DNA of 64,000 nt from Stentor roeselii (taxonomy: Eukaryota > Ciliophora > Heterotrichea > Heterotrichida > Stentoridae). Position 1 is the stretch's first letter; each line of letters starts with the position of its first letter. This document shows positions 1-64,000 of this stretch, one piece after another. The stretch is taken from the NCBI GenBank assembly GCA_006503475.1, contig RSEH01000093.1:1-64000 (forward strand), in the 5' to 3' direction. Made by a program: the position numbers and the translations under genes. The notes beneath the pieces were generated by a model. The model was not told where the DNA came from. It saw only the letters and a program-made list of their open reading frames with translations, and ran no database searches.

Positions 1-688
1 TTTTTGAGATATGGTTTGACAATTTTACCTGAGTATATAAAATATTGACTAATACATCTCAAACCACTTAATCTTTTCAATTTTGGCAAGGGATAACAAG
101 AATGAAGCTGATATTTTTTAGAGAATGTAAATTTTAGTATTTTTTAACAATTTTACCATGATTTCCATATATATAGATATCCTTCCAAAATTTAGTGTCA
201 CATTCTCTAAATTTTTCTACTCTTAAAACTCACTTCAATTCTAACTGAAATAATTTCTAAATTCTAAAAAAATATACAATCTCATCAAAAATTTATAAAA
301 AAATGATTTCCAATAATACTGTAAATAAGACCCTTATTGTTTATTACAAGAATCTACTCTAATCAATCAAGAAAGAATTTTAATTTTCTTATGCATCAAA
401 ATGATGAATTAAATAACGCTTTCCACTACTTCACATTCATCGAATATATTATAAAAATTATAATTTCTTTCTAATAATTTAAGTATTCTATTAAAAATTG
501 AAGCAAGTCATCTAATCAAAGAATTCCATTTTAAAAGTGCAAGACATTTAACATTTTTAAACACCGAACATATTTTTATATTTCTATTAGTTTCTTATCA
601 AAAACAAACAAGAATCTCTTTTCATAATTATGCAAATTTTATTTAAGCAAGCCAACTTCTAAATATTTTAAATTTTTTTAAACCTAAG
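1..688. other. Gene-poor AT-rich stretch
   Basis: AT-rich DNA without an open frame of useful length on either strand. It lies downstream of the minus-strand MGC-family gene at 689-919 and so should contain its 3' untranslated region. I see no RNA gene or repeat here. Confidence 0.6.
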
Positions 689-919
689 TCAATCATTTTC
701 ACTATCTTTAGAATCAGCTCTCATCCTTATCCTAAGATCTGAGCCAGAAACTCCTTTGATAGAAGAATATTCCTGAGATGAGCTGACTTCATTGACCATG
801 AACAGTCCTTTTTTCTTCATTCTTCTTGAATCAGAGAGCTTGAAAGGTGTTTGAATATTTTTTAGGTCTTGTGTTGAACTTCTTGTGTTTTCAGTCACTC
901 TTCGCAATCCACATCCCAT
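689..919 (-). CDS. MGC-family small acylated protein, copy A
   Basis: A 76-residue protein of unknown function. It opens Met-Gly-Cys-Gly, so Gly2 (N-myristoylation) and Cys3 (S-palmitoylation) form a plausible dual-acylation signal that would place it at a membrane. There is no transmembrane segment. The middle holds the family signature (basic RRMK, then KGLF, then an acidic/serine block EVSSSQEYSSIK), and the tail is charged and ends in acidic residues. It is 65/76 identical to the copy at 5065-5295; the last 33 residues are identical although six nucleotides differ, so every change there is synonymous, which argues that this is a real protein under selection. Two more diverged copies lie at 2029-2205 and 4299-4505. 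A 39-nt element upstream (933-971) is also shared with the 5065 copy. No known family is recognised; acylation is inferred from the N-terminus only. Confidence 0.8.
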   Translation of the reverse strand: MGCGLRRVTENTRSSTQDLKNIQTPFKLSDSRRMKKKGLFMVNEVSSSQEYSSIKGVSGSDLRIRMRADSKDSEND

Positions 920-932
920 TTTTTATAAGTAA

Positions 933-971
933 CCATTAATTTATTAAACAACTCTGCAATCACATTAATCT
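933..971 (-). promoter_or_regulatory. Conserved upstream element of MGC copy A
   Basis: A 39-nt block starting 13 nt upstream of the ATG matches the block at 5309-5347 at 38 of 39 positions, with the same 13-nt spacing to the start codon. It is better conserved than the N-terminal half of the coding region it precedes. It may be a promoter or 5' leader element; recent shared ancestry of the duplicate is the alternative. Confidence 0.5.
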
Positions 972-2028
972 GAGTTTAAATTACAATAGAATCTCAAAAA
1001 TATTACATGAAAGGTATTTTTTATAAAAAGTCCTCAAATTTGTTGAAAAGTTTAAATCTTTTGTTGAAGTTTCTGGACTAACAGAAATTTTGGTCTGGGG
1101 TAAACTTTGAATTTTGACTTTGCTTGTATTTTAGAATAATTTTTAAGATTTACTGATATAGAGAAATATGAGAAGATTTAGACTTTTGCAGGAAGAATAT
1201 GGACTGGCCTGCGGATGTTAAATGAGAAGATATGAGAATTGTTTAGTTTGATTAAAATACAGGCTTACTTCTGGATTATATAGATCTTTTGAAAGATTGG
1301 GCTGAAAGTAGGATTTTTGTATAGGATTTATTTTAGACGATCAAGACTTGATTTATTGTGTGATTAATTCAGTTCTTTACTAATTTAGAAGCATCTGCAA
1401 GTTCCCAGTGATTAAGAATCGTTTTAGGCCTTCTTTGAAAAACTTGAAGTTACTTCAATCCTTTAAGTGAGAGGATTGCAGGCCTTTTATATTAGTATCA
1501 CTGGATTCTAAAATTTCGAATCAATTATTATATCAGAAAAAAATCATTCTTAGAAAAGTTGAGGAATTCTATTGTCACTCAAGAGAAGGAAAAACTAAAA
1601 AAATTTCTGAAAATAAAAAAACATTTATCTTGATGGCAGATTGATGGCCTTGGATATGAATCCTACAGTCTCAGTTTTCGAAAAATCTTCACTTACCTGC
1701 ACTTATTAAAGGCTTTTTATCATAGTTTGGATTAATTAATTCTCAAGATATTAGAAGATAAATTTTTGGCTGAAATCTAGACCATATATTAGATAATAGT
1801 AGAACTTTATTATTGAATTTATATTTGTGATATATATAAGCTTGGTTTAAATAAATAATTGAAGGAAATTACACAACTATTATCAATCCTTTAGCGATAA
1901 ATGTTACTTCTATGTAAAACAATTATATAATTGAATCTAGGAATATAATTATTTAAATGACAAAAACTATTAAATTATAAACAAGTATCCCATAAACTAT
2001 TAATTAAGTAGTCTTTATTGAAATGCAG
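972..2028. other. Intergenic, no gene seen
   Basis: About 1.05 kb between two minus-strand MGC-family genes. All six frames are interrupted often. I looked for a decayed MGC-family copy (KGLF / SSQE signature) and found none I could support. Confidence 0.55.
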
Positions 2029-2205
2029 TCAAGGCCCTTCTTTGATTGAAGAACTTTCTTGGGAAGAGTTAAGTTCAAAAATAGTAAATAATCCTTTTTT
2101 GTTCATATTTTTTGATTTTGATAATCTTAGGATGTCATTAGCTGATTTTAAAGAGTAATCAGTCTCTGTATTTTTTACTGATTGTTTGTACTGAATGCAT
2201 CCCAT
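2029..2205 (-). CDS. MGC-family small protein, short copy (58 aa)
   Basis: A 58-residue reading frame found by reading the minus strand. It begins MGCIQYKQS and holds the family core: an Asn-Met-Asn-Lys-Lys-Gly-Leu-Phe stretch followed by FELNSSQESSSIKEGP, then a TGA stop. It aligns through this core with the copies at 689, 4299 and 5065, but lacks the basic and acidic tail found in the two 76-residue members. Gly2-Cys3 is kept, so dual acylation is again plausible. Same strand as its relatives. The preserved signature at the right distance from an MGC start makes chance unlikely, but expression is unproven. A 10-bp inverted repeat with a T17 run lies just upstream (2222-2262). Confidence 0.7.
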   Translation of the reverse strand: MGCIQYKQSVKNTETDYSLKSANDILRLSKSKNMNKKGLFTIFELNSSQESSSIKEGP

Positions 2206-2221
2206 TATTATAGCCTAATGT

Positions 2222-2262
2222 GTCAAATTTTTTTTTTTTTTTTTCGAAAACTAAAATTTGAC
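2222..2262. repeat. Inverted repeat with T17 tract
   Basis: Perfect 10-bp arms (GTCAAATTTT at 2222-2231 and AAAATTTGAC at 2253-2262) surround a run of 17 T (2228-2244) and the palindrome TTTTCGAAAA (2241-2250). It begins 17 nt upstream of the start codon of the 58-residue MGC-family gene. It could be a regulatory hairpin or a chance AT-rich structure. Confidence 0.5.
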
Positions 2263-3211
2263 TTGCAAAATTTCGCCTATTCAAAGTTGTTCTGAATAAG
2301 AAGATTGATTTATGAATACTTAAAAATCATAGGAAGAAAAAAAATATATAATCATAGAGTGCTTTATTCTTAGTTATTTTCTTACATAGATTTCTTGATT
2401 CGATTGAAATCTTGGAAATTAAGTGTTTTTTTGGCTATTTTAGAGTCTTTACATTATAATATTTAAACAAATAATTTAATTTTCTTCACAATTTTAAATT
2501 TTACTTGGGTTTCGAAATAGCATGAACATCACACTTATAAACTTAGAAAGGAATTAAAGTATTTTTGTTAAGCTTTAAGTAAATCCTTCAATATTTCCTT
2601 TTGTTATCACTTTCATTTGAAATTTGTCAAATTATATACTTGAAGCTCCATTATATTTAAATTTCTTTGTAATAAAGCGTTTTAAGTTTTACTGATTTAA
2701 TTTTGTTATATTTTCTCTCATAAACCTAGCTAATTTGAAATATAGTAATTATATGATCTATTTTGCATTCATACTGCATTTGTAAGGGGTCAAGTCTTAA
2801 TTCGCATGAATTTTCAAGACATTTTAAAAATATTTTCGCAAGTTGATTAAACTTAAATAAGGATAGTAAAATGTTAGATAATTATTTCGGTTTTACATTT
2901 TTACAAGAATTATCGATTTAACTTTCTTCTTTAAATTTTTGATTGAAAATTGGTATATTACTGTATAAGATCTAAATAAAGACTTTATCCCATTATAAGA
3001 GAAGGTATAACTATTTTTAAATTTATTTTAAATATATTTTGTGGTACCTTCAAAGAAAGAACTTTGAAAAACAGTTGCAAAGTAAATCAAGAGGAGTGAA
3101 TGCTGAGATTCCATTTATGATGCTAATACTCTGGAAATTCACCCATTTTGAATATTCATTTAAATCTTGTTTAACCTAATCTACCCATGACCCAAACTTG
3201 CATTTTAACAA
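2263..3211. other. Intergenic, no gene seen
   Basis: About 950 bp of AT-rich DNA between the divergent MGC-family gene (minus) and the STPGR-repeat gene (plus). It should hold the promoters of both. I recognise no motif. Confidence 0.55.
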
Positions 3212-3937
3212 ATGATTTCATATGATAACTGGGAAGCAGGTCCTGGAAGTTACAACATATCCCAAGACCTAGCCCAGACCTCATCAATCTACTACAACGC
3301 GCCCCGTCCTTTAATCGGCAAAGCCGAGAAAATTTCCTCAATCTCAAAATCATCTCTAAAATCATCTCCCTGTCCAACATCCTCATACGACCCACCCAGC
3401 CATTCTCTATTCAGATCATCAAGCAGCACAAAATTCGGTCACGAGAAGCGAAAAGACTATTTCCTTCAAAGTCAAGACAGGTCCCCAGGTCCTATTTACA
3501 AGGTGACCCTGAAGCCAAAAACAGGAATTTCTTTTTCAAAAGCGCGAAAAAAAGACTCAGAAATTCCAATATTTCCAAGTCCAAACTCTTATAACCCGAT
3601 GAGGTCCAGAACAAAAATCGCGATCAAGTTAAAAGGAACCCGGTCAGAGAAAGTTTATCAGAAAAATGTTGAAAAATTCTTAAAAGGACTCATTGGGCCT
3701 GGACCTGCAGAACATTCTTGGACTGGGAAACTTGAAAAAGGAATAAAAATTTCTAGGTCTTCGAAAGAATCGGAATTTGTTGTAAGGACATCGACACCTG
3801 GACCTGGAACTTACCAGGTGGATAGGAATAAGTTTTTTGGTAAAGGGCATCGATTTCCGGCGGCTTGTAGAAAACTTGATATTAGGGCTTGTAAGAGATA
3901 TATAGATCGAAATTCTCATGAATTTTTTAGGTTTTGA
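3212..3937 (+). CDS. STPGR/SHIPPO-repeat protein (CIMAP/ODF3-like)
   Basis: A 241-residue basic protein with repeated Pro-Gly-Pro motifs typical of STPGR (SHIPPO) repeats: AGPGSYNI near residue 9, SPGPIYKV near 93, SPNSYNP near 124, IGPGPAEH near 162 and TPGPGTYQV near 195. Proteins of this class (ODF3/CIMAP family) lie inside or along axonemal and other stable microtubules, so a role in cilia or the cortical microtubule bundles is likely. There is no membrane segment. The ATG at 3212 is the first in frame and gives a repeat almost at once, which supports the start. It is on the plus strand inside a cluster of minus-strand MGC genes. Family assignment is firm; the particular subfamily is not. 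Confidence 0.85.
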   Translation: MISYDNWEAGPGSYNISQDLAQTSSIYYNAPRPLIGKAEKISSISKSSLKSSPCPTSSYDPPSHSLFRSSSSTKFGHEKRKDYFLQSQDRSPGPIYKVTLKPKTGISFSKARKKDSEIPIFPSPNSYNPMRSRTKIAIKLKGTRSEKVYQKNVEKFLKGLIGPGPAEHSWTGKLEKGIKISRSSKESEFVVRTSTPGPGTYQVDRNKFFGKGHRFPAACRKLDIRACKRYIDRNSHEFFRF

Positions 3938-4298
3938 AGTAGTTTGGAAGTAGTGATTTTGGTGTTTAAGTTTTTTTAGTTTTTTTAGTAGGTGATGAAA
4001 ATGGCTTTGGTTGTTGTAGGTTGGGTTGTTCTCGAATGATTGGGGTTTTTTTTGATTTTGGTTTATGAGAGAAGAGGTGGTTTTTTGATTCTTTTGAGAG
4101 GTTTTTGGAGTTTTTTAAGGCGATTGTTGGTTATAAGGGATTTAAGTTTTTCATTGTGGGAATTAGAAAAAAACTACTAAAGTGAAACTCCTGTTATAAA
4201 GATAGTTTAGAGAACGTTATTTGAGTATATGATTTTAAATACCTAAAATGATCAAGTTTTGGTGAATAACATTAGCAAGTTTAAAAAAATTTTTTATC
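3938..4298. other. T/G-rich spacer between convergent genes
   Basis: About 360 bp between the 3' ends of the STPGR gene (plus) and an MGC-family gene (minus). The first half is unusually rich in T and G on the plus strand. No open frame of note. Confidence 0.5.
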
Positions 4299-4505
4299 TC
4301 AGGTCTTCTGATTATCCTGTCTCCGAACTGATTCAATTTCCTTGAAGAATGAAAACTCCTCTGAAGAGTTAACTTCATTAATAAGAAAAAGCCCTTTATC
4401 TTTCATTCTTTTCATATCAGATATCCTAAAAACAAGTTCATTCGATTTAAATTCATGAGTGTTTCTTCCCGATTTTTCATGTGCTTTATTAATACCACAA
4501 CCCAT
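4299..4505 (-). CDS. MGC-family small acylated protein, diverged copy (68 aa)
   Basis: A 68-residue member of the MGC family. It begins MGCGINKAHEKSGR and keeps the core: KRMKDKGLFLINEVNSSEEF, then FFKE. The tail differs from the 76-residue copies and is basic rather than acidic. Gly2 and Cys3 are kept, with a basic cluster after them that would aid membrane contact. It sits about 560 bp from the 5065 copy, in the same orientation, consistent with tandem duplication followed by divergence. Function unknown. Confidence 0.75.
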   Translation of the reverse strand: MGCGINKAHEKSGRNTHEFKSNELVFRISDMKRMKDKGLFLINEVNSSEEFSFFKEIESVRRQDNQKT

Positions 4506-5064
4506 TTATAAACCATGCCATTATAATCTTATTCCAATTGAATTATACTATTATAATATTTGATTATAATATAGCTATGAAATATTTACATTAAAAATAA
4601 GCAGGGGTTTAGGATTTATTTCCAATGAAATATGAATGCTCTACTTTTGGTATCGAGCATTATAAACTAAATATAAGTAGTATCTAAAAAAATTGTCTTA
4701 ATCAGATAACTTTTGAAAAAGGAAAATTTTATGTTTCATATAATTGAAAACAAATTATCATTAATTATGAAGATAAATATCATATGATTCAGAAGCTCTA
4801 AAAGCAAGAAAAATACAAAGAGTTTTAAAAAATTTACTGATTTTTTTACAGTTAATTTTCTATATCATTTTGATTAGGCTAGAATTCGAGTCATCATTAA
4901 CCCAATCATTATACTAAAAATCCTAAACTTCAAACCGCTTAAAAGACCTGAAATTTCCTTAGAATTCCTGTATCATAAATACTGAAAATATCCATTTCAT
5001 TACACGAAACCTTTACTAAAACCAAGCCAAATTCTAAAAATATATAAAATTATTTAAAACAGAT
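4506..5064. other. Intergenic between two MGC-family genes
   Basis: About 560 bp of AT-rich DNA. It includes the upstream region of the 4299-4505 gene, where a short CCATTATAATCTTATT stretch weakly resembles the conserved element of the other copies, and the 3' flank of the 5065 gene. No other feature seen. Confidence 0.5.
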
Positions 5065-5295
5065 TTAATCATTTTCACTATCCTTAGAATCAGCTCTCAT
5101 CCTAATCCTTAGATCTGAGCCAGAAACTCCTTTAATAGACGAATATTCCTGTGATGAGCTGACTTCAGCAACCATAAAAAGGCCCTTTATCTTCATTCTC
5201 CTTGCATCGGAGACCTTAAAAGGTACATTAATAGTTTTAAGGTCTTGTGTCGATCTTCTGGTCTTTTCAGTCAACCTCTGCAATCCACATCCCAT
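5065..5295 (-). CDS. MGC-family small acylated protein, copy C
   Basis: A 76-residue protein, closest relative of the gene at 689-919 (65/76 identical). It begins MGCGLQRLTEKTRRST, with Gly2/Cys3 as a possible myristoyl-palmitoyl signal, followed by basic residues. The family core (ARRMKIKGLFMVAEVSSSQE) and the last 33 residues are the same as in copy A, with only synonymous nucleotide changes in the tail. Differences lie mostly in residues 6-43. Likely a cytoplasmic-face membrane-associated small protein. Nothing else about its role can be read from the sequence. Confidence 0.8.
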   Translation of the reverse strand: MGCGLQRLTEKTRRSTQDLKTINVPFKVSDARRMKIKGLFMVAEVSSSQEYSSIKGVSGSDLRIRMRADSKDSEND

Positions 5296-5308
5296 TTTAT
5301 ATAACTAG

Positions 5309-5347
5309 CCATTAATTTATTAAACAACTCTGCAATCATATTAATCT
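5309..5347 (-). promoter_or_regulatory. Conserved upstream element of MGC copy C
   Basis: Partner of the block at 933-971: 38 of 39 positions identical and again 13 nt upstream of the ATG. Outside this block the upstream regions of the two copies diverge quickly. Confidence 0.5.
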
Positions 5348-6162
5348 CATAGTAAATAACTAGAGAATAGTAAAAAATATCAGATAAAAGGTTTTTTCTA
5401 TCTTGAATCTCAGAAATCACTCAAAAGTTTTCATATTTTCCAGAGAGTTTCTAAAAAGGTATTTAGACGTCACTGAAAGGTTTTGATTCGAGAATTTGTT
5501 CTTGATTTAAAAGAAGTATAAGAAATCATTCGAAGGTGTAGAGAACTATTCAAAAGTTCGATGAAATGGGGAAGATATATCCCGGGATCTTGCTTTTTTT
5601 GATTGGAGAGACAGGCGAAGACTTGGAACTATGAAACTTTCTAGTTTTATTTGGATTTTTTAAGGTTTTTTGTCTCATTGTGAGGATCTCATAGTTCACA
5701 AGGCTTAATTTAGAAATTTTTCTAGAAAGTTACGAATTCTTATTTTCATTTGAACTTCTGAGATTTCAATCAGTTCATCAACAATTCTAACCATTTTGTT
5801 CTTAATCCGATAAACCATTAACACCAGACCCAGTACATCCGAGAATCATTTGAAGTACTCTTGAGTTCTAAAGATCTCAAACTTCTTTTCTATAGTGAGA
5901 ATAATTCAAGCCTCAAAAATGATCTTCTCCGAAATTATCCATCAAGAAAATCCTTAACAATTCACACGATCCTTAGAAAAAAATTTGAGGTTTTTTTGAT
6001 AAAATTCGATGAAATCGCTTAAATTTGTCAAAAAATTGAAAAATTCCTCTTTTCAAAAAGTCCATCATTCAGAAAAAACCAAAAAAATCTCATATTTTAG
6101 AATCTTTCCTTAATCTAAAGAAAGTCACTTCAAAATGAAAAGTTTCAACATTTAAGTTATTC
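5348..6162. other. Intergenic, no gene seen
   Basis: About 815 bp between the promoter side of an MGC-family gene and the 3' end of the coiled-coil gene. No open frame or repeat that I can support. Confidence 0.55.
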
Positions 6163-7683
6163 TTAAACCATTTGAGAAGAAAGGTAAAAGTACCAGTTCT
6201 GAAAAGGAATTTTTTCATTATTCACCTTTCGATACCAGAACTCAATAGGAACACTTCGAACTGACTGATGATTGAGGCATATTGCCTGACAGGTCTATTT
6301 ATTGAATACCAAAATGAAATAAACTCTCATAAAATCTTGTTGTTCTTGCTTATTCAAACGTGAGGCAAGCGTGACAGATGAGGGATGAACAGCCGGATAA
6401 GAAGCAGGAATAAAAATAACCGGAAAGCCTGCAACTTTCAAATCATCCGATTTTCTTCTAGTCTTAGTCAAAGACTCTGCTGTTTCAACAGAAAAGCTCA
6501 TTTTTCTGCATCCATTAAAACCTGATATTTCATTCGAGTTTTCATCTTTCAAGGCAAAACAAGTCTGGCAAGGGAAAGTTTCAATAGAAAACCGGGAAGA
6601 GTCTCTTTCATTTAAGTGAAAACTGTTAGGTGTAGGAGAAGTAAGCATGAAATAAGTTTTTGACTTAATTTCAGCTTTTGGGTATTCCTCGTCTTCTTCT
6701 TTCATATAATCTGCTAAAGTCTCTGTTCTTCTCGTGTTTCTTCTCGACCGCTGTTGGAAGGAAGACTCGATTTCAGCTTCGAAAGGCTCGTTCTTCAGGA
6801 AATCATCTTCCACAGGCCCGCGACTTTCAATGCTGAGTCTTCTTTGACTAGAAGCAAAAGTATTTCTTTCCTTTTCGTATTCTCTGACCAGAAAATCGAT
6901 ATAGTTCTTCAGTTTAATCACTTCTTGTTCTAGTTGATAGGACTTCGTCTTTTCACTTTCGTAAAAAAGTTCCATGTCCTCTGCTTTTTCATTGGCTTCT
7001 TCAAGTTCTGCTTTTAAAGAACTGGAGACCATTCGAGCCTTTTCAGCTGAAGTGCGCTCATTATTAGCAAAAACGAGGATTTCTTTAATTTTCGTATTTA
7101 AACTTTCAATTTCCTTTACTTTTCTTTCGACGTCTTCTTCGAGATCAGTGATTTCGACCTTGAGTCTTTTATTCTGTTCTTCATAGTCTTCATTTTCTTT
7201 CATAAGACTAGTTTTCTGCCGAATAATTGGCAGTGGTTTCGTTTCTTTCAAAATACGATTTTCCTTCCTCAAGACATTAACTTCATGCAAAACTGCACGA
7301 AAGTCCTTCTCAACAACTTGCATTTCATGTTCAATATCATCAAGTCTCTTATCTTTCAAGTCAATTTCTTTCTGCTGTGAATTTAAAGTGCTTAACAAAT
7401 TACTTACTTCTTCTTGCAGTGTCGTGATTTCAGTTATCAAGTCTTTTGAGTTTTTCTTGGCGTCTTCAGAGACCTTGTAGAATTTTTTAGCGAGTTTTGT
7501 GACTTCCATCGCTTTTTTCTTGGTTGAGACTAGTTGTGAAAGTAAGTCTTTGATGGTGTCTTCTGGGTCATTTGAGAAGATTGGCATGCTGTTCAATGAT
7601 TTTTCAAATAAACGGTAGTGGTCGTCGAGCACCTCGAGATACCCGGAGAGGTCTTCGTGAGATCTAAGAAAAGTAGAAGACAT
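6163..7683 (-). CDS. Coiled-coil protein with one 15-nt intron
   Basis: A 500-residue protein once a 15-nt intron (6295-6309) is removed. Without splicing the frame stops at the TAG that ends the intron; with splicing it runs another 43 residues to a TAA at 6163-6165. That extension is protein-like, with aromatic and hydrophobic residues (TCQAICLNHQSV, then IPFQNWYFYL). Residues about 55-270 are a long heptad-rich, Lys/Glu-rich coiled coil; residues 290-420 are low-complexity and probably disordered; the spliced C-terminus forms a small folded-looking module. There is no motor, kinase or membrane segment. It is likely a structural or cytoskeletal protein. Its start codon is only 2 nt (or 17 nt) from that of the pseudokinase gene on the other strand, so the two must share a very short promoter region. 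Confidence 0.75.
6295..6309 (-). other. 15-nt intron, phase 0
   Basis: On the minus strand it reads GTATTCAATAAATAG. The terminal TAG is in frame and would stop translation if unspliced. Removing it joins a Leu codon to ACC and opens a 43-codon extension. It has the same GTATTC...AAATAG form as the intron at 14123-14137. Confidence 0.8.
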
Positions 7684-7685
7684 TT

Positions 7686-8612
7686 ATGGGGTTTATAAGA
7701 ATGAATTACACTGAGTCTGATCGATATCATCAGGAGACTTGGCTTTATCTTAACTTTGATTGGTTTAGTCAAGGAGAGACTTATGGAGAGGAGATTAGAG
7801 AAGAGATTGATGAGGCTGGAAGAGGATCTTGTGAAGTTTGTGAACAGATAGGTGGTTTGGAACTAAAGGATATATTGGAGTTTGAGGGAAATTTGAAGAT
7901 TTTTCAAGGAAAATTGACTTTTTTAACAGTGCTTTATGTGAAATTTGGGAAAGGAAGGGGTGAGAAGCTGATTGAGTTTTATAAAATGAATAGACACAGT
8001 TCTTTGCTTCGTTTCATTGGGGTACAGAGGGAGAAAACATTGGATTATATGATTTTTGAGTATCAGTCATTGAGAGCTCTACCGGGCTATCTCCAAAAAG
8101 CCTGCTTATCTCAAAAGCTCAGCCTTGCACTTGAAATGACTCAAATTTTCAGCTACTTTGCATCTAAAGATTTCACCTTCTCTGCAAACCTGTCAGATTT
8201 TTGCCTAACCGACGATGACAGACTTATTTTTTTCAACCCTACAAGCCAAGAAGAGTATTTCACATTATCTCCAGAGTCTCTTGCCTCAGGAGTAGTCTCA
8301 AGAAAAACTTCTTCATGGTCTCTTGGAATGATTTTATTTGAACTACTGACAGACAAGCACCCATTTTCCGGAGAGTCTCTTTCTACTCTTCGAAGTACTT
8401 TAAAAGACCTACCCGAATCTGAAATCCTTAAAAAGAAAGAAGAGTATTTTTTAATAACAGTTGAGAAAAGCCTCAAATTTAATCTTCTTGAAGATCTTTT
8501 AATTCAAAATAACAGAAAACTCGAAAATTGGATGATTCATTTAAAAGACCTTCTGAAACCTGTCGCGAAATCTAGACTTTCCATTGAAGAATTCTTAGAG
8601 TGGTTAAATTAG
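7686..8612 (+). CDS. Protein kinase-like protein lacking catalytic motifs (pseudokinase)
   Basis: A 308-residue protein (303 if the second ATG at 7701 is used, which leaves 17 rather than 2 nt to the opposed gene). The C-terminal half follows the protein-kinase fold: SWSLGMILFELLTDKHPF near residue 211 is subdomain IX, followed by helices ending LSIEEFLEWL as in subdomain XI. The catalytic motifs are absent: there is no HRD, the position of DFG reads FFNP after DDDRLI, and APE is replaced by SPESL. A possible beta-3 lysine lies in VLYVKFG near residue 82, but there is no glycine loop. It is therefore probably a scaffold or regulator. It converges with the PI4K gene, with 4 nt between the stop codons. 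Confidence 0.75.
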   Translation: MGFIRMNYTESDRYHQETWLYLNFDWFSQGETYGEEIREEIDEAGRGSCEVCEQIGGLELKDILEFEGNLKIFQGKLTFLTVLYVKFGKGRGEKLIEFYKMNRHSSLLRFIGVQREKTLDYMIFEYQSLRALPGYLQKACLSQKLSLALEMTQIFSYFASKDFTFSANLSDFCLTDDDRLIFFNPTSQEEYFTLSPESLASGVVSRKTSSWSLGMILFELLTDKHPFSGESLSTLRSTLKDLPESEILKKKEEYFLITVEKSLKFNLLEDLLIQNNRKLENWMIHLKDLLKPVAKSRLSIEEFLEWLN

Positions 8613-8616
8613 CTGT

Positions 8617-10359
8617 TTAATTACGAATGTTATTTGAATACTTCTGAAAATTATCATACCAGTTAGTTTTCCAGCAATTTGCAGACTGTTCAATAAGTTC
8701 CTTCACTTTCCTAATAATCTGAACTTCATCCAATCCCAAAAAGAATCTCTCAGAAAACTCATTAACGACCCTATTAGTTTCCTTTTCATTTTCTCCATAA
8801 ATATCCAGTTGTCCTCCAGGCACCATCATTTGAATCAACGGGAAAAATTCACTAAAACGTTTCTTCAAAGCCAAAAATCCAGAAATCAACAAAGACTCAA
8901 AGAACTTAAAAAGTTCTCCCTCCTGTCCTCCCAAGACATCAACCATTTCTTGTGTCAGTTTAAAAGGCGCCGTTTCAAAATTGATAGAACCTGGAGACTT
9001 GCAGAAAAAAAACCCGAAGTCGATGTGAATCAAGTGACAGTCCTTGTCAATTAAAATATTTTCATTATGACGGTCTTTTAAGTTGAGTATATAAGAAACT
9101 AACGAGTACCCCGCGAGACTCCTTGTAAAGTTTCTTAAAGCTTCTTCTTTGTTGCCTCGCCAGATTGTTTCGATTAAATCTGAAAGGTTTTTGCAGTTTG
9201 GTAACTTTTCTTTCAAGCTGCTCAAGGAAAGCGCGTCTGGAATAAATTCGATCAGGCCTGAGTCTTGACTTGTGGGAATTATGTTGAAAGGACGGAGAAA
9301 TATTGAAAGGTTTTGATCGGTGAAGATTGAATTACATTTTTTTATTATTTGCATCGCGAACTGCTCTTTACGAAGGTTGTCACCGGATTTTATTATTAGA
9401 CCTCGGAGTTTCCAGGATGTGAAATGACCGAATGGAGAGGTTTCTTGAATTTTCATTGATTTTCGCTCCCAGGTCTCGATTAGATTAGCGAATAGACTTG
9501 ATTGAAGGCTGGAGGATTGAAATGATATTAGAGATTTTATGAATTTACTTGTTGAGTTTCGTGGGTTTGGCAGGGTTTCATTTAAATCAACAGTTTCAAG
9601 CACAATCAAATAAGGACATTTAGTTTTCGTCTTAAAACAAATCGATTCCTGAGGTACAATCCTAACAATCTGTTCATAATACCCACCAACCTCAAAAGGA
9701 AAAACCATTCCATTCTTCAATTTTTCCAAATAAGGACATTCCTGTGATATCCCACAAGAAAACCTCAAATCATCAGTTTCCAGCTTCTGCAAATAACTCT
9801 GAAGAAAAACCTGAAAATTATCAGATTTCTTGTTCAACTCCTTAGAAATCATGACTAAATTGTTAACAAAATTAACCTGATACTTAAAATACAAATCTCT
9901 AGTAATTTTAACAAGTTCCTCCCTCTGGTCAATATCAAAGATCGGGTAAATACTAGAAGTTTGTGTATTTGTATTAATACTTCCATTGATAATCACACTT
10001 TCAATTTCATTTTGAATATTCTGAATTTCAATTTCCATGAAATTATTCGGGTAGCAAGAATAAGCCCAAAAAAGCATCAAGGCGAAATTTTGATTACCCG
10101 AAGCGATTTTCATCAGGGTGGAAAGATAGTCGAATTCACCATTGAATAAAAGTGAGGTGTTTACAAGTTGAGGTAAACAAAAAGTAAGATCTTCGAGACT
10201 GTATCTGGAAAGTAAGTCGATAAGGACATATTGTGAGGCTTTATTAGCGAAAGTGAACAAATCACCAAGTAAGCTCTCGATTTTATAGTCTTTTTCAGTG
10301 ATTTTAAGTAATATATCAATGTTCATCGTGTTTTTGTTCAGAAATTTTTTAGCGTTCAT
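8617..10359 (-). CDS. PI4KB: Phosphatidylinositol 4-kinase, type III beta-like
   Basis: A 580-residue lipid kinase that should phosphorylate phosphatidylinositol at the 4 position on Golgi or endosomal membranes. The N-terminal 130 residues resemble the helical (lipid kinase unique) domain. The catalytic core shows the PI3/PI4-kinase loop LKDRHNENILID near residue 438, the DFG-equivalent HIDFGFFF near 454, and ETAPFKLTQEMVDVLGG directly after, which is characteristic of the PI4K-beta branch. Animal PI4KB is about 800 residues, so this version lacks the long disordered inserts. No intron is evident. It lies 20 nt downstream, on the opposite-facing end, of the TTLL gene: both are minus-strand, the TTLL stop being 20 nt from this gene's start codon. 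Beta versus another type III branch rests on the APFKLT block. Confidence 0.88.
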   Translation of the reverse strand: MNAKKFLNKNTMNIDILLKITEKDYKIESLLGDLFTFANKASQYVLIDLLSRYSLEDLTFCLPQLVNTSLLFNGEFDYLSTLMKIASGNQNFALMLFWAYSCYPNNFMEIEIQNIQNEIESVIINGSINTNTQTSSIYPIFDIDQREELVKITRDLYFKYQVNFVNNLVMISKELNKKSDNFQVFLQSYLQKLETDDLRFSCGISQECPYLEKLKNGMVFPFEVGGYYEQIVRIVPQESICFKTKTKCPYLIVLETVDLNETLPNPRNSTSKFIKSLISFQSSSLQSSLFANLIETWERKSMKIQETSPFGHFTSWKLRGLIIKSGDNLRKEQFAMQIIKKCNSIFTDQNLSIFLRPFNIIPTSQDSGLIEFIPDALSLSSLKEKLPNCKNLSDLIETIWRGNKEEALRNFTRSLAGYSLVSYILNLKDRHNENILIDKDCHLIHIDFGFFFCKSPGSINFETAPFKLTQEMVDVLGGQEGELFKFFESLLISGFLALKKRFSEFFPLIQMMVPGGQLDIYGENEKETNRVVNEFSERFFLGLDEVQIIRKVKELIEQSANCWKTNWYDNFQKYSNNIRN

Positions 10360-10379
10360 TAAAATTACAGACTATTCTA

Positions 10380-12080
10380 TTAGCAGTCAAAAGTCTTGTC
10401 TATCGGAAACTCGAAAAGCTTCAGGCCTTTGAACCCATTATTGACAGTCAGCATCTTTCGAGCTTCGATCATCGGGTTGACGACTCTTGAAGACTGCATT
10501 AATCCCCGTTGATTGTTTTTCACTTTAAACTCATCAAAATAAACCAGTGGAGGAAAAACTGGTGCTTTTGAACTTTTGTACTTTTTTATCTGCGGACGAG
10601 AAAGTCTTTCAAAAACAGTTGAATTCGGTTTCTCACTTTCAACAGGTGATGTTAAATTTGGAATAGAACTACAACGATTTCCCTTTAACTCCACAACTTT
10701 TTTCCCAGCCTTTCTAATATCTTTTAAAGTTTTCACATGTTTGCTATCTTTTTCCAATTGAACCTTTTTATTCTTAGGTCCTCCAGTCCATTCCTGATAA
10801 GCTTCAAGTGCAAAGTCTAGAAACTTTTGGTACTTTTCTTCATTATCAAGAGGAAAAACTTTCCGAAATCCTTGAAAATGTTTACTTTCCCATTTATCTC
10901 TTTTTTCCTTAGCCAAGGCGATTTTCAAGTTCCTTTCTTCTTTCGTTTCTCTTTCAAGTCTTCCAGTAAGTGCCCGTTTCATGACCATTTCCTTTTGTTT
11001 GACAAGGAACTGTTTCCGTGCCCTTGCAGTGACATTCATTAAAACCAGTGCATCACGAATGACTTTTTTTTTAATTTTCCAGTCAAGAGGTGAGTCAGTA
11101 GTGAAGGAAGGAGTATGATTGACTTCAAGGACATAAGGTCTTGCCTTGTGATCCAAAATGACATCAAAGCCGAGGACTTCAAAGCACATTCCATTTGTGA
11201 GGTCTTCAGGTTGACAAGACCTGTAATGATGGGCGAGAGTTGGCTGAATGGAACAAAGAGTCTTAATAATGGCGTCGTCAATGGTCGCTTTTAACAGGTC
11301 AACATCAAAGCCCTCAGCTTTAAGACAGTCATACGTCGACTGCAGAGACCTTTTGTGCCCTGAGTCATCATCTGAGTCTTCACAATGCACGAAGTTCGGG
11401 TTGTTCTTGTTCACTGCGTAGTTCGTCAAATGCATGCACATGTCGTCTGAGTTACTCGCACTCGGCCTGCAGTACTCTTCAGTCGCGAAACGCGTCAAGC
11501 CCTCCTCATGGACGAAAATCCTCAGAGGGTCACATCCAGCAACTAGCACATAAATCCTTAAGTCAAACTTCAAATTTTCTATTAAATAAGGCTTCTTCAG
11601 GTACTCTTGTACTACAAAACGACCGTTCGTGTCAATGTTTTCAAGTTTTTTAGTTAAAAATATCCCTCGGCCTTGACAAGATGCCTCTGGTTTCACTATC
11701 AGATATGAGGACTTGTTTAATTGGAGAAAAGTACGAAGTTCGCTTTGGTCACATGGAAAAAGCCAGGATTTTGGAAAAAAATTGTAATCTTCAGGGAATT
11801 TCTTTTTTAGCTTTGATAAGTTCATTGCTAAGTAGTTTTTTCGGGATATTGAGTACATTCCTGGGAAATGGTTGATTTTTTGATATGGATGCATTTTTGA
11901 TAAACGCTCTGGGGGCACTGCGGTGTCTGTCCATAGAATGTCCCATTTTTCGTCTTCTTCGTCGTTGGATAACTTCCAACCCAGGGTTTTACTTGCTACG
12001 TGTTTCACGACTTCGTATTTTGTGAAGGAGATGTTGCAGGTTATTGAAGACTTTTTTGGTTTTAGAGGAGTTTCTTCCAT
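10380..12080 (-). CDS. Tubulin tyrosine ligase-like protein, TTLL6/13 type (polyglutamylase)
   Basis: A 566-residue ATP-grasp enzyme predicted to add glutamate chains to tubulin tails in cilia and cortical microtubules. The TTL domain covers residues about 20-345: KPEASCQGRGIFL near 132 (nucleotide binding), FDLRIYVLVAGCDPLRIF near 172, then GLTRFATEEY, MHLTNYAVNK near 215, and DVILDHKARPYVLEVNHTPSF near 307, whose Glu and Asn are metal ligands. The CQGRGI, CDPLRIFV and LTNYAVNK forms match the TTLL6/TTLL13 branch. Residues 345-460 are a basic helical region as seen after the catalytic core of glutamylases (microtubule-binding region), and the tail is disordered. A second TTLL gene lies at 44981-46864. 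Elongating polyglutamylase activity is inferred from the family. Confidence 0.88.
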   Translation of the reverse strand: MEETPLKPKKSSITCNISFTKYEVVKHVASKTLGWKLSNDEEDEKWDILWTDTAVPPERLSKMHPYQKINHFPGMYSISRKNYLAMNLSKLKKKFPEDYNFFPKSWLFPCDQSELRTFLQLNKSSYLIVKPEASCQGRGIFLTKKLENIDTNGRFVVQEYLKKPYLIENLKFDLRIYVLVAGCDPLRIFVHEEGLTRFATEEYCRPSASNSDDMCMHLTNYAVNKNNPNFVHCEDSDDDSGHKRSLQSTYDCLKAEGFDVDLLKATIDDAIIKTLCSIQPTLAHHYRSCQPEDLTNGMCFEVLGFDVILDHKARPYVLEVNHTPSFTTDSPLDWKIKKKVIRDALVLMNVTARARKQFLVKQKEMVMKRALTGRLERETKEERNLKIALAKEKRDKWESKHFQGFRKVFPLDNEEKYQKFLDFALEAYQEWTGGPKNKKVQLEKDSKHVKTLKDIRKAGKKVVELKGNRCSSIPNLTSPVESEKPNSTVFERLSRPQIKKYKSSKAPVFPPLVYFDEFKVKNNQRGLMQSSRVVNPMIEARKMLTVNNGFKGLKLFEFPIDKTFDC

Positions 12081-12584
12081 TTTAGAATTATTTTTGATTA
12101 ATTTGGATTTGGGGTAAGGTTTTTTGGTTTGGTTATGGGTTTGGAGGATGAGAGGTCTTTTTGGGATTGAAGATTGTTATGATTATTTTCATCATTCTTT
12201 AATATTAAATTTTCTTTTGAATTTTAAAAATTATAAGAAACCTTACTATTCAAAGTTAATCTTATCAGACATGACTCAAGTTTGATTGTCTAGTTGCTTC
12301 TCAAAAAAAAATTTCATAGGTAAATAATCAAAAATAACAAAATTACTTAAAACACAAAATATTTTCAGTGAATCAAAGAAATCAAATATATTGCCCTAGA
12401 ACTAACTTCTTTTCACTCTAGTTTCTTCTCAAAAAACAAGTTCATATGCAAGTAATCAATAATAACAAAATTACCAAAAACACAAAATATTTTGAGTGAA
12501 TCCAAGAAATCATGCCTAGTTAAAAATTATTTCTGTAAAAAATGAAGTCTTCAAATAATCTTAATCAAATCTAACAAAAATCCT
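12081..12584. other. Intergenic with a 96-nt duplicated block
   Basis: About 500 bp between the TTLL start and the 3' end of the zinc-finger gene. It contains the two-copy direct repeat described separately and no reading frame. Confidence 0.6.
12289..12512. repeat. Imperfect tandem duplication, 2 x 96 nt
   Basis: Block 12289-12384 and block 12417-12512 both start TCTAGTT(G/T)CTTCTC and end AGAAATCA. They are colinear without large gaps, each 96 nt, with a period of 128 nt, and share the phrases AATAACAAAATTAC and ACACAAAATATTTT. Non-coding in all frames. It looks like a local duplication that has since diverged. Confidence 0.75.
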
Positions 12585-13028
12585 CTAAATAAAATTATCA
12601 TCACCATCATCAAATTTAGGCAGAACAACACTCATCTCTCCATCAGTCTTGACCAGAGGCAATAGCAAGTCTTCACTTTCTTCAGGAAACAAGTAAATCC
12701 TTTCTACTTTCGCGAAAGGTCTCAAATCAGGGTCAATCGATTTCATGACCAACTTTGACAAATCGGGGATATTTACTTCAACCTTATCGATTTCACAGTT
12801 TTTGAAGGATTCTTGCATGTTTATCGAGTAAGAATGTTCCATCCGAATGTGCTCGGCTTTGTTCTGCTTAGATGAAAATCTTTTGAAGCAAATCGAGCAC
12901 TCATGAGGACGAACTCCTCGATGACAGTAGTCGATATGTCTCTTGAGGTTGTATTTCGAGCTTAGAAGCTTCGGGCAACCAGGAAAAGTGCATTTTGTCG
13001 GAACTCCAAGGGTGTCTTGCTTGACCAT
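12585..13028 (-). CDS. Two-finger C2H2 zinc-finger protein
   Basis: A 147-residue protein with two adjacent classical C2H2 fingers at its N-terminus. Finger 1 (residues about 13-36) has the Cys-x4-Cys spacing CTFPGCPKLL and ends HIDYCH. A standard-like linker (RGVRPHECS) leads to finger 2 (about 43-66), CSICFKRF, ending HIRMEH. The rest, 80 residues, is acidic and ends DDGDDNFI. Two tandem fingers can bind DNA or act in protein contacts; an acidic tail is compatible with a transcription regulator, but this is an inference. The upstream side is a 900-bp gene-free stretch. Confidence 0.85.
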   Translation of the reverse strand: MVKQDTLGVPTKCTFPGCPKLLSSKYNLKRHIDYCHRGVRPHECSICFKRFSSKQNKAEHIRMEHSYSINMQESFKNCEIDKVEVNIPDLSKLVMKSIDPDLRPFAKVERIYLFPEESEDLLLPLVKTDGEMSVVLPKFDDGDDNFI

Positions 13029-13936
13029 TTCTTTCCAGTAATTATTATATATTCATTTTTTCCCCGGTTTTTTAAGTGTTTTCAAGGAAATTTCGAATGA
13101 GATTGATGAATAATTTTGAAATATTTGAATTGGGATAAGTTTTGACTGTTTTTGAGGATTGTTTATGGTAAATAGGAAAATCTCTTTTCTTTGGTTTCTT
13201 TTTGATAGGACTTTGAAGTGATTCGGACGATTAGGATTTAAGAATGTAAACTCAGGGATATCTAAAATATTTGTTCAAGTTGTTTGGAAACGATTAAATG
13301 GTGCTAAAAATTTTTTTTGGTAAATAGGTAAAAACTAGTGTTTTGATTAACATTTTTAATTTTCTTTGAGGATTAGTTGATGTTAAATTTTTTATAGCAC
13401 TTTTAAAGATTCTAGTAATAATGATTACTTGATGAAATGTCTTTTAAGTGTTGAGGTAGGTAATTTTGCTATTTTTTGATTAGTTGATTTTTGGGTGATT
13501 GTTTATCTGGTTAGTGGATTGAATTTTAATTATAACCTTCTTGAGTAGATATATGATTATATATGAAGTCTTTTATTAAATAAAAGACGATTTTATTGTC
13601 AAGTTTCAATCAAAGTATTTTGCTATTCTTGATATGATAGTAGCACCGCTTTCGTTTAAAGACCAATATAACTATCCTTTAAAATGATTTGATTCTGGCT
13701 GTAAAAAAGGGTATTCAATCAAATTACTAAAGAATAAATAAGATATTTCCTCAGCATTTAATTATCTAAGGTCTCTTATATTAATATTAACTAAAATGAT
13801 CATAAAGCACTAAGTTCTACATTTATAAGCTAAAAATGATTCATTCTTATTACTAGATTTTTTAAGATTAATAATCTAGGACACAATCAAATAGCAAATA
13901 GATGAACTTCAAGTATAAACTATAATGAATATATAA
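13029..13936. other. Intergenic, no gene seen
   Basis: About 900 bp between the divergent zinc-finger (minus) and small-GTPase (plus) genes. It should contain both promoters. I see no repeat or RNA gene. Confidence 0.55.
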
Positions 13937-14464
13937 ATGGAAACTTCAATCACATATCGTCCTGATTTGCATGTCCTCTTAATCGGGCCTTCAGGTTCAG
14001 GTAAGACTAGCATGCTTTTAAAACTTAAGGCAGATGAATTTGATGATGACCTAGACAGTGGTTTAACTAAATTTTGCAAAATACCATTTATTCGAGATGA
14101 TGAAACAATATGTGTCATTTTAGTATTCTTTAAATAGTTCGACATACCTCAAATCCTCTCTTATAATAGTTTCATGATACATTTCCCATGCTTTCAGTAT
14201 TTCGTTTTATTATTTGATAAAAGTTCAATGGTTTCTTTTGCAAATATGCAGTCACTTCTTCATATGGTAAAAAAGTGGTCAAAACCACAAGCAGTTATTT
14301 TAATAGTTGGAAATAAGACAGATCTTAAAATTGAAGTTTCTTTCGATCTTGCTGAAGATTTTGCAAGAACAGTTGGAGTTTTTTATATGGAATCTAGTAT
14401 AAAAAATGATAAAAATTTAAACTTCTCATTGGAAATCCTAGTAAGTGCTGCTTATAAAGAGTAA
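13937..14464 (+). CDS. Divergent Ras/Rab-like small GTPase with a 15-nt intron
   Basis: A 170-residue protein after removal of the intron at 14123-14137. The P-loop LIGPSGSGKTSML (residues about 15-27) and the guanine-specificity motif GNKTD (near residue 114) are clear, and ESSIK near 138 fits the G5 position. The splice restores a continuous frame ICVILFDIPQILSYNS where a Ras protein would have WDTAGQ; here the G3 motif is FDIPQ, with the Gln but without the Gly. It may therefore bind nucleotide with altered hydrolysis. There is no C-terminal Cys, so no prenylation. It could be a GTPase relative in decline, but the intact frame, functional intron and conserved G1/G4 argue for a working gene. 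Confidence 0.72.
14123..14137 (+). other. 15-nt intron, phase 0
   Basis: GTATTCTTTAAATAG. Its last three bases are an in-frame stop; excision joins TTA to TTC and fuses the P-loop half of a GTPase with the NKTD half in the same frame. Confidence 0.85.
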
Positions 14465-14980
14465 GGTAATTAAATTAGTAAGCTAATAGTTGATGATTTA
14501 TATTTTATTGAAAATTCTATTATTCAACTCTTAATTAATAAATCATAACAACTTTAATTCATTAATTAAAAAAACTTTTCATTTAACGTTTACTGATTAA
14601 AGAGTATTGATTGTTATTCAACAACATCAAAATCTGATAAAGTTAAATAAGGAGTAAATTACTGAGTTTTAAAAAATGCTTATTCTTGGTTAGCTAAGGT
14701 TAAATATATTTTATTTTTAAGTATCAGGCTAATGACAATAAATCGATATCACCGATTACAATCCTCTATCTTCACTTTAAACTCAATCTTACAATAATCT
14801 TATAAATTCTTCTAATAATAATAAAAGCCACAAATAAATGAATGTCTAGCTACTCTAGCCAAACCTTGATATTCTAAAATGATAAAGGATGTCTTCAAAA
14901 CAAAAAATTTCAATTCCTGGAAATCATAAACCAAGATATATCAATAAATTTTAATCTAATCTAAAAATCTGCAATTAAGA
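14465..14980. other. Intergenic, no gene seen
   Basis: About 515 bp of AT-rich DNA between the GTPase gene and the CAP pseudogene. Nothing supported. Confidence 0.55.
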
Positions 14981-15280
14981 TTAATCTTCCAATATTTTTT
15001 GAGCGAAATTCATAACAAAAAATATCTCGTGATTTCCAAAAGCAACACCTGCAAATAAAAACTTGTGTTTCAAGATGTTTTTGCGATGCCCTCTGAAGCT
15101 GATACAATTATCGATTAATAAACTCATAACGATTTGTTCAGCTTTGCCGATACCAGATGAATTGTTTTATCGAATATTTCCTTCCCAACGACCCAATCTT
15201 TTGATACTTTGCCCGAGGTTAGAGCCATTATTTCTAATGTGCCCTGCTACTTCAGATGGACTGATATAATTCAGGTGAGC
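14981..15280 (-). pseudogene. CAP (SCP/PR-1) domain pseudogene, N-terminus lost and nonsense mutated
   Basis: Reading the minus strand gives the core of a CAP-superfamily domain: AHLNYISPSEVAGHIRNNGS, then a Trp-Glu-Gly stretch, then FRGHRKNIL (the hallmark GHR-N motif) and AGVAFGNH, ending MNFAQKILED and TAA. At 15167-15169 a TAA stop stands exactly where the family has the Glu of the conserved GENI motif, a one-base change from GAA. A second TAA lies just before the AH start, and no upstream exon, signal peptide or ATG is present. Neither stop can be removed by a 15-nt GT-AG intron. Secreted CAP proteins are common in ciliates, so this is probably a dead gene copy. Confidence 0.75.
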
Positions 15281-15593
15281 TTAGATGATATTGCAAAGCT
15301 GAAAACCTAGTGAAAGTTATTTAAATAATGCCAATTATATTTAAAATGCCCCAAGTATCAACATGATATCTATGATTATTTATAAAATAAGAACATGAAT
15401 AAATACTGTAAAATCTGTAAATTAATTGATTTTGATAAAAAATTTAGAAATAGATGTGATATAAGATATTAAAAAACCTTTCTGGCATTAAATGATTATT
15501 TAATATACGATTAACTTGAATCATCAAAATTAAGAAAATTAAATTCACTTAATTATATTTCTAACAAGATAAATATACCTAAAATCTATCTAT
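15281..15593. other. Intergenic, no gene seen
   Basis: About 310 bp. The N-terminal half of the CAP relic would be expected here but cannot be recognised in any frame. Confidence 0.5.
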
Positions 15594-18500
15594 TTAATTA
15601 TCCTTGTTCTCTTCATAAATGATTTTTTCATCATCATCAGGACTTTTAACAACACTCTTCTGTTCACCTTTTTTCCTATTAGATTTCAAATCTCTAACAG
15701 TAAACTCATCAACTTTTGCTTCAATAGTTAAACTTTGTTCCAAATTACTCTTTATAGGTTTAAACTCAATAAAATTCTCCGCCGGAGATTCCTCAATAAT
15801 TTTTTCATCATTTTCCATTCCTTTATTCTTCTCCTCTTTCCCAACTTTGCAAGCAAAATAAAGCTGATACTTCGAAATAATTTTTTTATAACGAAACTTG
15901 TATCTAATATAAAAATACTCAGAAATTTTCATAAAAAGTACAAGAGTAGCAACACTTCCAGTAATCGCTCCAAAAGCCATAGCAATAAATCCAAAGTTAT
16001 CATTTTTAAGCATCTGTGCCGTATAGACCCCAGTTTGGCTTAAAGTAAACTCAACCTTAACCTTGATATTAGTAAAGAAATACAAAGAGCTCAAGTCTGA
16101 AGTGCTTCCCGGGTCTGGGGTGAGAATGCTTGAGACTCTGTATCCCAATTCGCGCAGTTCTTTTCTTTCAGTCAAATCATCGAAAAGCGCAGGCGAAAGT
16201 TCAAAGAAAAATCGTATCGGCTCACTTCCCTTGAAGACCATTCCGTCATTTAAAGATATGTTGCCTGTCGCTCTGCTTTTCTTTTGATGATACCCGGCAT
16301 TGCCTTCTACAGCGACTGAAGCGTCAGACGTGTAGCAATCAGAACATTCAATCATGAACTCTACGAAATCTCCTGAATGAAAAACAGTCTTTTTGCTTAG
16401 AATTATCTCGTAAAGGCATTTTGGAGCTGTTCCTTGTGGGTTTGAAAGTTTCGCGAAGACATTGGAAGAAGTAGTTACTTGAGATTTTACCTTGCAATCA
16501 ACGTTTCTTAATGAGGAAAAACCGATTTTTACTTTAAGTTTTTCTTTATCGAACCCTTTTTTCTCAGTGATTGCGCTGGAAGGGACAAGAGAAATATTTT
16601 CAAGAATATTTCCGTGTTCGAAGATATAGCTGTAGTAAGTAAGAACTGAAAAGAAAACAATCACTGAAGCTCCTGTGAAGAACCCTCCAAAGAAATTTAG
16701 TTTAAATCCTCGATTTTGATGATTTTTTATACTTTCAGATGTTGTTCGACCTACTATTATCGGCGGGTCCAGATGATGATTTTTAAAAAAATCGATTGAA
16801 CTAAGAAAAACTCTGAGTTTCTGAAAAACAAGCCAAAGAATCACGTATACCAACAAGACACAACCTGTTACACCGAAAAGGACGTAAACAAAGAGCAGGT
16901 TGCTTTTTGGTTCAACGATTTTTGGCTGAGTTGAGGTGAATAGACTTGAATATACACCTTCAGCATTAGATCCAGCAAAGCAAATCTTGTTTGTTCTGCA
17001 TTTCGTGCAAGGTTCTTTACTTGAATAGTTGACGTGGTAACCGAAAGGACAAGGAAGACACTGAATCTTATCAGTGGTGCCTGTGTTATTAATATATGTT
17101 CCTGATTCACATTTATTGCAAGTTGTGTTAATGTCACTTTTATAGTAATTAAAAGGACATGGATGACATTTTCCAGTGGTGCTATTATAAATAGTGCCAT
17201 GTCCACATAATGATGATAAGTTCTTGTAACTCACAAGGTCAATCAAGTAAATCGAATCAGAACTTTGCTTTCCAAGTGAATCACCATTTCCTTGAAGTCC
17301 TGAATAAAGAATAAACCTTCCTCCTATAGTACCGTAGTTCATTGAATGAAGTCCTTCTTCTAATTCGAAATTTTCTTTACTTGTGTTGGTTTTTGGAAGA
17401 CGAAAAGCCTTTTTGGTCTCTAAGTTGATTACCCAAACATCTTTGAAACTCTTTGAAAAAAACTCCTGCCCACCTGCTAGGACTAAAGTGGAGTTTATGA
17501 CTGAGTAGCCGAAGTTACTTCTTCCAGGAACTTCTTTTAATATGAAGTGAGATGGAGATGGAAGATCTGGAAAAGTTGAAATATTGAAAAATGATATCAA
17601 TTGTGAAGGCTCATTATCGAGACTTTTTGCACCGTAGAAGATATAAAGAATGTTTTTTTTCTTATCGAGATGGCAACCATGTCGGGAGATTCCTGAAAAA
17701 TCTCCAGAAATTTTAGCCTTTTCGAAGGAATTATCTGAAAAATCATATCGCCAAATGTCTGCACTGAGGAAGTCGCTTGATTCTCCACCGATTAAGTAAA
17801 AGTAGGGAACATCGAGAATTACACATGAATAAGCCAATGGAGGTGGTCTTAAAGAATTTTTCTTTGGGCTAATTTCAATCCATCTGTAATTTTGTCCAGT
17901 TGTGTCAAGAACCCAGATATCTGACAAGTAGCTCTTTTCATTATTGATTCCTCCAGCTATAATCATCAAATGTCCTTGCGAGCTAGCAGCATGAGCTATT
18001 CTCGGAACCGGGTAAGTTCCAAGAGCATCAATCAAAGTCCAGTTGACAAAGTTGATATCTTTAGTATAAACGGCTCTCCAAACATCATTATAGAACTTTC
18101 CTGAGTTTGTCCCTGCAAAAAGCAGCATTGAGTCTGAAACCTGAACAATTGAAGCCCTATTGAGGGGAAGCGAATTTTTTACATTTAAAGAACAAGAAAT
18201 ATTAGCAAATGAATTGTTTTCTAAAGACAAGTACCCTGATGAGCTAGTTACACCTCCCTTCACGTTTCCAAATATAAACATCACATAATCCGAGTAGTTC
18301 ATTTCTTTAATAAGATCAGTAAAGGCAAAGTCACTTCTTTCACATTTGTCTTCATAAACTGATTCGATTTCAATCCAACCCTTTTCCAATTCTTTCAAAT
18401 CAAGTCGAAAAACCTTTGAGTTGAATCCTTCATTATTCCTGCCAAAGTAATAAAAAATCGCGTTTTCTCTAATCAAACTTCCTCCTTGAGATGATTTAAT

Positions 18501-19232
18501 CAAAGGATTTTCGCTCATATCAAATCGATCCCACTTCTTTGAGCTTAAAGAAAACTTACAAACTCCTTGAAAGTAATAAGAATCATTAGAACGCAAATAG
18601 TGACTTCCAGAAAACAAGTAAAAATTATCATCAATAAATTGAAGCTGCGCTCCTGATATAGGCGAGTTAAAACAACCATTATTCAACGAAGGCATTTCTT
18701 CATGGTCAACTACTGAACCATTTGAAAATCTTAGCAAATGGAAGTCTTGAAGCCCTTTACCAGAACTTCCAATTCCTCCAACGATTGCCAAAAAATGACC
18801 TTTTAAATCAAGACCTGCCCGATACGCGAAGTTGAATCTTGGGATTATCTTTGAAATAGTCTTGAATTGGGTCCAATCCTCTTCAATTATGTCGAATCGC
18901 CAGATGTCATTCAAACAGCCTTCTTCCCCAAGACCTCCGAATAAGAAAAGCCATCTTGACTCGAGAAGAAACAAGGCGTAGTGAGACCTTGCGACTGGAG
19001 ATGATTTTGATAAGTGCTTCGTGATTCGATAAGAATTTGATTCTTCTTTCATATAGTAATGATCGTAAAGTCCTTCATAAAACTCGTTTGGAGACTTCCT
19101 TCCGGAAAATGATAGGAAATGATAATCGTAATCTAGAGATATCACCTGAGATCCTGATACTGGGGTAGGGAACATGTATCTGTGGGAGGAGGATTGAGAC
19201 TTTACTGCTATTAAATGTAGAATTAATAGCAT
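15594..19232 (-). CDS. Large kelch-repeat, Cys-rich, multi-pass surface protein
   Basis: A 1212-residue protein of the cell surface or endomembranes. Residues 1-12 are a signal peptide (MLLILHLIAVKS). Residues about 20-650 carry many kelch-type units with the Gly-Gly and Trp spacing (for example FLFGGLGEEGCLNDIWRFD near 95, LMIIAGGINNEK near 415, FYLIGGESSDFLSADIWRYD near 475), enough for one or two beta-propellers. Residues about 675-755 are a Cys-rich GCC2/GCC3- or TNFR-like region (CHPCPFNYY, CLPCPFGYH). Hydrophobic segments follow near 775-800, 845-870 and 1070-1095, and the last 110 residues are charged and cytoplasmic. Ligand and function are unknown; the architecture suggests adhesion or sensing. 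A smaller kelch gene lies at 33451. No intron is needed, but in-frame silent introns cannot be excluded. Confidence 0.78.
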   Translation of the reverse strand: MLLILHLIAVKSQSSSHRYMFPTPVSGSQVISLDYDYHFLSFSGRKSPNEFYEGLYDHYYMKEESNSYRITKHLSKSSPVARSHYALFLLESRWLFLFGGLGEEGCLNDIWRFDIIEEDWTQFKTISKIIPRFNFAYRAGLDLKGHFLAIVGGIGSSGKGLQDFHLLRFSNGSVVDHEEMPSLNNGCFNSPISGAQLQFIDDNFYLFSGSHYLRSNDSYYFQGVCKFSLSSKKWDRFDMSENPLIKSSQGGSLIRENAIFYYFGRNNEGFNSKVFRLDLKELEKGWIEIESVYEDKCERSDFAFTDLIKEMNYSDYVMFIFGNVKGGVTSSSGYLSLENNSFANISCSLNVKNSLPLNRASIVQVSDSMLLFAGTNSGKFYNDVWRAVYTKDINFVNWTLIDALGTYPVPRIAHAASSQGHLMIIAGGINNEKSYLSDIWVLDTTGQNYRWIEISPKKNSLRPPPLAYSCVILDVPYFYLIGGESSDFLSADIWRYDFSDNSFEKAKISGDFSGISRHGCHLDKKKNILYIFYGAKSLDNEPSQLISFFNISTFPDLPSPSHFILKEVPGRSNFGYSVINSTLVLAGGQEFFSKSFKDVWVINLETKKAFRLPKTNTSKENFELEEGLHSMNYGTIGGRFILYSGLQGNGDSLGKQSSDSIYLIDLVSYKNLSSLCGHGTIYNSTTGKCHPCPFNYYKSDINTTCNKCESGTYINNTGTTDKIQCLPCPFGYHVNYSSKEPCTKCRTNKICFAGSNAEGVYSSLFTSTQPKIVEPKSNLLFVYVLFGVTGCVLLVYVILWLVFQKLRVFLSSIDFFKNHHLDPPIIVGRTTSESIKNHQNRGFKLNFFGGFFTGASVIVFFSVLTYYSYIFEHGNILENISLVPSSAITEKKGFDKEKLKVKIGFSSLRNVDCKVKSQVTTSSNVFAKLSNPQGTAPKCLYEIILSKKTVFHSGDFVEFMIECSDCYTSDASVAVEGNAGYHQKKSRATGNISLNDGMVFKGSEPIRFFFELSPALFDDLTERKELRELGYRVSSILTPDPGSTSDLSSLYFFTNIKVKVEFTLSQTGVYTAQMLKNDNFGFIAMAFGAITGSVATLVLFMKISEYFYIRYKFRYKKIISKYQLYFACKVGKEEKNKGMENDEKIIEESPAENFIEFKPIKSNLEQSLTIEAKVDEFTVRDLKSNRKKGEQKSVVKSPDDDEKIIYEENKDN

Positions 19233-21109
19233 TATTATTACATAGTGATAAATAATTTGTATAAGAACCCACCAAGTGAGGAATGAGGAGGAAGGTTCGA
19301 TTTGGTTTATCAGAATGTTTTATTCAAGGGTCTGTGATTTCATCTGCCGCTACCAGGTTAAAGATGACTACTTCAAGTATATATCAAATACTTTCAAATT
19401 TATAAGCTTCTTTATTACACTATGAAAGATAAGCTTGATGTGGCTCAGTTTATCATAAAAACAATGTATATGATGACTAGTGTAAAATTGTCTATTGGTA
19501 AAAATTTGGGACTATTGAAGCTATCTGAACAATAAATGGATCACTTTTATATTACCTAAATTTAAAAAATTACAATTAAGATACAGGTTAGAAGGTATTT
19601 AAATACTCAATCAGGCCATGTAATATAATATCAATAAAAATATTTTAATTCTTGTACTAGCACTATTAAAGATATCTAGAATAAATTAAAAAATACTCAA
19701 TATAATATATAAGCCCAAGATACATATTTTATCTTATTTCGGTTGATCATTGACTTACTTGTATATAAAATTAGATTCAAATTTTCTGGGTATGCTCTAA
19801 ATTTAATAATGTTCGATTTTTCTTAACTAAAAATATATAAAAACAATTTTTATAGTTATAATCCCATAATTTCTATCAGCTTATATACATGAAATTATAA
19901 AAATTCTTGACTTGCAACCAACCCTTTAATTTAAGCTTAACTCTAGCAAATCAAGATAGTAAGTAATTATTAAATGATCTTTGTATTCCAATTTATATGA
20001 TATTTTAAGTTCTAATATAAAACGAATAATCATTCCAACAGGTACTTTTCCTTCAGTATTTCCTAAAAAATCAAAGTTCTTATAAGAAATCCGCTGATAC
20101 CTAGAATATATTTTAACTATAGAAATCCACTGATAAGCATGTACTTTGATGATTATCTTTTCGAACTAAACAGAACCTTGACTCCGATTTGAAAGTATTT
20201 TCCAAGTTCTAAAACCATGGTGGACCATCCTAAGTGATAAAAATTTTGTTTTTTTCTATGTTCTACTAATTTGGTCAGTTAAAGATTTTTCTTGGCAAGG
20301 ATGTCTTTAGACATGCAATAGTCAGCAATTTGAAGGCCGTTTTTATTCAAATTTTATGAAAGATGCAAAACTAGAAAAGAATAAGGAAAGAAATCAAAGA
20401 ATCTAAATTTTTATTTGGATTTTGATAAAGGAAAATTTTTAATGAATTATAAGATAAGTAATGAAAGTTATTAGTTATCAATGGATTTTATTAAGAGTCC
20501 ATAAATTTCAGCTTCGATTTAATTTGATGATAATATTTGTAAAGCTGAAAAAAACATTAGTGTTTTATCAAGTACAGAGAATTATTATGACCTTAACATA
20601 CGAAAGCAGAATAATATCATTGAATACTCCAATTTTAAATCAGTTGAAATCGATTCATCCTTAGTTTAAATTATGCCATAAACAAATAATTTCAAATTTT
20701 AAGAATTACAAAGATTAATTTACAAACAGAGGAAAGATTTCTTTATCTCAAAGGATATTTATCTTGGATTCACCTTAATTTTAAAATTAAAAGATTAGTT
20801 TTCATTGACTGAATAAAAAATATTTCTAAGTTTCTGAAATTTTTAGGAAATTTTCATTGTTTCGAAAATGCTGAATGATTTCAGTTTTTATTTCAGAAAT
20901 TCAATCTTCCTCACTTAATTTTAACCCAACAGCCTCAAACAAGCGATACATCTAATAATAAACTCAATAATCCTATTTTCTAATAATTTTCTAACAAAAA
21001 TTAACAAATCTCCAATAAAAGATCTAATCCTATTCATCCCTAATAAAAACCCTTCAACTTCATTATAATGAATTAAAATTTTTAAAGAACCTAGCACTCA
21101 TCCTAATAA
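19233..21109. other. Gene-poor stretch between divergent kelch and Piezo genes
   Basis: Nearly 1.9 kb of AT-rich DNA holding the promoters of two large genes. A 56-codon open stretch at 19368-19535 and a 67-codon one at 20461-20664 are present, but neither has recognisable similarity or composition. No RNA gene seen. Confidence 0.55.
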
Positions 21110-24100
21110 ATGGTAGTGACACTGGTCTGTTCCCTTATAATTATATCAGGTTGGCTCTACAGTTCCTACTTATCCAGCGTGTACATCATTCTGGGTCTTC
21201 TAATGTGGCGAAGCCACGTATTTCCCCAAAAGTTTTACTCAAGCCATTCGAATCAAAGATCAAGAAAAAAGAACCCATGGCTGATGATAACTTTTTACTA
21301 CAGCCTCATATCTCTCTTATCAAAACTGGTGATTTTCAATTACTTCCTAACACCCATGACGAAAAACCTGATAGACTTGTCCAACCCTTTAGAAGTGATT
21401 TTCGATCAGTTCTGGATTTACATTCTCTGCGACTTAGTCGTGTCAGTCCTCTGCATAATAGGAAGGTACTTAAGGTACAATGTTGCCAGGTTCAAGTTTT
21501 TCATCATTTTCTTCTCGATGTTGGTGCTATTGTTGACAGGAATAAGTGTGATGAGTCTCATCAACTTGCTTTACTTGTTGTTTTTCTTGTCTTACTTCTT
21601 CGGGCTGGTCTTTCATGTTCAATGTTTAAAGAAAGTCTCTCCATTGGCGATTTCAGCCCTGGGCAGTCTTCAACTTGCATATCCTTTCCTAACACGAGTA
21701 ATTTTTAACCCCTCTACAATAACCCAATTGCAGAAGTTTGGACTTTTTGACTATAAAGACTGGAACCTAGGAAACCTTCCAATGATTGTCCTTTGCCACA
21801 GTCTTTTTACCTTCATCTCAGAAAACTATCATTCAAGTTCAACAAGCGAGTTAAAAGAAAAACTTTTAGAAAATTCTCGAGAAGAAGAAAGTGACTTAAC
21901 ACTTTTATTTTACTTAAAGTACTTGACCTGTTACTTGATTCAATGCTTTTGTCTGTGGCTCTGGGCGATTATCTACCGTGGTCCTCTAGGCTTGATAATA
22001 ATCACCTGGCTTTTCTTCTCAATGCTGAGTAAATCAAATGATTCAACTAAAAGTTTCTCAGGTTTTTTGCTGCTTCCGACGTTGGTCATTTCTTTTACCT
22101 TAAACTTTTTATCAAGTGTTTTCAATCTCGAGGTTACTTTTCCGATGAGTTTTTTACATAATTTCAAAAATCAGATAATTGAGACCTTTTTCTGCATGGT
22201 GACTATCACGTTGGTTGGACTTCATATGTGGTACATGGCGCGGTATTCTTCTAGACTGAACTTCGAGAACTTTACGAAGAACTGGCTGAAGACCTGGTAC
22301 GGGATAATCTGCACTTATTTACTGAAAAATATTTACTTGTTTTCACTTCTTGTTTTATTTGCAATTAGTCTTTCAGATATCAACATTTTGCATTCAGGAC
22401 TGACGATTTTATGTCTTTTTTTCATGACGAATACTGAAAAAATCAATAGTGACTGGCACTTGTTGTTGATTTATAACATGGGGATGCTTTACATTCGGTA
22501 TGTTTACAATATGGCTCATCCACTGCTCATTGAATATTTCTCAGAAAGTAACTTGATCTGGTTCGGGTTGAAAGAAGAGGAAATTCCGACACATTTAAAC
22601 TTTATTCCTTATGATTACCTCATTTGGCTTCTTTTTGTTTCAGCTGGACTTCAGCATCATGCAAATCAAATCGAAATCGAAGCATTTGAACTCAATGAAC
22701 ATAAAAAAAACGATGAAACTCGAACTCGCTCTGTCAACTTTCTCTTCAAAGCCATTAAAATCATCAAAGATATTTTAGACTTTCTCGGAAGTATCGAGAT
22801 CTTCGTTCTTTACTTCATCCTTTTTTCTATTATTTTAATAAGCAAGACTAACTTTTTGAATTTTTTACGAGTTTTGATACTAGTTGTTGTATTTTTTCAA
22901 CATTTCAAGACAAAACAGAAGATTTTAGTGAATTTTAAACAACTCTATGCGATTTTAGTGGTTTTTGAGGCGTATTCAGCTTTAGTTCTAGTGAGTCGTT
23001 ACCTTTACCAGTTCCAGACTTATACTGAGGAAAACGTTGACTTTCCATTGATCGGTTACGAGTTATACGAGGACCGGCAAGACTGGTACGCGAACGTTTC
23101 AAGTGACTGGGCGATTTTCATAGTTTCAGTCTTAGCAACACGAAACTGCAAGTCAAGATCAAGTAACAAGTCCCATTTGATGGGTATCGACACGAAGCGA
23201 TTTTATTATTACTTGAAAGAGCCTTTTCAGTACTTTTTATTCTTCATGATTTACTACCAAGCGATTTACTCGAAGTTAGGACTTTCCATGCTGATTAATA
23301 TTTACATGATTGGACTTTACAGCATGTACCTGCTGATTTACTACAGTGTTACTGAAAAAGGAAATAAAAGATCAGTGCATCATGAACTTATGATCCGTGA
23401 GCTTCTTTTTTTCATCATTTTCTTCAACACCCTCCTCGCAGTAGGCCTCAGTTACGTCCGGTTCCTCATCAGCGAGTCGAATCCTTACATCTCCGACTGG
23501 TTCGAAGTCCTTGACTGGGCTTTTTACATTTTTGGCTTTACCGTAAAATCCGAAATCACTTTACCAGCTTCAGAGTCTTCTCCTTATCTGATGATTCTTG
23601 TCACTTGCATCATCGAAAGACACTGCATCGACCATCTAAGGATGAAGATCCAGACTGATAAAAAAAAAGTTGAAATGCATCAGACTGACCTGCTTGAAGC
23701 TCTGAAAAAAGAACTGAGCAACTGTAAGGTGAAGATTTTTTTGAAGACTATCGCTGAGTCCTTGATCACGATGGGAATGATGCTCTTGGCCTTTGACAAG
23801 ATCACGATTATTTCAGTTGTTTATATCGGGGCTGTTTTTTTCACCTCTTGCTCACTTGATATGACCTTTACAGGACTTTTGTATGTGACGATTATTTTTA
23901 TGGTTGACGTGCAGTATACTTTGATTCTCAGTAATATTAATGAGGTAACTGCTGGATTTGTACCAAACTCTGATAAACCTATTCAAATTCCTTGGTTTGA
24001 TCATAAAAACTGGCCTAATTCCGATAAAGCATCGTTTTTTAACATGGGAACTCATCTTGGACAGCTGCATGGAATGATTTGGGATGTTTTTATTTTGATT

Positions 24101-27100
24101 CTTACCATGATGTACTTCAACTACTTGTTTGGAAGTGAACAACAGAAGGAAGAACTTATCAAGAAAATCAATGAAATTCATGGAAACCTGGAAAGTGAAG
24201 ATAATGAAGATGAAAAAAGCATGATCAAGTTAATTTTAGAACATGCGAAGAATTACTTTTATATTTTTTCAAGGTTAATCGTCACCGCGATTTTACTTCT
24301 TTTTGTCACGCAGGGGCAGGGGTTGGTATCAATGCCTTATATCGTATTTTGCATGGTTTTTATCTATAAAGAGTTCAACACAATGAAATCTTCGAAATTC
24401 GGAAGTTATACTGACCTTCTCAGTTTATTTTTAAGGTATATTTTAATTGACTTGACATCGCAAATTCTAGTTCAAATTCCATTTTTAATGATATCAGACC
24501 CACAATTAAGTCAAGTTTTTTACTTCTTTTTTAATAACCCGGCAGATCCGAGCTATTCGAAGAATTTCACTGAAAATTTTTATAAGTGGTGCAATTATAT
24601 CGGGTTGATTCGACTTTGGAAAGCCAGCGAAGATGAACTTGAAGTTAGTTATGTTTCTATTTTATCGAAAATTTACTGTTATACTTGCTTGTTCATGATT
24701 TTTAGAATGATGAAAACAAAGGATTATTATGATTTTAATAGAGAAAGATTCAAGGTGATTGAGGAAAAAGCTAATTTTATTGCGAGGAAAATGAGTGAAA
24801 ATTTTAATGATGAAAGGATCAGTAACAATAAGTTTTATGGGGAAAGTAAAGGAAGGTTTATTCGAGAACTTGATAAACTTGAAGAAAATTTAAAGAAGTT
24901 GAATAAAAATCATGAAGAAAAAAGAGAACTTCATGAATTTAGTAAGAGTAAATCGATTAGAGCGGTTTTGGAAGTTCCTCAGCAGAAAGGTGGTTTTTAT
25001 CAAGGAAAAATTTCAGTTGGGAACGAGTTCAAACCATTTAATTCAAAAGTTGAATACTCTCTTACTTCGAAGATACTTGGAACAATTGTAGGTAGTATCA
25101 ATGTGTATTTGTTTGAAGATTTCATTGATAAAATTACTCCCTTTGGAAAATTGAGTGATGAAAAATCGGGTGGTTCCAGCCCGAATGGTATTAAGGCTAA
25201 AAAGAGATTTTATAAAACTTTGGCATCTCTATCTGAAAATGGACGAAGATATACGACTATTAATCCAGTCAAATCAATTTCAGATTCAGATTCAGACCAA
25301 GAAGTGAACTTAAACGAGAGTTTCGAAAAAGAAGCCATCGAATACGATTTTGTTTGGACTCTATACCCAAGACTGTTCATTTACTTCCTTTCAAGCCAAA
25401 CAGAAGCCCTGGTATTTTGCAGTTTTTTCTTAAACCACTACAACTACGCAAGTTTAGAGTCAATAGTTTTTCCGTTGTCAGTTGTAGTTTACGCTCTTTT
25501 AGAGTATCCTCGTCCACGTCCAAGATTTTTTAAAATAATGATGGTCTACACGCAGATCATTGTTGTGCTGAAGTTTTTGGTTCAAATCGAACTGATTATC
25601 GAGGTGATAGGGAAAGATACAATGAAAAGCTATTTCGATCCCCTGAAGATAGGTATTAATATTGCGTCAAATACCTACAGTGAGACTATTTTTTATTATA
25701 TACTTTACGATGTTATCGTCATTCTTTGTCTGCTGTTTCATCAGCAGTACCTTTATAAGGTAGGACTGGAAAGTAAGATAGAAACCGACATCGAGACCTT
25801 AGAAAAGGCAAAAGCAAGAAAACAAATGAAAGTAATAATCGATGACGAGAAAAGCAAAGACTTCATCAGCGACCTATTAATGCTTTCAGGTGATGAAAAG
25901 CCAGGAAAAGACTGGTACTCCTACACAATATTCATCCAAGTGATAATATTAGTCTACATCTTTTTCTTTTTCTCAAAACTTGACGGCAGTTCAATCAACA
26001 TCGAGCAGTCCTTCAGAAGTAACCAGTTCCAAGGCCGAATGGTTTCGGCCCTGATAGTCCAAATGGGTTTAATAATAATTGACAGGTACTTCTACGTGAA
26101 ACAAACCAGTTTCGCCTTCACTCAAACATCAAGAAGCAAGGTTGCAATGAGAATTGCGATATACTTCCGAGTAATCATCCATATTTTACTATCCCTCGTC
26201 ATTCACGTCCTATGCTTCTGGTATTTCCCCATCAACGGCAACTACAACACGACAGGTTCAGCTCAATGTGACCGAAAAACAATGAACGACACTCGAAGAT
26301 GTAACAATTTTGAGGTAAATATTTACCTGAAGTACTTTTATTTGCTTTTTTGGGCTTATCTGATCTTTTCTGCACTGCAGATCAAGTACGGTATGCCGAG
26401 TTTTAAAAGAAGTGCTTTTCCTTTGATGCGGATTGTTTCTCCTGTGAGTTTAGGACTGTTTAAAGTTTATAGAAGTATGCCTTTTTTCTTTGAACTGAGG
26501 ACTTTAATTGATTGGGCCAGCACTGCCACTTCTTTGACTATTTTTCAGTGGTTTAAGTTTGAGGACATCAACTCGCAGCTTTTTATTAATAAATGCACTC
26601 AGAAGTCTTTGGAAACCAAACCGATTGGTGAAGTGATTCCTTTTATTGAGAAGTGTTATATGGGAGTCTTCAGCATTTTTATTATTCTTTTTGTTATTTT
26701 GGCACCTTTGATTGTTTTCAGCACTATGAACCCGATTGTTGATTTTAATAAGGTTAAATCTGCTAGTTTGCAGATTAGCTTGGTTTTTAATCAGAGAGAA
26801 TTTGAGATTTATAAAATTAATACTGCTGATGAAATTCATGACTTGAGTGACTTTGAATGGCATAGGTTTCAGTTTAATCAAATTAGTGAATTGGTGGCTT
26901 CTGATAAGGATATCATGCAGAAGATCTCCATGCCGAGTGACTCGGATAGCATTTGGGATATATCACCTCCAGCTTATAAAAAACTTTGTAACTTGCTGAG
27001 CTTAAATCAAAGTATTACCTGCTACATCAACACAATCTACAAATTCAAAAGAGACTTTCCAGAGATCCGTCGTAAAGTAGAGCTAGAAAGAAAGACCGAA

Positions 27101-27661
27101 ATCCAAAACCAAACCTTAATCCAAAACCTCCAAAAGTTAATCTGCGAAGATTCAAAAGTTCCCGTGATAATCCCTAACATTTTCCACCAGCTTCTACGTC
27201 TTCCAAGTAACGTGAACAGTATAAACCCAACAATAATAGAAGAGCCGAAGTTCAGCAGCCCTCTGCTTCTGACTTACAACAGAGAAGAGAGGTTTTGGAC
27301 AGCTGAGACATTAAGTTTCAGAAATGAAAGCATTGGAGTGCGTTTTTTCACGTTGTCCGACAGATTTAGCCGACTTACGCTGAACTATTCAGTGAATTCT
27401 ATGTTTGTGTCAGTTGTGCTCGCGATTGGACTGACAATAAAACTACTGAGCAGGGGAAGTGCTTATTATCTCAGCTTTAGTGAAATGAAAAGGACTGATT
27501 ATCTTGAAACTCTCTGTGCAGGGGTCTATGTGAGTCGGATGATTGGAGATATCAAGAAAGAAGAAGAGCTTTATTATGAACTTATTGATATCCTTAGGTC
27601 ACCTGAAATCACGAAGATGATCACTGGCAAGTTGTCTATTAAAAAGATCAAGAAAGATTAA
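21110..27661 (+). CDS. Piezo mechanosensitive ion channel
   Basis: A 2183-residue, largely transmembrane protein without a detectable intron. The diagnostic Piezo motif PFFFELR occurs at residues 1791-1797, followed by LIDWASTATSLTIFQWFKFEDI, the highly conserved anchor-region sequence. It lies 386 residues from the C-terminus, close to the distance in animal PIEZO1. After it come the outer helix (FSIFIILFVILAPLIVF), a roughly 400-residue extracellular cap-like region and the last hydrophobic helix (FVSVVLAIGLTIKLL near 2105) with a short cytoplasmic tail. The N-terminal 1700 residues form dozens of hydrophobic helices (the blade) interrupted by charged loops near 1030-1060 and 1200-1400. Piezo trimers open on membrane tension and pass cations. 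In a large contractile ciliate this is a candidate touch receptor; that role is inference. Confidence 0.93.
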   Translation: MVVTLVCSLIIISGWLYSSYLSSVYIILGLLMWRSHVFPQKFYSSHSNQRSRKKNPWLMITFYYSLISLLSKLVIFNYFLTPMTKNLIDLSNPLEVIFDQFWIYILCDLVVSVLCIIGRYLRYNVARFKFFIIFFSMLVLLLTGISVMSLINLLYLLFFLSYFFGLVFHVQCLKKVSPLAISALGSLQLAYPFLTRVIFNPSTITQLQKFGLFDYKDWNLGNLPMIVLCHSLFTFISENYHSSSTSELKEKLLENSREEESDLTLLFYLKYLTCYLIQCFCLWLWAIIYRGPLGLIIITWLFFSMLSKSNDSTKSFSGFLLLPTLVISFTLNFLSSVFNLEVTFPMSFLHNFKNQIIETFFCMVTITLVGLHMWYMARYSSRLNFENFTKNWLKTWYGIICTYLLKNIYLFSLLVLFAISLSDINILHSGLTILCLFFMTNTEKINSDWHLLLIYNMGMLYIRYVYNMAHPLLIEYFSESNLIWFGLKEEEIPTHLNFIPYDYLIWLLFVSAGLQHHANQIEIEAFELNEHKKNDETRTRSVNFLFKAIKIIKDILDFLGSIEIFVLYFILFSIILISKTNFLNFLRVLILVVVFFQHFKTKQKILVNFKQLYAILVVFEAYSALVLVSRYLYQFQTYTEENVDFPLIGYELYEDRQDWYANVSSDWAIFIVSVLATRNCKSRSSNKSHLMGIDTKRFYYYLKEPFQYFLFFMIYYQAIYSKLGLSMLINIYMIGLYSMYLLIYYSVTEKGNKRSVHHELMIRELLFFIIFFNTLLAVGLSYVRFLISESNPYISDWFEVLDWAFYIFGFTVKSEITLPASESSPYLMILVTCIIERHCIDHLRMKIQTDKKKVEMHQTDLLEALKKELSNCKVKIFLKTIAESLITMGMMLLAFDKITIISVVYIGAVFFTSCSLDMTFTGLLYVTIIFMVDVQYTLILSNINEVTAGFVPNSDKPIQIPWFDHKNWPNSDKASFFNMGTHLGQLHGMIWDVFILILTMMYFNYLFGSEQQKEELIKKINEIHGNLESEDNEDEKSMIKLILEHAKNYFYIFSRLIVTAILLLFVTQGQGLVSMPYIVFCMVFIYKEFNTMKSSKFGSYTDLLSLFLRYILIDLTSQILVQIPFLMISDPQLSQVFYFFFNNPADPSYSKNFTENFYKWCNYIGLIRLWKASEDELEVSYVSILSKIYCYTCLFMIFRMMKTKDYYDFNRERFKVIEEKANFIARKMSENFNDERISNNKFYGESKGRFIRELDKLEENLKKLNKNHEEKRELHEFSKSKSIRAVLEVPQQKGGFYQGKISVGNEFKPFNSKVEYSLTSKILGTIVGSINVYLFEDFIDKITPFGKLSDEKSGGSSPNGIKAKKRFYKTLASLSENGRRYTTINPVKSISDSDSDQEVNLNESFEKEAIEYDFVWTLYPRLFIYFLSSQTEALVFCSFFLNHYNYASLESIVFPLSVVVYALLEYPRPRPRFFKIMMVYTQIIVVLKFLVQIELIIEVIGKDTMKSYFDPLKIGINIASNTYSETIFYYILYDVIVILCLLFHQQYLYKVGLESKIETDIETLEKAKARKQMKVIIDDEKSKDFISDLLMLSGDEKPGKDWYSYTIFIQVIILVYIFFFFSKLDGSSINIEQSFRSNQFQGRMVSALIVQMGLIIIDRYFYVKQTSFAFTQTSRSKVAMRIAIYFRVIIHILLSLVIHVLCFWYFPINGNYNTTGSAQCDRKTMNDTRRCNNFEVNIYLKYFYLLFWAYLIFSALQIKYGMPSFKRSAFPLMRIVSPVSLGLFKVYRSMPFFFELRTLIDWASTATSLTIFQWFKFEDINSQLFINKCTQKSLETKPIGEVIPFIEKCYMGVFSIFIILFVILAPLIVFSTMNPIVDFNKVKSASLQISLVFNQREFEIYKINTADEIHDLSDFEWHRFQFNQISELVASDKDIMQKISMPSDSDSIWDISPPAYKKLCNLLSLNQSITCYINTIYKFKRDFPEIRRKVELERKTEIQNQTLIQNLQKLICEDSKVPVIIPNIFHQLLRLPSNVNSINPTIIEEPKFSSPLLLTYNREERFWTAETLSFRNESIGVRFFTLSDRFSRLTLNYSVNSMFVSVVLAIGLTIKLLSRGSAYYLSFSEMKRTDYLETLCAGVYVSRMIGDIKKEEELYYELIDILRSPEITKMITGKLSIKKIKKD

Positions 27662-29751
27662 GATAATACTAATCTTTAGATTAAGGGAAAGAAGTTGCTA
27701 TCAATTTTAATGGATTATAATAGATTTAAGATTTTTTAATGTTTTTTTATGATTTTTTCGGTTTGGGGCAGTGAAGGGAAGGCAAATTGGAAGGTGAAGA
27801 TCTGAAAATTCACTTTGCAATCATGGAATGAAGGATGGCTTGCAGAAGAACTAAGAAGTTACCGATGATATAGTTTCCTTTAAAATTTCTTAGATGTTCT
27901 CTAGAACTCTAATGAGTTCTAACACTTCAAAATCGCTGACCTGAAATAATGAACAAAATTTAATCACTTTTTGAAACTTCTCTCAATCAAATTTATTACC
28001 TTGCTCAATCAATATTAAATCTTGTTGAAACTTATGAATTAGGAAAAAACTAACAACTTCCTAGTTAATATCGAGTTTATCTGAAAATCATCTTAAAACC
28101 CTAAATAGACCTTAAAAGAGTTTCAATCAGTTTTTACAAAATTAGGAGATGATCGAAAAAGATGTTATTTTTCTTTAAAACCTTTGGAATTTCAGATGTT
28201 TCTTAACCTCAATAAAGTTAATAAAATGAAAAATAATTATAAGCTTTGGATTCTTTTACAGTCTCTAGTTTGCATGCTTTTGTTAGAGGAAACTGGCATT
28301 TTTTCAAATGGCCTGATGAAGTTATTGAATTTCAGTAATTTTCTGAAGTTAGAGCATAAATTTATCGTTTTTCATTAAGTAAAAAAAATAGGCTAATTAG
28401 CATTAAAAGATATTCATTGGTAAAAAATCACCGTAACCGATTTTAATTATCAAAGTTACGAGAAAATCATTTTCTTTATGAAAAGATTTTTCGGTCTGTT
28501 TGAATTGCAAAAGTTGATCGAAAATCATCTAAAGAGCACTTCAGAAAAAACATTACTCATAAACCATCATTTCTCAGAAATAAAAACGAAATTAAGATGT
28601 ACAAGACTGTCAAGATGATCTCATTTATAATGTTGATCTTCTCCAGTCTTCAAGTACCATTCTAAGTTTCATTATTTTCCTGTTACATACATCAACAATT
28701 TTAATTTCAATTATTTGAATAAATTGATTTACTATCAAGTTTCGAGTCAATTAAATCGCATCAATTTAGGTGTCTGAAAAATCTTCTAATTATCAAAGAA
28801 ATGAAATTGAAAATGACTAGAATTTATAAAATTATTCGCGATTTTTAAACAGAAATTTTTTTCGTTTTCCTTTAAGAAGAAGAGTTTAAATGAATTAAAA
28901 AGAAAAAACCAAATGATTATATGTAATAATTTGCCTCTAAAGTTGCCTGAAATGAAATTTCGTTTAAGGCTTCTATAAATGGCTAGGGAATGATTGAAAA
29001 GATTCGAATTCCAGTAGTTTAAAGGGATTTTCTCCCTTTCAAATTGATAGACTAGCATGAAATAATTGATTATATTTGCGATGTGTTATCTTTTGATAAG
29101 GAGAATCAAAGTACTTTAAGATGAAGAGATTGGCATCTGGTATTGTAAATTTCAGTTGTTGATGATAGTTAATTCTCCCAAAGTTGTAAATTAAAGTAAT
29201 TCCTTTAATTATTTCATTTTTAGGACTTTGGGTTTGATAGTTGTTCCTGTTCCTTTCAGTTTTTATATTATTCCCTTAATGAATAGATTTTAGATGCTTA
29301 AGCAAATAATATAGAGTTTTTTTTAAAGCAGTATTCAAGAATAAGTGATTAAATAAGACTACACTGTGGATATTAGATTCTTCTATTCATCAAACGAATA
29401 AATTAAATATAACTCTTAAAGCATTAAACTGATTATAATAATACATTTAAGATTCGTTTCTTAAGTTAAATGAAACTTATAAGTATTTTTTTCTATCAAA
29501 GTAGCACAAATAAAACTCAAACTGCTTAATATTAAATGCTCACATTTAAACTTGTGTAAAAAGTTTAAGTACTTTCAATAGTAAGATTTTACAGTTCTTT
29601 CACTTAATTAACATCAATAAAATAGTTATACCTAAAAAGGTAATAAATAAAAGATTATATGGGTTAAGTAACTGAACATATAACTTTAATTCTATTCTGA
29701 TAAATTACAAGAAATAATATTTTGAGCGACAATATAAGGTCAACTACTTAT
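27662..29751. other. 2.1-kb gene-poor stretch between convergent genes
   Basis: Lies between the 3' ends of Piezo (plus) and the K+-channel gene (minus), so no promoter is demanded here. Short open frames (28184-28378 plus, 28786-29058 minus) are Phe/Lys/Asn-rich and look like chance frames in AT-rich DNA. No repeat or RNA gene seen. It is the longest non-coding stretch in the window. Confidence 0.55.
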
Positions 29752-31608
29752 TTATCGATTTTTAAAGCTCTTATATAATTCATATATAGACAAACTATAA
29801 TTCAAATTTTTTTTGGTGAATGTTGTAGATTTTTTTGTTTTATTGTTCAAATCTTCCAAAATCTCTTCAAAACTTAAAAAGCCGCACTTTCCCATCAAAT
29901 TAATCAATTCAGTCGACCTCCTTATAGTAGACCTTTTCAAAAAGCTCAAATGATCCTTGAAATAAGCTTTAATAATAATCTTGAAAGGTTTTTCCGGTAT
30001 AAAAAGTCCCGAAACGATTTCCTCAGCTTTAAAAGTACCAAACGAAGGTTTATTCAAAAAAACGCAATGATCTCCAATAGTATACTTCCCAGAAAACTCC
30101 TTACAAGTGATGAGTTCATCCAAATCATTCTTAAAATTAAGTGAAACGACTCCTTTCATAATAAGATAAAGTTCTTTACACTTAATTCCTTCCTGAATGA
30201 TAATTTCTCCATCAAAAAACCTTCTTGGTATCAAAAACGAGCAAATATGGTACTTAAAATCAGACTTATCAGAAAAAATTCTCCTAAAATACGCAAAATA
30301 ATCATTAAAAAGCGTGTCAAGTATTTTCCTCTTCAATCTAACAGGAAGAGGTTTAAAGATATTATCCTGTCTTTTCATAATTTTTTTCGCATCACGTTGA
30401 TTTTTGTAACTTTTCGCTAACGACCCAAGTCGATCAGTCTTCGAGTAATAAACAAAAAAGTTCGAAATAGAATCTTTCAATTTCAAAGGAAATTCTTCAT
30501 GAGATGCTTTTAAAATATTCAAAATCTTCTCGTTTTTTCTGGAGTTTTTCTTATTTTTTAAAGAATCACTTAGAATAGAAATAAGCGTCGTCGCCGTGTT
30601 CATAAGACTAGAAAAAACGAGAACAGAAAGCATAAGACAAAAGATAGTGATACCCATTTCATAGATATTTGTTGATGAATAGTCTCCGTAGCCGATGGTT
30701 AAAACAGAAGTGACGATGTAATAAGTGGTGATGACGCCTTGTTCGTTTTTAGACTTTTCGTTCAAACCGTAGTAGTTGATGAAATTTTGGGAAGTGTAGT
30801 TGTATCTGTACATCAAGTCAGACCAGTACCACCAAATGCAGCCAAATGAGTAACTTATGTGAGCCATTACACTTATTTTAAGAACCAGTTCCCAAATGCT
30901 GGCAATGCAAAATTCTGTTCTTATATGTCGCTTATGGCTTTTTGTTAACTTTTGGATCAGGTATCGTGAAAGGTTGTCGATTTTTAACATTCTTCTGACT
31001 CTTCCGAGTTTCAGAACTCTTATGAGTTTCAAACAGGCTTCGGCATTCAAGTTTCCGGACCATCTTAACGGAATCAAAGAGATTAAATCGAATAATGCCC
31101 AAGTTTTCAAGTAATGTTTCGTGATCGCTTTTTTTGAATGCAAGTTTTGGCCAGATATTCTTTTAATCCAAAAGAAATTCGAGATAAAGTCAATAACAAA
31201 GAGTGCCCAAACTACTTCAGAAACAATATTTTGTCCATAATAACTACCTTCAAATGACAGTTCGTTTAAAGACTCAGCAATTGAATATGGGACAAGGAGA
31301 TTCATGAGATTCTCAAAGTAAACTATTATCTTTGAAGGTTTTTCAGGAGGAATCAGTTCGAATTTATCATTTTGAACGACTGCTAAATTGATTCTTGCTC
31401 CTTCAATGCTCATTCTAAGAAGAGGGTTTTTCACAATAGATTCAAGCTTATTAAAAACAGGTCTAATTGAATCAGAACGTTGAGTTAAATCATCTCTAAA
31501 GCCATTTCTTTTCTCAATGATAATTGGGATTCCTTTAATTACATCGATGTAATTTCTACTTGGTCTAAAGACATCAACAGAAACTCGTGAATATGCTAAA
31601 CTATTCAT
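29752..31608 (-). CDS. Voltage-gated-like K+ channel with cyclic-nucleotide-binding domain (CNG/HCN/EAG class)
   Basis: A 618-residue plasma-membrane or ciliary channel subunit. After a cytoplasmic N-terminus come six membrane segments (about residues 105-345). S4 carries spaced positive charges (LKLIRVLKLGRVRRMLK near 190). The pore has the K+-selectivity signature TIGYGD near 300, flanked by VTSVL and S6 (FCLMLSVLVFSSLMN). A C-linker follows, and a cNMP-binding beta-roll at about 465-570 (FDGEIIIQEGIKCKELYLIMKG, then YTIGDHCVF). In the phosphate-binding position the usual Gly-Glu-x-x-Leu plus Arg is poorly kept (IGDHCVFLNK), so nucleotide binding is doubtful. Ciliates have large families of such channels that set membrane potential and ciliary beat. 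Confidence 0.9.
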   Translation of the reverse strand: MNSLAYSRVSVDVFRPSRNYIDVIKGIPIIIEKRNGFRDDLTQRSDSIRPVFNKLESIVKNPLLRMSIEGARINLAVVQNDKFELIPPEKPSKIIVYFENLMNLLVPYSIAESLNELSFEGSYYGQNIVSEVVWALFVIDFISNFFWIKRISGQNLHSKKAITKHYLKTWALFDLISLIPLRWSGNLNAEACLKLIRVLKLGRVRRMLKIDNLSRYLIQKLTKSHKRHIRTEFCIASIWELVLKISVMAHISYSFGCIWWYWSDLMYRYNYTSQNFINYYGLNEKSKNEQGVITTYYIVTSVLTIGYGDYSSTNIYEMGITIFCLMLSVLVFSSLMNTATTLISILSDSLKNKKNSRKNEKILNILKASHEEFPLKLKDSISNFFVYYSKTDRLGSLAKSYKNQRDAKKIMKRQDNIFKPLPVRLKRKILDTLFNDYFAYFRRIFSDKSDFKYHICSFLIPRRFFDGEIIIQEGIKCKELYLIMKGVVSLNFKNDLDELITCKEFSGKYTIGDHCVFLNKPSFGTFKAEEIVSGLFIPEKPFKIIIKAYFKDHLSFLKRSTIRRSTELINLMGKCGFLSFEEILEDLNNKTKKSTTFTKKNLNYSLSIYELYKSFKNR

Positions 31609-31882
31609 CCAAATTTTCTTATTATAATAAAATGAATGCGATTATAAATAATTTATCCTAATCATTAAAACTTTTTTTCACTCCAGAACTTAAAAAAGTT
31701 GTCTTTTCATCAACTAAAGCCTGTTTATTTTCTGTTTTGATTTATAAATAAAACCGCAATTCACACTAAACCTATTTTTTCAATAAATCTTAAGTTTTAA
31801 ATGAAATTAGCTTTATTTATTCTCACTTTCATTTAAGAACTTCCAAATACTTGAAGCCTTCAATGCTAATATCTTTTAACCA

Positions 31883-31953
31883 GGTTCTATAGTGTAGTGG
31901 TAGCACGTGGCTCTCCGGAGGCTATAGCCCGGGTTCAAATCCCGGTAGAATCG
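31883..31953 (+). tRNA. tRNA-Arg, anticodon CCG
   Basis: A 71-nt tRNA folds fully by eye. The acceptor stem is GGTTCTA / TAGAATC with one G-U pair and discriminator G. The D arm is GTGT...GCAC with the AGTGGTA loop. The anticodon stem is TGGCT / GGCTA around CTCCGGA, giving anticodon CCG at 31915-31917 (reads CGG, arginine). The variable loop is 4 nt; the T arm is CCGGG-TTCAAAT-CCCGG. Internal A and B boxes are intact. CCA is not encoded and there is no intron. It is followed by T6. The tRNA ends 11 nt before the start codon of the next protein gene. Confidence 0.95.
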
Positions 31954-31959
31954 TTTTTT
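31954..31959 (+). terminator. RNA polymerase III terminator (T6)
   Basis: Six T residues directly after the discriminator base of tRNA-Arg(CCG), as expected for polymerase III termination. The run sits within the 11-nt gap before the ATG at 31965. Confidence 0.85.
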
Positions 31960-31964
31960 CATAA

Positions 31965-32876
31965 ATGTTTGATAAAAAGTCACAATTAGAAGCCTTGAAA
32001 AGGCAACAGGCATCTTTAGTACGACAGGAAAAACTTCAACGAAAGAACTTTTTAGAATTCGAGATGCAAGCTATTGAGGCTGAAAGAAAAGCGAAAATAG
32101 GCAGACTAGAAGAATTAGAAAAACAGTTTCAAGCCTTTAAAGCAACACGTCAAACGTCCTTCAGTCCCATATCAGAAACCCACAAAAACCAAAAGCTATA
32201 CTTAGAGCAGTTAAAGCAAATGCAAAAAAACGCAAAAGACCTTCTAATAAAAGAGCCCTTCCTTCTTCCAGCGTACGAAGACAACTCCCTAAACGAAGAA
32301 AACTTAAAACGTGTAGAAAAAAGCGTTCCGGTAAAAATTCCAGTTCTTTTACCCCATTCCGAATTACAGAAAAAACAAAAAGTTCAGCCACCTTCAATCC
32401 AAAGAGTCTTCCCAAACGGTGACGTGTGCACAGTTTACCTCGTCGCAGACCACATCCCCGCTTACAACCCTCTCGTCAAGGCCGAAGTCAGCGTCGAAAG
32501 ACAAGACATGGGAAAAGAAAAGGTCTTAAAAGGCGAAGTCCTTTACAACGACCAGAAACGTTGGAAGTCAATTTCACCAAAAAGAAGAAAAAAAGAAGAC
32601 CTGGAACTTTCCAAGCCAGAAGTCGCAAACTTAAGACAAATGACTCCACAGATGAAAGCTGAACGGTATAACTATCGTGATTATTCACTCAGCGAAGTTA
32701 ATAATTCAGCTAATCGAGAGTGGGTTAAACAAAGAATGCAGAAATACTCGAAGTTCATTCAAAGCGACTTCAAACCAAAAGTGAGTGAAAAGAAACAGAT
32801 CGAGTTGGAGATGTTAAGGGAAAAGATAAAAAAATACAAAGTAAGGCCTTCGTTTAAGTTAAAACTCGATATGTAA
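31965..32876 (+). CDS. Unknown coiled-coil, highly charged protein
   Basis: A 303-residue protein with a Lys/Glu/Gln-rich coiled coil over residues about 5-60 and another helical segment near 255-300. A central patch (QRVFPNGDVCTVYLVADHIP, near 145) is less charged and may be a small folded unit. No membrane segment or catalytic motif. I do not recognise the family; similar composition is common in basal-body and axonemal proteins, but that is only a guess. Its start is 11 nt downstream of a tRNA gene, so its promoter must overlap or lie beyond the tRNA. The next gene's ATG is 3 nt after its stop codon. Confidence 0.7.
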   Translation: MFDKKSQLEALKRQQASLVRQEKLQRKNFLEFEMQAIEAERKAKIGRLEELEKQFQAFKATRQTSFSPISETHKNQKLYLEQLKQMQKNAKDLLIKEPFLLPAYEDNSLNEENLKRVEKSVPVKIPVLLPHSELQKKQKVQPPSIQRVFPNGDVCTVYLVADHIPAYNPLVKAEVSVERQDMGKEKVLKGEVLYNDQKRWKSISPKRRKKEDLELSKPEVANLRQMTPQMKAERYNYRDYSLSEVNNSANREWVKQRMQKYSKFIQSDFKPKVSEKKQIELEMLREKIKKYKVRPSFKLKLDM

Positions 32877-32879
32877 AAA

Positions 32880-33428
32880 ATGATCTTTTTTTTAATAACT
32901 TGTTTTCAGGTGTTCTCAGCTGATGAGAATTTTCTATCGAAAGTAGTTCAACTTGATGACTTTAACTTTGACTACCAAGTGAATTCGAAGTTTCAAACAA
33001 AAGCTGACTGGCTTATTTACTTTTACCTTACTCAATGTGAGATCTGTGAAGGATACGACCAGCTTTGGGACGACCTTTCTCAACGAAAGGAAGAATTCAC
33101 TGAAGGAAACATGATGTTCGGAAAGGTCTGCATTGACTCTTCTCCTCTAGTTTCCAAAAAGTTGAAAATCGACAGGGCACCAATAACAATTCTAGTAAAA
33201 AACGGGTATTTTTACATGATTGAAGCGCCGTTGATGCCTGAGTATTACTTACATTTTATCAACAGCAACTCTTTTCGATTTGCAAGGTCGAGGGCATTGC
33301 CGATAATCGCCGAGCACTCTTCTGAGAGTAGTCCAGGTCTCTCACTTCTCGGAGCAGGTTGTTTTGCAGTGCTTTGCGTAGTCTTTTACAGAGGTATAAA
33401 AAGAAAATTACCTCAGAAATCAGAATAG
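32880..33428 (+). CDS. Membrane-anchored thioredoxin/PDI-like protein
   Basis: A 182-residue protein with signal peptide (MIFFLITCFQVFSA), a thioredoxin-like domain at residues about 25-130, and a C-terminal membrane helix (SLLGAGCFAVLCVVFY, near 158) followed by a basic cytoplasmic tail. The active site reads Cys-Glu-Ile-Cys after WLIYFYLTQ near residue 52, and the cis-proline loop is RAPITIL near 100. This is the layout of TMX-type ER oxidoreductases or of a surface thiol protein. The gene begins 3 nt after the previous stop; the leading sequence resembles a longer canonical intron (GTAAAA...TTTTCAG), but a good signal peptide encoded there favours an independent gene. Confidence 0.78.
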   Translation: MIFFLITCFQVFSADENFLSKVVQLDDFNFDYQVNSKFQTKADWLIYFYLTQCEICEGYDQLWDDLSQRKEEFTEGNMMFGKVCIDSSPLVSKKLKIDRAPITILVKNGYFYMIEAPLMPEYYLHFINSNSFRFARSRALPIIAEHSSESSPGLSLLGAGCFAVLCVVFYRGIKRKLPQKSE

Positions 33429-33450
33429 TTCTTCACATATGATAATCTAA

Positions 33451-34350
33451 ATGGACCACGAAATAACACCCAATAGAAAAAACGTGAGTCATTATTTGAA
33501 CCTGCCTCAATCAAAAGTCTTTAACAAGAACCTCAACGTGTTTTACCATCTTGAAGTACCTCCCCAGTTGAACGGTCCGACAATCATTTACAAAGGACTT
33601 ACTTTTTTGATAGGAGGAGGAATCCCTGACTACTCCAGCTGCTTCATAGTCAACTCGATCGACTTGCACTTGACTCAAGTCGCAAGTCTTTTAACTGGTC
33701 GGAAAAAACATGGGCTTGTTGTTCACCTTGATGAAATTTTCGCTATTGGGGGAGTCGGGCAGGACTTTTTGTCGTCTGTTGAAAAGTTTGATGGAAAAAA
33801 CTGGACAGGTCAAGCGAGTCTTTCTCATGAAAGGGTCGAACCTACCTGCTGCTCTGCAAATGAAAACATCTACGTTTTTGGAGGGAATGCGAATTACCCT
33901 TTGTCTGTGGAAAGGTTGAATAAAGGGATTTGGGAAGAGATTCATTTGAAATTTCCGATTTTGGCGAAAAGGATGGGAAGCTTTTTTTTTAATGACTGGA
34001 TTTATCTAGTTGGAGGGAATTTGATGACTTTTCGCACTAATGCTACATTGAAGGAAGTACATATTTTTAATGTGCATGAAGGGTGTATTGAAAAAAGTCT
34101 AAACTTGCAGAATTCTGACTGTTTTGATACTCCTGCAATTGTGAAAAGTGAGAAAGTTGAACTCATTGGAAATAACTCTCGGGTCAAGTTTTACACGAAG
34201 ACCAGGACTTGGAAGATGGAAAAAGTTGAATTTGTCTGTAAAACTTGCTTTAATCACTGTGTAAGTCTCGATGGAAAATGTGGCAAGGCAAGAAAAATGA
34301 CACTTATCAAGTTATACTCCAAGCTCAAGCCTCTATCAAAACTAGCTTAA
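33451..34350 (+). CDS. Kelch-repeat protein with C-terminal Cys cluster
   Basis: A 299-residue cytoplasmic-looking protein with at least four kelch-like units: TFLIGGGIPDYSS near 50, IFAIGGVGQDF near 97, IYVFGGNANYPLSVERL near 140 and IYLVGGNLM near 185, each followed by a strand with an aromatic. The last 35 residues carry CKTCFNHC...C (near 265), a spacing that could bind zinc. No signal peptide. It is part of a plus-strand run of short genes with 22-nt gaps on either side. Kelch propellers mediate protein contacts; partner unknown. Confidence 0.75.
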   Translation: MDHEITPNRKNVSHYLNLPQSKVFNKNLNVFYHLEVPPQLNGPTIIYKGLTFLIGGGIPDYSSCFIVNSIDLHLTQVASLLTGRKKHGLVVHLDEIFAIGGVGQDFLSSVEKFDGKNWTGQASLSHERVEPTCCSANENIYVFGGNANYPLSVERLNKGIWEEIHLKFPILAKRMGSFFFNDWIYLVGGNLMTFRTNATLKEVHIFNVHEGCIEKSLNLQNSDCFDTPAIVKSEKVELIGNNSRVKFYTKTRTWKMEKVEFVCKTCFNHCVSLDGKCGKARKMTLIKLYSKLKPLSKLA

Positions 34351-34372
34351 ATCTCTAAGATTTTCAATAATA

Positions 34373-35248
34373 ATGTTGATTTTTTTTCTACCCTTCTGCA
34401 TTTCCTTCGACTTTTCTTCTGAATTTTCTTGGAAATCGCTTTCAATGCAAACTTCCTCCCCTTTATGCAAAGAAATAAAGATTGAAAAGACTGAAAAGAA
34501 AGAATGTTTAACAGAAAACTCGACTTCTTTTATATTGTCGAGTTGCCCTGAAAGACAAGAATGTCGATTTAGTTTAAAACACCCGAAGCCAACTTTATGC
34601 TCAGATGTTTCTGTTAAAGTGAAAAATGAGTCAAATCATTTGGTTCCTGAGACTTTTTATTGTAAAAGCTCGATTGACTGTGTTTTTGGATTGTTTTGTG
34701 CTATTGTCGAGGTTAATGAAACTCATTCGGATAATCAGTGCTTGGAACGATCTATGTATGAGTGTTCTCATTTAGATGAATGTATTTTTGGATATGTTTG
34801 TAATAACTCGATTTGTATCTCCAGCTTTTATGTACAGCCTGGATTACCTGCTGAGAGTCGAATCGCTTGTAGCTCTGGACGTATTAAGAATGGCATTTGT
34901 CAGGAGGCGATTAGAACTAAGGGCATGCTGCCCAAGCCGTGTGAGTCGAATCATGACTGTCTCGCAGAAGATGAAATAACAGAAGGCATCTGCTCCTGCT
35001 TAGGACCTGCAGGTTCATTTTGTGAACTTCACGAGTCAGACAACCTGAATCTAAACTTCCTTCAAGCAAGTTTTGAAAGTCGAGTAGAAGACGCTGAAAT
35101 TCTTTTCAAAAGAATTTCCAATTTCCCAGTATACGAGTTAGACTTCAAATGGGCCTCAGAGTTCGAACATTCAGAAGAGCTAGACGGAATATTTCACGAC
35201 TTTTCAGGGATTCTCGGGGTACTCCTGTCAATCCTTCTAGTTTCATAG
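34373..35248 (+). CDS. Secreted or GPI-anchored Cys-rich protein
   Basis: A 291-residue protein with a signal peptide (MLIFFLPFCIS), about twenty cysteines spread over residues 25-220 in short loops (CSHLDECIFGYVC, CESNHDC, CSCLGPAGSFC) and a short hydrophobic C-terminus (GILGVLLSILLVS) with no cytoplasmic tail, as in GPI-anchor signals. The motif C-x(4-6)-C-x-F/Y-G-x-x-C repeats, as in small EGF/dickkopf-like modules, and this type of extracellular Cys-rich protein is common in ciliates. It is likely on the cell surface. Function unknown. Confidence 0.7.
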   Translation: MLIFFLPFCISFDFSSEFSWKSLSMQTSSPLCKEIKIEKTEKKECLTENSTSFILSSCPERQECRFSLKHPKPTLCSDVSVKVKNESNHLVPETFYCKSSIDCVFGLFCAIVEVNETHSDNQCLERSMYECSHLDECIFGYVCNNSICISSFYVQPGLPAESRIACSSGRIKNGICQEAIRTKGMLPKPCESNHDCLAEDEITEGICSCLGPAGSFCELHESDNLNLNFLQASFESRVEDAEILFKRISNFPVYELDFKWASEFEHSEELDGIFHDFSGILGVLLSILLVS

Positions 35249-35261
35249 AATAAGAATACCA

Positions 35262-35945
35262 TTAGTTACTAAGAAATAGTTCTTGGTCAGTCTTACTGAT
35301 AAGGATTTCATTCAATTCATTGATGATCCGAGCCAGGTTTTCAGTCCTTTTCGGGTTTTTCGCGACAGCAGCTTCTATTTCTTCAGGTTCCAGTCCAAAG
35401 TAGTCAAAAATCTCATCTTCCAAAAGCCTCATCTGAACAAAAAGCTCATTCGGGTCAGTTTCATTCATTTCTTCAATTCTTTCAATGTAAATCTCTAAAA
35501 TATGTTCAAGTTTCGAGTTGGCTCCAGAAGGTATTCTTTCTATTTCAACACTGCACAACTTCCCCATAGCTGACTTGACTTCTCGATCATCTTCAAATTG
35601 TTTGTAGCTTTCAGTCAAGACATCTTCATTCAGTCCATGTTTGTTCAAAACAGTTTCAAGTGAGTGTTCAAGGCAGTCTTTAGATGAGACTTTCAGTTCA
35701 AGTATCAAATTTCTGTATTCTCGACCATCTCTAAAGATCCCTCTTCTCTTTTTTCTGTTGTTTTTCAGGATGACTGAGAAGTTTTTAGTGAAATCCTGAC
35801 GGATTTCACGGATAATGAACAACAAGGACGATTTGTCAAGCACGTTGATTTTTTGGAACTTTAGACGTGATTTTGACTTGTAGAGAAGAAGGACTCCAGT
35901 GGCCACTGCGAGGATTGAACTGCTGTAGGCGATGATTTTTTTCAT
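35262..35945 (-). CDS. Unknown protein with one N-terminal membrane anchor
   Basis: A 227-residue protein starting MKKIIAYSSSILAVATGVLL: a single hydrophobic helix right at the N-terminus followed by basic KSKSRLK, i.e. a signal anchor of the type used by outer-mitochondrial-membrane proteins with the bulk in the cytosol. The rest is helical and acidic. An in-frame ATG 25 codons upstream exists but lies inside the opposing Miro gene, so I chose the ATG at 35943-35945. The start codons of this gene and Miro are separated by only 8 nt. Head-to-head pairing with a mitochondrial gene and the anchor type suggest a mitochondrial link, which is an inference only. Confidence 0.7.
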   Translation of the reverse strand: MKKIIAYSSSILAVATGVLLLYKSKSRLKFQKINVLDKSSLLFIIREIRQDFTKNFSVILKNNRKKRRGIFRDGREYRNLILELKVSSKDCLEHSLETVLNKHGLNEDVLTESYKQFEDDREVKSAMGKLCSVEIERIPSGANSKLEHILEIYIERIEEMNETDPNELFVQMRLLEDEIFDYFGLEPEEIEAAVAKNPKRTENLARIINELNEILISKTDQELFLSN

Positions 35946-35953
35946 ATTTATTG

Positions 35954-37660
35954 ATGGAGATTCGAGTTCTGGTCCTTGGAGACTGTAATTTTCATTCAGG
36001 CCTTGTGGGAAAAACGACATTTGTCAGAGGACTGGTCTGTGAAGACTTGACTGAACCACTGCCGAGAGTCTTCAAGCCGATTAAACTGCCTCAGGACCAG
36101 TGCATCAACGGCTGCAGCATAACGATTATTGACTCTTGCCTTTCTGAAGACCTGTCCATTGGAGACGAGCTGGAAGAAGAAATCTTCAAAGCCGCCGTGA
36201 TTCTTCTTCTCTTTGATATCTCGAAAAAGTCTTCGATTGATAGAATTGGCTCTTTTTGGCTTAAAGAAATTCCAAAATTAACTAAAGCTCCTGTTGTGCT
36301 TCTTGCGAATAAAATTGATTTGAGAGAAAAAAACAATGAGTATTGTTTTGATTCGATTGTGAAAAGACTTACTTTGGATAAATTGGTTTTTGAGTCAATT
36401 TTTGAGTGCTCGGGAATGACTCTTGAAGGAATCATTGATGTTTTTATTTTCATGCAAAAAACAGTGCTTTATCCTACTGGACCTCTCCTTGACTGCAGTA
36501 AAAATGAATTGACGGAGCAGTTTAAAAAAGCCTTGAAACTTGTCTTTAGGAGAGTTGATCGGGATAAAGACTTTTACTTGTCTGCTGAAGAAGTTCGCAA
36601 CATGCAACTTGAGATCTTTGGACATGAAATCGACTTTGAAGGAATTGAAATGATTTTTAAAAGTATTCAGGAACTATGTTTTGATGGAGTTTGTAAAAAA
36701 GGATTGAATTTTCAAGGGTTTTGTGCCATGCAGATCATGATGATTCATAAATTAAATGCTGATGCTTGTTGGAAAATCTTGTTTTTTTTTGGAATTGGGT
36801 ATGACTTTCGAATTGATTTTGATTTGGAGGAGGTCATGTCGAAAAGTTGTAATTTTACTAAAGATGCACTTGTTTTTTTGGTTACTTTGTTTGATCAGTT
36901 TTGCTGTGAAGGGTGGTTGGGGAAAAATGAGGTGTTGAGGATTTTTGAGACTTGCTCACAAACCCCTACAAACAAAGAAATAAAAAAAATCTTTATAGAA
37001 TTCAAAGACCGCGTAGAAATAAACGAAGAAAAAATAAATCTTTCATCATGGCTATCCTACTGGGTGCTCCTATCCCACGAAAACAAAGCAATCTGCGCAG
37101 AATTTCTCTTAATGTTAGCCTTTCCAAAACCTGCATCTGATCTCTTCCTCTCATCTCCAAACAGCACAGTAAAGTCTGCCTTCATCACAGGTTTCAACAG
37201 TGTAGGCAAGTCCTGGGCCCTAAACACATTAATCAAAAGAAAAACTAAAGACTACCTTCCAACAAGCAGGTTAAAATCAGTTTGCAACACAACAGTCCAA
37301 AACGAAATCCCATGGTTAAACGAATTTCTTATCCTCACTGAAATCCCTCTGATCGAGGCCGAAACAACGATAAACTCTTTAAACCTCTCTGAAACTTTAA
37401 TCGTTTTAACAAACGAAGACCCTGAAAGTCAGAAATTTTCTGAAAAAATGAACCTAAAACGTTTTCCAAACCTTTTAATCCTTGAAAACCAAGCCCGAAG
37501 ACTAGAAAGTTCTTTTCTTCAGTCAATTTTCCAAGACCTTCCGAAATTTATCTCAAAGCAAGTAAAAACTGAGAAAAAAGTTGAAAGTTCCTGGAAAACA
37601 TTGAAACTTGCAGCTTTAGTTTTAATATTTTCTATTTTAATTGGGTACTTTTTAAGATAA
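35954..37660 (+). CDS. Miro, mitochondrial Rho GTPase (RHOT/GEM1), with a silent 15-nt intron
   Basis: A 563-residue tail-anchored GTPase of the outer mitochondrial membrane, which links mitochondria to motors and regulates their distribution. After removing the intron at 35985-35999 the first GTPase has a standard P-loop, LVLGDCLVGKTTF; unspliced it would carry five extra residues. NKID (G4) follows near residue 114. The EF-hand loop DRDKDFYLSAEE is near 195; a second hidden EF-hand region follows. The C-terminal GTPase starts with ITGFNSVGKSWALN near 405; its other motifs are weak. The last 20 residues form the tail anchor (LAALVLIFSILIGYFL). The ATG at 35954 is the first in frame. Both domain order and anchor match Miro. 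Ends 5 nt before the TRM5 start. Confidence 0.9.
   Translation: MEIRVLVLGDCNFHSGLVGKTTFVRGLVCEDLTEPLPRVFKPIKLPQDQCINGCSITIIDSCLSEDLSIGDELEEEIFKAAVILLLFDISKKSSIDRIGSFWLKEIPKLTKAPVVLLANKIDLREKNNEYCFDSIVKRLTLDKLVFESIFECSGMTLEGIIDVFIFMQKTVLYPTGPLLDCSKNELTEQFKKALKLVFRRVDRDKDFYLSAEEVRNMQLEIFGHEIDFEGIEMIFKSIQELCFDGVCKKGLNFQGFCAMQIMMIHKLNADACWKILFFFGIGYDFRIDFDLEEVMSKSCNFTKDALVFLVTLFDQFCCEGWLGKNEVLRIFETCSQTPTNKEIKKIFIEFKDRVEINEEKINLSSWLSYWVLLSHENKAICAEFLLMLAFPKPASDLFLSSPNSTVKSAFITGFNSVGKSWALNTLIKRKTKDYLPTSRLKSVCNTTVQNEIPWLNEFLILTEIPLIEAETTINSLNLSETLIVLTNEDPESQKFSEKMNLKRFPNLLILENQARRLESSFLQSIFQDLPKFISKQVKTEKKVESSWKTLKLAALVLIFSILIGYFLR
35985..35999 (+). other. 15-nt intron, phase 1, silent in the reading frame
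   Basis: GTAATTTTCATTCAG splits a TGC codon (T|GC). It contains no in-frame stop and is a multiple of three, so the gene stays open if it is kept, but the P-loop then has a five-residue insertion between GD and VGKT. Excision gives a textbook GxxxxGKT motif. Its 3' end is CAG, unlike the TAG of the others. Confidence 0.85.
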
Positions 37661-37665
37661 TAAAA

Positions 37666-38856
37666 ATGCAGTCTGTTCTGATCGATGAAGAAAAGTTTAA
37701 CAAAGTAGTTGAGGGACTGGGACTAGTGGTGCCTTCGAATGAGGTGAAGTCGATGATATCAGCGCATAAGTCTCTCCTGATGAGTCAAAAAAACTTAAAA
37801 ATAGTTCTAAACCATTCAGACCTGACAAAAAAAATCATTTTGTTTGACCCGCTTTGCACTTTGCCTGAATCTCTTGAAAACTATGAAAAAGTTAAAATTC
37901 CTGTTAATTTGAACTACTCGAATTTTGGATATTTTGAAGTCTTGCAGCAGCTGTTGCCGGAAACTGTGCAGGTTCCTACTGGATTCGAGACTATTGGGCA
38001 CATCGCGCATTTTAACTTAGCAGAAGACCAGCTTCCTTTTAAGCATCTTATTGGATCGGTTTTGATTGATGTAATGTTTAAGAAGAAAGTTAAAAATATT
38101 AAAACGGTTGTTACGAAAATAGGAAAAATTGAACATGTTTATCGCACTTTTCAAATGGAAGTCATTGCTGGGAAGGATGATTTGATCGCTACTGTCGTAT
38201 TTGGTAGGTAGAAAGAAGGGAATTGTCAATTTACTTTTGATTTTAGTGCGGTTTATTGGAACTCTAAATTGTCGGCTGAACGTGATCGTGTCTTGGAACA
38301 GCTGGAATCGAATGATGTTGTTTGTGACTTGTTTGCAGGGGTAGGACCTTTCGCTATTCGTGCTGCGAAAAAAGGATGCCGAGTAATAGCCAACGACCTA
38401 AATCCCTCTTGTTTGCACTACCTAAATAAAAACATCCAAAAGAACAAGGTAAGCCATTTAGTCCACTCTTACAACCTCGACGCTCGAGATTTTTTCAAAC
38501 AACTATCTTCAGGCAATTCCGAAGGCGACTGGCTTCCATTCACGCATATTTACATGAACTTGCCAATGGACGCAATCGAGTTTTTAGACGTATTCCGAGG
38601 CGCTTTCGATAGAGATCTCTGGAAAAGTCTGCCAAAGGTCCATGTTTACGGATTTGCAATGGAGCAGGAAGAGTTAATCGAAAGAATGAAGCAGGTCTGG
38701 GGCGTTTTCAATGAATCAATTCTAACTTTTCACCGTTTTCGCGACATTTCTCCGAAAAAGTACATGTTTTGTGTGGAATTCGTAATCCCTGAAGAAATCG
38801 CTTTTGAAGTCCTTCCAAGGAAAATCGCGAAATCAGAAGAAGTGTCTGAAAATTAG
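37666..38856 (+). CDS. TRM5: tRNA (guanine37-N1)-methyltransferase TRM5, with a 15-nt intron
   Basis: A 391-residue SAM-dependent enzyme that methylates G37 next to the anticodon, needed for frame maintenance. The intron at 38197-38211 joins the N-terminal part to the catalytic part in the same frame, restoring LIATVKEGNCQFTFDFSAVYWNSKL-type sequence typical of Trm5 just before the methyltransferase core. The SAM-binding motif DLFAGVGPFAIRAAKKGC lies near residue 205, followed by NDLNP, and the Asn-Leu-Pro active-site motif (YMNLPMDAIEFL) near 270. The D1 domain (GHIAHFNL near 105) is also recognisable. Length is like nuclear/cytosolic Trm5. No clear mitochondrial presequence. Confidence 0.92.
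38197..38211 (+). other. 15-nt intron, phase 0
   Basis: GTATTTGGTAGGTAG; its final TAG is an in-frame stop. Excision joins GTC to AAA inside the conserved segment just upstream of YWNS in TRM5. Confidence 0.88.
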
Positions 38857-38882
38857 CATTGAATTAGTATATAACATTAAAA

Positions 38883-39725
38883 TTACTGATTCTTTTCTTG
38901 CTTTATTAAAGCTCTCCAAGAATCTGAAAATTCGTTTACCTTCGCCATGAACTCCTGGTGGAAACCGATTTCTCCTGTATGGCCGATGATTAGCTTTGGA
39001 ACGCTTTGGACTCTGGGTTTTTCTTCTTTTTTTAGAGTTTTTTTACGGGAGTTTCTGTCAAATTCGAGAAATTCTTGGATGTATTGGTCGATAGGGACTT
39101 CTTTTTTATTTTTAAAGAATTTTAAACAACTTGTCATTCTTTCTAGTTCTTTTTTTAGTTTGTTTCTTTCTTGGATGACTTCGGCTAAGGTTTTTTTGAA
39201 TTCTTCATTTTTTTCAGGGTCTTCTTCGGTTTTCTTGTGGTTTAAGTGAAAGTTGATGCCATTCACGATGTCGTCAACGATTTTCTTCAAGCACGGGTCA
39301 TAAGAAGGTATTTTTTTAAGGGCATCTATAAAAATTTCGAATTTATTGCAAACTTTCTTTTGCTCTGTAAGCCAGTTTTCAAGTTTTCCCAGTAGTCTAT
39401 GTCGCTGGTCATCATTAGAAATGCTTTCTGAGAGATTTTCTTGAATGTCAGGAGTTGTTCCCATCAAGTAGCTCATATTTCTAAGTTTTTTACTGAGAGG
39501 AGTGATATTCGAGCTATGACTTGGGTTTAATGATTTTTTTAGCGATGATGAAGATCTGGATTTATTCAAAATAACTTTAGTTGAAGGCATCCCAATCGTT
39601 CGAGAAAGTCCAGATTTGAGCTCTTCCGGAAGGACCAGCTTGATAGGCCTGTTGTTTTCAATTATCTGGTCAGGTTTAAGTGAAGAGTTCTTGATCTTCC
39701 TGACCATCATGATAGGGTTAGACAT
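38883..39725 (-). CDS. Unknown protein with central coiled coil
   Basis: A 280-residue basic protein: Ser-rich disordered N-terminal 95 residues, a helical region (about 105-160), a short strongly predicted coiled coil (about 165-205, Glu/Lys heptads), and a C-terminal segment IGHTGEIGFHQEFMAKVNEF near 250 that looks folded. No enzymatic motif or membrane segment. Function not recognised. Last of five head-to-tail minus-strand genes; 15 nt separate its ATG from the stop of the TPR/IQ gene upstream. It converges with TRM5 with 26 nt between stops. Confidence 0.7.
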   Translation of the reverse strand: MSNPIMMVRKIKNSSLKPDQIIENNRPIKLVLPEELKSGLSRTIGMPSTKVILNKSRSSSSLKKSLNPSHSSNITPLSKKLRNMSYLMGTTPDIQENLSESISNDDQRHRLLGKLENWLTEQKKVCNKFEIFIDALKKIPSYDPCLKKIVDDIVNGINFHLNHKKTEEDPEKNEEFKKTLAEVIQERNKLKKELERMTSCLKFFKNKKEVPIDQYIQEFLEFDRNSRKKTLKKEEKPRVQSVPKLIIGHTGEIGFHQEFMAKVNEFSDSWRALIKQEKNQ

Positions 39726-39740
39726 TTATAAAGCCAGAAG

Positions 39741-41471
39741 TTAATTTTTATACATTATTCTAGATCTGTACTTTCTGTACATGTATTGAATGAATATCAC
39801 TGCGTCTCGAATCGCCTGGAATAGTCGCTTTATTCGAAGTCCTCTGTAAAATGACTGGATTTTTAAACAGGATTTCTTTTGTTTCATGAAGTTCAGACGG
39901 ATTGGAACCATCCTCACAAAACTCTGGATTTTTATTAAAGAGTTTATTTGATGGCTTATGTCGGCTCTTCGGTTTTCTAAGAAATTTCTTTTAGAGTGGC
40001 CTTTTTGAGATGTTGATTTTATTGAGGACTCTGTTGGCAGTCTTTCTTTTGAGTTTTCGGGTAAACTGGCAGTTGGGTTAAGAGAAGATTTTGTGTCTAT
40101 TGAATGATGGGAAATCGGCTTTACTACTACCTCGGCCCTCGGGTCTGCAGGGGTCGTTTGACTTGTTTTAATCTCAACTTTCGTTTTAATCTCATGATTT
40201 TCACTTGATTTTGGAGTACTTTCTCTTACTTTACTCACTTCTCGTTTTTTTAGGTCTTCCAGCTTTTCTGGGTTATTTTTTATTGAAGTTGAATCAATTT
40301 TTGGGTAAGTTGATTCAAGTTGATTAAATTCTTTTAATCCTTGAGAGGTTTTCACGTTTTCAGGTTTTTTTTCAGGAAAAACATTAAGGGCCTTGACTTC
40401 AGGCTCAGCGCTGCGAAGAGTTTTTAAGAATTTGTTGGTGTCAGCGACGTATTTTTTTTCCTTTGCGCTGATAAGTGCCTTGGTTTCAGGAGCAGAAGGC
40501 CCCTGAGCCCTGTTCTTTTTAATGACATGTCGTTTGACACTTCTTGGACGGTGAAAGTTGACTTTCGCTTTTTTCTTTCCCATGATTTTTCTCCACCATC
40601 TCTGGATTTTAACAGCAGCGAGTTTTTTACGGTTGAACCTGATTTTAATAACGATTTTTTTCCACCATCTCTGAAGTTTTACTGCTGCTTTTATTTCAGC
40701 TCTTCCTATTCGCCTTAGGATTTTTTCTTTGGTTTTCACTTTGGGTCTTGCTTCGACTTGAAAGGTTTTCTGTTCATAAGGAGCTGGTTTTTGCTCTAAG
40801 AGCTTTGAAGGGATTTTTTGAATGCCAGCAGACCGTCCTCTAACATGATCTCGTTTTTTGCTTGAATTACTCTGACTTCTCGAGCTTTTTCCTTCTAACT
40901 CATGAAGACTTTTCTTCAAAGCCAAGGTGACTTCATGGTTGCGACCAAGATGTCTCATACTCAAATTCAGTCCAGTTTCAAAGCATTCAAAACTATCAGG
41001 ATTCTGATTAAGAAACTTATACTCAATCCCCACAGTTTGATACGCGATGATAAGCGATGAGACTAAAGTGTTTTTATTAGCAAAGTTATGTCTCAAAAGA
41101 AAAAGTGATTTCAAAGCATGTCTAAGTGCAAGCTCATGATTTCCCTGCTCAGAATGAATTTTACTTATATTCAAATGAGAACATGTGATATTCGCGATGT
41201 TTATTTCAAATCTTTTCGATAATTCACTGGATTTGTTGAAATATTCAAGCGCCTGGGACTGCTTGTTCAGTCTTTTTAAGTAGCAGCCTAAATTATTATA
41301 AGTCATTGCAAGTAAGTTCGACTTAGTTGTCCCGTCTTTCATTCCTTTCGTCGCCAGGAGAGCTTGATTCAAAAAAAAAATAGCATGATCGTATTTTTCT
41401 TTTCTGAGGTTTTCCACTGCGGATTTATTTGAAAGAATTATTGATTCTTCAGTTGCTTTTGAATCTTCCAT
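39741..41471 (-). CDS. TPR protein with multiple IQ calmodulin-binding motifs
   Basis: A 576-residue protein. Residues about 15-200 are helical repeats of TPR type (NNLGCYLKRLNKQSQALEYF near 55, ALRHALKSLFLLRH near 115). Two back-to-back IQ-type motifs at about 258-300 (AAVKLQRWWKKIVIKIRF, AAVKIQRWWRKIMGKK) and at least three more near the C-terminus (about 508-575; LIKIQSFVRM, CLKIQSFYRG, VIFIQYMYRKYRSR) should bind calmodulin or centrin. Between them lies a 200-residue Lys/Ser/Thr/Pro-rich linker. This TPR-plus-IQ layout suits a calcium-responsive cytoskeletal protein; in a contractile ciliate a centrin partner is a reasonable but untested idea. A related TPR layout occurs in the gene at 53856. 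Confidence 0.8.
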   Translation of the reverse strand: MEDSKATEESIILSNKSAVENLRKEKYDHAIFFLNQALLATKGMKDGTTKSNLLAMTYNNLGCYLKRLNKQSQALEYFNKSSELSKRFEINIANITCSHLNISKIHSEQGNHELALRHALKSLFLLRHNFANKNTLVSSLIIAYQTVGIEYKFLNQNPDSFECFETGLNLSMRHLGRNHEVTLALKKSLHELEGKSSRSQSNSSKKRDHVRGRSAGIQKIPSKLLEQKPAPYEQKTFQVEARPKVKTKEKILRRIGRAEIKAAVKLQRWWKKIVIKIRFNRKKLAAVKIQRWWRKIMGKKKAKVNFHRPRSVKRHVIKKNRAQGPSAPETKALISAKEKKYVADTNKFLKTLRSAEPEVKALNVFPEKKPENVKTSQGLKEFNQLESTYPKIDSTSIKNNPEKLEDLKKREVSKVRESTPKSSENHEIKTKVEIKTSQTTPADPRAEVVVKPISHHSIDTKSSLNPTASLPENSKERLPTESSIKSTSQKGHSKRNFLENRRADISHQINSLIKIQSFVRMVPIRLNFMKQKKSCLKIQSFYRGLRIKRLFQAIRDAVIFIQYMYRKYRSRIMYKN

Positions 41472-41485
41472 TTGTATTGTTTGAA

Positions 41486-43063
41486 TTAATTAGAAAAGCT
41501 AGATAGACGAGATTTTAAAAGGGACTCAAGGTATGGGTTTATGTTGGAATATTCTTTGAAACCTGGAAATACATTCACGTCAACTATTATGTAGTCGTTT
41601 GTTGAACTGTGAACTAGGATGTCGTAACCGAAAATGCTTAGACCCAGCTTGGATGTTATTTGAGATGTTATTTCTTTTAGGGATGGCATGTCTAAGGGTT
41701 TTTGGATTTGAGTTCCGGATTTTAAGTCTTCTGGCCATGGCTCTGCACTGTTAAATGTTACCAGGTCATTACCAGCAAAACTTAAATTACTACAAGATTT
41801 TCGCGGTTTATATGAAATTTCATCGCCTATTACATATATTTTATAGACGGTCATATCATGGTTTATAAACTCTTGAACTATAAATTCTTCATTGTATATT
41901 TCAATAGATTTTGAAAGGCCTTGCTTGTTGAATACTATTGACATAATATGTGACATTTTTGTAACACTCGCAACATTAGATTTGACAATTACAGGAAATT
42001 GAACTTCTGGAACCTCGTCACCCGGCTTTAGCTTGACTTGGAAAGGTACACGAAAGACTATTCCATTCGAACTCATTCCAAGACATTGACTCAAACTATA
42101 AACAAACTGTTCTCTAGTCAACCAGGACTTGCATTGTGTAAGCGGGTCAATCGTAACAATTTCCTGATGATTCAACAAATAATCACTCCAAGCCTCAAAA
42201 GCTGAATTACTATTTTGATTTCCCATACTAAGTAAGTCAACAGCCTTATTGATAAAGACCTTAAAAACCCCAGTTCTCTCAGGGTTACAATAAGGCCAAA
42301 TGCTATTAAACCAAACAGTAGAATTACTTTCAAAAGACTTCTTCATTCCCATAATCCTCATTTTTTTGGAAGTAGGCAGCATGTATCCGACAGTGATGCC
42401 AGCAGGTTTATAATATTCTAAAGCACTTACCAACAAAGTAATCGACATGATAGCCCGGGGATAATTCATCATTGAATCAAGTATAGCCCTGCACTGATCC
42501 TACATAATTTCTACCAAATCATTAACTTCTTGATTAATCCAGATATGCTTCACATTTTTTCTATAAGCATTCAAAATCTCTTTATTTAACTTCGTCGAAA
42601 CCACGAAAATTTCATCATTTTCTTGAATTTCACAAAAAATCTTTATTTGTTCAAAGTAATTTTCATCAGATTTCTTCACATTTAAGTCTTCGTAAGTCAC
42701 AAGCCGGTCAAACTTCTGATCAAATCCGAAATTTCTTAGTAATCCAGAGACTCTAGGACGATATGAAGAGTCAGAAGTGATAATCACCTTGAACCCAGCA
42801 AGTCTCAGCTCATCAAGCACTTGCAAGCTTTCTTCAACCGGTTTAAACATCTGAAAATCAAAAATGCTAAAATCCTCAAGTTTTTCCTTAATAAACCTGG
42901 AAACCTGCATCTCTAAACAAGAAGCAAAATTTCCAGATTGCTTCAAAAACTCAAACTTTCCAAAAAATCGACTCAAAAACTGTTTTTTTATCTCAACTTT
43001 CTTCTCCTTTTCAATAAACCTGAAAAGACAGTCAACATCAATGAAAACAAAAGATTTTTCCAT
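41486..43063 (-). CDS. HAD-like domain fused to inositol-tetrakisphosphate kinase (ITPK1), joined by a 15-nt intron
   Basis: A 520-residue fusion. The two halves look like separate frames, but the apparent stop between them is the TAG of a 15-nt intron (42500-42514); both halves are in the same frame and no in-frame ATG is needed between them. Residues 1-185 are HAD-like: FIDVDCLF (motif I, DxD) near 6-13, IITSDSS (motif II) near 95, and a Lys before DENYF; the motif IV Asp is missing (FVVSTKLNKE where VGD is expected), so phosphatase activity is doubtful. Residues about 195-520 are ITPK1-type ATP-grasp: FPVIVKSNVA near 350, VQEFINHDMTVYKIYVIGD near 390 and IIVDVNVFPGFKEY near 490 (metal-ligand Asp/Asn). 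It should act in inositol phosphate interconversion. Its ATG overlaps the upstream gene's stop by 1 nt. Confidence 0.85.
42500..42514 (-). other. 15-nt intron, phase 0
   Basis: On the minus strand GTAGAAATTATGTAG. The TAG closes the HAD half if unspliced; excision joins TTG to GAT and runs straight into the ITPK1 half in the same frame. Confidence 0.82.
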
Positions 43064-44955
43064 TAATTATTACTAACTTTTTCGATTTCTTTGAAAATTT
43101 CACTTAAATCGCCGATTCCCGATCGAAGAGAAGGATTCATAAGACTATGAGTTTCCGGGTTCTCATCATTATCCAAGGTGCTCGAGATGATGCTTAACTT
43201 CGAATGGATCATGGGCCAGATGTACTCGTCGAGGGTGCCAGGTCCGAAGAGGTAGTGAATGTTGACAGACTTGGCCTGCCCTATTCGATGGACTCGGTCT
43301 TCCGCTTGAATCATCACGGCAGGGGACCAGGCCATTTCCGCGATGACCACCAAGTTACCAGCAGTCAAGGTCAGTCCTACCCCAGCAGCTAAAATACTAA
43401 GAATAGCCACTTTGCAGTTATCGTTGTTTTGAAACTCGTTTACTCCTGCTGACCTTCTTTCGTTTGGAGTTTGACCGTCGATTCGGATATAATGAATGTT
43501 TGATTTTTCTACTGTCTCTTGAATTGCTTGCATCATTTCTTTGTGATGAGCGAATATTAGGAATTTACAGTCGTTTTCTAGAAGATAGGTTATGTAATCG
43601 ATCACTCCTTTTATCTTTGCACGGGCTGTGAGACTGTAAGAATCTACGATGAATTGATTTTTGTCGGTTTCTATTTTTTCTTTGGTTGAAGGGTCTTTTG
43701 ACTTTTTATTTTCAGACTTTTTAACAAGGGTAAAGTTTTTCCTGATTAATTTACAACTTGAAGTGTCGACTCCAATTTCAATCTTTTGGCGAATTTTTGA
43801 TGGTAACTGAGTCAAAACATCAGATTTCAATCTTCTTATCATAATAGTAGATGAAAGAAGATTGTAAAGTTCTTTCATGTTAGAACTTCCTGAGTAGTCA
43901 ACATGTCCAAACTTCTCCTTCGGGTCGCAGTACCTTTTAGCAAATTCAATAAAACTTCGAAAAATATCAGGTCTTAAAGAAGTAAGAATATTATAAATTT
44001 CTGCAGGTCTTGAAATAACAGGAGTTCCACTAATCAAAATTGCCCTTTTCGCTCTTTGCAACATAGGAATAATAACTTTAGATCTTTTAGCTGAGTAATT
44101 TTTCAGATAATGACATTCATCCGCTATAATCACATCAAAAACCTGTGACTTCAAAAGAGATTCACAGTTAGTAGCAAGGTTATAAGAAGTGATCCAGACT
44201 TTTGCAAATGGCGAAGGATGAATTTTACTATCAAGTAAATAAATCTCTTTCCTCGAAAGACTTGGAAGCCACTTTAAAATTTCATCCCGCCAGTTCACTT
44301 TCAAAGAAGCTGGGCAGATGACGAGCAGTGGCCATTCATGAAAATACAAAAAAGCAGAAGCGATTCCTTGCAAGGTCTTCCCAACTCCCATCTCGTCACC
44401 GATGAGAGCTCTTCCACCCTTGTCAAAAACAAACTGAACACCTTGTCTTTGAAACTCGTACATCTTGTTAACGAGTTCTTCAGGCAAGGCCTTTAAAATC
44501 TCACTCGGCTTCGAGGACTGAGGGTCAAGACCTTGGAAGTCACAAGTTTTGTTGAACTCGGAGATTATCTGAGATAAAAAACGAGGAATGTCTGAAAATT
44601 CTACTTCGTTGTTGATACTCAAAATTGCTCTTAGACGCTGATAGGATATCAGAGGAAAGACCCAAGTTAAATTGGATTCTTTTGCAGTACCTGATAAAGT
44701 TTTTAACTTTTCTTGAAGAGAAGGGCTTGGTAAGTGGTCTGATGTTAGTGAAATTTCGTTGTGACCTGAAAGTTCGAGCTGGATTTTTAGTTTTGATGAG
44801 GATTTTTTTGGAGTTTCGGCTTGGGTTGCTTCTAGGTTACCGGATAGGAATTTTTTCTTTCTTTCTAAAGCGAGCTTTCGGAGACTTAGTAAATCTGGAT
44901 GATCTTCGGTTTGGGGTTCTTGGAATTTTGTCGTGTACCAGTTCCTTAAATCCAT
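43063..44955 (-). CDS. SMARCAL1/ZRANB3-type SNF2 annealing helicase
   Basis: A 630-residue SNF2-family ATPase of the SMARCAL1 branch, which rewinds DNA at stalled replication forks. Motif I is GDEMGVGKTLQ near residue 187, Ia VICPASLKVNWRDE near 215, motif II DECHYLKN near 278 (DECH box, as in SMARCAL1-type proteins), motif III LISGTPVISRP near 308. The second RecA lobe has KFLIFAHHKEMM near 465, IDGQTPNERR near 497 and the motif VI AEDRVHRIGQ near 558. A region before the core (WVFPLISYQRLRAIL near 100) resembles the HARP/substrate-recognition part. The N-terminal 90 residues are basic. The stop codon TAA shares its last A with the ATG of the HAD-ITPK1 gene (TAATG). Confidence 0.9.
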   Translation of the reverse strand: MDLRNWYTTKFQEPQTEDHPDLLSLRKLALERKKKFLSGNLEATQAETPKKSSSKLKIQLELSGHNEISLTSDHLPSPSLQEKLKTLSGTAKESNLTWVFPLISYQRLRAILSINNEVEFSDIPRFLSQIISEFNKTCDFQGLDPQSSKPSEILKALPEELVNKMYEFQRQGVQFVFDKGGRALIGDEMGVGKTLQGIASAFLYFHEWPLLVICPASLKVNWRDEILKWLPSLSRKEIYLLDSKIHPSPFAKVWITSYNLATNCESLLKSQVFDVIIADECHYLKNYSAKRSKVIIPMLQRAKRAILISGTPVISRPAEIYNILTSLRPDIFRSFIEFAKRYCDPKEKFGHVDYSGSSNMKELYNLLSSTIMIRRLKSDVLTQLPSKIRQKIEIGVDTSSCKLIRKNFTLVKKSENKKSKDPSTKEKIETDKNQFIVDSYSLTARAKIKGVIDYITYLLENDCKFLIFAHHKEMMQAIQETVEKSNIHYIRIDGQTPNERRSAGVNEFQNNDNCKVAILSILAAGVGLTLTAGNLVVIAEMAWSPAVMIQAEDRVHRIGQAKSVNIHYLFGPGTLDEYIWPMIHSKLSIISSTLDNDENPETHSLMNPSLRSGIGDLSEIFKEIEKVSNN

Positions 44956-44980
44956 ATATTTTAAATTATTAGCCCCCGCA

Positions 44981-46864
44981 CTACTTTAATTTCCATTCAC
45001 TGAAAATCAGTTCAAACTTATTTGAAATGACTCCATCAGGTATCCACTTTTTGAATTTCTTGGCATCACTAGTAGGACAAAAAAGCTGATCAAGAGTAAT
45101 CCTGAAAGTATTATCAATAACAGCCGGAATAAGTTTACTAAGATACCCACAGCTAAGTTCAAGACAAGGATTAGTATTGACTTCAATAAGCCAGACCTTA
45201 AACTGTTGGTCAACCATGAAGTCATATCCCAACAATTCAAAACTATGCAATTTGCGATGTGGGTCGATGATGGAATAAGAAGCTTGAATGGTATCAGAAA
45301 CAATAGACCTGATCTGTTGATTGATGTTTTTTTCGAAGTTGACTTTATGAGAGGGGTACTCAGCGTTGAGATAGTTTTGGAAGTCACAGTAACTGATTTT
45401 ATTACCTGGTTCAAATTTTCCGTATTCTTCTGAGTTTTTCTGCACCGCGTCGTTGGTCAGATGGATGAAGCGGTTGAAGGACTTTGTGGAAAACTCCTTG
45501 CATGACGTGCGGATGTACCCTTCTGGGTAGAAGTACCCTTGGATGTTGTTGTTTATACTTGTTATCAATGCGAAACATCTAATGTCAAACTTTCGCTTTC
45601 GCATAAGCAGAGGACGTTCGATGTACTTCTGGATAATATAAGTCCTTCCTTCTTTCTGAGAACGAATCACTTCAGAAATGCTTTCAATTGAATTACAGAC
45701 TTTTATTCCATTTCCTCGATTTGTGTTCTCACCTGGCTTGACGATCCACAGTTTTTCTCCTGTTTTTTCCAGGATTTCCAAGAACTTTTCCTTAAAAACC
45801 ATGAAATTCTCATCACCCGGGCCTTTTATATGAAAAGTGACAGGGATGAAATCGAAAGGGTCTAAACCTTTTCCAAGGTAAAACTTTTTCAAATTAGCAA
45901 AAAGTCTTTTTTTACTTGTCAAATGTTTGTTAAACTCAAGACGATTATGAAGCTTTAAACTTTGCATGTCGATAGAAGTCGACGCGTTTAAATTACAAAA
46001 AAAGTTTGAAGAGGCAATAAAATTGAATCCCATTTTTTCACTTTCAGCGAATTTTTTCATTGGAAGTCGTTTGCTGAGTGGCATTAAAACCTGTTCGACA
46101 TAAGACCCAGGAGGCAGTCTTGCTGAAATTTTCTTGTGTTTTACGCTGGTCCACACGAAATGAGCTTCTTTGTAACTTTCACATCTGATGAACCATGGTC
46201 GAGTTTTGATGATTTTCGCGACTAGGTCTGAGTTGTTTCCTGGCCCCACGTAAAACTTGTAGGTCTTTAACGGGCTGGTTCTTGTGTGAATGCCGTTGCT
46301 ACTTCTTAGGATCTTTAAAAAGTAGTCGAAAATGAACTCTTTTGATGTCAAAGTCTCGTCTTCGGTTAAGGATGGAAGTTTTTTCTTCTTGTTTTTTGGG
46401 GTTTTTCTTATTTCTTTTACGGATTTTGGAGTACCTCTTGTGTCGCGGATGTATGGAGAGATGAATCTTTTTATTGCTTTTGATGGGGATTTTGAGATTA
46501 GCAGGTCTGGAATGTCTAGACTTGGACGGATTGGAGTTTCAATTGAACTCAGGCCTTTTCTGTGTTTTAATTTACTTACCATTGTTGTACGGTTGTTTGG
46601 CATTTCGTCGTAGTCTGCCCCGAAGATGAATTCTTTTTGGTGAACTGGCTTTTTAGAGTACTTGATTTGGTCCTGAGATCCCGTTTCTACTGAAAAACTG
46701 TTATTTTGAGTATCTTCTCGTTGGGAGGCATTCATTTTACGGGCTGCGAAGCGGTTTTGAAAGAACTTTGAAAAGTGAACCTGCAGGTCGATAAGTGCTG
46801 TGTATTGAAAAGGAGGAGTGTATGCTGAATACGAGTTTAAAGGCATGATAGACTTTTCAGTCAT
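44981..46864 (-). CDS. Tubulin tyrosine ligase-like protein, second type
   Basis: A 627-residue ATP-grasp ligase that modifies tubulin or other axonemal proteins. The first 190 residues are basic and disordered. The TTL domain covers about residues 195-605: YKFYVGPGNNSDLVAKII near 205, WIVKPGENTNRGNGI near 374, IQKYIERPLLMRKRKFDIRCF near 408, HLTNDAVQKN near 465 and WLIEVNTNPCLELSC near 560, which holds the metal-binding Glu and Asn. The ENTNRGNGI form differs clearly from the TTLL6/13 gene at 10380, so the substrate or chemistry (glycylation, initiation or another) may differ; I cannot assign the subfamily by eye. It heads a five-gene minus-strand run and is divergent from the PARP gene, 177 bp away. 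Confidence 0.85.
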   Translation of the reverse strand: MTEKSIMPLNSYSAYTPPFQYTALIDLQVHFSKFFQNRFAARKMNASQREDTQNNSFSVETGSQDQIKYSKKPVHQKEFIFGADYDEMPNNRTTMVSKLKHRKGLSSIETPIRPSLDIPDLLISKSPSKAIKRFISPYIRDTRGTPKSVKEIRKTPKNKKKKLPSLTEDETLTSKEFIFDYFLKILRSSNGIHTRTSPLKTYKFYVGPGNNSDLVAKIIKTRPWFIRCESYKEAHFVWTSVKHKKISARLPPGSYVEQVLMPLSKRLPMKKFAESEKMGFNFIASSNFFCNLNASTSIDMQSLKLHNRLEFNKHLTSKKRLFANLKKFYLGKGLDPFDFIPVTFHIKGPGDENFMVFKEKFLEILEKTGEKLWIVKPGENTNRGNGIKVCNSIESISEVIRSQKEGRTYIIQKYIERPLLMRKRKFDIRCFALITSINNNIQGYFYPEGYIRTSCKEFSTKSFNRFIHLTNDAVQKNSEEYGKFEPGNKISYCDFQNYLNAEYPSHKVNFEKNINQQIRSIVSDTIQASYSIIDPHRKLHSFELLGYDFMVDQQFKVWLIEVNTNPCLELSCGYLSKLIPAVIDNTFRITLDQLFCPTSDAKKFKKWIPDGVISNKFELIFSEWKLK

Positions 46865-47041
46865 TGTTATTTATTTGCTGAGCTCATGAAGAAGTTGGAT
46901 GAATTTTTGAAATAATTCAGATTATGGTAAACTCCCTTTTAACTTAAACTTTCTAATCAGGCATGCACAAATCCCAATCCACCCAAACCAAACTCAAACA
47001 AATAAAAGTCTAACAGTTCGAAATCTAATCAGTCTATAAAA

Positions 47042-50000
47042 ATGGTGAGAACAAAAAGCGCGAGTATCCCCAAATCATCATCCTCAGTGGTTCGTAAGTT
47101 AAAGCCTGACCCTCCAGCGAAATCCAGCAAAGAACAAGCAGTCCTAGTAAAAAAAGGAGAAGAAACCTTAATCTACTACCTGCCGAGTCCTTTAAACCCA
47201 AGGTCCCGTTCAATTCTGGTCCAAAGACTAGAAAAATCCGAGGGTGAAACAAAGTTCGAATCAAAAGAAGAAGTGAAAATAAATCCAAAAGACATCTTAA
47301 AACATGTCCAAATCTCCAAACAAGGTTCAACTTTCACAGTATCCAAGCAAGTTCTCGCTTCACTCTCCAAGCCTCGAACTCCAAGTCCATCATCATCCTC
47401 AGCGTCGGAGCCAGAAGAGAGCAGTGCAGAAGTTCCAGGCATTCCAAGGAAACGAGCAGGTCCAGCATCTCGAGGAAAGACACCTTCAAAGGCTTCAAAT
47501 TCTTCAAATCCTTCAAAGGCTTCAAAGCCATCTTCCTCTCCTCAGAAAAAACTAAAACTCGAAGTATACAAAAAAGGAGTAGGCAACCCTCAGGTCACCT
47601 TGTTGAAGATGACTAAAGCTCTTGAAGACCCTTCATCGACTGGAGACTTCTCGATTTCTGTTTCGGTTAACAATAAAAATGTGCATCGAGCTGTAGTGAC
47701 TGGAAATCAGGCCTTGTTCAAGTCTTTGATGAAGACAAATCAGAAAATAAGTAGTTTATTCGGCACTTGGAGTCCAGATAACCCGATATCGCCTTTAGAA
47801 ATGGCAGTTGGGCTGAATAAGGAGTTTTTTATCAGAGAGATCTTGAAAGAATCAAAAGAACCGAAACTAAAAAAAGCCTATTTGCCTCAAAGTGCCCTGC
47901 AAAGTGTCGGCACCGGCTTTGTGAGCAAGCAAGCTTATGGAGTCATGGTAAGACCTGTGAACATGTCCAGAGGTGGCAGGGAAGGAAACAACGCCTTTCT
48001 CTCCACTGACGTCACAGCCGAGAACTACACTTGCATCAACTGGCACAAAACTCTTCCCAAATGCACTCCTCATACAATAAACCTGCTCTGCACATTAATC
48101 CCGAACTTCGAGAACATAATGGGCAGTTACGTAGGTTCAGTGGTAAGATCAGGAAATCTTGACCTATCCCGTCATCTTCTTCAAATATTAACCAAAAAAG
48201 GCTCTTTCGGTTTCAACTTTCTTCATCTAGAAGTCCTTCAAAAGTCAAAACTCAGTCCATTCAAAAAAGTCTCTATCACAAAAAAACCCATCGAAAACTT
48301 CTGCGTCGCTCCTCTTCACGTCGCCTGCATCAACCCTGACCCTTCACATCTGAAGTCCCTCATGGCTGAATGTGACGAAATCGGCTACGCGGACTTAGAA
48401 GGTCGTCGGTCAGTCCACTACGCTGCAGGGTGCACGTCGAAAAAGCCTTTAGAAGTCCTCATCGCGTCAGGGGCGAACGTCAATGAAATGGACAGAAAAA
48501 AAATTACCCCTTTGATGGTCTCGGCGATGTACAACCGCTTGGAACCTGCGAGTTTACTCCTTGAAAAAGGCGTCAGTCCTAAGATCAAGTCAAGAGAAGG
48601 CAAAGCGCCGATTCACTACGCCGCTGAAAGCGGCGCTGCTGAAGTACTTTCTTTACTTGCAAAGGTTTCTGACGTGAACCAGCCAGGAGGCGACAGGAAG
48701 ACGCCTTTGATGTACGCTGCTGCAAATGGACATTACAAGTGCGTCGAAATTCTTCTCGACAACGGCGCCAAGGTCACTGCGAAGGACAAGTGCAAAAGGA
48801 CCTCACTCATCTGGGCTGTTAAAAACGGGTACAGTCAAATTGCCAGTCTTTTACTCCTTCGAGGAGCGCCTTTTGATGAGCCGGACTCGTCAAAAAACTA
48901 CCCGATTCATTATGCTGCCGCTTTTGGGTGGATTGAATGTCTTGAACTACTTCTCGCTGCTGGAGCTGATGTGAATGCCACTAATGACTGGAAGTTGCCT
49001 GCCTTGCTTATCGCGATGTTGAAAAGTCACATGGGAATCGTGGAGAGAATACTTCAAGAACCCGCTGTTGACATCAACTGCAAAGACGAATCTGGAAGAA
49101 CTCTTCTTTCTCAGTCCGTTGAGGTACTTTCGAAGGAGACTTTGAAACAGATCAAGTTTTTTATTGAGGAAAAAAAAGCTGACCCGAATATCGCTGATCA
49201 GAATGGATGGACGCCTTTGCATCATTTGGCTGCGAAGGGAAAACCTGTTTGTTGTATACAGAATTTAAATTGGGCCCAGAGGAAGGAATGGGAAAAGGAA
49301 GCATGGGATCTGCAGGAAGAAGCTTTGGAATTAATTATTAAGGGAGGCGCTCAGATTGATAGACCTACTGAGGATGGATCTACTCCTTTGATTCTGGCGT
49401 GTAAAGCTGAAAATGCGAAGATTGTCAAAGTTTTAGTTGATTTTAAGGCTGATGTTTATGGGACATGCCCTGGGGGAAATGTTTTGCACTTTTTACCGTC
49501 GTTTGATAATCAGTTCTTGATACAGGCTCAGAGGATTTTAGATGTTGTTAAGGATGGTGAGAATTTGATTGACTCTCCGAATGATGAAGGGTACACACCT
49601 CTCATTTTATTTGTGATGCATTTAGCCCAAGTCAGAAAAAGGAAAAACTTGATATTTAATCGAATCAAAAAAGATGAAATTGAAAGGGTTAATATTTTAA
49701 GAAAACAAAAGAAATTAAAGCTACTTGATGAGATGACATATGATGAAACTTTTAATGATGAGGAAGATATCCAGAATGAAGTACATCAAAAGGAGGAGAA
49801 TGATGATGATGATGAAATATTGGATGATGATGACAATATGGAAGAGGAAGAAGAAATTGATGATGATCAAAATGAGGAAAATGCTGATGAGGAGCAGGAA
49901 CCTGATGACCAAAGCAAAAAGAATTCTGAAGAATCAGACGACTCTGACGAAGTTCCTTCAGAACACAACTCGAATATAGAAGAAAGTTTAGAACTCGATG

Positions 50001-53000
50001 ACCAAAGCAGTGAAAAACTAAAATCACAAAAACTTTCATCTCCAAAAAAATCTGAAATCGAACTAAACTGTGACCCAGTTGAAATCAAATTAAAAACTTG
50101 TGCAGAATGGTTGTTAAATTTCAACCAGTTCCTTCAAATCTTCAAGAATTTCGTAGCGAAGGGTGTTTCAATAAACCTTCCAGTCCAAAAGCTAAAAAAA
50201 TATCGAGAAAATCCTTTCCTTGCGCAGACGGAAGAGTCAGAATCCAATCAAAACTTCATAAAAACTGTTTCAGGTCAAAAGATTTANNNNNNNNNNNNNN
50301 NNNNNNNNNNNNNNNNNNNNNNNNNNNNNNNNNNNNNNNNNNNNNNNNNNNNNNNNNNNNNNNNNNNNNNNNNNNNNNNNNNNNNNNNNNNNNNNNNNNN
50401 NNNNNNNNNNNNNNNNNNNNNNNNNNNNNNNNNNNNNNNNNNNNNNNNNNNNNNNNNNNNNNNNNNNNNNNNNNNNNNNNNNNNNNNNNNNNNNNNNNNN
50501 NNNNNNNNNNNNNNNNNNNNNNNNNNNNNNNNNNNNNNNNNNNNNNNNNNNNNNNNAGAAATTGTTGAATTGCTTCTTGAGTATTCTCCAAAGCTGGATG
50601 TTCAAGATAGTCAAGGTAATACACCACTTATAATCGCCTCAGAAATGCGTTCAAGCAAAATAGTTCGAGCTTTATGCCAAGCAGGTGCAAATCCAAACAT
50701 TTCAAACCAAAAAGGCCGAATAGCTTTACATCTCGCATTTCACTCAGCAACAACCAGTTCAAACGCATCATTTGACATAGAGTCAGTTTTGCTTTTACAT
50801 AACTCGAACATTAACGCAGTGGACAAGCACGGACGAGTGCCTCTTCACTACGCTTTCCTGAAGAAGTCGAATAAAAGTAACATGAACGCTATTGACCCGA
50901 TTGAAACTGTGAGTTCTGCTTGCTCGAAAAAGGAAATAAATGTGAATGTGCAAGATAAGTTCAAACGTAGTCCTTTGCATTATGCCGCTCGACGAGGAGC
51001 TTTGACTTCCACAATGTTTTTGCTAACTAAAGGAGCTGATATTGACTTGATCGATGTTGATGGAAATACTGCCTTGGGACTTGGTATTATTGGAGGACAT
51101 TCGAATTTTGTTGCTATGCTTCTTCAGAGACAGGTTGATATCAAACAAGAAGTATTCAATAAGAAATCTGATAAGAAGGGAGCTCTTAATTATAATAGCA
51201 AACTTGAAGATAAGGCTTACTCTTACTTCCGTGCATGTGTCCGTCTAGACTGGCAAGGTGCAGCTTATTTGCTTCTCTTCGCAGGTTATTCTTACAGTCT
51301 CGCAATGCAAGACGCATTAAACGAAGAAAAATTCGAATTAGTCCTAACCCTATTCGCAAAAGTAGACGATCCACGAGTTTTTTTAAACAAAAACTCAGAA
51401 GGTCAAAACCTTTTCCACACATTAGCTGTAAAAGGAAAACAAGCAAGTATCGAGGTAGTCGAGCAGATTTTCCAACAATTGATAGATTTCAAGGTTGACT
51501 TCGACGAAGAAGACATTTACGGCCGTTCGCCTTTGCACTACGCAAGCAGTGGACACAACTCCAAGCTAATCAACCTTCTTCTTGAAAAAGGAGCTCAAAT
51601 TAACAAGCATGACAAAGAAGGAAACACTCCCTTGATAAAGTCAGTAGAAGGGGATTTGATAAAGAAAAGTTATGAAATTCTTGTTATTTTTGAGAAATAT
51701 AAAGCTGACTTCACAGCCAAAGTCAAGTCGAAAGACTTGGAAACAACAATTTTTCTTCATGCTATTCAAAAAGAATGTGATGATCGAACTTTGAAAGTTA
51801 TTCGCAAAGCAGGCTGTCGGGTCACTGAGACTGATAGCTTGGGTAGAAATGGGTTGATGCTCTTTGTTGTTAATAATGACTTTAGAAGGATTAAAGCTTG
51901 GGTGAAGGCGAATGTTTTTAAACTTGATCATCAGGACCACCAGGGCAGAACCGTTATTCATTATGCAATCAGTCCATTCGAGGTGGTATCCTATGAAAAC
52001 AAATCCTTACTAACCTTCCTTCTAGAATCCGGAGCACCAGGACAAATTTCCGACAATTCAGGCGACTTGCCTTATAATCTAGCATCTCTCCAACGTTCAG
52101 GAAGAATGAAAGAAGTCCTCGAAAAGTTCAAAATCTTCGGCGGAGTCAGTCTTCCAAGAGAAAACAGCGAAGACGAAGAAGATTTCATGCAAATCGACTT
52201 CAAAAAAGACGCACAGGACTATTCAGAAAGTTTAGACAACATCCAACAAGTTGAAGACAATTCAGAAAAGCCTGACCCTGCTGGAGGCTTTGCTGATTAC
52301 TTCAAAGTAGTGAAGGACTTCGATATTTACATGACGAAAGTTGATGTCATGTATGGGCCTTACTCGGCTTATAACTTTTACAGGATGCAGCTGTTGCAAG
52401 ATACGAATCGCGATGTTTATGTTGTCTTCACTCGATGGGGGCGCATCGGCGAAACTGGAGCTTTTCAAAGAACTCCTTTCGCCAATTTGGATGAAGCTGA
52501 AAAAGAGTTTAAATCGATTTTTAAGAATAAAAGTGGAAATGAATGGGGAAATGAATTCAAAAGGGTCAAGGGAAAGTATATGTTGATGAAATTTGAAAGG
52601 AAAACTGTGATTAATAAGGATTATATTAAACCTTTTGACTTTGAAAATGCACCTAAGAGTCAACTGCAGGAAGAGTTTTTAAATGCTATGAAGGAGTTTT
52701 CGAAGGACTCAGTGTACAAAGAATGTTTGACGAGATACTCAACAGATTCAAACCGTATAAACTTCTCAAACATATCTTCCGAGCAAGTCGAAGAAGCTGA
52801 AGAAATTCTATCCGACATTTTCCGGCTAGTGAAAGAGCTAGAAAAGAAATTAAAAGACTCAGAAGCGATTTTAACAATAAAAGAAAAAATCTGTGACCTG
52901 AGCAACCATTACTACGAGTTAATTCCAAGTAGCCATTACGGAGAAAGCATGGTTCCGCCAATTCAACAAAGATATCTAGTCCAGCAAGAAGCAGAAAAGC

Positions 53001-53734
53001 TAGATTCTCTAAGAAACATCGAAATAGCAAGTAAATTGATTTTAGGAGCATTAAAAAATCAGCAAACAATTCACCCCTGCGACTATATCTACCGATGTCT
53101 CAATACTTCCATCAAACTTGTAAGTAAAGACTCACCCCAGTTCAGATTCGTCAAAGAGTACTTCAACAACGGACAACCTGGCCAATATAAAATCGAAAAT
53201 CTTTTCAAAGTCACCAGAAAAGGCGAAAAAGAAAGAATGAAGAAATATGAAAAAATTAGAAATCGGAAATTGCTCTGGCATGGGTCACCCACATCGAATT
53301 TCTTAGGGATTCTTTCAACTGGAATGAAAATTTCTCCTGTTTGTGAAGCGCAACATGGCAGGATGCTAGGCAATGGGCTTTATTTTGCAGATAAAAGTTC
53401 GAAAAGTTTGAATTATGCTTATTCTTACTATGACCAAGGCAAGTATAAGTTTCTCTTGCTTTGTGAAATTGTCCTTGGTAAGGTTCAGGCTTGTTATAAC
53501 CACACTCAGAATGTCTTGAAGAGTGGCTATCATAGTATCATGGCTTGTGCAAATTTAGTTCCAGACCCTAATAAAAGTGTTTATTTGACAAGTGGCGTTG
53601 AAATTCCCCTTGGAAACTATATTCAAGCCAAGAAGCCAAATAAAGATTACTTTAGCTATGGTGAGAACGAATATGTCGTCTTCAAGGAGGAGCAAGTTAG
53701 AATTCGCTATTTACTACAAGTGAAGCAGAGATAG
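47042..53734 (+). CDS. Ankyrin-repeat WGR-domain poly(ADP-ribose) polymerase (interrupted by assembly gap)
   Basis: A 2230-codon frame, 90 of them unknown. Residues 1-180: Lys/Ser/Pro-rich, nuclear-type tail. About 200-400: an unrecognised folded region. About 415-860: a first ankyrin array. About 905-1000: a strongly acidic Asp/Glu tract. After the gap (residues 1082-1172), a second ankyrin array to about 1700. WGR domain about 1760-1850 with RWGR at 1798-1801. PARP regulatory helices about 1890-1995. Catalytic domain to the end with the full H-Y-E triad: His2080, Tyr2114, Glu2210, spaced as in PARP1, so chain-forming poly(ADP-ribosyl)ation is expected. Tankyrases have ankyrins but no WGR; PARP1-3 have WGR but no ankyrins. 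A combination like this is known in nematode PME-5. Likely nuclear and DNA-damage related. Confidence 0.9.
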   Translation: MVRTKSASIPKSSSSVVRKLKPDPPAKSSKEQAVLVKKGEETLIYYLPSPLNPRSRSILVQRLEKSEGETKFESKEEVKINPKDILKHVQISKQGSTFTVSKQVLASLSKPRTPSPSSSSASEPEESSAEVPGIPRKRAGPASRGKTPSKASNSSNPSKASKPSSSPQKKLKLEVYKKGVGNPQVTLLKMTKALEDPSSTGDFSISVSVNNKNVHRAVVTGNQALFKSLMKTNQKISSLFGTWSPDNPISPLEMAVGLNKEFFIREILKESKEPKLKKAYLPQSALQSVGTGFVSKQAYGVMVRPVNMSRGGREGNNAFLSTDVTAENYTCINWHKTLPKCTPHTINLLCTLIPNFENIMGSYVGSVVRSGNLDLSRHLLQILTKKGSFGFNFLHLEVLQKSKLSPFKKVSITKKPIENFCVAPLHVACINPDPSHLKSLMAECDEIGYADLEGRRSVHYAAGCTSKKPLEVLIASGANVNEMDRKKITPLMVSAMYNRLEPASLLLEKGVSPKIKSREGKAPIHYAAESGAAEVLSLLAKVSDVNQPGGDRKTPLMYAAANGHYKCVEILLDNGAKVTAKDKCKRTSLIWAVKNGYSQIASLLLLRGAPFDEPDSSKNYPIHYAAAFGWIECLELLLAAGADVNATNDWKLPALLIAMLKSHMGIVERILQEPAVDINCKDESGRTLLSQSVEVLSKETLKQIKFFIEEKKADPNIADQNGWTPLHHLAAKGKPVCCIQNLNWAQRKEWEKEAWDLQEEALELIIKGGAQIDRPTEDGSTPLILACKAENAKIVKVLVDFKADVYGTCPGGNVLHFLPSFDNQFLIQAQRILDVVKDGENLIDSPNDEGYTPLILFVMHLAQVRKRKNLIFNRIKKDEIERVNILRKQKKLKLLDEMTYDETFNDEEDIQNEVHQKEENDDDDEILDDDDNMEEEEEIDDDQNEENADEEQEPDDQSKKNSEESDDSDEVPSEHNSNIEESLELDDQSSEKLKSQKLSSPKKSEIELNCDPVEIKLKTCAEWLLNFNQFLQIFKNFVAKGVSINLPVQKLKKYRENPFLAQTEESESNQNFIKTVSGQKIXXXXXXXXXXXXXXXXXXXXXXXXXXXXXXXXXXXXXXXXXXXXXXXXXXXXXXXXXXXXXXXXXXXXXXXXXXXXXXXXXXXXXXXXXXXEIVELLLEYSPKLDVQDSQGNTPLIIASEMRSSKIVRALCQAGANPNISNQKGRIALHLAFHSATTSSNASFDIESVLLLHNSNINAVDKHGRVPLHYAFLKKSNKSNMNAIDPIETVSSACSKKEINVNVQDKFKRSPLHYAARRGALTSTMFLLTKGADIDLIDVDGNTALGLGIIGGHSNFVAMLLQRQVDIKQEVFNKKSDKKGALNYNSKLEDKAYSYFRACVRLDWQGAAYLLLFAGYSYSLAMQDALNEEKFELVLTLFAKVDDPRVFLNKNSEGQNLFHTLAVKGKQASIEVVEQIFQQLIDFKVDFDEEDIYGRSPLHYASSGHNSKLINLLLEKGAQINKHDKEGNTPLIKSVEGDLIKKSYEILVIFEKYKADFTAKVKSKDLETTIFLHAIQKECDDRTLKVIRKAGCRVTETDSLGRNGLMLFVVNNDFRRIKAWVKANVFKLDHQDHQGRTVIHYAISPFEVVSYENKSLLTFLLESGAPGQISDNSGDLPYNLASLQRSGRMKEVLEKFKIFGGVSLPRENSEDEEDFMQIDFKKDAQDYSESLDNIQQVEDNSEKPDPAGGFADYFKVVKDFDIYMTKVDVMYGPYSAYNFYRMQLLQDTNRDVYVVFTRWGRIGETGAFQRTPFANLDEAEKEFKSIFKNKSGNEWGNEFKRVKGKYMLMKFERKTVINKDYIKPFDFENAPKSQLQEEFLNAMKEFSKDSVYKECLTRYSTDSNRINFSNISSEQVEEAEEILSDIFRLVKELEKKLKDSEAILTIKEKICDLSNHYYELIPSSHYGESMVPPIQQRYLVQQEAEKLDSLRNIEIASKLILGALKNQQTIHPCDYIYRCLNTSIKLVSKDSPQFRFVKEYFNNGQPGQYKIENLFKVTRKGEKERMKKYEKIRNRKLLWHGSPTSNFLGILSTGMKISPVCEAQHGRMLGNGLYFADKSSKSLNYAYSYYDQGKYKFLLLCEIVLGKVQACYNHTQNVLKSGYHSIMACANLVPDPNKSVYLTSGVEIPLGNYIQAKKPNKDYFSYGENEYVVFKEEQVRIRYLLQVKQR
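49795..49912 (+). repeat. Low-complexity acidic tract (GAT/GAA repeats) in the PARP gene
   Basis: Runs of GAT and GAA codons encode an almost pure Asp/Glu segment between the two ankyrin arrays. The opposite strand shows long shadow frames here, which are an artefact of the composition. Confidence 0.8.
50287..50556. other. Assembly gap (270 N)
   Basis: A run of 270 unknown bases inside the PARP frame, between the acidic region and the second ankyrin array. 270 is a multiple of three and the frame continues on the far side, which suggests that its length is about right. Repetitive ankyrin sequence may have caused it. Confidence 0.95.
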
Positions 53735-53855
53735 AATAGACTTTTAACTAGTTTTATATGATTGATTTTTAATTCCTTTAGAATTAAAATCTATAAAGTT
53801 TAAACATAGATTTTTAGACACACACAAAGACCATAACCTAATATTTATCATAATA

Positions 53856-55457
53856 ATGATTAAAAATATAAAAGAAGCTTTACTAATAACTGAAAGTTTA
53901 CTTCAGAAAAGACACTATTTAAAGGCAAAAGCGATTTTAGACCCCCACATATCAGAAATCAACAAACTCGAAACAGACCAAATAGTGAAACTTTCTACAA
54001 TATACTCTAAAATAGTCAACCGAATAAGTTGCACAAAGCCCGATTTGAAAAGATCAGAAGTTCTCTTAACAAAGTCCTACTCCCTTCTTCAATCAATAAA
54101 CAAAAAGGCATCCCAATCATTTATCTACCAACTTTTCCTAACCTCATTGAACCTATCCTCAATCTACTCAAAACAAAACAAGCCACAGCTCTGTTTATCC
54201 TACTTAAAGCGTCTTTGCGAGGTAAACCTTCCAAAGCGTCATCGTCCAAAGCTGATATTCCTCCAATCTAAAGTTTTCCTAAGCCTAAGCACGACCTACC
54301 AAGACCTAAACCAATTCCAAGAGTCTTTAAATTTCGGGAAACTTTCTCTAGAAAGTATCAAAGAAGTGATTTTTTCTTCTTTTTCAATCTCCTCAATATC
54401 TTCCCTCACATCACAACCCAAGGAAAAACTTCTTCATCAAAAAGAAAAACTTTTAGTTTTAATCTTAAGCAACTTGAACATCGCTTCAAGTCTTTCGAAT
54501 ATCTTTGGAAGACGAGCAGCTTCTGATTATTTCGACCAAGCCTTGGCCTTTGCTGAGTTGTTGGATGAATCTCATCTGATTTTCCTTGTTCAACAGAAAA
54601 TCTTAGAGTTTTCTCAATATTCAAAAGGAACTCATGACCCCAACGACGGACTGAGTCGAGATGGTTTCAAGAAAAAGTCTTCTTCGTGTTTCTTTGGAGG
54701 AATTTATTACTCAACTGAAAGATTGAGAAAAGTCTCTCGTTGGATGGACCTGGAACCGAAGTTTATCTGCACTGATGACTTTTTCAGTAGAAAAATCAGA
54801 AATGAACTTGGAGTTGGAGAGTCGCATGATAAGCATGTTTGTGAAAAAACTACGGAAATTAAAGAAATTGAAAAAAAAGCAATTTCTTTCTTTAGGAAAA
54901 AAAAACATCAGAGGACTCAGTCAGTTGATGATAAAGTTCCTGACTTTGATAGACGACTTGATTTTATTCAAAAGGAAACTGATGAGAATATCTTGAAACA
55001 GTCAGTCAAGATTCAGTCCAAGTTAAGAAGTCAGTTTAATAAGAATCTTATAAAAAACATCAGTTTAAAGCAAAAAAACCTTTCTTTACCTAGTCAAAGA
55101 CTCTTTTTTAAACCTCCAATTGAAAATTCATCAGCTTCTAAAAGAAGCTCGATTAAAAAAAATTCGAGTGTTGTTCTAGATGCGAAGTCAAGTTCAAAGC
55201 TGAAGGAAATCGCCAAGAATGAAATTGAAAACTTGCTGATTAAGATAAACGAAGACATGAAAGACAAGGAAAAAGATCAAGATAAAACTATTTCTGAAAG
55301 CAAACTCGCACTTTCAGCACAGAAAGGTTTAACTGTTATGAAAGAAACAAGAGAAGCTTTAAGAAAAACTTTATCAAATGTTATTTTAGGCAAAAGAAGA
55401 ATTCATCAACCTAAACCCACAACTTCAAATTCTTTATTCAAAGTAACTTTTAAGTAA
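53856..55457 (+). CDS. TPR-type helical repeat protein
   Basis: A 533-residue protein. Residues about 5-250 are helical repeats of TPR character (AKAILDPHISEINKLE, LSTTYQDLNQFQESLNFGKL, ASDYFDQALAFAELLDESH). A basic middle with a possible short motif (residues 255-340) follows, and a Lys/Ser-rich, partly coiled-coil C-terminus. No catalytic motif and no membrane segment. Same general layout as the N-terminal half of the gene at 39741 but without IQ motifs. Its stop codon directly abuts that of the small gene on the opposite strand. Role not recognised; scaffold is the safest reading. Confidence 0.72.
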   Translation: MIKNIKEALLITESLLQKRHYLKAKAILDPHISEINKLETDQIVKLSTIYSKIVNRISCTKPDLKRSEVLLTKSYSLLQSINKKASQSFIYQLFLTSLNLSSIYSKQNKPQLCLSYLKRLCEVNLPKRHRPKLIFLQSKVFLSLSTTYQDLNQFQESLNFGKLSLESIKEVIFSSFSISSISSLTSQPKEKLLHQKEKLLVLILSNLNIASSLSNIFGRRAASDYFDQALAFAELLDESHLIFLVQQKILEFSQYSKGTHDPNDGLSRDGFKKKSSSCFFGGIYYSTERLRKVSRWMDLEPKFICTDDFFSRKIRNELGVGESHDKHVCEKTTEIKEIEKKAISFFRKKKHQRTQSVDDKVPDFDRRLDFIQKETDENILKQSVKIQSKLRSQFNKNLIKNISLKQKNLSLPSQRLFFKPPIENSSASKRSSIKKNSSVVLDAKSSSKLKEIAKNEIENLLIKINEDMKDKEKDQDKTISESKLALSAQKGLTVMKETREALRKTLSNVILGKRRIHQPKPTTSNSLFKVTFK

Positions 55458-55673
55458 TTAAGTAGAATATGCCTGTTCAATCATCAGGTCCATTACAATT
55501 TTCAGCTTATCTTTAAAATTTTCATCATAAGCATCACAAGACTCAAACGCATAGTTCAGTGCTTTTTCCATCTGATTAAAAAGTCCAGCAGTTTGCAATT
55601 TAATGATAAGTCCCGGAACATCTTGAACAGCTTTGACTTCCTGTTTGATTTTTCTAAGCATAGCCGATTCCAT
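55458..55673 (-). CDS. Small helical protein (71 aa), unknown
   Basis: A 71-residue all-helical, mixed-charge protein (LRKIKQEVKAVQDVPGLIIK, then MEKALNYAFESCDAYDENF). Its composition is like that of a real protein rather than a shadow frame, and the opposite strand is not coding here. Its stop abuts the stop of the TPR gene with no base between, and its ATG lies 77 nt from that of the SET-domain gene facing the other way. No family recognised. Confidence 0.6.
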   Translation of the reverse strand: MESAMLRKIKQEVKAVQDVPGLIIKLQTAGLFNQMEKALNYAFESCDAYDENFKDKLKIVMDLMIEQAYST

Positions 55674-55750
55674 ACTATAATTTTTCCATCCAACAAATTT
55701 TCACATCAAAAAACTTAAAACTTAAAATTTCTCAAACCTTCTACTTAAAA

Positions 55751-57318
55751 ATGTACAAACCTGTGGAATCTGCCCTGAAACTCGAAGTATCCCCAGAGGT
55801 TCAGGCAATGTTCGACTGGGCAGCAGCCCAAGGCGTTCGTTGGCCGAAACTCGCTTATCCAGTCCAGTTCCCTCCCGGTTACGTCGGGGCAATGGCACTT
55901 GAAGAGATTCACCCGAACGAGCGAATAGTGACAGCGCCTAACAGTGCCTTGATGACTTCGAAAATCGCTCGAGAATGTCCTGATCTTAAAGAATTCTTTG
56001 TTGCGCATCCTGAAATCAGCAGTCGAGGTTCACTTGCCGTGACCACCTTTCTTCTTTGGGAGAAGCAGAAAGGCTCGGATTCTAAATGGGAAGCTTTTAT
56101 TAAATATCAACAACGCTCTTCAAATCTGCAGGATTGGGAAGATTTTGAACTTGATGAACTGCAAGATGATGACTTGAAATTTGATGTAAAATTAAATAGG
56201 CTAAACAGAAGAAAGAGTATCATGAATATGGGTGGAACTTTTGGAGGAATTGTTTGGAAAAGGACTCGATTTTAAGACCTGAAATGATGAGTTTAGAGGA
56301 ATATACCTGGGCTTTTAGAATTGTTTCTACTAGGTGCTTTGGGAAATTTGTACCGTTTATCACGATGTTTCCTGTTGGGGAACTTTTGAATCATCATAAT
56401 GTTGAGACTTTTTATATTTATCAGATGCCTGGTGAGATACCTGATGCTTCGAATAGGTACTCAGGGGTGCAAGATCTTCAAGATAGGGATGATGATCTAG
56501 TCACTAATGATAAAATATTAGAAACTTCCATGAAAGCTATTTTAGATATTGTCAAACAGTTCAAGAAAATTGATGAAAAAGAGGAAAAATTCAAGAATTT
56601 GATGAAAATGGCTGATTCTTTTGATGAAAGGGAAAATTTAAAAAAAAATGAATTTGAAAAAGTTAAACCTGATGATTTGAACCTGGAAGAGCATGAAGAT
56701 AAAATAATCAGTATTTGCACTGGACCAGATGAGCATTACTTGCCAGGAAGTGAGGTTTATATGAGTTATGGCCGATACTCCAATCGACAACTTCTGAGTT
56801 CTTATGGTTTCTGTCTAAGCGACAACAAATACAACTACTACCGTTTGAAACTGAATTTAAAAGATCTGATTCTCGACCCAGTTCTAAAAGATTCAATTCC
56901 ATCAGATAGTCCATTTCTAGTCTTCAAATTAAAATCTGAATCTCTTTGTGAAGATTTACTTTCAAAGCTTCGTTCTCTTAACTGGAGTCCAAACCATTCC
57001 TGCTCAAACTTCTTCAGCCCAGAAGACATGAACCTAGAGACTGAAATTCTCCATCATTCAATCCATTTGCTTCAAAAAGAGCTGTCGTCTTTCTCAACAA
57101 CTTACGAAGAAGACCAAGAAATCCTTTCAAATCCGATTCCCCTTCGTCAGTACTTCGCAGTCCAATATAGAAGCTTGAACAAACAAGTGTTATCAAGAAA
57201 TCTTTCCTTCCTTCAAAGCGTCTTGTCAGTCCTTCCAGACCGTTCACAGTTGTTGTCTCTTTCTGCAAGCGACCAACAAGGAATCAGCCACTACCTCTGC
57301 TCATTGCCGTCTAATTAA
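55751..57318 (+). CDS. SET-domain methyltransferase of the SETD3/SETD6/RBCMT class, with a 14-nt intron
   Basis: A 517-residue protein after removing 56186-56199, which resolves a frame change. Residues about 30-140 form the first part of the split SET domain (GYVGAMALEEIHPNERIV, SRGSLAVTTFLLWEKQKG). The splice joins LQDDDLKFD to AKQKKEYHEYGWNFW, then SLEEYTWAFRIVSTRCFG, a standard RBCMT-family stretch. The catalytic part reads GELLNHHN near 205 and EVYMSYGRYSNRQLLSSYGF near 330, the latter with the conserved Tyr. A long charged insert (about 235-310) splits them, and the C-terminal helical substrate-binding domain follows. Such enzymes methylate lysine or histidine in proteins (actin, ribosomal or other). 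Substrate cannot be told. Confidence 0.85.
56186..56199 (+). other. 14-nt intron (or 15-nt with one base missing)
   Basis: GTAAAATTAAATAG, phase 0. Removing exactly these 14 nt changes frame and restores the SETD family segment. All other introns here are 15 nt; one more A in the A4 run would give a 15-mer with an in-frame TAG like the rest, so a one-base assembly error is possible. Confidence 0.75.
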
Positions 57319-57328
57319 ATCTCTAATA

Positions 57329-57940
57329 ATGGCGACTCTTAATTGTAAAATAGTAACTCTAGGCGAAGGCCGAGTCGGCAAAACTTCTCTAACTCTGAAG
57401 TTCGTCAACAACACCTTCCACAACGACGAGATCAGCACAGTCAACGCGAACTGCCTGTCGAAATTAGTCCACGTCGACAACGGTGCAGTCCAGTTCAACA
57501 TCTGGGACACCGCTGGTCAAGAAAGGTTCAGAGCATTAGCCCCGAACTACTACCGCGACGCGAAAGGCGCTTTGATCGTTTATGACATCACTGACCGCAA
57601 AAGCTTCGACAAGGTGGTCTCCTGGATAAATGAGCTGAAAATGCAGGCAGATAAAAATATTGTGATCGTTGTTGCAGGAAATAAATGTGATATGGAACGC
57701 GAAAGACAAATCAACAAGTCAGACGCTCAAGAGTTCTGCAGAAAGATGCAGATTAGACACTTTGACACTAGCGCAAAAAATGGAAACGGAGTCGAAGACG
57801 CGTTTAGAGAACTTGCTTCTTTGATTTATGAGGCGAATAAGCAAACTCCACAACCGGGCTCTGCCCGGTCTAGAAGGGGAGGAGGGGTACAGGTGGACAG
57901 GCGACAGTCGAACTTTGAGAAAAAGAAAGGTTGCTGTTAG
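57329..57940 (+). CDS. Rab GTPase, Rab21/Rab5-like
   Basis: A 203-residue Rab with all motifs: GEGRVGKTS (G1, residues 12-20), switch I Thr in STVNANCLS, WDTAGQERF (G3, near 59), GNKCDM (G4, near 117), TSAK (G5, near 147) and C-terminal GCC for double geranylgeranylation. WDTAGQERFRALAPNYYRDAKGALIVYDITD and the GEG P-loop are closest to Rab21, an early endosomal and integrin/phagocytic trafficking Rab; Rab5/22 are the alternative. The P-loop is Rab-normal with Arg at the third position. Begins 11 nt after the SET-domain stop. In a phagotrophic ciliate a role in food-vacuole formation is plausible. Confidence 0.9.
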   Translation: MATLNCKIVTLGEGRVGKTSLTLKFVNNTFHNDEISTVNANCLSKLVHVDNGAVQFNIWDTAGQERFRALAPNYYRDAKGALIVYDITDRKSFDKVVSWINELKMQADKNIVIVVAGNKCDMERERQINKSDAQEFCRKMQIRHFDTSAKNGNGVEDAFRELASLIYEANKQTPQPGSARSRRGGGVQVDRRQSNFEKKKGCC

Positions 57941-57972
57941 GATAGTTTACCTTGATTATTGAATGTATTAAT

Positions 57973-58434
57973 ATGAGCTACACCATGGTTTACTATCATA
58001 TTCCTGAAGACTTTGACGACCCAGAACAGCCGAATGCTTTTGGAATCGGTAAGACTGTTGACGAGATCAAGCTTAGCGACGTGAAAAGACTTTTCCCTAT
58101 TGTCGGGACTTACCACTTCAGATTCAAACATGTCAGCAATAAAACCACGCTTTGGATGGACCTGAATGATGATGACTCGAAGGCGATTTCCTATCAGGGA
58201 AAAATCGTGATTAAAGCCACTCGTATAAGTTGGGACAGTCCTTCTAACCAACCCGCTCCATCCAATCCGATCATCTCACAAAAGACTCAAGTTCCTACTT
58301 CACAAGTCAAGCCAAGCACATTCGATGTCTTCGGGTTCGACCCATCTCCTCAGAAATACGACTCTGCCCCTCTTAAATATGAACCTACTCCTCAACGTAA
58401 AGTAGAGCAGTTTGATTTGTTGTTTCCTTCTTAG
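57973..58434 (+). CDS. DIX-like domain protein
   Basis: A 153-residue protein. Residues about 5-90 resemble the DIX domain of Dishevelled/Axin and the DIX-like domain of plant SOSEKI: VYYHIPED strand, then TVDEIKLSDVKRLFPIVG (the conserved helix and turn), YHFRFKHV, WMDLNDDDSKAISYQGKIVIKA (the acidic turn and final strand). DIX domains polymerise head to tail to form polarity or signalling assemblies. The remaining 60 residues are Pro/Ser/Gln-rich and disordered, with repeats of a Tyr-x-Pro type. I chose the ATG at 57973; an earlier TTG is not a likely start. The assignment is by eye and a profile search is needed to confirm it. Confidence 0.65.
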   Translation: MSYTMVYYHIPEDFDDPEQPNAFGIGKTVDEIKLSDVKRLFPIVGTYHFRFKHVSNKTTLWMDLNDDDSKAISYQGKIVIKATRISWDSPSNQPAPSNPIISQKTQVPTSQVKPSTFDVFGFDPSPQKYDSAPLKYEPTPQRKVEQFDLLFPS

Positions 58435-58442
58435 ATTAGATA

Positions 58443-58555
58443 AGTTACGGGGATTAAGTATGGCCGTCAAGCACTTCAGATCAGGTGGAAAAAGACTGGC
58501 TCAAGCTAAACCCTGTGTAACTCAGTCAAGAAAAAGGGAGATTTGGAGGTTTTTT
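58443..58555 (+). ncRNA. Candidate structured RNA followed by T6
   Basis: A locally GC-richer segment in AT-rich intergenic DNA with nested pairing: AGTTAC 58443-48 with GTAACT 58517-22; GGG 58449-51 with CCC 58511-13; GCCGTC 58463-68 with GACTGGC 58494-500 (one bulge); CACT 58472-75 with GGTG 58484-87. A T6 run ends it at 58550-58555. It matches no RNA family I know. A 33-codon frame (58460-58561) overlaps it, so a micro-protein is the alternative. Confidence 0.3.
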
Positions 58556-58678
58556 CTGTAATTCTCTTTGATCATTAAGAAAAGCAAGTCAATTGTTTGA
58601 TTATCAACTGACTGTTTTTCAAGAAGAACCCTGAAGTCTTAGGTAATTTTCTTATATTACTTATAACTCTTAGAAACA

Positions 58679-59032
58679 TTAAAAGTCGTTTGAGTCCATC
58701 GGAACTTCTGCTGCTTCTTCAGAAATATTCGCGATTCCTCTCATCATGGCGACATGGTATTCCTGTCTCAGAATCAAGGCTTGACGATCGATACTTTTAC
58801 AAAGGTCGGATGTGGAGTTAGGATTTTCCATGCATATTCTCAGAGCTTGTTCTGATGAGGTTCGGTTTGACTGGCCTCCAGAAGATTCTTCATAGGATTT
58901 TCGGAAGGTGTAGATTTCGTTGTTGGGAATGTTCTTCAGGTCTAGAGCTTCGAATGGGTCTTCTGCTTCGGGTATCATCTGGCCTGAATCTCTTGGGGAT
59001 TTCTTAAAGGAATTAGGATGAGGGTTTCCCAT
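58679..59032 (-). CDS. Unknown small acidic protein (117 aa)
   Basis: A 117-residue protein beginning Met-Gly-Asn. Gly2 could in principle be myristoylated but Pro at residues 4 and 6 makes the site poor. It is Ser/Glu/Asn-rich, probably disordered to residue 75, then has a helix (LCKSIDRQALILRQEYHVAMMRGI, about 78-101) and an acidic end. No domain recognised. Flanked by short intergenic regions on both sides; no overlapping gene on the plus strand. Reality is supported by length and composition only. Confidence 0.6.
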   Translation of the reverse strand: MGNPHPNSFKKSPRDSGQMIPEAEDPFEALDLKNIPNNEIYTFRKSYEESSGGQSNRTSSEQALRICMENPNSTSDLCKSIDRQALILRQEYHVAMMRGIANISEEAAEVPMDSNDF

Positions 59033-59547
59033 TATTTATTTATTAGGATTTACTGGAAGACCTGTCGTGTAATTGATGTTGGAGAGATTTATTTTAGAGT
59101 AAGAGGATAGTTTTTTATTAGGGATTTTATTTGTAGAGGATTATTGAGGTTTTTATTGTTTTGGAAAATTTTGCCAAAAAATGCCCTTGGATTATTCCAA
59201 AAAAGCATCGTACTGAGTGATATACTTAAATTATTTAATTTTTAGTTTTATAAAATACCTGCAAAGTTCCATTCATAACCACGACTAGCATCAATTTTAA
59301 TAAATTTAAATCGAAATCTCTATATAAATTTTAACTGAGTCCTTCAATATCTAACACACCAATTCCAAATAAAAATCCATCCACACAATTTTCCTTCCTC
59401 TTTCAAAATGTCCAACTTCAAAAAATCTTCCACCCAATAAACTCCTTCCACCTTCACCCTTCACCTTCACCCTCTTCACAATCATAAAAAACCATAAATC
59501 CCACCAATTCCCTTCTCCAAATCCCTATCTCTAAAATCTCCATAAAA
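59033..59547. other. Intergenic upstream of MCCC2
   Basis: About 515 bp between divergent genes. The last 150 bp is a C/T-rich run with repeated CTTCACC units (about 59445-59480), perhaps promoter or leader of MCCC2. No gene seen. Confidence 0.5.
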
Positions 59548-61161
59548 ATGCTAAAAGCCTTATGGCATAAGTTCAGTGTCCTAGACCTGAAAGTTCTTTC
59601 AAAGACTCCCGATTTCCTCTCAAATGAGCAAGCTTTTCTAGCATCTCGTTCAGAGTTACTAACAAGAATCTCTAAAGTAAAAGAAGGAGGCGGTGCAAAG
59701 AACATAGAACGGCACAGGTCTCGAAGCAAGTTGCTTCCAAGGGAAAGAATCGACTTCATCCTCGATAAAGCTTCGCCTTTTCTTGAACTTTCACAACTGG
59801 CGGCCTCTGACATGTACGGGTCGGATGAAGTTCCTTCTGCTGGTATTGTGACTGGAATTGGAAAAATTCATAACAAACTTTGCATGATTGTTTGTAATGA
59901 TGCTACTGTCAAAGGAGGAACTTATTATCCAATGACTGTCAAAAAACATGTCAGAGCTCAGCAGATTGCTACTGAAAATAAACTTCCTTGTATTTATATT
60001 GTTGACTCGGGAGGAGCGTTTTTGCCTTTGCAGGCTGAGGTCTTTCCTGATAAGGAACACTTTGGAAGAATTTTTTATAATCAGGCTGTTATGTCTAGTC
60101 AAGGAATTCCTCAGATCTCGGTTGTTTGTGGATCTTGTACTGCGGGTGGGGCCTACGTGCCAGCAATGTCAGATGAAAGTGTAATAGTATCTGGAAACGG
60201 TACCATATTCCTAGCAGGGCCTCCTCTAGTAAAAGCAGCAACAGGCGAAGTAGTATCGGCAGAAGACCTAGGAGGTGCCGACTTACACTGCAAGACAAGT
60301 GGAGTGACAGACCACTACGCATCAAACGAGTTAAACGCTTTAAAAACCGTTCGAAACATAATGAAATACGTGAATTCCTCTGAAATCCCGGAGCCAAGCC
60401 TTTTCCAAGAGCCTCTTCACCCAATCGAAGACCTGGCAGGGATCGTAACAATGGACGGTCGGAAAACATTCGACGTGCGTCACGTGATCGCTCGAATCGT
60501 CGACGGCAGCGAGTTCCAAGAGTTCAAAAAAGAATTCGGTCAAACTCTAGTAACAGGTTTCGCGAATTTATACGGAAAGACAGTCGGAATCATTGCAAAT
60601 AACGGAGTCATTTTTTCTGAAGCTGCTCAGAAAGGAGCTCATTTCATTCAAATCTGTGATCAAAGACGTGTGCCTCTTATTTTCATTCAAAACGTCACTG
60701 GCTTCATGGTCGGTCGACAGTACGAAAGTGAAGGCATCGCGAAACATGGGGCCAAGATGGTCACTGCTGTGTCGACTGCCACTGTTCCGAAGATCACGCT
60801 TATTATTGGATCGAGCTATGGAGCCGGGAATTATGGAATGTGTGGAAGAGCTTTTGGACCAAGGTTTCTTTATATGTGGCCCAATGCGAAAATCTCTGTC
60901 ATGGGAGGGGAACAAGCGGCTAATGTTCTTGCTTCTGTTGACTCTAATAGGAGCAAGTGGAACAAGGAGGAAGAGGAAAGGTTTAAAAATAATACAAGGG
61001 AAAAATATGAAAGGGAAGGGTCTGCTTATTTTAGCTCCGCTAGGATTTGGGATGATGGGATTATTGACCCTTTTCAAACTAGACAGGTTCTGGGATTGAG
61101 TCTTTATGCTACTTTGAATTCGGATGGACAGAGGGATAACTTTGGAGTGTTTAGGATGTAA
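59548..61161 (+). CDS. MCCC2: Methylcrotonoyl-CoA carboxylase beta subunit (carboxyltransferase)
   Basis: A 537-residue biotin-dependent carboxyltransferase of leucine breakdown, moving CO2 from biotin to 3-methylcrotonyl-CoA in mitochondria with the alpha subunit. The N-terminal half shows [19 protein letters not shown] near 55, [19 protein letters not shown] near 150 (the LP-x-Q form seen in MCC) and [16 protein letters not shown] near 192. The C-terminal half has [11 protein letters not shown] near 395 and [16 protein letters not shown] near 430, then [19 protein letters not shown]. The VDSGGAF and NYGMCGRA signatures favour MCC beta over propionyl-CoA carboxylase beta. The first 20 residues could be a presequence. 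Length and order agree with the family; no intron found. Confidence 0.95.
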
Positions 61162-61674
61162 GTGGGGGATAATGGATTAGAGGATTTTAAGAATGGTTTA
61201 GAGGGTGGATTATGAGGGTACTCAAGATAATTTTATATAGATGGAGGATGATTGAATTTAGTCAGGGACTGAAACCTTTAAGCTAACTCCATACACATCA
61301 CTTTTATTTGTTAGATCCATATTCAAAAACATTAATATTTTATTATAAACATTTTTCATCTATCTAGGACTAGTAGTAAAATTATAAATTCTAATTTCAT
61401 ATTGTCTATCAGCCATTCCTCTATCACGAATACAATGATCTCTAATGCTTTTTATCTAGGCTTTGATTTATCTACCACTAATAAACCATAAAAACCATCT
61501 CTTCAAATATTGGCTACACACCCTAAGCCATTCTACCGATAAAACTATATAAATCACTCAAATAATTCCTGAATACAAAAAAAAAATTCTTAAAAATATA
61601 AACTCATTGAATTCATCTCAAGTATTCATATATATCTAATATTTAGTCATTTTTCTTAAACCAATGAAGTAATA
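61162..61674. other. Intergenic, no gene seen
   Basis: About 510 bp of AT-rich DNA between two plus-strand genes. It should hold the kinase promoter. No motif recognised. Confidence 0.55.
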
Positions 61675-62940
61675 ATGTCGATATTCGAAGCTTTATCTCC
61701 TAAAAGACAGCTCTTTCCAAGTTTCTGGACAATCCTCGAATGTCTTCCAGAAAAACTAAAGTCTAAAGAAGTAATTCATTCAGGTGAATTAGGTTTGTTG
61801 CCTTCTGACTCGGTCATCATGACGCTAACCAAAAAGTATCTTTATTACATTTCAGGCAACAATCAAATTTTCTTAGCTTATATAGAATGGTTTCAATTTA
61901 GTGCCTTCACAGAAGTAACTGAGAAAGACGAGAGAATATTCGGTTTCACTCTGAAATCGAAAGACATTCGTGAAGACTTTTATCTAAAATCCGAAACTGA
62001 GCTGGAATCATGGATTTCGTGTTTTTCTCGAATAGTTATAATGACTGACTTTGATGACTACTTCGTTGTAGTCAAAAATATCGACTCTGGACAGTTCGGA
62101 GAAGTCAACCTTTGTGAGAAACTTGAAAATCATGAAGAATTCGCTGTGAAAAAAGTAAAGAAAACGACTCTTAGCTCTTTAAAGATCTTGACTTGTCTTT
62201 ATAATGAAATTCGCATTCAGAGAAAACTTGACCATCCAAGCATTGTGAAACTTTTTCATGTGTTTGAAGATAGTCAGTTCATTTATTTGGTAATGGAGTA
62301 TGTAAGAGAAGGAAATTTATATAAGAGAATAGTTCAAAGTGAGGAAATCAGTGAAAGTGAAACTAAAGTTTTCACTAAAAATTTGATTGAAGTTGCTGGA
62401 TTCATTCATTGTAAGGGAATTATCCATCGTGACATCAAGCCTGAAAATATTTTGATGACTTCAAAAGACTCGATCTTTCCTTTCAAAATAGCTGACTTTG
62501 GGCTTGCATGTTTCTCTAAACAGCATGAAACGACTTGTGCAGGATCTCCAGGGTATATGGCTCCAGAGATGTTAAGAGGAGAGGCTTATACACTGAAAAT
62601 CGATTTCTTTTCAATAGGAGTGATCTCTTTCATCCTTCTAACAGGTTTCACTCCATTCGGAGCCAATTCCACAAGAGACACCATAGCAAAGAACCTGAAA
62701 TGCCAAATCCCTTTCAATTCATCATCAATAAAAAAATTACCTCTGCAAGCCAGAAACTTTTTAAAAAAAATCCTGAACCCAGACCCTGAAATACGTCCCG
62801 GCTCAGTAGATTTACTGAGAAGCGATTGGCTAAGACAAGGCAAGAACGTGGACCAAGACAACACATCAACAACTGTGAAAGTTAATTTTCAAGAAGTTGG
62901 TTATTCGTTTTCTAATGCAGCTGAGAACTTCCACTATTAA
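61675..62940 (+). CDS. Ser/Thr protein kinase with N-terminal PH-like domain
   Basis: A 421-residue active-looking kinase. Residues about 33-122 have PH-domain character (HSGELGLLP start, LTKKYLYYISGNNQ strand pair, and the final helix SETELESWISCFSRIV with its invariant Trp). The kinase domain covers about 130-385: glycine loop DSGQFGEV near 138, catalytic Lys in EFAVKKV near 156, HRDIKPENIL near 258, DFGLA near 279, GSPGYMAPEML near 297, and FSIGVISFILLTGFTPFG near 317. The sequence is nearest to CAMK-type kinases. PH-kinase fusions of this kind are frequent in ciliates. PH domains can bind phosphoinositides, so membrane recruitment is possible. The ATG is preceded by stops in frame. Confidence 0.88.
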   Translation: MSIFEALSPKRQLFPSFWTILECLPEKLKSKEVIHSGELGLLPSDSVIMTLTKKYLYYISGNNQIFLAYIEWFQFSAFTEVTEKDERIFGFTLKSKDIREDFYLKSETELESWISCFSRIVIMTDFDDYFVVVKNIDSGQFGEVNLCEKLENHEEFAVKKVKKTTLSSLKILTCLYNEIRIQRKLDHPSIVKLFHVFEDSQFIYLVMEYVREGNLYKRIVQSEEISESETKVFTKNLIEVAGFIHCKGIIHRDIKPENILMTSKDSIFPFKIADFGLACFSKQHETTCAGSPGYMAPEMLRGEAYTLKIDFFSIGVISFILLTGFTPFGANSTRDTIAKNLKCQIPFNSSSIKKLPLQARNFLKKILNPDPEIRPGSVDLLRSDWLRQGKNVDQDNTSTTVKVNFQEVGYSFSNAAENFHY

Positions 62941-62986
62941 GTAATAATTTGTAATTATTTAAAAAATAGACTAGTTCTACCTTTAA

Positions 62987-64000
62987 CTATTTCTTTATTA
63001 CTGATAAACGGTTGCTGACTGGACTTGCTCGGTGCACTGTGCTCCTTCTTTTGTTTAAGATATTATTCACTACTGTTCCTTGCGCTTCTTTTGGAAAGAT
63101 GGACAGTCTTCGGCTGGGTGCTGCTATGGTTTCAAGCATTTTGTTAATGTTTGGATGCTCTTCTATTGGAATCGCTTTTAAGCACATCTTGAAAATTTGT
63201 TGAGCCTCACTTTTTTTACCCAGCTCCACATATAGAGTAATCAAGTTTATTGCGGCTTCGGAATTAGGCCGCAATGAAAGGGAATCACTGAAAGCGCTGA
63301 TTGAATCCTGCAGCAGTCCAACCTTCTTAAGAGCAACTCCAAGATTATTATAAGTCCCAGGGTCCTCCTTAAGTTCAGCCGATCTCAAATAATAAGCAAT
63401 AGCTTCCTCAATATTCCCCTGCCTAAAATGTGCATTTCCAACACAAACTAAATTTTCACCAGACAAAGGAAGTTGCTGAAAAGACTGTAAAGCCTTATCA
63501 GGTTTATTATCATGTAAATAGCAATATCCCATATTAACCCAGCTCTTATAGAACTTGGGATCAGCATAAGTACTTTTAACATAACTTTCAATAGCTTTCG
63601 GGAAGTTGTTTTCAAGTTGGTAGCACATTCCGATATTAAAAAACATTCGACTTTCAGGAGCTTCATTCATTTCCATGAGTTTCTCATACCAAGTAATCGC
63701 GATGTCTGACTGTCCTGAAAGATAAAACATGTTTCCGATCTCCTCAACCAGGGTATAGTCAATCGGCTCTCCGTATATCTGCTCGACTTTCTCTTGGCAC
63801 ATCGTCAGAAAAATATAACATTCTGATATCAGCTGGTTTAAAAGAAGGAAACGACCTGCCAAAAGCACTGTCTCGATATAGTCAAAACGCTTTACTTCTG
63901 ATGTGATGTTGAAAAGAGTGTTAAATGCGTGGATTCGGTTGTTCTGGGATAGGTACTCGTGTATTTGAGAGTAAAATTGTGATGAACCTGCCTTTAACTT
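62987..64000 (-). CDS. TPR-repeat protein, 5' end beyond the window
   Basis: 338 codons present; the frame stays open to the last base of the window, so the N-terminus is missing. At least six TPR units are seen (IGNMFYLSGQSDIAITWYEK, NIGMCYQLENNFPKAIESYV, NMGYCYLHDNKPDKALQSF, VGNAHFRQGNIEEAIAYYLR, NLGVALKKVGLLQDSISAFS), followed by a Ser/Arg-rich C-terminal tail of 50 residues. TPR arrays of this sort occur in intraflagellar-transport and BBSome proteins as well as many scaffolds; the identity cannot be fixed from this part. It converges with the PH-kinase with 46 nt between stops. Confidence 0.8.
   Translation of the reverse strand, partial: KLKAGSSQFYSQIHEYLSQNNRIHAFNTLFNITSEVKRFDYIETVLLAGRFLLLNQLISECYIFLTMCQEKVEQIYGEPIDYTLVEEIGNMFYLSGQSDIAITWYEKLMEMNEAPESRMFFNIGMCYQLENNFPKAIESYVKSTYADPKFYKSWVNMGYCYLHDNKPDKALQSFQQLPLSGENLVCVGNAHFRQGNIEEAIAYYLRSAELKEDPGTYNNLGVALKKVGLLQDSISAFSDSLSLRPNSEAAINLITLYVELGKKSEAQQIFKMCLKAIPIEEHPNINKMLETIAAPSRRLSIFPKEAQGTVVNNILNKRRSTVHRASPVSNRLSVIKK

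Follow-up and report, generated by a model that had tools for sequence, protein, structure and literature searches.

Four short genes of one family were detected on the minus strand of the window, by which we mean the whole 64,000-nucleotide stretch of Stentor roeselii DNA analysed here. The initial annotation had reported four minus-strand frames starting Met-Gly-Cys, and all four were recovered at the positions below, encoding 76, 58, 68 and 76 residues.

689..919, minus strand: family member 1 (P0001), 76 aa plus TGA stop
2029..2205, minus strand: family member 2 (P0002), 58 aa plus TGA stop
4299..4505, minus strand: family member 3 (P0003), 68 aa plus TGA stop
5065..5295, minus strand: family member 4 (P0004), 76 aa plus TAA stop
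788..805, minus strand: LFMVNE, residues 39-44 of member 1, L-x-x-V-x-E, candidate B56 docking motif
2074..2091, minus strand: LFTIFE, residues 39-44 of member 2, L-x-x-I-x-E, candidate docking motif
4374..4391, minus strand: LFLINE, residues 39-44 of member 3, L-x-x-I-x-E, candidate docking motif
5164..5181, minus strand: LFMVAE, residues 39-44 of member 4, L-x-x-V-x-E, candidate docking motif
809..826, minus strand: RRMKKK basic stretch, residues 32-37 of member 1
911..919, minus strand: Met-Gly-Cys start of member 1, candidate N-myristoylation and S-acylation site, lipidation inferred
645..1024, no strand assigned: duplicated unit shared with 5020-5401, 83% identical
1..580, no strand assigned: overlap with the right end of contig C208, 96.4% identical

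Every family member opens with Met-Gly-Cys as member 1 does, and counterparts of its basic stretch lie immediately N-terminal of the motif in the other members. The duplicated unit extends beyond the ATG into about 105 bp of upstream sequence. Members 1 and 4 terminate at one and the same codon position, TGA in the former and TAA in the latter, so the standard code appears to fit. Reading TGA as a sense codon was considered and rejected; some shorter ORFs of the window then lengthened, but its six longest stayed as they were. An in-frame TGA flagged in the C208 family member proved to be its stop codon.

A search of the whole genome with member 4 returned the other three window members at E = 3.3e-36, 6.5e-12 and 2.3e-4; by sequence comparison, homology of the four ORFs is far beyond chance. 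They had been described as a four-gene family, and they are indeed related, but the set is larger: nine further members were found, a count that is a lower bound, so that at least 13 genes of 56-95 codons are spread over six contigs, the window's four included. The last 578 bases of C208 match window positions 1-580, and C208:57686-57859 carries a family member on the same strand as the window copies; C208 likely adjoins the left end of the window, which would make this a fifth copy of the cluster. One of the two C338 members is weak when taken alone, with 42 of 20,000 shuffled controls scoring equally high.

The closest pair, members 1 and 4, is under purifying selection. Codons 44-76 of the two genes show six differences, six synonymous and none nonsynonymous, and when six changes were placed at random 20,000 times the tail protein was left unchanged in none; over the whole length, dN/dS is 0.15. 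The initial annotation was thus correct that the last 33 residues are identical while six nucleotides differ, though the identical tail is peculiar to this one close pair and the segment conserved family-wide is shorter. Frames this short might also be chance ORFs or decaying copies with no function, and a codon-usage score lends weak support to the genes, with the true frame scoring above its two forward alternatives in only 8 of 12 members. We consider such an origin exceedingly improbable: besides the low dN/dS, Met-Gly-Cys and the core are kept in all 13 members, a TATA-like element lies ahead of the ATG in 12 of 12, and no broken copies were found when a 13-member profile was run over six-frame fragments of 258,038 bases, a set that contains every member but C137. 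That scan, whose profile was built from those very members, recovered the 12 resident ones and left the interval from 61.7 down to 8.8 bits empty. The family is real and under selection.

It is also apparently undescribed. Seven of the eight members scanned against Pfam (8 of the 13 were covered) had no match at E<=10 and the other had a weak match to DUF5715 (E 0.016), while a profile of eight members had no match in the PDB at E<=10; neither resource named a family, in keeping with the earlier claim that none with this signature is known. Viral and prokaryote collections contained no close relative of P0004, single-protein queries being able to reach close relatives only, and the 3 and 86 pattern matches that P0004 gave in them, respectively, included no relative by tblastn.

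Across the 13 aligned members, M1, G2, C3, L39, E44, E50 and S52 are invariant, position 42 is V or I throughout, and the basic K37 and S48 are each kept in 12. All 13 fit [LMFI]xx[ILV]xE at one aligned column (L39-x-x-[VI]42-x-E44), which is the published B56 docking consensus as given in a review (PMC10970375). At the level of sequence, the family core L-x-x-[I/V]-x-E matches the published docking motif of the PP2A subunit B56. The core had previously been described as KGLF followed by E-(V/L)-x-SS, and the L-x-x-[I/V]-x-E contained in it went unrecognised. The three motif columns took that spacing in 0.22% of core-column shuffles and 0.07% of body-column shuffles with 13 members, in 0.22% and 0.08% with the nine close members alone, and in up to 0.29% with 12 members. 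Among 62 proteins of the window's contig, the strict form occurs 1.02 times per 1000 aa. For C137, which was found by a consensus query, Met-Gly-Cys and LxxIxE were predicted before the sequence was read and both are present; the prediction has some circularity, since the motif formed part of the consensus query.

We compared 12 members with 24 patterns, two of them B56 forms, and only the two B56 forms occurred in all 12 at one aligned column. No such column was found for PP1 RVxF and SILK, calcineurin, MAPK docking, dileucine, YxxPhi, 14-3-3, LIR, SIM, the PKA-anchoring pattern or others. Alternatively, the core, as KGLF or KGLY, could be a cyclin-docking motif of the RxL/Cy type through which cyclin-CDK would be recruited to membranes. 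The corresponding pattern, [RK].L.{0,1}[FYLIVMP], occurs anywhere in 11 of 12 members; nine of the 12 have it at a single aligned column, C191 has K-K-L-F one gap aside, and C137 has K-T-L-F. It is absent, however, at the core of both C338 members, where L is followed by ET or GT and L-x-x-I-x-E is retained, and we regard cyclin docking as very improbable.

The surroundings of the motif resemble those of known B56 partners in part. Net charge over the 15 residues preceding it is +2 to +5 in all 13 members, and a subset of B56 partners depends on a basic patch lying no farther than about 15 residues ahead of LxxIxE, as described in PMC7108865. Motif position 4 is valine, not the preferred isoleucine, in 6 of 13, and the affinity-raising acidic residues at positions 2, 7, 8 and 9 are nearly absent (E at 2 in 1/13, at 7 in 1/13). 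Eleven of the 13 have Ser/Thr at position 8 or 9, and nine of the 13 carry a CK2-type S-x-x-E at position 9.

These features leave considerable room, somewhat short of an even chance, for the products being lipid-anchored small adaptors whose core, L-x-x-[IV]-x-E-x3-S-x-E-x-S, binds another partner and resembles LxxIxE by coincidence. E50 and S52 (positions 12 and 14 counting from L39) are invariant yet lie outside the published six-residue core, so more than a bare LxxIxE is under selection; S48 is nearly as constant, the acidic residues of high-affinity sites are mostly missing at positions 7-9, and short motifs recur by chance, shuffled members carrying the strict form in 4.3% and the relaxed form in 18.8%. 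Coincidence fits less well with the spacing of the motif columns (p 0.0006-0.003, for a motif recognised post hoc and uncorrected for choice among known motifs), or with the absence of any other of the 24 patterns conserved at one column in all 12. The flanking basic stretch, too, suits the B56 acidic patch as presented in PMC7108865. If B56 is indeed the partner, the proteins might instead be abundant decoys that fill its groove and inhibit PP2A-B56 at membranes, and such tiny products, from 13 genes, have little room for a substrate-binding part beyond the motif. Decoys would be unlikely, however, with so few high-affinity features and a single motif in 10 of 12 members even by the relaxed pattern, although the present evidence fits recruiter and inhibitor alike.

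Both the putative docking partner and the lipidating enzyme are encoded in the genome. The B56 family has 10 matches there; of the five B56 genes read in part, three retain the residues that correspond to H187, R188 and R201 in human B56-gamma and all five retain R201, and two B56 paralogues on contig C93 are without H187/R188. Two of the three that have H187, R188 and R201 also keep the acidic residues at 310/313/316, the C20 B56 has Cys at 310, and E276 of the acidic patch is lost in all three canonical B56. Met-Gly-Cys N-terminal segments occur in kinases and G-alpha subunits. An N-myristoyltransferase is present (PF02799, E = 2.1e-69) and Gly2 is followed by Cys3 in 13 of 13 members, which makes membrane anchoring plausible, although the case for the myristoylation and palmitoylation suggested by the initial annotation is weaker than was put there. 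The classical myristoylation pattern, PROSITE PS00008, is found at Gly2 in only 4 of 12 members (5 of 13 with C137 judged by eye), so lipidation is plausible but unsettled. Ser/Thr is absent at position 6 in most members, Arg standing there in P0001 and Gln in P0004. For Toxoplasma, PMC7373427 states that 11 substrates of high or medium confidence were at odds with in-silico myristoylation prediction.

We suggest, tentatively and at a little under even likelihood, that the family comprises lipid-anchored micro-adaptors that dock PP2A-B56 at membranes. The products would be very small, probably disordered adaptors held on the membrane by a myristoylated Gly2 and an S-acylated Cys3. The basic stretch and L-x-x-[I/V]-x-E, 36-53 residues past Cys3, would dock in the B56 substrate groove, the basic stretch facing the acidic patch and the motif filling the hydrophobic pocket, and Ser/Thr just past the motif may tune affinity when phosphorylated. 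PP2A-B56 would thereby be concentrated at particular membranes, against membrane-bound kinases such as the Met-Gly-Cys calcium-dependent kinases (CDPKs) of the same contig, and a multigene family could supply different membranes, stages or B56 paralogues with their own anchor. The further idea that this is a dedicated PP2A-B56 micro-anchor family, having a dual lipid tag, one docking motif and little else, in at least 13 copies beside an expanded B56 set, we hold with more reserve, as possible but rather doubtful.

A close parallel in layout may be smAKAP (C2orf88), a tiny, membrane-anchored anchor of PKA-RI that also starts Met-Gly-Cys. The likeness is one of size, N terminus and single docking segment, a lipid anchor plus an enzyme-docking peptide, both putative in the family, and no kinship of sequence is claimed. 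A crude form of the PKA-binding hydrophobic pattern matched none of 12 family members. By the analogy of layout we propose the family as a putative phosphatase counterpart of that kinase anchor. KIF4A, NHS, AIM1 and RepoMan are large proteins. They are LxxIxE partners of PP2A-B56 with an upstream basic patch, according to PMC7108865, and share with the Stentor proteins an L-x-x-[I/V]-x-E type motif and a basic stretch within about 15 residues ahead of it. In the Stentor proteins, by contrast, little remains besides the motif and a candidate lipid anchor, and the invariant residues include the E and S of motif positions 12 and 14. In the yeast SPS sensor, Ptr3 and Ssy5 are proposed to bear LxxIxE sites at which Rts1, the yeast B56, would bind, and recruitment of B56-PP2A through them is likewise proposed at a membrane, opposing plasma-membrane-anchored kinases (PMC12958826); these are large proteins with folded domains, and no micro-anchor multigene family is known there. 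The two CDPKs share the Met-Gly-Cys start with the family but differ in having Ser as residue 6 and in carrying kinase and EF-hand domains.

Small lipidated proteins are known to anchor kinases, and we know of no dedicated lipidated PP2A-B56 anchor; none was described in the titles and opening abstract lines of the literature searched. Even without a role in B56 docking, the family illustrates that selected genes of 56-95 codons can escape notice. If the proposed role is true, the family would do for a phosphatase what the smallest kinase anchors do for kinases, with a separate B56 pool at different membranes of the same cell, and mutating it would be a simple means of altering the site of action of a major phosphatase within a single cell. 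A PP2A subunit is important for morphogenesis of Stentor's ciliary band, according to earlier work as stated in a 2026 paper (PMC13291615), and the family may bear on the part of PP2A in this morphogenesis.

The four minus-strand frames that the initial annotation had reported in the window have exact coordinates and are homologous to one another, but the family is not confined to four. Protein searches, ORF listings and scans for ATG-GGN-TGY starts in the 44.4-Mb genome recovered at least 13 members of 56 to 95 residues, a lower bound in that only the best search candidates were scored. They lie as follows on the window contig and five others:

Window, 689-919, 2029-2205, 4299-4505 and 5065-5295, minus strand: members 1 to 4
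C208, 57686-57859, minus strand: candidate fifth copy
C120, starts at 10978, 9393, 8682 and 7710, all minus strand: four members
C191, 6395, minus strand: one member
C338, 77161 and 77826, plus strand: two members
C137, 176230, plus strand: one member

The distant members, those of C191 and C338, were scored with a profile of nine close members against 20,000 shuffled MGC-starting controls. Two of the three, at 28.4 and 24.1 bits, exceeded every control (best 19.3); the remaining one scored 11.5 bits, which 42 of the 20,000 controls reach, and is linked to the other C338 member (E about 1e-6).

Members 1 and 4 derive from a duplication of ~380 bp (83% identity) that includes ~105 bp of upstream DNA. 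Before the stop they differ at 33 sites, 22 of them third positions, giving 11 amino-acid changes versus 23 expected under random placement and a dN/dS of 0.15. The identical 33-residue tail with purely synonymous change was borne out, the last 33 codons holding six synonymous and no nonsynonymous differences. Ratios were 0.35 between member 2 and the C208 member and 0.19 between members 3 and 4, the latter with dS above 2. Codon usage, which placed the true frame ahead of its two forward alternatives in 8 of 12 members, lends weak backing to coding status. A TATA-like sequence (TATAA, TATAT or TAATAA) lies within 14 bases 5' of the ATG in all 12 members compared, versus 18 of 48 long ORFs from the same contig (Fisher p 1.2e-4, for a pattern picked after the sequences were seen) and 3.7% of random places; it may be a promoter element lying close to the start, with very short leaders.

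The final 578 bases of C208 align with window positions 1-580 at 96.4% identity (17 mismatches), so the simplest reading is that the two contigs are probably neighbours or represent haplotypes of a single locus; a diverged duplication is a possible alternative. If they adjoin or are haplotypes, the fifth member would lie ~1 kb beyond the window's left end in the same orientation, bringing the cluster to five same-strand copies within about 6.4 kb. Opposite-strand genes stand between family copies both here and on C120:

Window, 3212-3937, plus strand, inside the cluster: protein with an STPGPGTY-type repeat and a weak sperm-tail PG-repeat match below the Pfam cut-off
C120, opposite strand to the family copies: protein of 345 residues that weakly matches an F-box-like domain, below the Pfam cut-off

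Elsewhere in the window, an AT-rich 96-bp direct duplication (12289-12384 and 12417-12512, 88.5% identical) has no long reading frame by eye.

Gly2 and Cys3 are invariant in the family, and an N-myristoyltransferase gene is present in the genome. The proposal of N-myristoylation kept its invariant MGC start, whereas the classical pattern (PROSITE PS00008) fit only 4 of 12 members, or 5 of 13 with the C137 member assessed by eye. This mismatch is not decisive, since in Toxoplasma in-silico prediction was at odds with 11 high- or medium-confidence substrates (PMC7373427). Other MGC-starting proteins were found:

Window contig (C519), 88319 and 120836, plus strand: two kinases of the calcium-dependent type, each carrying EF hands and Ser at position 6
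C208, L030:4901-7558, plus strand, beside the fifth copy: 885-aa protein starting MGICSPKS, with a kinase domain (C-terminal part matches Pkinase)

Judged by eye, the 885-aa protein also has cyclic-nucleotide-binding repeats, resembling a protein kinase G.

KGLF did not survive as a family-wide core, its G and F being gone from the distant members. Only M1, G2, C3, L39, E44, E50 and S52 are identical in all 13; position 42 is V or I throughout, while K37 and S48 are each retained in 12. What remains family-wide is L-x-x-[I/V]-x-E, followed by an E at position 12 and an S at position 14 from the Leu. The consensus for docking to the B56 subunit of PP2A is [LMFI]xx[ILV]xE with an invariant position-6 Glu, and affinity is raised by acidic or phosphorylated residues at motif positions 2, 7, 8 and 9 (PMC10970375). 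A subset of B56 partners also requires a basic patch that lies no more than ~15 residues N-terminal of the motif and faces an acidic patch on B56 (PMC7108865); in the present family, the net charge over the 15 residues preceding the motif is +2 to +5 in all 13 members. Column shuffles of the 13 members reached the LxxIxE spacing in 0.22% (core) and 0.07% (body) of trials, and in 0.06-0.29% in other versions, figures that carry no correction for the selection of this motif from many. Among 24 patterns tried, only the two B56 forms aligned in 12 of 12 members. Both MGC and LxxIxE were predicted for the C137 member before it was read and both were present, a soft test as the query contained the motif. 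It counts against B56 docking that E50 and S52, which fall outside the known core, are invariant too, that acidic residues are scarce where they would raise affinity, and that the motif was recognised post hoc.

The genome holds 10 matches to the B56 family, some of which are probably exons of one gene; parts of five were read. Human B56-gamma numbering was checked at H187, R188, R201, E276, E310, D313 and E316 (PMC7108865), all of which fell in place. H187, R188 and R201 are kept in three of the five (two on C437, one on C20), and E276 in none of these three; acidic residues at 310, 313 and 316 are kept in both C437 proteins, while that of C20 has Cys at 310. At positions 190, 226, 227, 231 and 240, which presumably also line the B56-gamma pocket, the same three keep Y190 and have similar residues at the rest: D/E at 226, I/L at 227 and 231, and R for K at 240. 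The two C93 proteins retain R201 and have lost H187 and R188. With pocket residues kept in three and lost in two, motif-competent-looking and diverged B56 proteins coexist. B56 genes are clustered and expanded on C93 and C437.

A PP2A subunit is important for the Stentor ciliary band per earlier work, as stated in a 2026 paper (PMC13291615). The best-supported reading of the sequences is that a candidate lipid tag and a candidate B56 docking peptide are combined in one tiny protein, which would hold PP2A-B56 at the membrane. The same docking could alternatively act in the opposite sense, with these tiny proteins serving as local decoys for PP2A-B56 rather than as membrane anchors.
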